A model generated the notes under the pieces. The model was given only the letters and a program-made list of their open reading frames with translations, was not told the DNA's origin and did no database searches. Shown here piece by piece: positions 1 to 29,095 of a DNA stretch of 29,095 nt (positions are counted from its first letter, which is position 1; each line of letters begins with the position of its first letter). A program made the translations under genes and the position numbers. Source of the DNA: Anaerolineales bacterium (GTDB lineage Bacteria > Chloroflexota > Anaerolineae > Anaerolineales > Villigracilaceae); contig JAICQC010000012.1 of assembly GCA_025938055.1 (NCBI GenBank), positions 1 through 29,095 of the forward strand, given 5' to 3'.

Positions 1-1504
1 CTTCGTCCAAAATGACCAGTCCCGGGTTGCGCAGAAAGACGCGTGTGAACGCTAACAACTGCGCCTCTCCTGCCGACAGGGAGCGACTGCCAGTATCCAA
101 TTGTGTGTCCAGTCCCTGCGGCAGGGAGTGATACCAATCGCCGAGCTCCAACTCTTCGAGCGTGGCAAGGATTCGTTCATCTGTGATCGAGCGGTCAAAA
201 AAAGTCAGGTTGTCGCGCACGCTGGCACGGAAGAGTTGCACATCCTGCGTGACGATGGCGATATTCCGGCGCAGCATTTCCAATTGCGCCTCACGAATAT
301 CGGTTCCGTTGACCTCGATGTGACCAGCCTTCGGGTCGTACAGGCGGAAGATCAACCGTGCAAGCGTTGTCTTGCCGCTGCCGGTCCGACCGAGCAATCC
401 CAGCACGGCACCCGGCTTGAGATGAAATGAAAGCCCACTCAGCACGGCGTCGTTGCCATTGTAGGAAAATGTCACATCGTTGAACGTCAACGCGATGGGC
501 TGGGCGGGGATCTCCACGCCCGAGCCATCCAGCACCTCTGCTTTGAAATTGCGGAACTCGGTCAGGCGTTCCACGCAGGCGCCGATGGTCTGGAAGCTCT
601 CGATCTCATGCGTCATCGCCCAGAAGGGTTCCTCGAGCAGGCTGATGTAATGGATGAAGAGATAGACTGTGCCGATCGTAACCAACCCTGCGGTAAAGAG
701 CCAGTATCCGCTGGTGAGCGCCAGCAGGGTGCCGGTCGTCAAGGCCAGACCCATCGCATTCTCGATGATCCAGCGTTTGAAGTGGGCGCGTCGGTTGTGC
801 GTCAGTATAATGCCCTGATGACGGAAGAGCTCGCGAATCGAATAATCCACTGCGCCGCTCGAGCGGATGTCTTCGGTGCCCGCCAATTGCTCTTCGAGAA
901 AACCGTACATTTCGGCTTCCGCCTGGCGGCGCGCTTTCTGGTGTGGCACGGCAATGTCCTTGAGCCGCCCAAGGATTAGGATGGTTGCAAACGAGAAGAC
1001 CGTGAAACCCAACCCGGCACGCCAATCCTCGAGGAACAACGCGATCAGGATGCCGATGAGCAACAAGCCATTGCTGACCAGGTTAAGCGCAAACTGTGAG
1101 AAGAAGGTGGCGAGCTCGGTCACATCGCCATCAATACGCTCGATCAGTTCGCCCGGTGTGTGGTCGTTATGAAAGCGCATATCAAGGTTAAGCGCGTGCC
1201 AGGCGAGCTCGGCGCGCAGGGCATTGGTGGCCGTCCAGGCGACGTTCTCACCCAGATAGGTCACTCCGACCGCGATCACCTGCTGCAGCAGCGCCACGCT
1301 GATGAACGCCAGCGCGGTCCAGGTGAGGGTCTGTAGAGCCTCTCCTGCCAGCGCTGAATCGATAAAGGTTCGCATGATCTGTGGTGCGAAGATGCGCAAG
1401 CCAATACTCCCGAATAACAGGGAAGCGAGCAGAATAAATCGTCCCTTCTGCGGGCGGATGTGTTGTGAAAGAAGATCCCAGTAGGCTTTGAAAGGCAGGT
1501 TCAT
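1..1504 (-). CDS. ABC exporter half-transporter (fused permease and ATPase), C-terminus cut off by the window edge
   Basis: ATP-driven exporter in the cytoplasmic membrane; substrate unknown, with lipids, drugs or peptides the usual range for the family. The reading frame starts MNLPFKAYWDLLSQ and continues open to the left edge (about 501 residues seen). An N-terminal six-helix exporter domain (first helix near residues 21-40) is followed by an ATPase domain: Walker A GRTGSGKTT near 372, Q-loop VTQD near 415, signature LSAGE near 472 (a variant of LSGGQ), Walker B LVILDE at about 496-501. The switch His and the stop lie outside the window. The ATG at 1504-1502 has AGGA as a possible ribosome site and sits 18 nt beyond an intrinsic terminator, so expression probably depends on read-through. 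Half-transporters of this type often come as heterodimer pairs; any partner would lie to the left. Confidence 0.93.
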   Translation of the reverse strand, partial: MNLPFKAYWDLLSQHIRPQKGRFILLASLLFGSIGLRIFAPQIMRTFIDSALAGEALQTLTWTALAFISVALLQQVIAVGVTYLGENVAWTATNALRAELAWHALNLDMRFHNDHTPGELIERIDGDVTELATFFSQFALNLVSNGLLLIGILIALFLEDWRAGLGFTVFSFATILILGRLKDIAVPHQKARRQAEAEMYGFLEEQLAGTEDIRSSGAVDYSIRELFRHQGIILTHNRRAHFKRWIIENAMGLALTTGTLLALTSGYWLFTAGLVTIGTVYLFIHYISLLEEPFWAMTHEIESFQTIGACVERLTEFRNFKAEVLDGSGVEIPAQPIALTFNDVTFSYNGNDAVLSGLSFHLKPGAVLGLLGRTGSGKTTLARLIFRLYDPKAGHIEVNGTDIREAQLEMLRRNIAIVTQDVQLFRASVRDNLTFFDRSITDERILATLEELELGDWYHSLPQGLDTQLDTGSRSLSAGEAQLLAFTRVFLRNPGLVILDE

Positions 1505-1521
1505 AAAACAATCCTATTAAT

Positions 1522-1554
1522 AAAAAAACCACGGTGCACTTCGGTGCACCGTGG
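1522..1554 (-). terminator. Intrinsic terminator in the exporter leader (attenuator segments 3:4)
   Basis: On the minus strand CCACGGTGCAC (1554-1544), loop CGAA, GTGCACCGTGG (1539-1529), then seven T (1528-1522). The 11-bp stem is perfect. It ends 18 nt before the exporter start codon, downstream of the promoter at 1709-1737 and of the leader ORF. Confidence 0.92.
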
Positions 1555-1577
1555 CATAAAGACACAGAAGAAGACCG

Positions 1578-1649
1578 CTACCGGTCCACAGGCGCACTCC
1601 GACAAGGTATTTTGTTGTGGTCCCGACCCGTCAATATCAATCGAAACAT
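1578..1649 (-). CDS. Leader peptide ORF, 23 aa, upstream of the ABC exporter
   Basis: A short ORF begins with ATG at 1649-1647, reads MFRLILTGRD then HNKIPCRSAPVDR, and stops with TAG at 1580-1578. A strong ribosome site, AAAGGAG (1664-1658), lies 8 nt upstream. It starts about 53 nt after the predicted transcription start and ends 24 nt before the terminator stem. Codons 9-12 (Arg-Asp-His-Asn) lie on RNA segment 1 and codons 18-22 on segment 2 of the alternative structures described under the regulatory feature. I do not recognise the peptide. There is no run of a single regulatory codon, so drug- or peptide-induced ribosome stalling is more likely than an amino-acid sensor. Translation is inferred from the ribosome site and position only. 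Confidence 0.72.
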   Translation of the reverse strand: MFRLILTGRDHNKIPCRSAPVDR

Positions 1650-1708
1650 GGAATGCGCTCCTTTCTTTAGGAATCTCTTACAAGCGAAGCAGTCCTATGG
1701 ACAGAGGC

Positions 1709-1737
1709 AGTTTACATCAGGAAATAGACAAAGTCAA
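1709..1737 (-). promoter_or_regulatory. Sigma70-type promoter for leader peptide and ABC exporter
   Basis: Minus-strand -35 TTGACT (1737-1732), 17-nt spacer, -10 TAAACT (1714-1709). Predicted start near 1702, giving a leader of about 200 nt before the exporter ATG. It lies just past the stop codon of the SUI1 gene, so the exporter has its own transcription unit. Confidence 0.8.
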
Positions 1738-1759
1738 GATTCAGTTTTGGGCAAAACTT

Positions 1760-2098
1760 CTACCCGCCTGCAATCTTCACCTTGTATCCCATCTTCCGCA
1801 GTGCCTCCGCGATCTTCTCACGGTGCTCGCCCTGGATCTCGATGACGCCATCCTTCACGGTTCCGCCGCTGCCGCAGACCTGCTTAAGCTTCGTTGCCAG
1901 ATCTTTCAAATCCTCCTCCGAAAGCACCAGCTTTTTCACAACTGTGACCACCTTCCCGCCGCGTCCCTTCGAGTCGCGGTGAAGATAAGCGATCTGCTCA
2001 TGTGGCGGGAGCGACTTGATCGCGGAAGCCGGAGTCTCTCTCCTGCGCAAGTCTCCCTGGGCAGAAGACCAAACAGTTCGATTCTTATCCTTTGTCAT
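1760..2098 (-). CDS. Translation initiation factor SUI1/eIF1 family (YciH-like)
   Basis: A protein of 112 aa. The C-terminal two thirds is the SUI1 fold: KGRGGKVVTVVKKL, a helix with LATKLKQVCGSGGTVK, then IEIQGEHREKIAEALRKMGYKVK. The GSGGTVKDGVIEIQG segment is the family hallmark. The N-terminal 40 residues are basic and variable, as in YciH. Bacterial members bind the small ribosomal subunit and are thought to influence start-codon selection; their role in vivo is unsettled. The ATG at 2098-2096 overlaps the end of the upstream oxidoreductase gene by 14 nt, so the two are probably translationally coupled. No terminator is seen between its stop and the exporter promoter. Confidence 0.92.
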   Translation of the reverse strand: MTKDKNRTVWSSAQGDLRRRETPASAIKSLPPHEQIAYLHRDSKGRGGKVVTVVKKLVLSEEDLKDLATKLKQVCGSGGTVKDGVIEIQGEHREKIAEALRKMGYKVKIAGG

Positions 2099-5000
2099 AC
2101 GCTTGCCACTCCCTCACCTGTTCCGCTACCAGCATAATGGGATGGACTGCCTTCACACCGGTCCCCTGCTCAATCTGCATCCGGCACGCCGCGCCGCTGG
2201 AAATGATTTCCGATTTCCGATTTAAGATTTTGGATTTTTGATTGTCCGATGTACTCTCCCCATTTCCCCATTTTCTGACCTCCGGAAACAACTTCAACTC
2301 TCCAATTTTCATCGAGAGATCATAATGTTCTTCCTCGTATCCAAAGGTCCCTGCCATGCCGCAGCAGCCTGTCTCCAGCAAGTCGACTTCATATCCACAG
2401 GAACGTAAGAGTTCGACAGTAGCATGAGTTCCGGTTGGCAAACCGTCAGGTGAAGGTCCCTGCGCGCGCTGATGACAATGAGGATGAAAACTCACTTTGC
2501 CGGTTGAAAAACTTCCTTTCATTTCCAACCACTGTTCCTTATTGGCTACACGCAAACTATGAAATTCTTCAGATCGCAAAAGGAACTCATCCAGCAGCCA
2601 GGTCTTTGAGACGCGCTGCTCTATCTCTTCCGCATGATTTGGGAGCAGATCAACGTAATCATGTTTCAGTGCATAAATCTCGGGTGGTTCGATGCCGACG
2701 ATGACCGCTTCACGCCCAGGATCAGCCTGATCGAGCAGGTCGAGCACACGCCGGGCATGCGCGCGCGCCTGGTCGACAAATCCCTTCGACAGAAATGATG
2801 CCCCCGCTCCCAGGGCAGGCAGGACGTGAATATCAAGACCGCAGGCAGATAAGACTTCCAGCGCCGCCTGTTCGGTTTCCGGCTCGATGCAGCGCGCAAA
2901 GGCATCAGATAGAAAAATTACTCTTTTTCCGCCTCGCACATCACGCTTCCAATGTGACCGGCGGCTTGCAAACTTCGGGAAAGGACGATGAGGTGTAATT
3001 CCCAAAATCTTTGCTACCAGATTCCTAACAGCCGGAACATCCATCAAGGCATTCGTGAGGGGCGCGACGGAGGCAGCCAGCGCAGCCGTGAGATGGAAAT
3101 AGCCAAAGGCATAATCTCGCAATTGACGACGATGCGCTTTGTAGTATTCGGATTGAAAGGCAAATTTCAGCTTTGCCATGTCCACGCCCGAGGGGCATTC
3201 CGCTTTGCAGCCCTGGCAGGCGAGGCAGAGATCGAAGGCGGCGGCTGTGGCTTCCACCTTTTCCTGATCAAAGGACGATAGACCATGAACCGTGGACCGG
3301 CCTCCGTCTACTGTCCACGGTCCGCTAATCATTGCCCTCAACAAATTCGCCCTCCCGCGCGTCGAATGCATCTCCTCGCGCGTTGCCTGGTAGGACGGAC
3401 ACATCACGCCGGTATCTTTTCGACAGACACCCTGCCCGTTGCATTGTTCAATGGCAGCATCAAGTCCGCCAGTGCGCACAAAGGAAAGGCTGGTATTCCA
3501 GAGGCGCGTGCTGTAATCAACACCATACCTCAAGTCGGCGTCCATCTTCGGCGCGTCGACGAGCTTGCCCGGGTTGAGGAGATTGTTCGGGTCGGCAGCA
3601 CGCTTTAACATGCGCATTGCTTCCATCACGTCAGGTCCATACGTCTGTTCTAGGAATTCGGAGCGAGCCAGCCCGTCGCCGTGTTCGCTGCTCATGGCGC
3701 CGCCCAATTTCAAGGTCAACGCGAGGACGGCTTCGCTGATCGAGCGCAGAGCGTTCAAGCCGCGCGCAGTCTTCAAATTCAGGATCGGTCGGATATGTAA
3801 ACATCCTGCTGAGGCGTGAGCATAAATGCCGCCCTCCGCACCGTGCGTCGACAGGATCCTCTCGACCTCACGCACAAACTCACCCAGCCGTCCCACCGGG
3901 ATGGCGCAATCCTCGATGAACGCGACCGGCCGCGCCGATTGCGGGCGCGAATCGAGCAAGCCCAAGCCAACCTTGCGGATGTTCCAGACACGCGCCTGCT
4001 CTTCAGTGGATTCAGCGATCGCCAGGATGTCACCGGTGCGGCGCGCCGTTTCTCGCAACGCCGAAGGATCCTCCCCGCTAAATTCCACTACAAGCAGCGC
4101 GGCAGGGTCACCCACCACCCAGCCCATCTGACGCGCATACTCCGGCACGCCGCGCGCCAGGCGAATGATCATCCGCGGCACGAGCTCCACCGCCGAGGGA
4201 TGGTGAGTGAGCAGGCGCGGCACATCGTCGCAGGCATCCGCGTTGCTTTGATACGCCAGTACAGCCAGGATCGTATGCGTAGGCCTGGGCACGAGATTGA
4301 CTCTCGCCTGCCGGATCACCGCCAGTGTGCCCTCACTACCAGCCAGCAGAGGTGCGAGATTCAACGTGCCAGGTTTCAGGTTGGCGGGGTACGATTCGCC
4401 GGTCCACTGGGAAGGTGCAGACGGGCTCCATGACAGAAGATAATTTAGTCGGTAGCCTGCCGAGTTGCGCCAGGTGCGTGGCCAGTTCCGTGTGATGGCA
4501 TCCACATAGTTCTTGCGGATTTCCAGCACAGCAGAATACAGACGAGAAATGATCGGGTTGTCGAGCGTGCTTCGTTCGCTCAGTACGGCAAGACTTCCAT
4601 CCGATGTAATGACCTCTGCCGAAAGCAAATGATCGGCGCTCATGCCATAAGACAGGGAATGCGCGCCGGTCGCGTTGTTGGCGATCACACCGCCCATCGT
4701 GGCGCGCTCCGCGGAGGCCGGATCAGGACCAAACATCAACCCATGTTTCGCCGCCGCGGCATTGAGCTTCGAAAGGATCACGCCCGGCGCCACGATTGCC
4801 GTCCGCGCTTCAGGATCAATCTCGAGGACGGAATCGAGCCAGCGTGAACAATCAATGACTAACGCAGGACCAATCGCCTGCCCTGCCAGGCTGGTTCCGG
4901 CGCCGCGCGGCAGGATCGGAACTTTATGTTTTGCAGCAAGTTCTACTGCCGAGTGTAAATCTTCCTGTGTTCTGGGAAAGACGACGCCCAAGGGATCGAT

Positions 5001-5111
5001 CTGATACATGGAGGCGTCTGTGCTGTAGAGGGTGCGGGAAGCCAAATCGGTCCGAATGTCGCCTCTGAAGCACCTGCGCAGTTCGTCGACGAAATCTGGA
5101 TGAAGGGACAT
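2085..5111 (-). CDS. FAD-linked oxidase fused to iron-sulfur/CCG domains (YdiJ / D-2-hydroxyacid dehydrogenase type)
   Basis: A 1008-aa flavin dehydrogenase that probably oxidises a D-2-hydroxyacid (lactate, glycolate or 2-hydroxyglutarate) and passes electrons through iron-sulfur clusters. The N-terminal FAD domain carries PRGAGTSLAGQ near residues 68-78 and ATMGGVIANNATGAHS near 138. An FAD-oxidase C-terminal domain follows. Two cluster motifs come next, C-x5-C-x7-CP near 558 and CLACQGCKAECP near 627-638. The C-terminal CCG module has HPHCHQR near 875 and LETGCCGMAG near 915. Length and order match the E. coli YdiJ type (about 1018 aa). The start MSLHPDFVDEL matches the expected family N-terminus; there is no ribosome site, but TAGAAT (5123-5118) lies 6 nt before the ATG, hinting at a leaderless mRNA. 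Two stretches of low-complexity, repeat-like DNA sit in frame (2205-2246 and about 3281-3322) and look like insertions. Exact substrate unknown. Confidence 0.9.
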   Translation of the reverse strand: MSLHPDFVDELRRCFRGDIRTDLASRTLYSTDASMYQIDPLGVVFPRTQEDLHSAVELAAKHKVPILPRGAGTSLAGQAIGPALVIDCSRWLDSVLEIDPEARTAIVAPGVILSKLNAAAAKHGLMFGPDPASAERATMGGVIANNATGAHSLSYGMSADHLLSAEVITSDGSLAVLSERSTLDNPIISRLYSAVLEIRKNYVDAITRNWPRTWRNSAGYRLNYLLSWSPSAPSQWTGESYPANLKPGTLNLAPLLAGSEGTLAVIRQARVNLVPRPTHTILAVLAYQSNADACDDVPRLLTHHPSAVELVPRMIIRLARGVPEYARQMGWVVGDPAALLVVEFSGEDPSALRETARRTGDILAIAESTEEQARVWNIRKVGLGLLDSRPQSARPVAFIEDCAIPVGRLGEFVREVERILSTHGAEGGIYAHASAGCLHIRPILNLKTARGLNALRSISEAVLALTLKLGGAMSSEHGDGLARSEFLEQTYGPDVMEAMRMLKRAADPNNLLNPGKLVDAPKMDADLRYGVDYSTRLWNTSLSFVRTGGLDAAIEQCNGQGVCRKDTGVMCPSYQATREEMHSTRGRANLLRAMISGPWTVDGGRSTVHGLSSFDQEKVEATAAAFDLCLACQGCKAECPSGVDMAKLKFAFQSEYYKAHRRQLRDYAFGYFHLTAALAASVAPLTNALMDVPAVRNLVAKILGITPHRPFPKFASRRSHWKRDVRGGKRVIFLSDAFARCIEPETEQAALEVLSACGLDIHVLPALGAGASFLSKGFVDQARAHARRVLDLLDQADPGREAVIVGIEPPEIYALKHDYVDLLPNHAEEIEQRVSKTWLLDEFLLRSEEFHSLRVANKEQWLEMKGSFSTGKVSFHPHCHQRAQGPSPDGLPTGTHATVELLRSCGYEVDLLETGCCGMAGTFGYEEEHYDLSMKIGELKLFPEVRKWGNGESTSDNQKSKILNRKSEIISSGAACRMQIEQGTGVKAVHPIMLVAEQVREWQAYDKG
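2205..2246. repeat. Six tandem heptamers GATTTNN inside the flavin oxidoreductase gene
   Basis: Plus-strand units: GATTTCC, GATTTCC, GATTTAA, GATTTTG, GATTTTT, GATTGTC. Six units make 42 nt, so the reading frame is kept and about 14 residues (near 955-969) are added between the CCG motif and the final GAACRMQ motif. AT-rich heptamer arrays of this kind are normally intergenic. Confidence 0.8.
3281..3322. repeat. In-frame inverted-repeat segment inside the flavin oxidoreductase gene
   Basis: The segment has an 8-bp inverted repeat, CCGTGGAC ... GTCCACGG, about 15 nt apart, plus near-repeats of GTGGAC/GTAGAC. It encodes residues around GPWTVDGGRSTVHG between the two iron-sulfur motifs. The composition resembles dispersed intergenic repeats rather than protein sequence; that it is an insertion is inferred. 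Confidence 0.5.
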
Positions 5112-5117
5112 AATGTG

Positions 5118-5123
5118 ATTCTA
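5118..5123 (-). promoter_or_regulatory. Possible -10 box for a leaderless mRNA of the flavin oxidoreductase
   Basis: TAGAAT on the minus strand lies 6 nt upstream of the ATG (5111-5109). No Shine-Dalgarno sequence and no clear -35 box are visible. The gene may equally be read from the operon upstream. Confidence 0.35.
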
Positions 5124-5143
5124 ACCGCTTAGGGATTCAGGTT

Positions 5144-6670
5144 TCACCGTGGTTCGAATGGACGGTTTGCATTTTCCAGATGAGCGAAAAATTCTTCTTT
5201 CAGTTTGGAGAACACCGAAAGCATAGCCGTCTGGAGGTCATGCAGTTCTTCCGGATCATTTTCAAGATCATACAATTCGAACAGATCACCACCCTCGTCA
5301 TAGCCAAGGTAGACGATCAGCTTGTACGCCCCTTTACGCATGGCAAACGCCGCCCTGGTAAGCGGAAGGAAGGCGGAATTTTGCCATGCCGCCATCGAAA
5401 ATATGGGGCGTTCCGAGTCGGCAGGTCCGGGCAGAACCTGCCCATCCAAGCCATCGGGGATCTCCTTGCCCGCTATTGCCAAGAGAGTCGGCAGGATATC
5501 TACGTTGCTGGTCGGCAGATGAATGTCATTTCGGGCAGCCTGCCGCGGCGCATGGATCAGCAGAGGGGTGCGTAACATAGGCTCATACATGAGCCTCCCA
5601 CCGTGACCATCAAAGCCACGTTCGAACATCTCTCCATGGTCAGAGGTCAGGATGAGATAGCTGTCATCCAGTACACCGCTTTGCTCCAGTTGCTCGATCA
5701 ATTTTGCAAGTTCTTCATCTACCTGGGCGATCTGCCGGTCATACACTGTACGCTTTCGAAGCAGCTCTTCCTCCGATTCGGTGTACAGCGAGGTAAACTC
5801 CGGGATGACCACTTTGGGCTGTGCTGCAAAACCATCATTCCGAAAAAGCCGCGCGAACTTCCCGCCGGGCTTATAAGGAGAGTGAGGCGAGAACAGATGA
5901 AAGTACGCAAAATAGGGTTGTTTATCTTGCATGCTCAGAATCTCTGCCAGCACACCTTTGTAGATTTGCTCATTCAAATAAACGTTATATCCCTCGACCT
6001 CCGGGACGCCGTTGGGATACCCGGGCTGCGCCTTCTGCGTTTCAATGGAGTGGGAAACCCGGCTTTTGTAGAAATAGTTGAGAAGCGCAGACCCCGGTCG
6101 GTCCGTTTGGGCAGGGAAAAGAAATTCATCGAATGCAATCGATGCCAGTAACCGGTCCTTCCCCACCCAGCTTTTGACCAGCGTATTGCCGCGCATACTG
6201 TAAGCCGTTTGCGGTAGAAAGTTATCTACATCCTGATAGTACTGCGCAACGAGACGGTCGGGCCAGAAATTCTGAGAAAACATCAAGCGATGATAATCCG
6301 TGCCAAGCAGTGTGTAAGGGTTGTATGGAACAACATCCCGCCGCACGATCCCACCCTGCGTCAGCGCCCGGTGCTTCCAAGGATACATTCCGGTCAGCAT
6401 GGAGGCGACGCCCGAGGTGGTGAAATTGCTGGCAGAATAATGAGCGTGATAAACCGTACAACGCTCTGCAAAACGACTTAGCTCCGGAGTCGTTGCACGC
6501 TCATACCCGTACAGTGACATATTCAGCGCAGACAGCGCATCGCACAAAATGATGATGATGTTGGGGCGGTTGTCTTGCAGCTGCAGCGAAGACGCGGTCA
6601 GAGTGGAGAGCGTTCCAGCAGTGAAGAGCGAAGCAATCTTGAGGAAATCCCGCCGCGTCAGCATAGTCAT
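5144..6670 (-). CDS. Tat-exported alkaline-phosphatase-superfamily transferase/hydrolase, module 1 (sulfatase-like, Thr nucleophile)
   Basis: About 508 aa. The N-terminus has a twin-arginine signal, LTRRDFLKIAS, followed by a hydrophobic stretch, so the enzyme acts outside the membrane. The sulfatase fold is clear: RPNIIIILCDALSA (metal Asp near 44), NFTTSGVASMLTG near 83-94, [11 protein letters not shown] near 340, then GHGG and NVDILPTLLAIAG. Where sulfatases have CxPSR the sequence is TTSGV, so neither Cys nor Ser is available for formylglycine; Thr84 or Thr85 is the likely nucleophile, as in LtaS/MdoB/EptA phosphotransferases. The second Asp of the sulfatase metal pair is also absent. I chose ATG at 6670 because AAGG, overlapping the stop of the upstream gene, sits 7 nt before it. 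It directly follows the membrane protein at 6680-7228. Substrate unknown. Confidence 0.88.
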   Translation of the reverse strand: MTMLTRRDFLKIASLFTAGTLSTLTASSLQLQDNRPNIIIILCDALSALNMSLYGYERATTPELSRFAERCTVYHAHYSASNFTTSGVASMLTGMYPWKHRALTQGGIVRRDVVPYNPYTLLGTDYHRLMFSQNFWPDRLVAQYYQDVDNFLPQTAYSMRGNTLVKSWVGKDRLLASIAFDEFLFPAQTDRPGSALLNYFYKSRVSHSIETQKAQPGYPNGVPEVEGYNVYLNEQIYKGVLAEILSMQDKQPYFAYFHLFSPHSPYKPGGKFARLFRNDGFAAQPKVVIPEFTSLYTESEEELLRKRTVYDRQIAQVDEELAKLIEQLEQSGVLDDSYLILTSDHGEMFERGFDGHGGRLMYEPMLRTPLLIHAPRQAARNDIHLPTSNVDILPTLLAIAGKEIPDGLDGQVLPGPADSERPIFSMAAWQNSAFLPLTRAAFAMRKGAYKLIVYLGYDEGGDLFELYDLENDPEELHDLQTAMLSVFSKLKEEFFAHLENANRPFEPR

Positions 6671-6679
6671 GATCACACC

Positions 6680-7228
6680 TTACACAAAGATCCGTACCAG
6701 GACGATCAGGAGTGCAAAGGCGGTCAGCGGCAGATAGAGATACAGGAAGACAACAAAACGGTCTGCCATGCTTTCCAAACCGTGGCGAATCCAGTTGATC
6801 CTTCCGGCAATCCACGTCAGGAATACGGCAATCAACGATGTGCCTGCCCACCAGCCAGATTGACTGCTCAGGAATGCTTCCCGTGTATCCGGCGTTCGGT
6901 AAAGTGTAAGGTGCATGAGCGCGGACACAAGGATCACCAGGATCAATACAAACCCTTTGGGAATAAACGTGTCCGCCCACCAGTGACGGGGCAAGACAAT
7001 ACTTGCCAAAAGGACGGGGAACAGCAGCAAAATGCTTTCCATGAAATTCACCAGGAAAGCATAGGCGTAGATGGACACGATCTCGCCAAATTCCAGAAAA
7101 AACAGCCAGGACGGCAATTTCCAGAACGAGGTAAAAAGTGTCCAGGTATATACGAGAAACATAGCAACCGCATAAACGGTCACTATGTTTCTCTTGTCGG
7201 GAATACGGGTCGCCAGATCCCTAAGCAC
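6680..7228 (-). CDS. Small polytopic membrane protein, partner of module 1
   Basis: 182 aa with about five to six predicted membrane helices (near 15-36, 41-60, 61-80, 93-110, 126-145 and 158-182). It shares a pattern with the proteins at 9547 and 14397: VYAV...WT near the start, FWKLPSWL, then GEI..IYAYA..N..ES, and a C-terminal DRF/DRLTVFLY helix. No catalytic motif is seen and I know no named family. The GTG at 7228-7226 overlaps the end of gpmA by 8 nt and gives the same N-terminal length as the paralogs. It is followed after 9 nt by the Tat-exported enzyme; the constant pairing suggests a membrane partner that binds or presents the lipid substrate. That role is inferred. Confidence 0.82.
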
Positions 7229-7973
7229 CCTTCGCCTTTGCCTGATTCGCCACCGCCGCAGCTTTCTTTGCTGCCTCGTCAGGGTCGCCCAGATAGTAAT
7301 GCTGGATCGGCTTCAAATCATCGTCCAACTCATAGACGAGCGGCACACCGGTGGGTATATTCAAACCGGGAATCTCCTCCTCTGAGATGCCATCCAGGTA
7401 TTTCACCAGGGCGCGCAGACTGTTGCCATGCGCCGCGACCAACACTCGCTGCCCCGACGTCACAGCCGGCGCCAGCACCATGTGCCAGTACGGCAGCACC
7501 CTCTCGAGGGTGATCTTGAGCGACTCGGTTGCAGGCAGCTGTTCAGGCGTCAGCGCCGAATAGCGACGGTCAAAGCGCGGGTGGCGTTCATCTGCCGGTT
7601 CGAGGGCAGGCGGCGGGATATCATAACTGCGACGCCAGACGTGCACCTGCTCTTCGCCAAATTTCTGCGCCATCTCAGCCTTGTTCAACCCCTGCAACGC
7701 CCCGTAGTGACGTTCATTCAACTGCCAGGCGCGATAGACGGGTATCCACTCCAGCCCCATCTCCTCCATAATAATCCACAGAGTTTTTATTGCCCGGCGC
7801 AGAACCGAAGTATACGCAACGTCGAAGTCGTAGCCACCCTCCCGTAGCAATCGTCCGGCTTCATGTGCCTCAGCCACACCCTGCTCTGTCAGTCCGACGT
7901 CCGTCCAGCCTGTGAAGCGATTTTCGAGATTCCATGTGCTTTGCCCGTGGCGGACCAAAACAAGCTTATACAT
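7221..7973 (-). CDS. gpmA: 2,3-bisphosphoglycerate-dependent phosphoglycerate mutase
   Basis: Interconverts 3- and 2-phosphoglycerate in glycolysis and gluconeogenesis, in the cytoplasm. The 250-aa length equals E. coli GpmA. Motifs: [10 protein letters not shown] with phospho-His9, the segment [29 protein letters not shown] with the catalytic Glu, and [14 protein letters not shown] with the second His. The last 20 residues are an Ala/Lys-rich tail. A GTG at 7991 would extend it by six residues, but AAGGAG lies 7 nt before the ATG at 7973, so the ATG is preferred. It sits between two membrane-protein/phosphotransferase modules, overlaps the next gene by 8 nt and clearly shares their transcript, which is an unexpected place for a glycolytic enzyme. 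Confidence 0.95.
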
Positions 7974-7990
7974 TCCATGTCTCCTTGTCA

Positions 7991-9538
7991 CTATTTCATT
8001 TCAAAATTGCGATTGACGGTGAGGACAGCCTCGAGCAATTCATCTTTCATATGTGATGCTGTAGTTATATCTCTACTGAATAAATCCTGCAACTCATCAG
8101 GGTCTTCCTGCAAGTGATAAAGCTCAAACCCATCTGGCTGCCTGGGGTAGCCTGTGAAATAGAACAATTCGTAATCGCCTTTGATCAGTGTAAAGGTGGC
8201 GCGCTCCAGAGGTTGAAAGGCAGGGTTGTCCTTGGCGCCCATCGGGAAGAGACTTCGGGACGCGTCCTCAGTCCCACCGAAACCGGGCAGGAGTCTGCCT
8301 TCGGCGGAGGCGGGGATTTCCCTCCCGGCGATGTGCAGGACGGTTGGCAATAGATCCATGTTGCTGGTGAGGGAATGGACGTCTGCACGAGCGCTCTGCC
8401 CCGGCGTCGAGATCAGCAGGGGAATATGGGTCACGGGTGCATACAGCAGAGCAGAGGCGTGCCCCACCTCGCCGCGTTCGAACATCTCTCCGTGATCGGA
8501 CGTGACAATTACATAGCTGTTCTGCAGGATGCCAGCCTGTTCCAGAGAAGCGATAAGGCGACCGAACTCAGCGTCCAGATCGGCGATGGATTCATCATAC
8601 TCGCGACGGTGCTTCCGCATATTCTCGGCAGAAAAGCTGTTATTTGCCAGCAAGTGCTTAGGCTTATCCTGCAATTTCAGTTCCTCCTGAAACATGCCGA
8701 CAAATTCGCGGCGGGCGTTATAGGGTTCATGCGGAGACCACAGGTGGAAATAACCAAGATACGGTTGCGCCTGACTGAGACGGTTCAGGATGAGTTCACC
8801 GATCCCCTGAAAAACATCCGGATTCTCGAAGGCGCAATCGTAGTTGGTAGGAAGCCCTCTTGGATATTCGGGGGAAATTTGATGCCGGTCCGTTGTCAGG
8901 GCTCGGGTCAGGTCGGCGGAGCCCAGCAGGAGCGAACCGGGATAGGGATACAGGTCATCCACACGGATATTGAGGAAGTCCTGAAAAACGTAGTATGCAA
9001 TGCTGCGGTCGCGCGGCAGGTTATCTGGCTGCATCAACGAGCGGGCATACTGACTGTAGGAATCACAGGGCAGGTGAACATCCAGATCAGCTTCAAACTG
9101 GCTCAAGAGGATATCTGCCCACAGGTTCTGGGTGAACGCCAGACGAGTATATTCGGAACCGATCAAATGAAAGAGATTTTGCCTGGTGAGTGTGCGGTCG
9201 ACCATGCCGCGGTAATTGAAGGCGCGGTGAGTCCACGGGTACAACCCTGTCAGCATCGAGGCGGTTCCGCTGGTCGTAAAATTCCCGGCAGAATAATGCC
9301 TGTGATACACCGAAGCCCGCTCTGCAAACCTCTGAAGGTTTGGAGTGGTCTGCCGGGCATAGCCGTAAAGCGACAGATGCCGTGCAGACATGGCATCGAA
9401 CACAAAAATTAGAATATTTGGTCTACCGGAAGTTTGGGAGCCCGGCGAGGAAAGAATCCGTGATACGCCGCCCAGGGCGGCACTCGCCGCAAGGGCAGCA
9501 GAGGCTTTCAAAAAATCGCGCCGGTTGATCCTGGTCAT
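7991..9538 (-). CDS. Tat-exported alkaline-phosphatase-superfamily transferase/hydrolase, module 2 (sulfatase-like, Thr nucleophile)
   Basis: 515 aa and a clear paralog of the enzymes at 5144 and 12850. Tat signal [19 protein letters not shown]. Metal Asp48 in [13 protein letters not shown], catalytic loop [14 protein letters not shown] with Thr88/Thr89 in the place of the sulfatase Cys/Ser, metal-binding [11 protein letters not shown] near 347, then GHASALLY and [18 protein letters not shown]. The ATG at 9538 follows AGGGA and lies 8 nt after the stop of the membrane protein at 9547, the same arrangement as in the other two modules. The lack of a formylglycine residue argues against sulfatase activity; a phosphotransferase or phosphodiesterase acting on an envelope lipid or polymer fits better. 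Which group is transferred cannot be told from sequence. Confidence 0.88.
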
Positions 9539-9546
9539 GGATATCC

Positions 9547-10086
9547 CTAGCTGATATTACGAAAAACGATATATGCAGAGAGGGCGGCAAATAAGGGCAC
9601 GAGTATATACAAAAACACTGTCAGGCGATCCGAGATCCAGGCGATAGCAGAATGCAAAAAACGAAACCGCGGCGCGAGCACCAGAAGCAATATGGTGAGC
9701 AAAAGCACAGTCAAAGGTCCAAGAAACAATCCCAGCCCACCGCCCATCCCAAACTGCATGTGCATACGTACGAACGCCATCAATGACCCAACCATGCCTG
9801 CGGCAAGAATCGTCCCGCGTACTGCGAAGTCATCGCGCAGGTTCGACTGTGGCACCAGCACGCAGACCATCAGGATGAGCAGCAAGACCAGCAGGCTTTC
9901 CAGCAGATTCACCAGCATGGCATACGAAAAAATGGTAAAGATCTCTCCCAGATTCAGCAGGAGCAGCCACGCAGATAACTTCCAGAGGAAGGCTGTGATC
10001 GTCCAGGCAGAGAACATCACGGCGATCACCGCGTAGACCTGGAGGATCGATTGCGGCATGGGCAGGCGCCTCAGTAAAGTGTTCAC
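9547..10086 (-). CDS. Small polytopic membrane protein, partner of module 2
   Basis: 179 aa, paralogous to the proteins at 6680 and 14397. Shared landmarks: ILQVYAVIAVMFSAWT in the first helix, FLWKLSAWLLLLNLGEIFTIFSYAMLVNLLES written across helices two and three, a polar RDDFAVRG loop, and DRLTVFLYILVPL in the last helix. The start is GTG at 10086-10084, 7 nt after the sulfotransferase stop; the ribosome site is weak, so it may depend on coupling. The Tat enzyme follows after 8 nt. No enzymatic motif is visible. Confidence 0.82.
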   Translation of the reverse strand: MNTLLRRLPMPQSILQVYAVIAVMFSAWTITAFLWKLSAWLLLLNLGEIFTIFSYAMLVNLLESLLVLLLILMVCVLVPQSNLRDDFAVRGTILAAGMVGSLMAFVRMHMQFGMGGGLGLFLGPLTVLLLTILLLVLAPRFRFLHSAIAWISDRLTVFLYILVPLFAALSAYIVFRNIS

Positions 10087-10093
10087 GTCGTCT

Positions 10094-10711
10094 CTAGGTA
10101 TCCCGCCGGGTGCGATTTCGATATAACTGTTGATCGGGCACCGCGAGCATCTGCGACTGGTTAAGCGGCAGTTCGAGAAACTCGATGATGTCCTGACACC
10201 GCGCCGCGGGCTCAGCGATCAGCGCGTTGTAATTGACGTAGAGCACTTCCATATTCGGCTGGCGCACCAGCCAGGGCTTCATGGCAGCAAGATGCGTATG
10301 AAATTGCTGCTGCATTTCATCATCCGTCAGTTTGGAGGTTTGCCCGCGGTGATCCAGCATCTTTTTCTGAGAGGCAAGAGTTTCCCTGCTGTCACGCTCC
10401 ATAAAAATGATCTTGTATTGATACTCCGGCGGAAGATATTCCAACAGCGCCGAGATGACTTTTACCGCTTTCCCATTCGCTTCCTTGAGCCAGGCGAAGT
10501 TTCCCTCTTTGAGCTGCCTGACAACCTCTAACTCAAAATATCCTTTGGGATTGTCATCGTCCGCGCGGCGAAGTTCATCGGTGAGAACCGGCATGCCGCC
10601 TTCCGCCAGCATCCGCATCATCATGGAGGTCCCTGAGCGCGGCAAGCCCGAGACAATGAAAATCGGCTGTCTGCCTACACTTGTTTTCTTTGGTCGTGAA
10701 AACAATTTCAT
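10094..10711 (-). CDS. Sulfotransferase family protein (PAPS-dependent)
   Basis: 205 aa with the 5'-phosphosulfate-binding loop VSGLPRSGTSMMMRML near residues 20-35, and an IIFMERDSRETLASQ segment that fits the 3'-phosphate-binding region. It should transfer sulfate from PAPS to a hydroxyl or amine of an unknown acceptor in the cytoplasm. The C-terminus (EPAARCQDIIEFLELPL) is typical of the family. Its ATG follows the stop of the phosphodiesterase gene directly (TAAATG), so the two are co-translated. The company of three phosphotransferase-like enzymes suggests a role in decorating an envelope lipid or polymer. Small sulfotransferase-fold kinases and look-alikes exist, so the sulfate donor is not proven. 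Confidence 0.85.
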   Translation of the reverse strand: MKLFSRPKKTSVGRQPIFIVSGLPRSGTSMMMRMLAEGGMPVLTDELRRADDDNPKGYFELEVVRQLKEGNFAWLKEANGKAVKVISALLEYLPPEYQYKIIFMERDSRETLASQKKMLDHRGQTSKLTDDEMQQQFHTHLAAMKPWLVRQPNMEVLYVNYNALIAEPAARCQDIIEFLELPLNQSQMLAVPDQQLYRNRTRRDT

Positions 10712-12529
10712 TTACAGATACCCCAGTCCTTTCAAACGTTCTTCGACATCTTTTTGTCCCTCGCCAGCAGCCTGGGAAGGAGGTTTGAGATTCGATTGAT
10801 CAAGGTGTTTCCCGATCGCAAGGAAAGGAATGTCGCGAAAGGAGATGGTGCCGAAGTCGCGCAGGTCGCGGTTTGCAAAGATCACACCCGGAACCGCGTC
10901 CGAATCCATACAGTGATCGGCACCCCAGTGATCGGAATTCGACTCAAGCACGGTGCCGGGAATTTTGCCCAGCCCCGTTTCGGCAGAGGCGCGATAGCCA
11001 GGCGCGTAGCCCACAACCAGGTCGGGACCGAACCGCGTATAGGGTCCGGAGTACGTCTCGTGCTTGAAGCGAATCTTTTGAACTATCGGGCTTTGATCGC
11101 TGTCCTGCCAGTCCAGTAATTTTCCTCTGATCTCAGCGAGCAGGGGCTCCACCTCACCGGCAGCGACAATGCCCTGTCCCTCGCGTCCCGAGACGTTGAG
11201 ATAAACGCTATTCAACCCGACGGCGTAGGCGCGCGTCTTTTTCCAGTCCACTCCAGTGAGATCGCTGCCGCCGTTTTCTATAAACAGGTAACTGTTCTCG
11301 AGCAGCCAGCGGTTGAGGTGTACCTTCCTTCGAAAATCCGCGAAGCCATGATCGGAAAGGATTAAATAGCGATATTTGCCAGACCAGCTTTCGAGACGCG
11401 CGCTCACGTCACCGATAAAGCGATCGAGCCGTTTGTACCAATCCTGCACCACATCCATGCGGTTATGGAAGAACATGTGCTGCACGCGATCAAGATCATC
11501 GAAGATCGCGGCAAGCACGCCTTCATGGAAATCATTCATTAGATAATAAAGGATCTCGATGCGCCGATGGAAGATGGACTGGCACAGGTCCAGGAACTGG
11601 TCGTCTGTAATGCAGCCATCTTCGAGACCTGTCGTATCCTGTGGCCAACCCAATGTGAGATAGGGTCCCACGTCCTTCCAAAGTTTTTTGGAAAAGCCTG
11701 TAGAAGATGCATAATGCCAGGGCGAATGCAGCGGATGAATCTGCAAGGGCAGTGCATAGACGCGGACCACACCGTTCAGTGATGTGGCAATAAAACGCGT
11801 GATCGCATGGACAGTCAATAACATCCCGGCTTTGAACCGCAGCTCGACGATATCGCTCCATTCACCAAGCCGCAGGTCGAGCTGGCGATGATCAACAGTC
11901 AGCCGTGCGGAGGTTTGATCGAGGATGTCCAGCGTGAGGGATAGATGGATCGTGCGCGGACCGTCACGGCCTGGCGTTTGAGGTCCAGGCAATGAGGCGG
12001 TAAACCGATTCTTCCCGGACTCTTCGAGCTTCACAACTGTCGTTTTCTTCCGCTGCTCATCTTCGGTGGTCAGAAGTGTGCCAACGCCCAGTTGTCCGCG
12101 TATATCGGGCGTGCCGAGTCCGGGAAGGGTGTTGACGGGCAAGGCAGGGCGCGCCGGGAACATGGCTGGCCACCAGAGAGCCGTTGCCGGGTACCCCATA
12201 TCGGCGGTCTCTTCAAAAAACGTCTTTGCTGTGTAGGGTGGGACAAACTGCTCACCCACCGCGCTCGTGCGCATGGGAAGGATCGATACATAAGGTGCAT
12301 AGCTGACCGGATCACGGTGCACAAAGTCAAAAATGCCATGCCCGCCGGGATCCGCGCCGGTCGCAATACTGGTCCAAGAGACTTCAGTTTGCGGTGGAGA
12401 ACATACTTCCAGCCTTGAGTAACCGCCCTGTTGTTTGAACTTTTCAAGGTTCGGTAATTGGTTTTGTCCTGCCAGGTCCTCGAAGACGTTTGGGTCGAAT
12501 GAGTCAAATCCGAGAATAAGGGTTTTCAT
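10712..12529 (-). CDS. Type I phosphodiesterase/nucleotide pyrophosphatase family protein (COG3379-like)
   Basis: 605-aa alkaline-phosphatase-superfamily enzyme. Motifs: TLILGFDSFDP with metal Asp9, PPQTEVSWTSIATGADPGGH with probable nucleophile Thr48, FDDLDRVQHMFF near 343 and YLILSDHGF near 386 for metal binding, and SDHWGADHCMDSD toward the C-terminus. No signal peptide or membrane segment is seen, so it is probably cytoplasmic, unlike the Tat-exported relatives in the same cluster. The C-terminus ends VEERLKGLGYL, a tail common in this group. It lies 20 nt after a 53-aa membrane peptide gene and abuts the sulfotransferase gene. Likely hydrolyses or transfers a phosphoester; substrate unknown. 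Confidence 0.86.
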   Translation of the reverse strand: MKTLILGFDSFDPNVFEDLAGQNQLPNLEKFKQQGGYSRLEVCSPPQTEVSWTSIATGADPGGHGIFDFVHRDPVSYAPYVSILPMRTSAVGEQFVPPYTAKTFFEETADMGYPATALWWPAMFPARPALPVNTLPGLGTPDIRGQLGVGTLLTTEDEQRKKTTVVKLEESGKNRFTASLPGPQTPGRDGPRTIHLSLTLDILDQTSARLTVDHRQLDLRLGEWSDIVELRFKAGMLLTVHAITRFIATSLNGVVRVYALPLQIHPLHSPWHYASSTGFSKKLWKDVGPYLTLGWPQDTTGLEDGCITDDQFLDLCQSIFHRRIEILYYLMNDFHEGVLAAIFDDLDRVQHMFFHNRMDVVQDWYKRLDRFIGDVSARLESWSGKYRYLILSDHGFADFRRKVHLNRWLLENSYLFIENGGSDLTGVDWKKTRAYAVGLNSVYLNVSGREGQGIVAAGEVEPLLAEIRGKLLDWQDSDQSPIVQKIRFKHETYSGPYTRFGPDLVVGYAPGYRASAETGLGKIPGTVLESNSDHWGADHCMDSDAVPGVIFANRDLRDFGTISFRDIPFLAIGKHLDQSNLKPPSQAAGEGQKDVEERLKGLGYL

Positions 12530-12549
12530 ACAAAAGGAGCGCTGAATCC

Positions 12550-12711
12550 TTATTGTTGAGATTCGTCTTCATCCTTACGTCCACGGCGACGCAGACGTGC
12601 AATCCATTGGCGTATCGAACGCGAAAAAAAGAACAGGGCGCCCGAAATGACGGCAAGCAGACCTGCCAGTGCCTGAAACAGAATACCACCTGTGTTTGGA
12701 TCTATATACAT
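12550..12711 (-). CDS. Small membrane peptide, 53 aa, MYIDPNTGG type
   Basis: The ORF starts MYIDPNTGGILFQALAG, continues into one hydrophobic helix (about residues 10-29), then a basic stretch IRQWIARLRRRGRK and an acidic end DEDESQQ before TAA at 12552-12550. One helix with a cytosolic basic tail is the obvious topology. Similar D-P-x-T-G short membrane proteins occur beside alkaline-phosphatase-superfamily genes; that is from memory and was not checked here. A purine-rich AAGAAAG lies upstream of the ATG at 12711. It is the first gene after the promoter at 12801-12830 and lies 20 nt before the phosphodiesterase gene. Function unknown; a membrane tether for the phosphodiesterase is possible. 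Confidence 0.78.
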   Translation of the reverse strand: MYIDPNTGGILFQALAGLLAVISGALFFFSRSIRQWIARLRRRGRKDEDESQQ

Positions 12712-12800
12712 TGTTTAATTCTTTCTTGTTTTTTAGGTCTTGTGCAAGCATTTCTTTGCGAAGCCAGCCCGTGATGGTTACAAGCCTGCACAGAGGGTGA

Positions 12801-12830
12801 ATTGTATACTCGACGGTAGGAAAGAGTCAA
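12801..12830 (-). promoter_or_regulatory. Promoter for the 53-aa peptide / phosphodiesterase / sulfotransferase operon
   Basis: Minus-strand -35 TTGACT (12830-12825) with -10 TACAAT (12806-12801) at 18-nt spacing, or the overlapping TATACA at 16 nt. A small hairpin TCGGG-AAAA-CCCGA (12845-12832) lies between the stop of the third module and the -35 box but has no T tract, so it is at best a weak terminator. Confidence 0.7.
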
Positions 12831-12849
12831 TTCGGGTTTTCCCGAGACG

Positions 12850-14394
12850 CTACAAGCCATCGAAGGGTTTGTTCACAGTACTCAACGTGTCCAGCAGTTC
12901 TTCCTTCATCAGAGATGCAACCGCAGGTCCACTCGCAAACAGATCCTTTTTTTCTTCGATATCGTCCTTTAGGTCATACAGTTCAAAAATATTCGAGTAT
13001 CGTGGGTAATCACCATAATAAATGATCTTGTAATTCTCTTTCATCAGCGTGACGGTCGCGCGTTTCAGGGGACCAAAGGCAGAATTCGTCTTTGCTTCCA
13101 CGGCAAAAATACTCCGGTCGGAGTCATCCGCGCCCCCAAACCCTGGCAGGAGCTTTCCCTCCAGGGAGGGAGGTATCTCGGCGTCTGAGAGGGCGAGCAG
13201 CGTCGGCAGTACATCCACGTTGCTGGTGCGGGTGTAAAAATCCCGCCGGGCACGCTGTTGAGGCGCAGAGATCAGCAAGGGAATATGGATGACCGAATCA
13301 TAAAGCAGGAACGTGTTATGCCCATTCTCCCCACGTTCGAACAATTCACCGTGATCCGAGGTGACCACAAGGTAGCTATTGTCAAGGATGCCGGAAGACT
13401 CCAGTCTATCCACCAGTGCACCGAACTCAGCATCCACATTTGCAATATATTCATCATATTGCATGCGATATTCATTGAGCAGCAACTGCCGGACATGATT
13501 ACCCAGCTTGTGTCGCTCTTTGAACGGAAGTTTAATCTCCGGGAACATGCCAATGAAATCCTGACGCGCGCAGTATTTTGCATGCGGCGATAGAAGGTGA
13601 ATATAGGCAAGATACGAGCGCGGCTGTTTTTCCAGCGCCTGGATCGTCTCGAAAACGCCTGTATACACCTCGCGATTATCATAGAAATAAGTACCTGTCG
13701 AAGGCATACCGCGCGGATATTCTGGCGACGGATTGCCGGGAGCCTCATGGGATTGCCCGTAAAACAGATCCAGATATCCAAAGTACGGCGAGCCAGGGAC
13801 GGGATTACTGGTCACATTCGAGTTGATCAAAAAGTCGTCGAACGCATAGTGAGCCATCACTGGGTCTGATGGAAAATACTGGCTGATGTCGAAAGCCTTG
13901 CGCTCACTGCTGTAGGACGTCAGTGGAAGATGCTGATGGATATCTGCCCTACATTGATGCAACAGCACGTCCGCGAGAATATTTTGCGCGAACGCAACAT
14001 TCATCCGATCCCGCCCGAGGAGACGGAAAATATTATCGTCAGCCATTGACCGGGCTACGGGCGCGCCCAGGTTGATCGCACGATGCCCCCACGGATACCG
14101 GCCTGTCAGAAGTGTAGCCGTGCCCGGCGTGGTGAAATTCCCACCTGAATAATGGGAATGATAGACGGAGGCACGCGAAGCGAAGCGCTCAAAGTGGGGC
14201 GTGGTCTGCCGTTCATACCCGTATAAGGACATGTGACGTGCAGAAAGTGTGTCGATGAGGAGAATGATGATATTCGGCTTCTGCGATCCATCTGGCTGAA
14301 GCGGGTCAACCAACGGATGCGCACCCGCCAAAAGTGCATTTGTCGCAAATGCACCCATCAACTTTAGAGTTTCACGCCGGGTAAGCCTGGACAT
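12850..14394 (-). CDS. Tat-exported alkaline-phosphatase-superfamily transferase/hydrolase, module 3 (sulfatase-like, Thr nucleophile)
   Basis: 514 aa from the ATG at 14394, which gives a twin-arginine start MSRLTRRETLKLMGAF and leaves 2 nt after the stop of the upstream membrane protein. A longer ORF reaches 14496 but would overlap that gene by 100 nt and bury the Tat signal. Landmarks match the other two copies: Asp48 in IILLIDTLSARHMSLYGY, GNFTTPGTATLLTG with Thr88/Thr89, TSDHGELFERG near 346, GHNTFLLY, and SNVDVLPTLLALSDAEIP. This copy keeps Pro in the loop (TTPGT), closer to the ancestral CxPSR spacing but still without Cys or Ser. Acts outside the membrane; substrate unknown. It ends next to the promoter of the following operon. 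Confidence 0.88.
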   Translation of the reverse strand: MSRLTRRETLKLMGAFATNALLAGAHPLVDPLQPDGSQKPNIIILLIDTLSARHMSLYGYERQTTPHFERFASRASVYHSHYSGGNFTTPGTATLLTGRYPWGHRAINLGAPVARSMADDNIFRLLGRDRMNVAFAQNILADVLLHQCRADIHQHLPLTSYSSERKAFDISQYFPSDPVMAHYAFDDFLINSNVTSNPVPGSPYFGYLDLFYGQSHEAPGNPSPEYPRGMPSTGTYFYDNREVYTGVFETIQALEKQPRSYLAYIHLLSPHAKYCARQDFIGMFPEIKLPFKERHKLGNHVRQLLLNEYRMQYDEYIANVDAEFGALVDRLESSGILDNSYLVVTSDHGELFERGENGHNTFLLYDSVIHIPLLISAPQQRARRDFYTRTSNVDVLPTLLALSDAEIPPSLEGKLLPGFGGADDSDRSIFAVEAKTNSAFGPLKRATVTLMKENYKIIYYGDYPRYSNIFELYDLKDDIEEKKDLFASGPAVASLMKEELLDTLSTVNKPFDGL

Positions 14395-14396
14395 GT

Positions 14397-14960
14397 TTAA
14401 CCCAGAAAGACGTTCCTGACGAACACCACAGCCAGGGAGAGAACAGCGAGGGGAATCAGGATGTATAAAAAGACGGTTAAGCGGTCCGATATCCATTCGG
14501 CTGTAAGACGCATAAACCGGATCTTCCCCGAGAGGAATGTCAACACAGCGACAATGACAAGGCTGCCAATAGACCAGGCGATCAAGGACATCTCAGCGTA
14601 TGTAAAACGCGTCATCCCGCGCCAGATTCCATACCCAAAAATGGAAAGCGTCAAGCCGATGGCAAGCCAGGTGCCGCGGACTACAAACTGGTCTCGGAAC
14701 GAGGTTGTCGGCAATATCAAACAAAGCAATAAGAGGAGAGCGCACAGAAGGACCCCCTCAATAAACGCAGTCATCAGTGCATACGATAAAATCGCTGTAA
14801 TCTCCCCAATAGTTAGAAAATTAAGCCAGGACGGTAATTTCCACAACCAGGAGGTAATTGTCCACCCAAAGATGGGGACTCCGATCACGGCAAAGACCGG
14901 TAGGATTGCAGAGAGGTTGGGAAAACGTTGCAGGATGCCAGTCACCAGACAAACCATCAT
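14397..14960 (-). CDS. Small polytopic membrane protein, partner of module 3
   Basis: About 187 aa with five to six predicted helices, paralogous to the proteins at 6680 and 9547: LPVFAVIGVPIFGWTITSWLWK, then LPSWLNFLTIGEITAILSYA, a FRDQFVVRG loop, and SDRLTVFLYILIPL in the last helix. The start is uncertain. Two ATGs (14960 and 14957) have no good ribosome site, while a GTG at 14945 would give the same N-terminal length as the paralogs. It is the first gene behind the promoter at 14998-15026 and lies 2 nt before the Tat enzyme. Confidence 0.8.
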   Translation of the reverse strand: MMVCLVTGILQRFPNLSAILPVFAVIGVPIFGWTITSWLWKLPSWLNFLTIGEITAILSYALMTAFIEGVLLCALLLLLCLILPTTSFRDQFVVRGTWLAIGLTLSIFGYGIWRGMTRFTYAEMSLIAWSIGSLVIVAVLTFLSGKIRFMRLTAEWISDRLTVFLYILIPLAVLSLAVVFVRNVFLG

Positions 14961-14997
14961 CAAATTCAGACGTGCAGGACTCGATTACAAGTTCATA

Positions 14998-15026
14998 CTT
15001 ATACTCGAAATAAATGTAAAAATCAA
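14998..15026 (-). promoter_or_regulatory. Promoter for module 3
   Basis: Minus-strand -35 TTGATT (15026-15021), 17-nt spacer, -10 TATAAG (15003-14998). Predicted start near 14991, about 30 nt before the first ATG of the membrane protein. Confidence 0.75.
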
Positions 15027-15074
15027 ACAGACAGCCCTCGGGAGTGGCTAAAAGGAAGGGCTAAATTCTTTTTC

Positions 15075-15172
15075 ACCACAGAGAACACGGAGTTCACAGA
15101 GGTTCTTAAAAGGTTTTCTCCGTGTTCTCCCCTGGCACCGCCCGCCAGGGCAGGTGTGTATGCTCCGTGGTA
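15075..15172. repeat. Dispersed-type intergenic repeat with nested inverted repeats
   Basis: In the 358-nt gap between module 3 and mutS. ACCACAGAGAACACGGAG is followed by a perfect 12-bp inverted copy of its end (GAGAACACGGAG 15081-15092; CTCCGTGTTCTC 15118-15129). A further small hairpin lies inside (CCCTGGC 15130-15136; GCCAGGG 15144-15150), and CTCCGTGGT (15163-15171) closes the element. ACCACAGAG/AACACGGAG units are typical of repeats scattered through many genomes. No ORF or T tract is associated with it. The rest of the gap holds the two promoters and the palindrome listed separately. Confidence 0.6.
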
Positions 15173-15240
15173 AAGTTTTTCGGCAAGCCCACGCAATTAT
15201 CCACTCTCAGCCCTCCAGCGGCACTGCGATTCAGAACAGA

Positions 15241-15260
15241 TATAGTACAATTGTTCTATA
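15241..15260. promoter_or_regulatory. 20-bp near-perfect palindrome upstream of mutS (possible operator)
   Basis: TATAGTACAATTGTTCTATA is palindromic except for one mismatched pair. Its core GTAC-AATT-GTTC differs by one base from the Gram-positive LexA pattern GAAC-N4-GTTC. It lies 22 nt upstream of the mutS -35 box. The factor that binds is unknown. Confidence 0.45.
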
Positions 15261-15282
15261 TATGAGCCTGCGCCTCGATGTT

Positions 15283-15312
15283 TTGATCAAACCTATTTTC
15301 CTACAGTAAAAT
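15283..15312 (+). promoter_or_regulatory. mutS promoter, predicted leaderless transcript
   Basis: -35 TTGATC (15283-15288), 18-nt spacer, -10 TAAAAT (15307-15312). The ATG at 15319 starts 7 nt past the -10 box, so transcription should begin at or next to the A of the start codon. No Shine-Dalgarno sequence is present, which agrees. Confidence 0.65.
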
Positions 15313-15318
15313 CACAGT

Positions 15319-17862
15319 ATGCACAACTATGACGCCTCCCCCGCCCGCCAGCAATATCTCGAGATCAAACGCGAATATCCCAATACGATTCTCTTCTTCC
15401 GGCTTGGCGATTTCTATGAAACCTTCGATGAAGATGCAGAACTTACCGCGCGTGAACTGGACATCGTTTTGACATCACGCTCGGTGGGCAAAGGCGTTCG
15501 CGTCCCGCTGGCTGGCATTCCCTACCATGCGGTGGAAAACTACCTGGCGCGCCTGATCGAGAAGGGGTATCACGTCGCCATCTGCGAACAGATTGGGGAA
15601 ACACCGGTCAAAGGACTCTTTCCGCGCAGGGTTGTGCGAGTGGTGACTCCGGGCACGGTGACCGAACCGGCGCTACTACCGGGCGACTCGAACAACTATC
15701 TTGCCTCGGTCATCCTCGACGGGAAGTTCGCTTCCGTTTCATACGTTGATATCACTACCGGTGAGTTTGCCGTTACAGAACTCCCGGTCGAAGCGCTGCG
15801 CGCAGAACTGACACGTTTGCATCCCGCAGAGATTTTGTATCCTGATAATCAGGATCTCAACAATGGCATACAGGGACACAAGACATCCTATCCCGCCTGG
15901 CGGTTCGAGCCGGGCAAATGTGAGGAAACTCTGCTCTCACATTTCAAAGCCTCCACGCTGCAGGGATTTGGCATCAAGAGTCAAAGTCTTTCCATGCGCG
16001 CTGCTGGCGCGATCATTCAATACTTAAAAGACACTCAGCCCGATTCGCTGACTCTTCTGACCACCTTACGGTGCTACAGCATCAACGAGTTCATGACTCT
16101 GGATGCAGCCACCCGCCGCAACCTTGAACTGGACGAAACCCTGCGCGGCGAACGCAAGGGATCACTGCTTGGCACCCTCGATAAAACGGTTACCCCGATG
16201 GGCAAACGCATGATCCATCAATGGGTCAGCCAGCCCCTGCTCAATGTGGAGCGGATCAAACGCAGGCAGAACGGCGTGCAATACTTTTTCGATGATGGCA
16301 TGAAGCGCGCCGAACTGCGCGCCGCGCTCAAACCGCTGGCTGACCTTGAACGGCTCGTCAATCGCGTTCTGGCAGGCTATGCTCAGCCGCGCGATCTTGT
16401 TGCCATGCGCGAGACACTCGCGCGCCTGCCAGAAATTATTAACCTTGTCGGGCAGGAACAAACATCTACGCTACCAAAGCTCGAACTGGCAAATGACGAA
16501 CTGTCACTATTGCAGTCGTGTATTGACGATGACCCACCCTCCACGCTGCAAAACACGGGCATTATCCGGCCCGGATACTCTCAGGAACTCGATTCGGTGA
16601 TTGAGGCATCACAGCATGCGCGTGACTGGATCGCAAACCTTGAAGCCGTCGAGCGTGAACGGACAGGGCTCAAGACCTTGAAGGTCGGTTATAACAAGGT
16701 ATTTGGATATTACATCGAAATCTCGCGCGGCGCGGCAGAGAAAGCCCCTTCGAATTACATCCGCAAACAAACACTGGTGAATGCAGAGCGATTCATCACG
16801 CCTGAGATGAAAGAGTATGAAACGCTTGTCTTGAACGCGGAGGAACGAATACGCGAGATCGAATTGCGTCTGTTCAAGGAGACCTGCGCTGGCATCAGTA
16901 CATCTGCCCACAAATTACTTCAGATCGCGCGTTCGCTGGCAGTGCTGGATGTGCTTTCGGCTTTGGCAGAGACTGCCGCGCTGGGAAGCTATGTGCGCCC
17001 CGAGGTGCATGCGGGCAGCGAGCTGGAGATCCATGAGGGCCGGCACCCGGTGGTTGAGCAATACCTGCACGGAAAGCATTACATTCCCAACGATGTCATA
17101 TTTGAGAGTGGAGAAATCGTACGCGTCATCACAGGACCGAACATGTCCGGCAAGTCCACCTATCTGCGGCAAACAGCATTGATCGTTTTGATGGCGCAGA
17201 TAGGTTCCTTCGTCCCAGCGGATTCAGCAAGGATCGGGCTCGTCGACCGCATCTTCACCCGCATCGGCGCGCAGGATGAGATCCATGCCGGGCAGTCCAC
17301 CTTTATGGTGGAGATGATCGAAGCGGCAAATATTTTGCATCACGCGACTTCACGTTCTCTATTGATCCTTGACGAGATCGGTCGCGGCACGTCAACGTAT
17401 GATGGACTCTCGATTGCGTGGGGCATGATCGAATACATTCACAATCATCCGCACCTGCGCGCAAAGACATTATTTGCCACGCACTATCATGAACTGACTC
17501 AACTGGCAGATCTGCTGCCCGGTGTGCGCAACTACAACGTGGCAGTCAGTGAAGCCGACAACAAGGTGGTCTTTCTGCACAAAATCGTTCCCGGCGGCGC
17601 GGACCGTTCCTATGGCATTCACGTCGCGCAGCTGGCAGGCTTGCCTGCGCCCGTGATCCAGCGCGCCAATGAGATCATGGCAGAACTCGAAAAGACATCT
17701 GGGCGCGCCGTCAAGATCGATCCGCATGCCGCGCAGCAGGCAATGCTGTTTCCTGAATCCAGCCCATTGCTGACTGAGTTGAAAGAATTGGATGTCAATT
17801 CCCTCTCCCCTATCGAGGCGCTCAATAAGCTCTTCGAATGGCAGAGGAAATATTCGAAGTAA
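15319..17862 (+). CDS. mutS: DNA mismatch repair protein MutS
   Basis: 847 aa, the usual MutS length. It binds mispaired bases and short loops and recruits MutL. The mismatch-reading Phe-x-Glu is F32-Y-E34 in FFRLGDFYETF. Connector, core, clamp and ATPase domains follow in order. Walker A GPNMSGKST near 606, Walker B/signature LLILDEIGRGTSTYDGLSIAWG near 680, and ATHYHELTQL near 722. The C-terminus ends in a helical dimerisation segment (SPIEALNKLFEWQRKYSK). Start at the ATG 15319 fits the family N-terminus. No mutL is in the window. It converges with the sugar transferase across 43 nt without a clear terminator. Confidence 0.97.
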   Translation: MHNYDASPARQQYLEIKREYPNTILFFRLGDFYETFDEDAELTARELDIVLTSRSVGKGVRVPLAGIPYHAVENYLARLIEKGYHVAICEQIGETPVKGLFPRRVVRVVTPGTVTEPALLPGDSNNYLASVILDGKFASVSYVDITTGEFAVTELPVEALRAELTRLHPAEILYPDNQDLNNGIQGHKTSYPAWRFEPGKCEETLLSHFKASTLQGFGIKSQSLSMRAAGAIIQYLKDTQPDSLTLLTTLRCYSINEFMTLDAATRRNLELDETLRGERKGSLLGTLDKTVTPMGKRMIHQWVSQPLLNVERIKRRQNGVQYFFDDGMKRAELRAALKPLADLERLVNRVLAGYAQPRDLVAMRETLARLPEIINLVGQEQTSTLPKLELANDELSLLQSCIDDDPPSTLQNTGIIRPGYSQELDSVIEASQHARDWIANLEAVERERTGLKTLKVGYNKVFGYYIEISRGAAEKAPSNYIRKQTLVNAERFITPEMKEYETLVLNAEERIREIELRLFKETCAGISTSAHKLLQIARSLAVLDVLSALAETAALGSYVRPEVHAGSELEIHEGRHPVVEQYLHGKHYIPNDVIFESGEIVRVITGPNMSGKSTYLRQTALIVLMAQIGSFVPADSARIGLVDRIFTRIGAQDEIHAGQSTFMVEMIEAANILHHATSRSLLILDEIGRGTSTYDGLSIAWGMIEYIHNHPHLRAKTLFATHYHELTQLADLLPGVRNYNVAVSEADNKVVFLHKIVPGGADRSYGIHVAQLAGLPAPVIQRANEIMAELEKTSGRAVKIDPHAAQQAMLFPESSPLLTELKELDVNSLSPIEALNKLFEWQRKYSK

Positions 17863-17905
17863 TAATAAATTACAGATTACTTCCTCTACAAATCCTCCTT
17901 GATTC

Positions 17906-18496
17906 CTAATACGCCCCCCTCCCAATCAGCACAACCCAGATCGTCCGCAGGATGATTTGCAGATCCAGCCAGATGGAATGGTTCCGGATGTAATAGAGGT
18001 CGTCCTCGGTATGTAGATGCATCGGTTTATCACTGCGACCGGTAATCTGCCACCAGCCCGTCATGCCCGGCAGCACCGCAAGGCGTTGACGCTGCCAGGG
18101 CTCATATTTTTCGACAAGATCGGGAATCTCAGGGCGCGGACCGACAAGGCTCATCGTCCCGGCGATGACGTGAAAAAGCTGCGGGAGTTCATCCAGGCTG
18201 AAGCGACGAAGGAGGCGTCCCACGCGGGTGACGCGGGGATCCTCTCGGATTTTGTGAATCAGATTCCCGTGAGAATCGCGCCTCTCAAGCTGACCCTGCA
18301 GATGCTCCGCGTTCTTGACCATGGTCCTGAATTTATACATCTTGAAGAGCTGCCCATTCCGTCCAACCCGTGTTTGACGAAAAATAACAGGAGGTCCGTC
18401 TTCAAGATACACGAGCAGCGCTGATAAAGCCATAAGCGGGAGAGCAAAGAAGAGAGCGATAAAACCAATCAAGAGATCGAAAACACGCTTGGACAT
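17906..18496 (-). CDS. Bacterial sugar transferase (undecaprenyl-phosphate sugar phosphotransferase type)
   Basis: 196 aa of the short, monotopic form of the family. It transfers a sugar-1-phosphate from a nucleotide sugar to a polyprenyl phosphate at the cytoplasmic membrane face, the first step of exopolysaccharide or glycan assembly. One membrane segment lies at residues 7-30 (LLIGFIALFFALPLMALSAL). Motifs in order: FRQTRVGRNG, MYKFRTM, RVGRLLRRFSLDELPQL, MSLVGPRPE, LPGMTGWWQITGRSD. The start MSKRVFDLL is the typical family start. It has no ribosome site, and a 14-bp hairpin ends 3 nt before the ATG. No other polysaccharide genes adjoin it. Confidence 0.94.
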   Translation of the reverse strand: MSKRVFDLLIGFIALFFALPLMALSALLVYLEDGPPVIFRQTRVGRNGQLFKMYKFRTMVKNAEHLQGQLERRDSHGNLIHKIREDPRVTRVGRLLRRFSLDELPQLFHVIAGTMSLVGPRPEIPDLVEKYEPWQRQRLAVLPGMTGWWQITGRSDKPMHLHTEDDLYYIRNHSIWLDLQIILRTIWVVLIGRGAY

Positions 18497-18499
18497 AGA

Positions 18500-18530
18500 A
18501 TAATGCTCCCGACGAGGTCGGGAGCATTAT
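18500..18530 (-). terminator. Strong hairpin between hppA and the sugar transferase
   Basis: ATAATGCTCCCGAC (18500-18513), loop GAG, GTCGGGAGCATTAT (18517-18530): a 14-bp perfect stem 4 nt after the hppA stop. The minus-strand tail is only TTCT followed by the sugar-transferase ATG, so the T tract is poor. It may terminate hppA, protect its 3' end, or control the downstream start. Confidence 0.6.
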
Positions 18531-18534
18531 AACT

Positions 18535-20931
18535 TTACTTCTTCCTGGCGGCACTTGCAACCTTTGCGCCTACAGGTTTCACCTCCGTCATGGAAGGTGC
18601 GGGAGCCTTGGACCGTATGACCGCCCAGGTAAGGACACCCAGCAAGGCAAGAGCCACAGCCCAGACAACAATGACGGTTGACCCGGTCGCGCCCGAATAC
18701 TGCACCACAATTGGCGCAATAATCACTGAGACGAGGTTTACCACTTTGATCATCGGGTTAAGGGCCGGACCCGCCGTATCCTTGAACGGATCACCAACGG
18801 TATCGCCTACAACACCCGCTTTGTGGCGCTCGGAGCCTTTGCCGGTATTTTTCTCGATGCTGCGAGGTTCATCCTCGATGAGTTTCTTGGCATTATCCCA
18901 GGCGCCGCCGGAGTTGTTGAGGAACACAGCCAGCAACTGTCCAGAGACGATGATACCTGCCAGGAAGCCGCCGAGCGCCTCTACTTGGAGCGTCAAGCCA
19001 ACGACAATTGGAGTTACAACACCAAGCAATGCCAGCGAGACCAATTCCTTTTGTGCAGCAGTTGTTGAGATGGCAACAGCCTGTCTATAGTCAGGTTTGA
19101 CCTTGCCTTCCAACACGCCCAGCTTGAACTGGCGGCGAACCTCAATGACGATCAGCGAAGCCGCGCGCGCCACCGCCTGGATCGCGAAGGATGAGAACAG
19201 CCAGGGCAAAGCCCCACCAATCAACATCCCGACGAACACCTGGGGGGAATCGACTCGGATACCCAGGGCAGAAATCAATTGATCGGCTGCAACTCCCATT
19301 CCTGCCTGCGCACGAGAAACATCCACCAGGAAGGACCCGAAGAGCGCGACCGCGGCGATCACTGCAGAACCAATTGCCACACCCTTAGTAATCGCTTTTG
19401 TAGTATTGCCGACCGCGTCCAGATCAGCCATAATTTGCTGGGCATCTCTCGTCGCTTTGTCTGTTTGCCCAGACCAGGACATCTCACCAATCCCATTGGC
19501 GTTGTCGGCAATGGGACCGAACGAGTCCATGGCAACGTTGTTGCCGGTGAGCGTGAGCATACCGATACCCGTCATCGCGACGCCATACAGAACAAAGGTT
19601 GCCCGTGCCACCCCATCCACTCCCGGGATCGTTCCAAAGATAAAGATGGAAGCCACAATGGTCAACGCAATGATGAGCACTGACCAAACCGATGATTCAA
19701 ATCCCACCGAAACGCCATTGAGAATAAGAGTTGCGGGACCTGTATCTGCCGATCTCTTGATGTCATTGACAGGTGCGGCATGGGTTCCAGTGAAATATTC
19801 CGTCAAGCGGTCAATGAGAATTGCCAACAGCACACCCACACCCACCGCAGTCGGCAAACGCCACCAGCCGCCCCATTGATCCATGGCAGCGGTATTCAAA
19901 TAGAGAAAACCAGCGATGAAAAAGAGCGCAGCAGAGATCACAGCGGATGTGAGGAACCCGCTAAAGATCGCTTTCATGGCATCCTCACTCTTACCGGTCT
20001 TGCCGGCTTTAACAAAGTAAGTGCCGATGATGGATGACAGCACACCGATACCGCGTACGATGAGTGGGAAGATGATCCACTCAAGTCTTCCTGTAATGTT
20101 CCAGAGCGCCAGACCCAGAATAAGCCCGGACACGATCGTTACTTCATACGATTCGAAGATGTCAGCAGCCATACCGGCGCAGTCACCGACATTATCACCC
20201 ACGAGATCGGCGATCACAGCCGGATTGCGCGGGTCATCCTCCGGGATACCTGCTTCCACTTTCCCCACCAGATCGGCACCGACATCTGCCGCCTTAGTGA
20301 AGATACCGCCGCCCACACGCATGAACAGCGCCAGCAGCGTACCGCCGAAACCAAACCCGAGCAAAGCATCGGGAGCCGCGATACCCAGCAGAATGAAGAT
20401 GAGGGTACCACCCAGCAGACCCAGACCGTCAGTGAGCATACCGGTGATCGTTCCAGCGCGGTAAGCAATCCGAAGCGCTTCACCAAATGAGCGCCGGGAA
20501 GCAGATGCCACACGTACGTTGGCCTCCACAGCCATACGCATACCGATCTGTCCGACCGCCAGTGAGAAGCCTGCGCCCATCACGAACGCCAGCGCGCGTG
20601 CGATGCCGATCCACAAACGGACGGTGCTCTCGCCTACACCTTCAAAGCGCTCCAGCGCTTCAGGAGAAGGCGGCACAATATAAACGGAAAAGAAAAGTGC
20701 AATAGTGAGGATTGCAATTAACGGCAAAATGGAGCGTAGCTGCCTTCTTAAGTAAGCATCCGCTCCATCTTTGATCGCGTTCCAGACTTCCTGCATTTTT
20801 TCCGTGCCCTTGTCTTCGCGCAGGATTTGGTTGCGCAGGAAGACCGCATACAGGAGACCGATGATGGCAACGCCAAACACAGCCCAGATTGCGATCGCCT
20901 CAAAAGGTTGTAATCCTTGCATAGCATACAT
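18535..20931 (-). CDS. hppA: Membrane-bound proton-translocating pyrophosphatase
   Basis: Hydrolyses pyrophosphate and pumps H+ across the cytoplasmic membrane. About 798 aa with some 16 membrane helices. Signature loops: DVGADLVGKVEAGIPEDDPR, then VGDNVGDCAGMAADIFESYE, and the C-terminal GDTVGDPFKDTAGPALNPMIK. The diagnostic site reads GNTTKAITKG: Lys in place of Ala marks the K+-independent H+-pumping class. The C-terminus has a short Lys-rich tail after the last helix. The start is ATG at 20931, because GGGAGGAG (20949-20942) lies 10 nt upstream; an in-frame start at 20979 lies upstream of that ribosome site and is rejected. It is transcribed from its own promoter, divergent from the iron-sulfur carrier gene. 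Confidence 0.96.
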   Translation of the reverse strand: MYAMQGLQPFEAIAIWAVFGVAIIGLLYAVFLRNQILREDKGTEKMQEVWNAIKDGADAYLRRQLRSILPLIAILTIALFFSVYIVPPSPEALERFEGVGESTVRLWIGIARALAFVMGAGFSLAVGQIGMRMAVEANVRVASASRRSFGEALRIAYRAGTITGMLTDGLGLLGGTLIFILLGIAAPDALLGFGFGGTLLALFMRVGGGIFTKAADVGADLVGKVEAGIPEDDPRNPAVIADLVGDNVGDCAGMAADIFESYEVTIVSGLILGLALWNITGRLEWIIFPLIVRGIGVLSSIIGTYFVKAGKTGKSEDAMKAIFSGFLTSAVISAALFFIAGFLYLNTAAMDQWGGWWRLPTAVGVGVLLAILIDRLTEYFTGTHAAPVNDIKRSADTGPATLILNGVSVGFESSVWSVLIIALTIVASIFIFGTIPGVDGVARATFVLYGVAMTGIGMLTLTGNNVAMDSFGPIADNANGIGEMSWSGQTDKATRDAQQIMADLDAVGNTTKAITKGVAIGSAVIAAVALFGSFLVDVSRAQAGMGVAADQLISALGIRVDSPQVFVGMLIGGALPWLFSSFAIQAVARAASLIVIEVRRQFKLGVLEGKVKPDYRQAVAISTTAAQKELVSLALLGVVTPIVVGLTLQVEALGGFLAGIIVSGQLLAVFLNNSGGAWDNAKKLIEDEPRSIEKNTGKGSERHKAGVVGDTVGDPFKDTAGPALNPMIKVVNLVSVIIAPIVVQYSGATGSTVIVVWAVALALLGVLTWAVIRSKAPAPSMTEVKPVGAKVASAARKK

Positions 20932-20990
20932 AGATGAGTAACTCCTCCCGAAGGATATAAAATATAGGCTTGCGCCCAAATAGCAGGGGG

Positions 20991-21019
20991 ATTTTACAGT
21001 CGCAAGAGGTATGTGTCAA
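20991..21019 (-). promoter_or_regulatory. hppA promoter
   Basis: Minus-strand -35 TTGACA (21019-21014), 17-nt spacer, -10 TAAAAT (20996-20991): near consensus. Predicted start near 20984. Confidence 0.85.
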
Positions 21020-21043
21020 GAATAGCAGTACTGTTGTCCACAG

Positions 21044-21072
21044 TTGACAGTCCGCTCTTATTTTGATAAGAT
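21044..21072 (+). promoter_or_regulatory. Promoter for the A-type iron-sulfur carrier gene
   Basis: -35 TTGACA (21044-21049), 17-nt spacer, -10 TAAGAT (21067-21072). It lies back to back with the hppA promoter. Confidence 0.83.
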
Positions 21073-21103
21073 AAATCCACTTAGACTCCAAGAAGGAGAG
21101 AAA

Positions 21104-21508
21104 ATGCTAGAAGAATTGGACACCAAAATAATTACGGAGACTGAAGTTCCGACGGTTTCACTGTCAATGGCGGCATCTGATGCAGTCAAAAATATTCTGA
21201 CGGAACGCAATCTGGAGGGGTATGCGCTGCGCGTGTACGTTGCAGGTGGTGGGTGTTGCAGCGTGAATTTTGGCATGGCATTGGATAATAACATCCGTGA
21301 CGTGGATACAACATTCGAGGTGAACGGTGTAAAAGTGGTCGTTGATGAAGTCTCCATCGATTATTTGCGCGGGGCGACCATTGATTTTGTCAATGATCCG
21401 GTCCGTGGGGCGGGTTTTGCGGTGGATAGCCCCAACGCAAAGGGACACAGCCATGAACACGGCGAGGGCGGCTGCGGTTGCGGCGGTTCATGCTCCTGCA
21501 ATAACTGA
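21104..21508 (+). CDS. A-type iron-sulfur carrier (HesB/IscA/ErpA family)
   Basis: 134 aa. Members bind and hand over Fe-S clusters or iron to apo-proteins in the cytoplasm. VSLSMAASDAVKNIL opens the fold, AGGGCCSVNFGMALDN gives the first conserved Cys (C51 or C52), and FVNDPVRGAGFAVDSPNA leads to the C-terminal Cys pair. The tail is unusual: after SPNA it reads KGHSHEHGEGGCGCGGSCSCNN, with two CxC pairs (C124/C126, C130/C132) and three His, where the family normally has a single CGCG-type end. The start is ATG at 21104 with AAGGAG (21093-21098) and falls downstream of the promoter; an in-frame TTG at 21044 lies on the -35 box and cannot be used. Monocistronic, ending in a strong terminator. 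Confidence 0.93.
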   Translation: MLEELDTKIITETEVPTVSLSMAASDAVKNILTERNLEGYALRVYVAGGGCCSVNFGMALDNNIRDVDTTFEVNGVKVVVDEVSIDYLRGATIDFVNDPVRGAGFAVDSPNAKGHSHEHGEGGCGCGGSCSCNN

Positions 21509-21519
21509 TCAATACTGAA

Positions 21520-21559
21520 GTAAACAAAAAAGACCGAGCAATCGGTCTTTTTTGTTTAC
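21520..21559. terminator. Bidirectional intrinsic terminator
   Basis: GTAAACAAAAAAGACCGA (21520-21537), loop GCAA, and its 18-bp perfect inverse (21542-21559). The GC core GACCGA/TCGGTC is flanked by A6 and T6, so it works for the iron-sulfur carrier (+) and for the SH3b pair (-). Confidence 0.95.
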
Positions 21560-21567
21560 GCGGAAGC

Positions 21568-22191
21568 TTACCTGCCTCGTAAGTATGAGATCACCGCGCC
21601 GAAAAATCCAAACAATCCCAGGCTGAGGATCAATAAACCGGTAGGGATATTTGTGGCGGTGGCACCGGGCGGGTCGCTGAACAAGGGCTGTTCGAGAGGT
21701 GCCGGAGGCGTAAACGTCGGTAAACGAGTGGGTGTTTCCTGCCCGATAAATGCAGCCGCAAGAGTCGGGTCGATGGTAGGCGTCGAAAAGGGAGTGGGTG
21801 TGGCGGGCACCTCCACCAGCGGCAGGAGCGCGCCCGGCGAAAGCTTCACATACGGACCATACACCCAGCCAATGGCATTTGTCACACCCGGGTAGCGGAT
21901 CTGAATCCAGTCTTCGCGTCCGCTGGCACGGCCGATCGCCGGAGCGGTCTCGTTTCCAAGCAGGACTCCAATGGACGGATAATCGAACGAACCCGGACCC
22001 GCATAGACTCGGATGACCGGGATACTCTGGTCCACGGTGACGATGGGCCCTGAAGGGGTGCCGGTCACAGTGGGGATCGAGCCTGTCGGCTGCTGCGCCA
22101 GAACCGATGACTTGCCCGGATCGAACAACCCTAACAGTGTGACCATCGTAACGACAGCGATTCCTACAGCGAGCCTGGTTCTGCGCGACAT
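21568..22191 (-). CDS. Exported, C-terminally anchored SH3b-domain protein (second of two tandem paralogs)
   Basis: 207 aa. A signal peptide covers about residues 1-33 (RRTRLAVGIAVVTMVTLLGL ... LAQQ). An SH3b-like domain follows (residues about 50-115: VIRVYAGPGSFDYPSIGVLL, then DWIQIRYPG and IGWVYGPYVKLSPG). Next comes a Pro/Thr-rich linker with TPTIDPTLAAAF and PTRLPTFTPPAPLEQPLF, a C-terminal helix (IPTGLLILSLGLFGFFGAVISYL) and RGR. No sortase motif is seen. SH3b domains commonly bind peptidoglycan or other cell-surface material. The ATG has GGGAGG 11 nt upstream, overlapping the stop of its paralog, so the pair is an operon. Confidence 0.85.
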   Translation of the reverse strand: MSRRTRLAVGIAVVTMVTLLGLFDPGKSSVLAQQPTGSIPTVTGTPSGPIVTVDQSIPVIRVYAGPGSFDYPSIGVLLGNETAPAIGRASGREDWIQIRYPGVTNAIGWVYGPYVKLSPGALLPLVEVPATPTPFSTPTIDPTLAAAFIGQETPTRLPTFTPPAPLEQPLFSDPPGATATNIPTGLLILSLGLFGFFGAVISYLRGR

Positions 22192-22196
22192 CGCTC

Positions 22197-22781
22197 TCAG
22201 CCTCCCTTGCGCAGCAAGTAGGAGACGAGCAACCCGACACCCCCGATCAGACCCAGCCCCATGATGAAAAAGCCTGAGGCGCCTAGGAAAGGACCTCGAT
22301 TGGCATCTGTGAATTGAGGGATCTCCAGGGGAGGTGGCGGTGTGAATGTCGGCATGCGGGTCTGGGTGGGCTGGATGTTGAACGCGGCGGCAAGCGTCGG
22401 GTCAATAGTGGCAGTCACCAGCGGCGTGGGGGTCGGAGGCGGCTCTATGATACGCAGCTCTCCCCCGGAAATCGAAACAAACGAGGCGTACACCCAGCCC
22501 GTCCCACCCGGGTACGAGATCTGGACCCATTCCCGTGCGGGAGAAACCCCCAGCGCGGGCACCACCTCCCCCGGGTTTAACGTTGCAACAATGGGATAGA
22601 GTATCGTGCTGGGTCCGCTACGGACGTTAATGGGATCGGTATATGTGACCGTAACGAAGATTCCCGTCGGCGTGGGTGCATCCTGGTATGCCGCAGCGTG
22701 CCGCAGCGGGAGGGATGCCACAGCACCCAGACCGATGACGATCAACACCCCCAGGAGAGTTTTAAACCAAAACCGTTTCAT
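22197..22781 (-). CDS. Exported, C-terminally anchored SH3b-domain protein (first of two tandem paralogs)
   Basis: 194 aa from ATG at 22781 (MKRFWFKTLLGVLIVIGLGA: signal peptide). The SH3b domain reads DPINVRSGPSTILYPIVATL, then REWVQISYPGGTGWVYASFV, matching the classical bacterial SH3b pattern better than its neighbour. A PPPTPTPLVTATIDPTLAAAF linker-like stretch and PTQTRMPTFTPPPPLEIPQF parallel the second copy almost word for word, then a C-terminal membrane helix and RKGG. Probably a surface protein facing the cell wall. An upstream in-frame start at 22856 would run through the divergent promoter region and is not used. No convincing ribosome site or promoter is visible for it. Confidence 0.83.
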   Translation of the reverse strand: MKRFWFKTLLGVLIVIGLGAVASLPLRHAAAYQDAPTPTGIFVTVTYTDPINVRSGPSTILYPIVATLNPGEVVPALGVSPAREWVQISYPGGTGWVYASFVSISGGELRIIEPPPTPTPLVTATIDPTLAAAFNIQPTQTRMPTFTPPPPLEIPQFTDANRGPFLGASGFFIMGLGLIGGVGLLVSYLLRKGG

Positions 22782-22808
22782 TGCGTAGATATTCTTGAGA
22801 CATGAAAT

Positions 22809-22826
22809 ACGACGACAGGTCGTCGT
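22809..22826. promoter_or_regulatory. Inverted repeat between divergent SH3b and zinc-ribbon genes (possible operator)
   Basis: ACGACGAC-AG-GTCGTCGT, an 8-bp perfect inverted repeat. It occupies the position where a -35 box for the zinc-ribbon promoter should be, and lies 28 nt upstream of the SH3b start codon on the other strand. Confidence 0.45.
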
Positions 22827-22841
22827 CGCTTGTAAACGGAT

Positions 22842-22847
22842 TATAAT
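22842..22847 (+). promoter_or_regulatory. Consensus -10 box, predicted leaderless start of the zinc-ribbon gene
   Basis: TATAAT at 22842-22847, 7 nt before the ATG at 22855. No Shine-Dalgarno sequence precedes the ATG. No TTGACA-like -35 box is present; the inverted repeat at 22809-22826 is there instead. Confidence 0.55.
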
Positions 22848-22854
22848 CGAAAAC

Positions 22855-23442
22855 ATGGAACGACGAATCTTTTACGGCAACATCAAACCTAATGATATCG
22901 CCCACGCCCTGATGTCAGAATTCAACCGCGGCAATCTGCACGCGCAGGTCCTGGGCACCAGGGACAAGATGGCTGTCCAGATCGCTACACGCAACGGCAT
23001 AAGATCAGGCGGGCACACCGCTCTCACCGTCAACATTCAGACCGTCGAAGATGGGGTGATGATCGAAGCCGGGCAGCAAGCCTGGCTGGGCGTGGCTGCA
23101 AGCCTCGGTCACACGGCAATCTCTGCGTTGCGGAATCCGTTCAGCCTGCTCGGCAGGCTGGATGATCTTGCCCAGGATATTGAAAACATGCAGCTCAACG
23201 AAAAGACCTGGAGGGTCATCGAGCGCGCCGTCGCGGCTCTCGGCGCTTCGCACGCGTTGTCTGAAAAGCTCACCCGGCTTTGTTGTGAGTATTGCGGGTC
23301 TGCCACCCCGCTGGGAGAAGCCAATTGTCTCTCCTGTGGTGCACCGATGGGAGATGCACACCCAACCTCCTGCCGCCACTGCGGCTTTGCGATCACCACA
23401 GACGAAGTCACCTGTCCCAATTGCAACAGAAGGTTGCGGTAG
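22855..23442 (+). CDS. Hypothetical protein with C-terminal double zinc ribbon
   Basis: 195 aa. The first 140 residues have no motif I recognise; they start MERRIFYGNIKPNDIAHAL and contain a mid-region with AWLGVAASLGHTAISALRNP, possibly membrane- or lipid-associating. The last 55 residues hold four CxxC knuckles (CEYC, CLSC, CRHC, CPNC), enough for two zinc ribbons. The ATG at 22855 is chosen because a consensus -10 box lies 7 nt upstream; the longer in-frame ORF (from 22795) would cross the promoter. The gene ends with an intrinsic terminator. Zinc ribbons of this kind serve as protein- or nucleic-acid-binding modules; the partner is unknown. Confidence 0.78.
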   Translation: MERRIFYGNIKPNDIAHALMSEFNRGNLHAQVLGTRDKMAVQIATRNGIRSGGHTALTVNIQTVEDGVMIEAGQQAWLGVAASLGHTAISALRNPFSLLGRLDDLAQDIENMQLNEKTWRVIERAVAALGASHALSEKLTRLCCEYCGSATPLGEANCLSCGAPMGDAHPTSCRHCGFAITTDEVTCPNCNRRLR

Positions 23443-23472
23443 AATTGAGGCTGTATCCTATCTTTTGTTATT

Positions 23473-23497
23473 CTGCAAGCCTGGCTTGCAGTTTTTT
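23473..23497 (+). terminator. Intrinsic terminator after the zinc-ribbon gene
   Basis: CTGCAAGC (23473-23480), loop CTG, GCTTGCAG (23484-23491), then six T (23492-23497). Confidence 0.85.
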
Positions 23498-23514
23498 CGT
23501 CTCCCTTCTATAAT
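23486..23514 (+). promoter_or_regulatory. Promoter for the FHA/SEDS operon
   Basis: -10 TATAAT (23509-23514) with a weak -35 TTGCAG (23486-23491) at 17 nt. The -35 box is the 3' arm of the preceding terminator. AAGGTGAGGG lies shortly before the fhaA-like ATG at 23553. Confidence 0.6.
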
Positions 23515-23552
23515 AACGGCGTTGTCCAACCAAGATAAGGTGAGGGCGTTTC

Positions 23553-24416
23553 ATGATACTAAAACTTGATCAACTGGAAGCCAAATTGCAGAAGCTGGTT
23601 GAAGATCAGCTAGCCGGGATACTGCCAGGACTTAAACTGGAGGACCGGATCATTCAGCGCCTGGCGTCTGCTGTAAAGGAAAACATTGTCCAGCAGAAGG
23701 ATGACCGGGCGATCGCCCCCAACGAATACACGCTGATCGTGGCAACCGACACCTCGCCGATGTGGAAGGAACAAACCACGATCGAAGCATTGAAAAACAT
23801 CATCACGACAGCCAGCCGGGATGTGGGTCTGAAGTTCGTCACACAGCCTACGATCAATATCACCACAGATGACACATTCTCGTCAGATGAGATCAAAGTG
23901 ATTGCCTCTCATCGGCTCGAGCCGGTCGGGAATACACAGGGGATGCAAGCCGCGACCGGGAAGGAGGAAGGGGCAGAAGCCGATAACATTCCCGAAAATG
24001 CATTCCTCATCATCGAGGGCGTGAAGGTCCATCCTCTCAATGAATCGGTTGTGAACATTGGACGCCGGCTGGAAAACCAGCTCGTGATCGATGACCCGCG
24101 CGTCTCGCGCAACCATGCCCAGCTGCGCGCGATCAAGGGACGCTTCGTCCTGTTCGACCTGAATTCCACTGGCGGCACGTTTGTGAACGGTCAGCGCACC
24201 AGCCAGACCGTCCTCTATCCGGGTGATGTGATTTCACTGGCTGGCGTGGCGCTGATCTTCGGTCAGGACAACCCGCCGCCGCGTCCGGACCTGGCGAGCA
24301 CATCGCCACTCAACCCGGACCCCGGAACCAGCGAACGGCCCACCGCAACCGTTGAGCACAATACCGTGGACCTCAGCAAGGGCGCCCAGGAAAGAGAAGA
24401 TAGATCCGATACATGA
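23553..24416 (+). CDS. FHA-domain protein with DUF3662-type N-terminus (FhaA-like)
   Basis: 287 aa. The N-terminal 115 residues match the FhaA_N/DUF3662 pattern (LEAKLQKLVEDQLAGIL, then IAPNEYTLIVATDTSP). The FHA domain spans about 150-240: VNIGRRLENQLVIDDP, SRNHAQLRAIKGRFVLFDL, NSTGGTFVNG and the conserved GDVISLAGVALIFG. The Arg, Ser-Arg-Asn-His and Asn residues that read phosphothreonine are present. The tail (about 45 residues) is Pro/Thr/Ser rich. In Actinobacteria FhaA sits with FhaB, RodA, a PBP and PknB and recruits phosphorylated cell-wall factors; the similar company here suggests the same job. Its stop overlaps the next start (ATGA). No kinase or PP2C gene is in the window. Confidence 0.9.
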   Translation: MILKLDQLEAKLQKLVEDQLAGILPGLKLEDRIIQRLASAVKENIVQQKDDRAIAPNEYTLIVATDTSPMWKEQTTIEALKNIITTASRDVGLKFVTQPTINITTDDTFSSDEIKVIASHRLEPVGNTQGMQAATGKEEGAEADNIPENAFLIIEGVKVHPLNESVVNIGRRLENQLVIDDPRVSRNHAQLRAIKGRFVLFDLNSTGGTFVNGQRTSQTVLYPGDVISLAGVALIFGQDNPPPRPDLASTSPLNPDPGTSERPTATVEHNTVDLSKGAQEREDRSDT

Positions 24417-24889
24417 TTGCCACTGTTGTTCTGTTGCTGCGACTCATCCTGGCAATTGCACTGTATGCATTCCTGGGGTGGGCGCTCTGGAATCTACTGC
24501 GGGAACTGAAACAGCAAGGCGATAAGCTGGCAAACCAGAAAAAACCTGCCATCAGCCTGACTATTAAACCGGAACAAGGTAGTGAGGCGGTGCAGCAATT
24601 TTCTCAACCCCAGATTATGATCGGGCGTGACACTAACTGTGACCTGACCATGATGGATGAGGCATTGTCTGCCCATCATGCCCGCCTGACCCACCATCAT
24701 GGGCAGTGGTGGCTCGAAGACCTGAACTCCACCAACGGGACATTCCTTAACCGTGAAAAACTAACCACGTCGGCGGTCGTGATCACAGGTGACAGCTTCA
24801 AATGTGGGAATACGATTTTCAGCATTGAGGTCGAAGACAGCGATGGACTATCCTCCATGACGGCGCTCGAAAGCGGAGGTCAAGGATGA
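24413..24889 (+). CDS. Membrane-anchored FHA-domain protein (FhaB-like)
   Basis: 158 aa. One N-terminal helix (residues 3-28, VVLLLRLILAIALYAFLGWAL) is followed by a short charged linker and an FHA domain: IMIGRDTNCDLTMMDEALSA, HHARLTHHHGQWWLEDL, NSTNGTFLN and GDSFKCGNTIFSIE. The topology (helix, then a cytosolic FHA) equals FhaB/FipA of Actinobacteria. The phosphothreonine-reading Arg and the NSTNGT loop are intact, though the SxxH serine is Ala-His-His. It overlaps both neighbours by 4 nt (ATGA). Likely reads the phosphorylation state of a cell-wall or division regulator at the membrane. Confidence 0.9.
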   Translation: MIATVVLLLRLILAIALYAFLGWALWNLLRELKQQGDKLANQKKPAISLTIKPEQGSEAVQQFSQPQIMIGRDTNCDLTMMDEALSAHHARLTHHHGQWWLEDLNSTNGTFLNREKLTTSAVVITGDSFKCGNTIFSIEVEDSDGLSSMTALESGGQG

Positions 24890-25749
24890 CCGAGCAGGTG
24901 ACTCTCGCAATCATCGGTGGTTCGGGGTTGTATGAAATGCCCGGACTTAGCGATACACATGAACTCAATGTCAGTACACCTTTTGGGAAGGCGAGCGCGC
25001 CGATCGTTGTGGGAACCCTGGAAGGCGAACGTGTTGCCTTTCTGGCACGGCACGGCATCGGGCACCACATCACCCCGACGGAGATACCCTACCGCGCCAA
25101 TATCTATGCGCTGAAAAGCCTGGGCGCAGAGCGCATCGTCAGCATTAGTGCCTGCGGGTCGCTGCAGGCGGAATTCGCACCCGGCCATATCGTCATCCCC
25201 GACCAGATCTACGACAACACTCATGCAAGGGCACGATCATTTTTCGGCGAGGGTTTCGTGGCACATATCAGCGTGGCAGATCCCTTTTGCTCCGATCTCT
25301 CCGACCAGTTGGCATCAGCCGTTGATTCGGCAGGCGGCGTCACGCATCGCGGCGGTTCGTTAATCACGATCGAAGGTCCCCGCTTTTCAACGAAAGCTGA
25401 ATCCAACACATACCGTGCCTGGGGCATGTCTATCATCGGCATGACCGCCTCTCCCGAGGCATTCCTGGCGCGTGAAGCCGAGATATGCTACGCCACGATG
25501 GCACATGTAACAGACTACGACGTCTGGCATGTCAGCGAGGCGCCAGTGACCGTCGAAATGGTCATCCAGACGTTGAACAAAAATACAGCGATCGCGCAGG
25601 AAGCCGTACGCATTCTCGCCAGCCAGTTGAAGCCGGAACGAGACTGTGACTGTGAGCACGCCCTGTCTACGGCGCTGATCACCCACAAGGATGCAATCCC
25701 TGCAGGCACGCGCCATAAGCTGGATCTGCTTGTCAAAAAGTACCTGTAA
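24886..25749 (+). CDS. mtnP: S-methyl-5'-thioadenosine phosphorylase
   Basis: Splits methylthioadenosine with phosphate into adenine and methylthioribose-1-phosphate (methionine and purine salvage, cytoplasm). 287 aa, the usual length. Motifs: IIGGSGLYEMPG with the phosphate loop, FLARHGIGHHITP, ACGSLQ, GPRFSTKAESNTYRAWG and IIGMTASPEAFLAREAEICY followed by TDYD, which favours MTA over inosine phosphorylase specificity (Asp in TDYD). The ATG at 24886 overlaps the fhaB-like stop by 4 nt, and its stop abuts the next ATG (TAAATG). A nucleoside salvage gene inside a cell-wall operon is functionally out of place but is clearly co-transcribed. Confidence 0.93.
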   Translation: MTEQVTLAIIGGSGLYEMPGLSDTHELNVSTPFGKASAPIVVGTLEGERVAFLARHGIGHHITPTEIPYRANIYALKSLGAERIVSISACGSLQAEFAPGHIVIPDQIYDNTHARARSFFGEGFVAHISVADPFCSDLSDQLASAVDSAGGVTHRGGSLITIEGPRFSTKAESNTYRAWGMSIIGMTASPEAFLAREAEICYATMAHVTDYDVWHVSEAPVTVEMVIQTLNKNTAIAQEAVRILASQLKPERDCDCEHALSTALITHKDAIPAGTRHKLDLLVKKYL

Positions 25750-28173
25750 ATGAACAGAGTGATACAGGGCAACCTGCTAAAACTGGCGGCTGCCTTTCTT
25801 TTTTTGCAAGCCCTGCTCATGACGCTCGCCCCGGGCGTCCGCCTACGCACTTGGGATGCGGATTTCCGTTGGACACACTGGATCGGCTTTTTTATCTGGG
25901 GGCTTTTCATTCTGCGCGCTCACCGTTCCATTCTCAGGCAGTTGCCCGATTCCGACCCTTATCTTTTCCCGATGACCGCCTTCCTGACCGGGTGGGGTAT
26001 GCTCACCGTCTGGAGGCTGGATCCCGCCTTTGGCGCGCGCCAGGCGCTCTGGCTGGTGGTGAGTATTCTCGTCTTTTTGTTCGGGCTGGGTCTGCCCTCT
26101 ACGCTGGACTTTCTGCGTAAGTACAAATATCTGCTCCTCAGCAGCGGGCTCTTCCTCACGGGGCTCACGCTGATTTTTGGAACCAACCCGATCGGGTATG
26201 GTCCGCGTTTGTGGCTGGGATGCTGCGGCTTATACTTTCAACCTTCCGAGCCGCTCAAGCTTTTGCTCGTGGCATACCTCGCCTCCTACCTGGCGGACCG
26301 GCTTCCCATTCATCTGAATACAATGCCTCTGATCTATCCCACGCTGTTGTTGAGCGGCATTGCCATCCTGTTATTGCTCTTCCAGCGTGACCTCGGCACG
26401 GCGTCCATTTTTATTGCGCTCTACACCATCGTTATCTACCTGGCAACAGGCCGCCGCCGGACGATCTTCATCAGCACCGTCATGCTGGCATTCATGGGCG
26501 TCGTCGGCTATTACTTTGTCGACATCATTCAGGCGCGGATCGATTCATGGATCAATCCCTGGAACGACCCGGAAGGACGTTCGTACCAGATCATTCAATC
26601 CCTGCTCGCGATTGCAAACGGAGGACTGGATGGTCGCGGACCCGGGTTGGGAAGCCCGGCGCTGGTTCCGGTGGCGATCTCCGATTTTATCTTCGCGGCG
26701 ATCGCAGAAGAGACAGGTCTGATTGGGACGGTGGGCTTGATCGCCATCTTTGGAGTGATCCTGGTTCGAGGTCTGCGAGCCGCCCTGCGCGCGCCGGATA
26801 TTTTCCGCCGTCTGCTCGGCGCGGGTGTGACATCTTACCTCGGCGTGCAGGCTCTGCTCATCATCGGCGGGAACCTGCGTTTGCTGCCGCTGACCGGCGT
26901 GACCCTCCCGTTCATTTCCTACGGAGGCTCGTCGCTGCTGACCTCCTTCATCGCCCTGCTGATTCTCCTGCACATCGGAAACCACCTGGATGAAGAGCCA
27001 GCGCCGCTCCCGAAGCCTCAGCCTTACGTTGCGCTCGGGGCGTTCCTGTCGCTGGGGCTGTTCATCGCCGCGCTGTCGAATGGCTGGTGGGCGGTGGTGC
27101 GCGGACCTGACCTGCTCACCCGCCCAGACAATCCACGCCGCATCATCGAAGACCGTTACGTGCCGCGCGGCGAGCTTTTCGATAGATCGAACAATTTCAT
27201 CAACAGCACCGAAGGGGAAACCGGCAGTTATACGCGGGTCTATCACTACCCGGACCTTGCGCCAGTGACGGGCTACAACCACCCCATCTACGGGCAGGCA
27301 GGACTCGAAGCCTCCCTGGATGAGTATCTGCGCGGCTTGCGAGGCAATCCCGCTGCTACGATCTGGTGGAATCACTTGCTGTACGGCATGTCGCCGGATG
27401 GACTGGACATCCGCCTCAGCCTGGACCTGCTGCTTCAGGCGCGCGCCGACAAGCTGATGGAAGACCAGCGCGGCGCTATAGTGCTGTTGAACGCGCAGAG
27501 CGGCGAGGTGTTCGTTATGTCGTCGCACCCCTCCTTCGACCCAGCCGACTTAAATGAAATCGGGACACAACTCAATGACGACCCTGACAAGCCGCTGATC
27601 AACCGCGCCGCGCAGGGACTCTATCCCACCGGAGGGCTGGCTGAACTGTTCGGTCGGGCGCTTTACGGCGAGACGACGATTTCCGCCGCGCAACGGCAGA
27701 CCGTTTATCAAACGTTCAATCTGACCCGCGCGCCCCTCTTGCGAATACATGTGGCGGAGCCCATCTTGAACACGCAGGAGCAGGAGTTGCATGTTTCACC
27801 GCTGCAGGTGGCGCTGGCATCCGCGGCGTTGAGCAACCATGGGACCCTCCCAGCGCCGCGTATTGCAACGGCAGTGAACACCCCGAACGATGGCTGGGTG
27901 GTGCTCCCGGCATTGGGAACGCCCTTTGAAGCCATCCCCGCTTTGGCTGCAGATGAGGCGGCTCAATCTCTGACCGCCGATGGACAAAGTTACTGGGAGT
28001 ACGTTGTGGAGGCAGAGAGCGCCGAGTCGCCGGTGACGTGGTTTATCGGAGGGACGCCTCCCAACTGGCAGGCATCCCCGATGGTGGTGGTAGTTTTGCT
28101 GGAGCAGCATAACGTGCAACTCGCAGAGGAGATCGGCAGGGAGCTGCTGGCAACAGCGATGAACCCACAATAA
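25750..28173 (+). CDS. SEDS (FtsW/RodA) protein fused to a degenerate class B penicillin-binding domain
   Basis: 807 aa. Residues 1-425 are a SEDS peptidoglycan polymerase with about ten helices: WINPWNDPEGRSYQIIQSLL, then ISDFIFAAIAEETG with the catalytic Asp312, and TLPFISYGGSSLL. A further helix near 430-450 leads to an outside domain with the class B PBP pedestal landmarks VPRGELFDRSNN and YGQAGLEASLDEYLRG (about 470-535). A transpeptidase-like domain follows. Where active enzymes have YPPGSTFK this one has YPTGGLAE (residues 625-632), so both Ser and Lys of SxxK are gone, and no KTG triad is found before TWFIGG. The fold and the ending SPMVVVVLLEQ remain. Polymerase activity is expected, crosslinking is not; the PBP part may only activate the SEDS part. 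Confidence 0.9.
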   Translation: MNRVIQGNLLKLAAAFLFLQALLMTLAPGVRLRTWDADFRWTHWIGFFIWGLFILRAHRSILRQLPDSDPYLFPMTAFLTGWGMLTVWRLDPAFGARQALWLVVSILVFLFGLGLPSTLDFLRKYKYLLLSSGLFLTGLTLIFGTNPIGYGPRLWLGCCGLYFQPSEPLKLLLVAYLASYLADRLPIHLNTMPLIYPTLLLSGIAILLLLFQRDLGTASIFIALYTIVIYLATGRRRTIFISTVMLAFMGVVGYYFVDIIQARIDSWINPWNDPEGRSYQIIQSLLAIANGGLDGRGPGLGSPALVPVAISDFIFAAIAEETGLIGTVGLIAIFGVILVRGLRAALRAPDIFRRLLGAGVTSYLGVQALLIIGGNLRLLPLTGVTLPFISYGGSSLLTSFIALLILLHIGNHLDEEPAPLPKPQPYVALGAFLSLGLFIAALSNGWWAVVRGPDLLTRPDNPRRIIEDRYVPRGELFDRSNNFINSTEGETGSYTRVYHYPDLAPVTGYNHPIYGQAGLEASLDEYLRGLRGNPAATIWWNHLLYGMSPDGLDIRLSLDLLLQARADKLMEDQRGAIVLLNAQSGEVFVMSSHPSFDPADLNEIGTQLNDDPDKPLINRAAQGLYPTGGLAELFGRALYGETTISAAQRQTVYQTFNLTRAPLLRIHVAEPILNTQEQELHVSPLQVALASAALSNHGTLPAPRIATAVNTPNDGWVVLPALGTPFEAIPALAADEAAQSLTADGQSYWEYVVEAESAESPVTWFIGGTPPNWQASPMVVVVLLEQHNVQLAEEIGRELLATAMNPQ

Positions 28174-28201
28174 AGCATAGATTGCCGACATGGATTAAAC
28201 A

Positions 28202-28232
28202 AAAAGAACCAGGCGAGCTGCCTGGTTCTTTT
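28202..28232. terminator. Bidirectional intrinsic terminator
   Basis: AAAAGAACCAGGC (28202-28214), loop GAGCT, GCCTGGTTCTTTT (28220-28232). The 13-bp stem lies between the convergent SEDS/PBP and ferredoxin genes and has A/T tracts on both sides. Confidence 0.92.
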
Positions 28233-28247
28233 CTTCCTTGCGTTTCG

Positions 28248-28661
28248 TTACCTGCCGTCATCCACATCTTTCGCTGAATAGCCGGGACCGGTCTTGAAGA
28301 AATCATAGTTCGGCTGGATATCGGGTGTGAAGTCGACGACTTCGCCTGCTTCCAGTTGCCTGACCGTATCCAGCACGATGGGGCCACCGTGATGGTTTGT
28401 GCCTTCGAAGTGACCCGTCAGATTGGCGAGGCTGATATATTCGCCGCCTTTGGCGGTGTATGCAGAGGGGACTTCATCTTCAGGGAAGATGGCAGCGAAA
28501 GGACATTCAGGAACACAGGCACCGCAGTCAATACAGGTATCCGGATCGATATAGATCCAGGGCCATTCATTGATAGGCTGACCGGGGATCATACATTCCA
28601 CAGGGCAAACGTCGATACAACCGCGGTCACGAACGCATAGGCTTGTGATGATATGTGTCAT
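28248..28661 (-). CDS. Dicluster ferredoxin (two iron-sulfur clusters)
   Basis: 137 aa cytoplasmic electron carrier. First half-motif: C9-x5-C15-x3-C19-P-x2-C23 (LCVRDRGCIDVCPVEC). Second: C43-x2-C46-x2-C49-x3-C53-P (CIDCGACVPECP). The layout recalls the bacterial-type and seven-iron ferredoxins, but the first gap (five residues) is shorter than the seven of typical 7Fe proteins. After the clusters there is a C-terminal extension of about 80 residues (EDEVPSAYTAKGGEYISLAN onward) with no motif known to me. The ATG at 28661 follows AAGGAG. Its partner enzyme is not identifiable from the neighbourhood. Confidence 0.9.
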   Translation of the reverse strand: MTHIITSLCVRDRGCIDVCPVECMIPGQPINEWPWIYIDPDTCIDCGACVPECPFAAIFPEDEVPSAYTAKGGEYISLANLTGHFEGTNHHGGPIVLDTVRQLEAGEVVDFTPDIQPNYDFFKTGPGYSAKDVDDGR

Positions 28662-28702
28662 TGGAATCTCTCCTTGATAGGAAGGTGCAAGCGATAACCG
28701 CT

Positions 28703-28731
28703 ATTATATCCCGCTTGTGAGGACTTCGGAA
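28703..28731 (-). promoter_or_regulatory. Ferredoxin promoter
   Basis: Minus-strand -10 TATAAT (28708-28703). A -35 at 17 nt would be TTCCGA (28731-28726), a poor match. The -10 box is convincing, the -35 is not. Confidence 0.5.
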
Positions 28732-28786
28732 GCCTGCCAGGTTTCAGGGGTGATTCGTGAAGGAAAGGCTGCCGGGTCGTCATCGC

Positions 28787-29095
28787 TTAGCCATTGTAGC
28801 GGTCAGCGACCGCATCCCAATTGACAACATTCCACCAGTTCGAGATGTATTCGGGGCGACGGTTTTGATATTTCAAATAGTAAGCATGCTCCCAGACATC
28901 GATGCCCAGGATGGGGGTCGAGCCGTCGGAGACCGGCGTATCCTGATTCGCAGTGGAGACGACTGCCAGCCCATCGCCCTTTTTGACCAGCCACGCCCAG
29001 CCCGAACCGAAGCGCGTGGTGGCAGCCTTTGCGAACTCTTCCTTGAACGCATCGACGGAACCGAAGGCGGCCTCGAGCGCCTTGGTCAACTCCCC
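28787..29095 (-). CDS. Superoxide dismutase, Fe/Mn family, C-terminal part (N-terminus outside the window)
   Basis: About 103 C-terminal residues are seen. Signature [20 protein letters not shown] with the metal-binding Asp and His, preceded by [15 protein letters not shown] and STANQDTPV. It converts superoxide to oxygen and peroxide. The end [16 protein letters not shown] is typical. The reading frame continues past position 29095 ([12 protein letters not shown]), so the TTG at 29089 is not a start. Whether the metal is Fe or Mn cannot be told from this part. Confidence 0.96.

Follow-up and report, generated by a model that had tools for sequence, protein, structure and literature searches.

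What does a short open reading frame do between a promoter-like sequence and an intrinsic terminator, directly in front of an ABC exporter gene? The question is raised by positions 1522-1737, read on the minus strand, of an Anaerolineales contig analysed here over 29,095 nt (the window). The original prediction interpreted these 216 nt as a leader-peptide attenuator of the exporter. Comparison with related sequences confirmed that observation and showed it to be larger than stated. Three points were absent from the prediction: the element recurs as a dispersed cassette before several gene classes, one of its pairing segments lies inside the leader's own ribosome-binding site, and the C-terminal end of the leader is not conserved at the peptide level.

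Anatomy of the exporter leader

All parts of the element lie on the minus strand. As predicted, a sigma-70-type promoter spans 1709-1737, with TTGACT (1737-1732) and TAAACT (1714-1709) separated by 17 nt; it was the one promoter-like site that a consensus scan scored between 1400 and 1900, against 0.2 expected in shuffled sequence. The predicted open reading frame of 23 codons plus TAG (MFRLILTGRDHNKIPCRSAPVDR, 1649-1578) is preceded by the Shine-Dalgarno (SD) sequence AAAGGAG (1664-1658), which reads AAGGAG in most relatives and AAGGAA or AAGGAC in the remainder. The spacer between SD and AUG holds segment 1 (1658-1650), supported by covariation as the 5' strand of a putative anti-antiterminator. 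Segment 2 (GGAGTGCGCC, 1600-1591) lies within the leader codons and can pair with either segment 1 or the terminator 5' arm (arm 3). Folding and alignment place a hairpin, GACCG-GTAG-CGGTC (1586-1573), around the leader stop codon, and beyond it lies CTGTG (1567-1563), which could form a helix with CACGG of arm 3 and is a candidate auxiliary antiterminator segment of leaders of the window's type. The terminator stem (1555-1528), found by folding and by a terminator scan, joins arm 3 (1555-1544) to arm 4 (1539-1528) and runs into a T7 tract (1528-1522); it is the strongest of three terminator-like sites between 1400 and 1900, where 0.5 were expected. The exporter ATG (1504-1502) follows 17 nt past the T tract, opening an ABC exporter half (2-1504) of which 501 aa lie in the window before its end cuts the gene; the same half measures 581-587 aa in relatives. 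The assignment draws on relatives and on family models, of which MsbA-like and other exporter models match, every one below its curated cut-off.

The three pairings could each be traced in the window. Helix 1:2 joins 1658-1650 to 1600-1592 with nine pairs by hand count, one of them G-U, in place of the eight of ten first proposed. The 2:3 pairing (1597-1586 with 1554-1544) has the expected 11 pairs and one bulge, at U1590, and was returned by folding once the ribosome-covered part of the leader was removed. The 3:4 stem is perfect, as foreseen, with 12 pairs if the closing G-U is counted. Folded singly, the 189-nt leader outdid all 200 of its shuffles (z -3.48); with the terminator removed, 58 of 200 shuffles were equally good (z -0.61). 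Because the terminator-less fold is ordinary, single-sequence folding supports the terminator only, and the decisive evidence is comparative. Membership of an Rfam family was rejected: the window gave no match at gathering score, and six related loci gave three sub-threshold matches, all in L024, of which the one to EF3314_EF3315 overlaps the leader at 21.3 bits against a gathering score of 100. Elsewhere on the minus strand of the window (5144-14963) we noted by eye three adjacent gene pairs, in each of which a membrane-protein-like gene of about 180 aa accompanies a sulfatase-like gene whose start looks twin-arginine-like.

Conservation and spread of the cassette

A scan of genome contigs with the exporter recovered 80 loci, among which L001-L045 and L049-L051 are close relatives with 72-92% identity in the best segment. 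Leaving out five without the exporter 5' end (L039, L042, L045, L050, L051), we scored 43 relatives at 72% identity or above, and 42 of them carry all four parts (SD, leader, segment 2, terminator); these 42 and the window make up the 43 "window-type" leaders. All close relatives are named Chloroflexi, Chloroflexota or groups within, except L038, a Spirochaetaceae MAG with a 72% identical exporter and no element, for which transfer or mis-binning is possible. The element is also absent from three relatives near 50% identity (L046, L047, L052), whose genomes gave no covariance-model match; the genome of L038 gave one, judged to be chance. From SD to past the U tract, the aligned stretch measures 143-158 nt in 41 of 43 leaders (L013, 124; L020, 173), and the distance from terminator to ATG ranges from 17 to 203 nt. 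Repeat-like elements (GTCATTGCGAGG...) lie within that interval in L003, L008, L011 and L044.

The promoter was scored in 40 of 43 window-type leaders, the exceptions being L021, L027 and L049, versus 3 of 43 shuffled ones. The window's upstream gene, yciH, is upstream in only 2 of 42 relatives (40 with at least 1000 nt to inspect), so the leader follows the exporter and not the upstream gene. Downstream, a second ABC half is present in 36 of the 40 relatives that are long enough, two more being cut off, which makes the likeness to BmrB-BmrCD drawn in the original prediction an apt one. The Walker B motif reads ..FDD in this second half and LDE in the first, a difference also found between the halves of heterodimeric exporters. 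The prediction had named homologous loci as its own check, and on this check the ORF, terminator and alternative pairings are kept, as is the promoter in all but the three leaders above.

To search beyond the exporter we used two covariance models, R1, built from the 43 window-type leaders, and R2, built from 81 matches. R1 matched four of six genomes, in several places each, and 28 of 298 genomes in the class of G001; R2 matched 34 of 400 genomes of the phylum, and within the order it made 51 matches in 34 of 61 genomes. Ten genomes chosen for having matches, most of them several, yielded 3-6 each at E <= 0.01 under laxer filters, some of the weakest being chance. Two other phyla gave 0 of 149 and 0 of 149 genomes, a weak control given the strict filters and lack of a known positive; six other genomes gave one match, judged to be chance, and 38 further loci gave none at E <= 0.01. 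We judged L198, L212, L213, L099, L127, L214 and L234 to be chance matches from their surroundings, L127 consisting of the end of a tRNA gene plus a terminator. The set of 118 matches with fetched DNA leaves out L099 (E 0.013), L127 (E 5.8e-4), L090 (a second copy of L089), G705:C519 (at a contig edge) and repeat places, and includes L100 (E 0.047 with R1) as well as L132, L133 and L174, whose leaders repeat window-type ones; R1 matches in the six genomes at E 0.18 or worse and five laxer-filter matches at E 0.002-0.01 were left aside.

When the genes following these matches were classified by BLASTP to representatives, 110 of the 118 matches were found within 600 nt upstream of resistance-type or ribosome-related genes: ABC exporters (51), GNAT acetyltransferases (32), RsgA (10), DrrA-like ATPases (6), RIO kinases (5), MFS pumps (4) and ABC-F proteins (2). 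The remaining eight stand before something else, nothing or a contig end. Pfam agreed with the class for 19 of 20 representatives or members, the exception being L144, where a 200-aa protein without a Pfam match (1739-2338) sits behind a good cassette. Among NCBIfam models, RsgA passes the cut-off (TIGR00157) and ABC-F falls below it, at 296 of 380 bits, in a protein cut by the fetched stretch. The genome G661 alone carries the cassette before an ABC1-type exporter, an ABC2-type exporter, a GNAT gene, RsgA and an ABC-F gene, plus a sixth, weaker match. Leaders outside the window type also have a promoter, scored in 92 of 107 versus 5 of 107 shuffled. Collectively, these data lead us to propose that the window copy is one of a set of related cassettes wiring ABC, MFS, ABC-F, GNAT, RsgA and RIO-kinase genes to one signal. 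In G001, L089 and L090 have identical ABC2-type leaders, one of them before a broken-off exporter gene.

Base pairing, reading frame and candidate signals

We aligned the 43 window-type leaders, ran RNAalifold and scored the named structure. RNAalifold recovered both the terminator and helix 1:2, and in 8 of 17 pairs the two partners both change somewhere in the alignment. In the named structure 93.1% of 1030 cells pair, versus 24-48% with the 3' partner slid, and 64 cells are changed on both sides versus 21.4 in shuffles. The terminator is paired in 100% of cells (5 of 10 pairs changed on both sides) and helix 1:2 in 94.8% (4 of 9), and in the alignment this helix holds the leader's ribosome site, not the exporter's. 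That placement and the variable distance from terminator to ATG both bear on a possible erm-type translational attenuator, whose alternative structures would mask the SD of the resistance gene. For the stop-codon hairpin (alignment A1), the four inner pairs were 70.6% paired and the outer pair 97.7%. The conserved portion of 2:3 is GTGCG(CC):(GG)YGCAC; since only its GTGCG(CC) part is kept in relatives, the exact 12-nt pairing was rejected as the general form, and the distal GTGG:CCAC of the window, part of the 2:3 helix first proposed, is not kept in most of them. The 5-bp match CTGTG:CACGG, scored in window-type leaders only, is present in 39 of 43 versus 4.2 in shuffles and absent from L033, L034, L037 and L043.

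The arm and loop test of 2:3 is independent, because the match to segment 1 alone served to locate segment 2 before it was scored against the terminator 5' arm and loop. We used 150 of 161 leaders, after dropping L132, L133 and L174 as identical, L153 and L212, for which no terminator was found, and L100, L104, L192, L198, L199 and L213 (finder failed, truncated, chance or His leader); the choice of segment 2 looks wrong in some retained rows, such as L095, L164, L165, L195, L200 and L207. In 145 of the 150, helix 1:2 was stronger than when segment 1 had been shuffled, and a leader's own 2:3 partners scored -15.3 versus -14.0 when swapped (0 of 2000 permutations, a p optimistic for related sequences). 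Where the loop has at least eight bases, the real loop paired better than its shuffles did on average in 59 of 65 leaders (-16.2 versus -11.2 kcal/mol; Wilcoxon p about 1e-11, likewise optimistic because related sequences are not independent). Loop bases dispensable for the stem thus stay complementary to segment 2, which gives the 2:3 antiterminator independent support. By eye, L160 and L210 have T for G at the first base of the segment 2 core and A for C in both segment 1 and arm 3; that base is C in L114, with G in the loop and a mismatch in segment 1, and T in L163, with A in the loop and a mismatch in segment 1. Covariation, loop complementarity and the masked folds described below agree with the predicted mutual exclusion of 1:2, 2:3 and 3:4.

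The leader ORF is open in 43 of 43 window-type leaders, and the same stretch in the other two frames meets stops in 49 of 86 reads. Synonymous changes make up 69 of 208 single-base codon changes in frame, versus 30 of 186 in one alternative frame and 33 of 212 in the other, counted over 39 close, non-independent pairs. Over segment 2, 35 of 43 leaders use a standard frame (mostly ..SRSAPVDR) and 8 another (e.g. ..LEVRLLTV); the exporter tree needs three such switches, two forced by well-supported branches, and other frames also occur in several RsgA-type and DrrA-type leaders. Whichever frame is used, the stop ends 22-26 nt past the start of the RAGYGC motif in 42 of 43 (49 in L020). As segment 2 is read in different frames, the pairing of the RNA and the place of the stop codon count for more than how the peptide ends; judged from these sequences, selection seems to maintain an open leader whose stop falls in the hairpin, with the C-terminal peptide a passenger of the RNA.

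These frame changes bear directly on the possibility that the ..SRSAPVDR end, or a motif upstream of it, arrests the ribosome in response to a drug or the exporter's substrate. SAP or SAL does recur in 70 of 107 other leaders, and the standard frame prevails in the window type; however, the shared letters are those that base pairing needs, and neither the eight deviating window-type leaders nor those RsgA-type and DrrA-type leaders that use other frames fit such a sensor. We consider peptide-specific arrest improbable and rejected arrest at SAP on the frame drift. The macrolide arrest motif +X+ (R/K-X-R/K) was rejected for lack of enrichment over shuffles: 12 of 43 window-type leaders contain one before segment 2 versus 16.2 in shuffles, and 10 of 103 others versus 9.3, so that by this count no drug-specific arrest motif was found. 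Stalling by a drug or by the peptide itself had both been suggested; drug stress is retained as the likely signal, and stalling on the C-terminal peptide is abandoned in view of the frame changes.

A trp- or his-type attenuator, in which scarce charged tRNA stalls the ribosome at regulatory codons, would have the same three-helix layout, and among the residues of window-type leaders arginine is the most frequent (14.6%). The same model also scores L199 (1501-1644, minus strand), in which the leader of a hisG-like gene, named by eye, contains a run of His codons; by its sequence this is a classical amino-acid attenuator in the same phylum. Against such sensing in the cassette, the longest residue run is 2 in the 43 window-type leaders and 3 in 103 others, L199 left out, in keeping with the predicted lack of a regulatory codon run; moreover, the downstream genes are exporters, acetyltransferases and ribosome factors, hisG being the sole amino-acid gene in the 118 matches. 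Amino-acid sensing was rejected on the absent residue runs, and we hold it to be very unlikely. Hardly credible at all is a strong terminator alone, ending yciH or acting as a barrier to transcription noise beside an unrelated short ORF, which would explain the ordinary fold of the terminator-less leader but not the conservation of leader, SD, segment 2 and loop complementarity across gene classes, the rarity of yciH upstream or the leader's own promoter.

A proposed switch and its known counterparts

We folded partial transcripts, defined as the RNA up to the terminator loop, modelling a ribosome on the AUG by removal through AUG+14 and counting 2:3 as formed at four or more pairs. With this ribosome masked, 2:3 formed in all 43 window-type leaders and in 94 of the 103 others. 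With nothing masked, 30 of the 43 window-type leaders formed 1:2 and 13 formed 2:3; among the 103 others the corresponding counts were 43 and 57. The full transcript folds as the terminator in all 43 window-type leaders, so read-through must be kinetic, as in known attenuators. The modelling suggests that equilibrium folding may not keep every unread leader OFF, and that in many members the OFF state may depend on ribosomes that reach the stop codon and not on helix 1:2.

Anatomy, conservation, alternative pairings and spread over gene classes, all established by sequence comparison, fit a single scheme, and we infer from it how the element would act in cells. Transcription would start at the leader's own promoter. 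A ribosome that reads the leader to its stop codon would cover segment 2, allowing the terminator to form (OFF); if the leader goes unread, segment 2 could pair with segment 1 in the leader ribosome-binding site, and the terminator would again form (OFF). A ribosome stalled at the leader start or first codons would instead cover segment 1, leaving segment 2 to pair with the terminator 5' arm and loop, so that RNA polymerase would go on to transcribe the exporter operon (ON). Translation stress caused by ribosome-targeting antibiotics is the likely signal. We therefore regard the element as very probably a ribosome-mediated transcription attenuator of the bmrB/vmlR kind that answers stalled translation, and have high confidence in this mechanism class.

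Some members may carry a further layer. A second terminator-like hairpin lies at most 140 nt past the first in 45 of 106 other leaders (L091, L093, L120, L121, L157 and 40 other loci), versus none in one shuffle each; the window has none in the 17 nt between T tract and ATG. The second 5' arm complements the first 3' arm (-14.3 for own versus -12.2 for swapped partners, 0 of 5000, and 0 of 5000 for swaps within class). Arm 3 and arm 6 show the same trend (-13.7 versus -12.0), however, so terminator duplication explains this complementarity as well as a relay does. We offer a wider picture only as speculation, with the odds against it. In this picture the cassette is read by ribosome occupancy of the leader start and not by its peptide, and it would link exporters, ABC-F, GNAT, RsgA and RIO kinase into one translation-stress resistome throughout Anaerolineae and possibly in other groups; in two-terminator members, the freed 3' arm of terminator 1 would capture the 5' arm of terminator 2, one stall disarming both in relay.

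If the attenuator reading is true, a mostly uncultured group has a home-made response to antibiotics or translation stress, built from one copied RNA cassette, whose membership could be read from genomes by covariance model. The cassette also points to RsgA, a RIO-type kinase and certain GNAT acetyltransferases as candidate factors in translation stress or resistance, and leaders with a drifted frame and preserved RNA form a natural set separating RNA sensing from peptide sensing. Among the open-access papers retrieved, no title or abstract opening describes such an attenuator in Chloroflexi, Chloroflexota or Anaerolineae, and the excerpted attenuator survey (PMC2965389) does not mention Chloroflexi. 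The erm leader figure of PMC11264731, in the portion available, lists Chloroflexota among its species, so erm leaders in the phylum may already be catalogued. For four aspects no counterpart was found in the open-access literature searched: the phylum, the placing of segment 1 within the ribosome site of the leader itself, the recurrence of a single cassette before many gene classes, and RsgA and RIO as targets.

The switching logic itself is already known from bmrB, vmlR, rli80 and toiL, compared here from excerpts of the cited papers. In Escherichia coli, the toiL-topAI uORF senses several classes of ribosome-targeting antibiotic, and stalls at different positions all work; it acts on translation and Rho-dependent termination, whereas the cassette has an intrinsic terminator (PMC12121999). 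The rli80-hflXr leader of Listeria monocytogenes, which controls a ribosome-splitting factor working beside an ABC-F protein, shares transcription attenuation by a short uORF; its 14-codon ORF has an RLR arrest motif, in contrast to cassette leaders without +X+ enrichment (PMC6310831). In vmlR of Bacillus subtilis the antiterminator can form once an antibiotic stalls a ribosome on the uORF, and the uORF lies inside the anti-antiterminator as in the cassette, a likeness of layout; by contrast, its uORF is a tripeptide and its leader also hides the vmlR SD (PMC9226507). The cassette also resembles bmrB-bmrCD of B. subtilis, induced by ribosome-targeting antibiotics, with a leader ORF, terminator, antiterminator and anti-antiterminator as three alternative structures, and a downstream ABC exporter of two different halves (PMC4191407). 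The 53-codon bmrB contains the terminator inside its ORF, whereas the cassette ORF ends before the terminator, and unlike bmrB-bmrCD the cassette places segment 1 in the leader ribosome site and recurs before several gene classes (PMC4191407).
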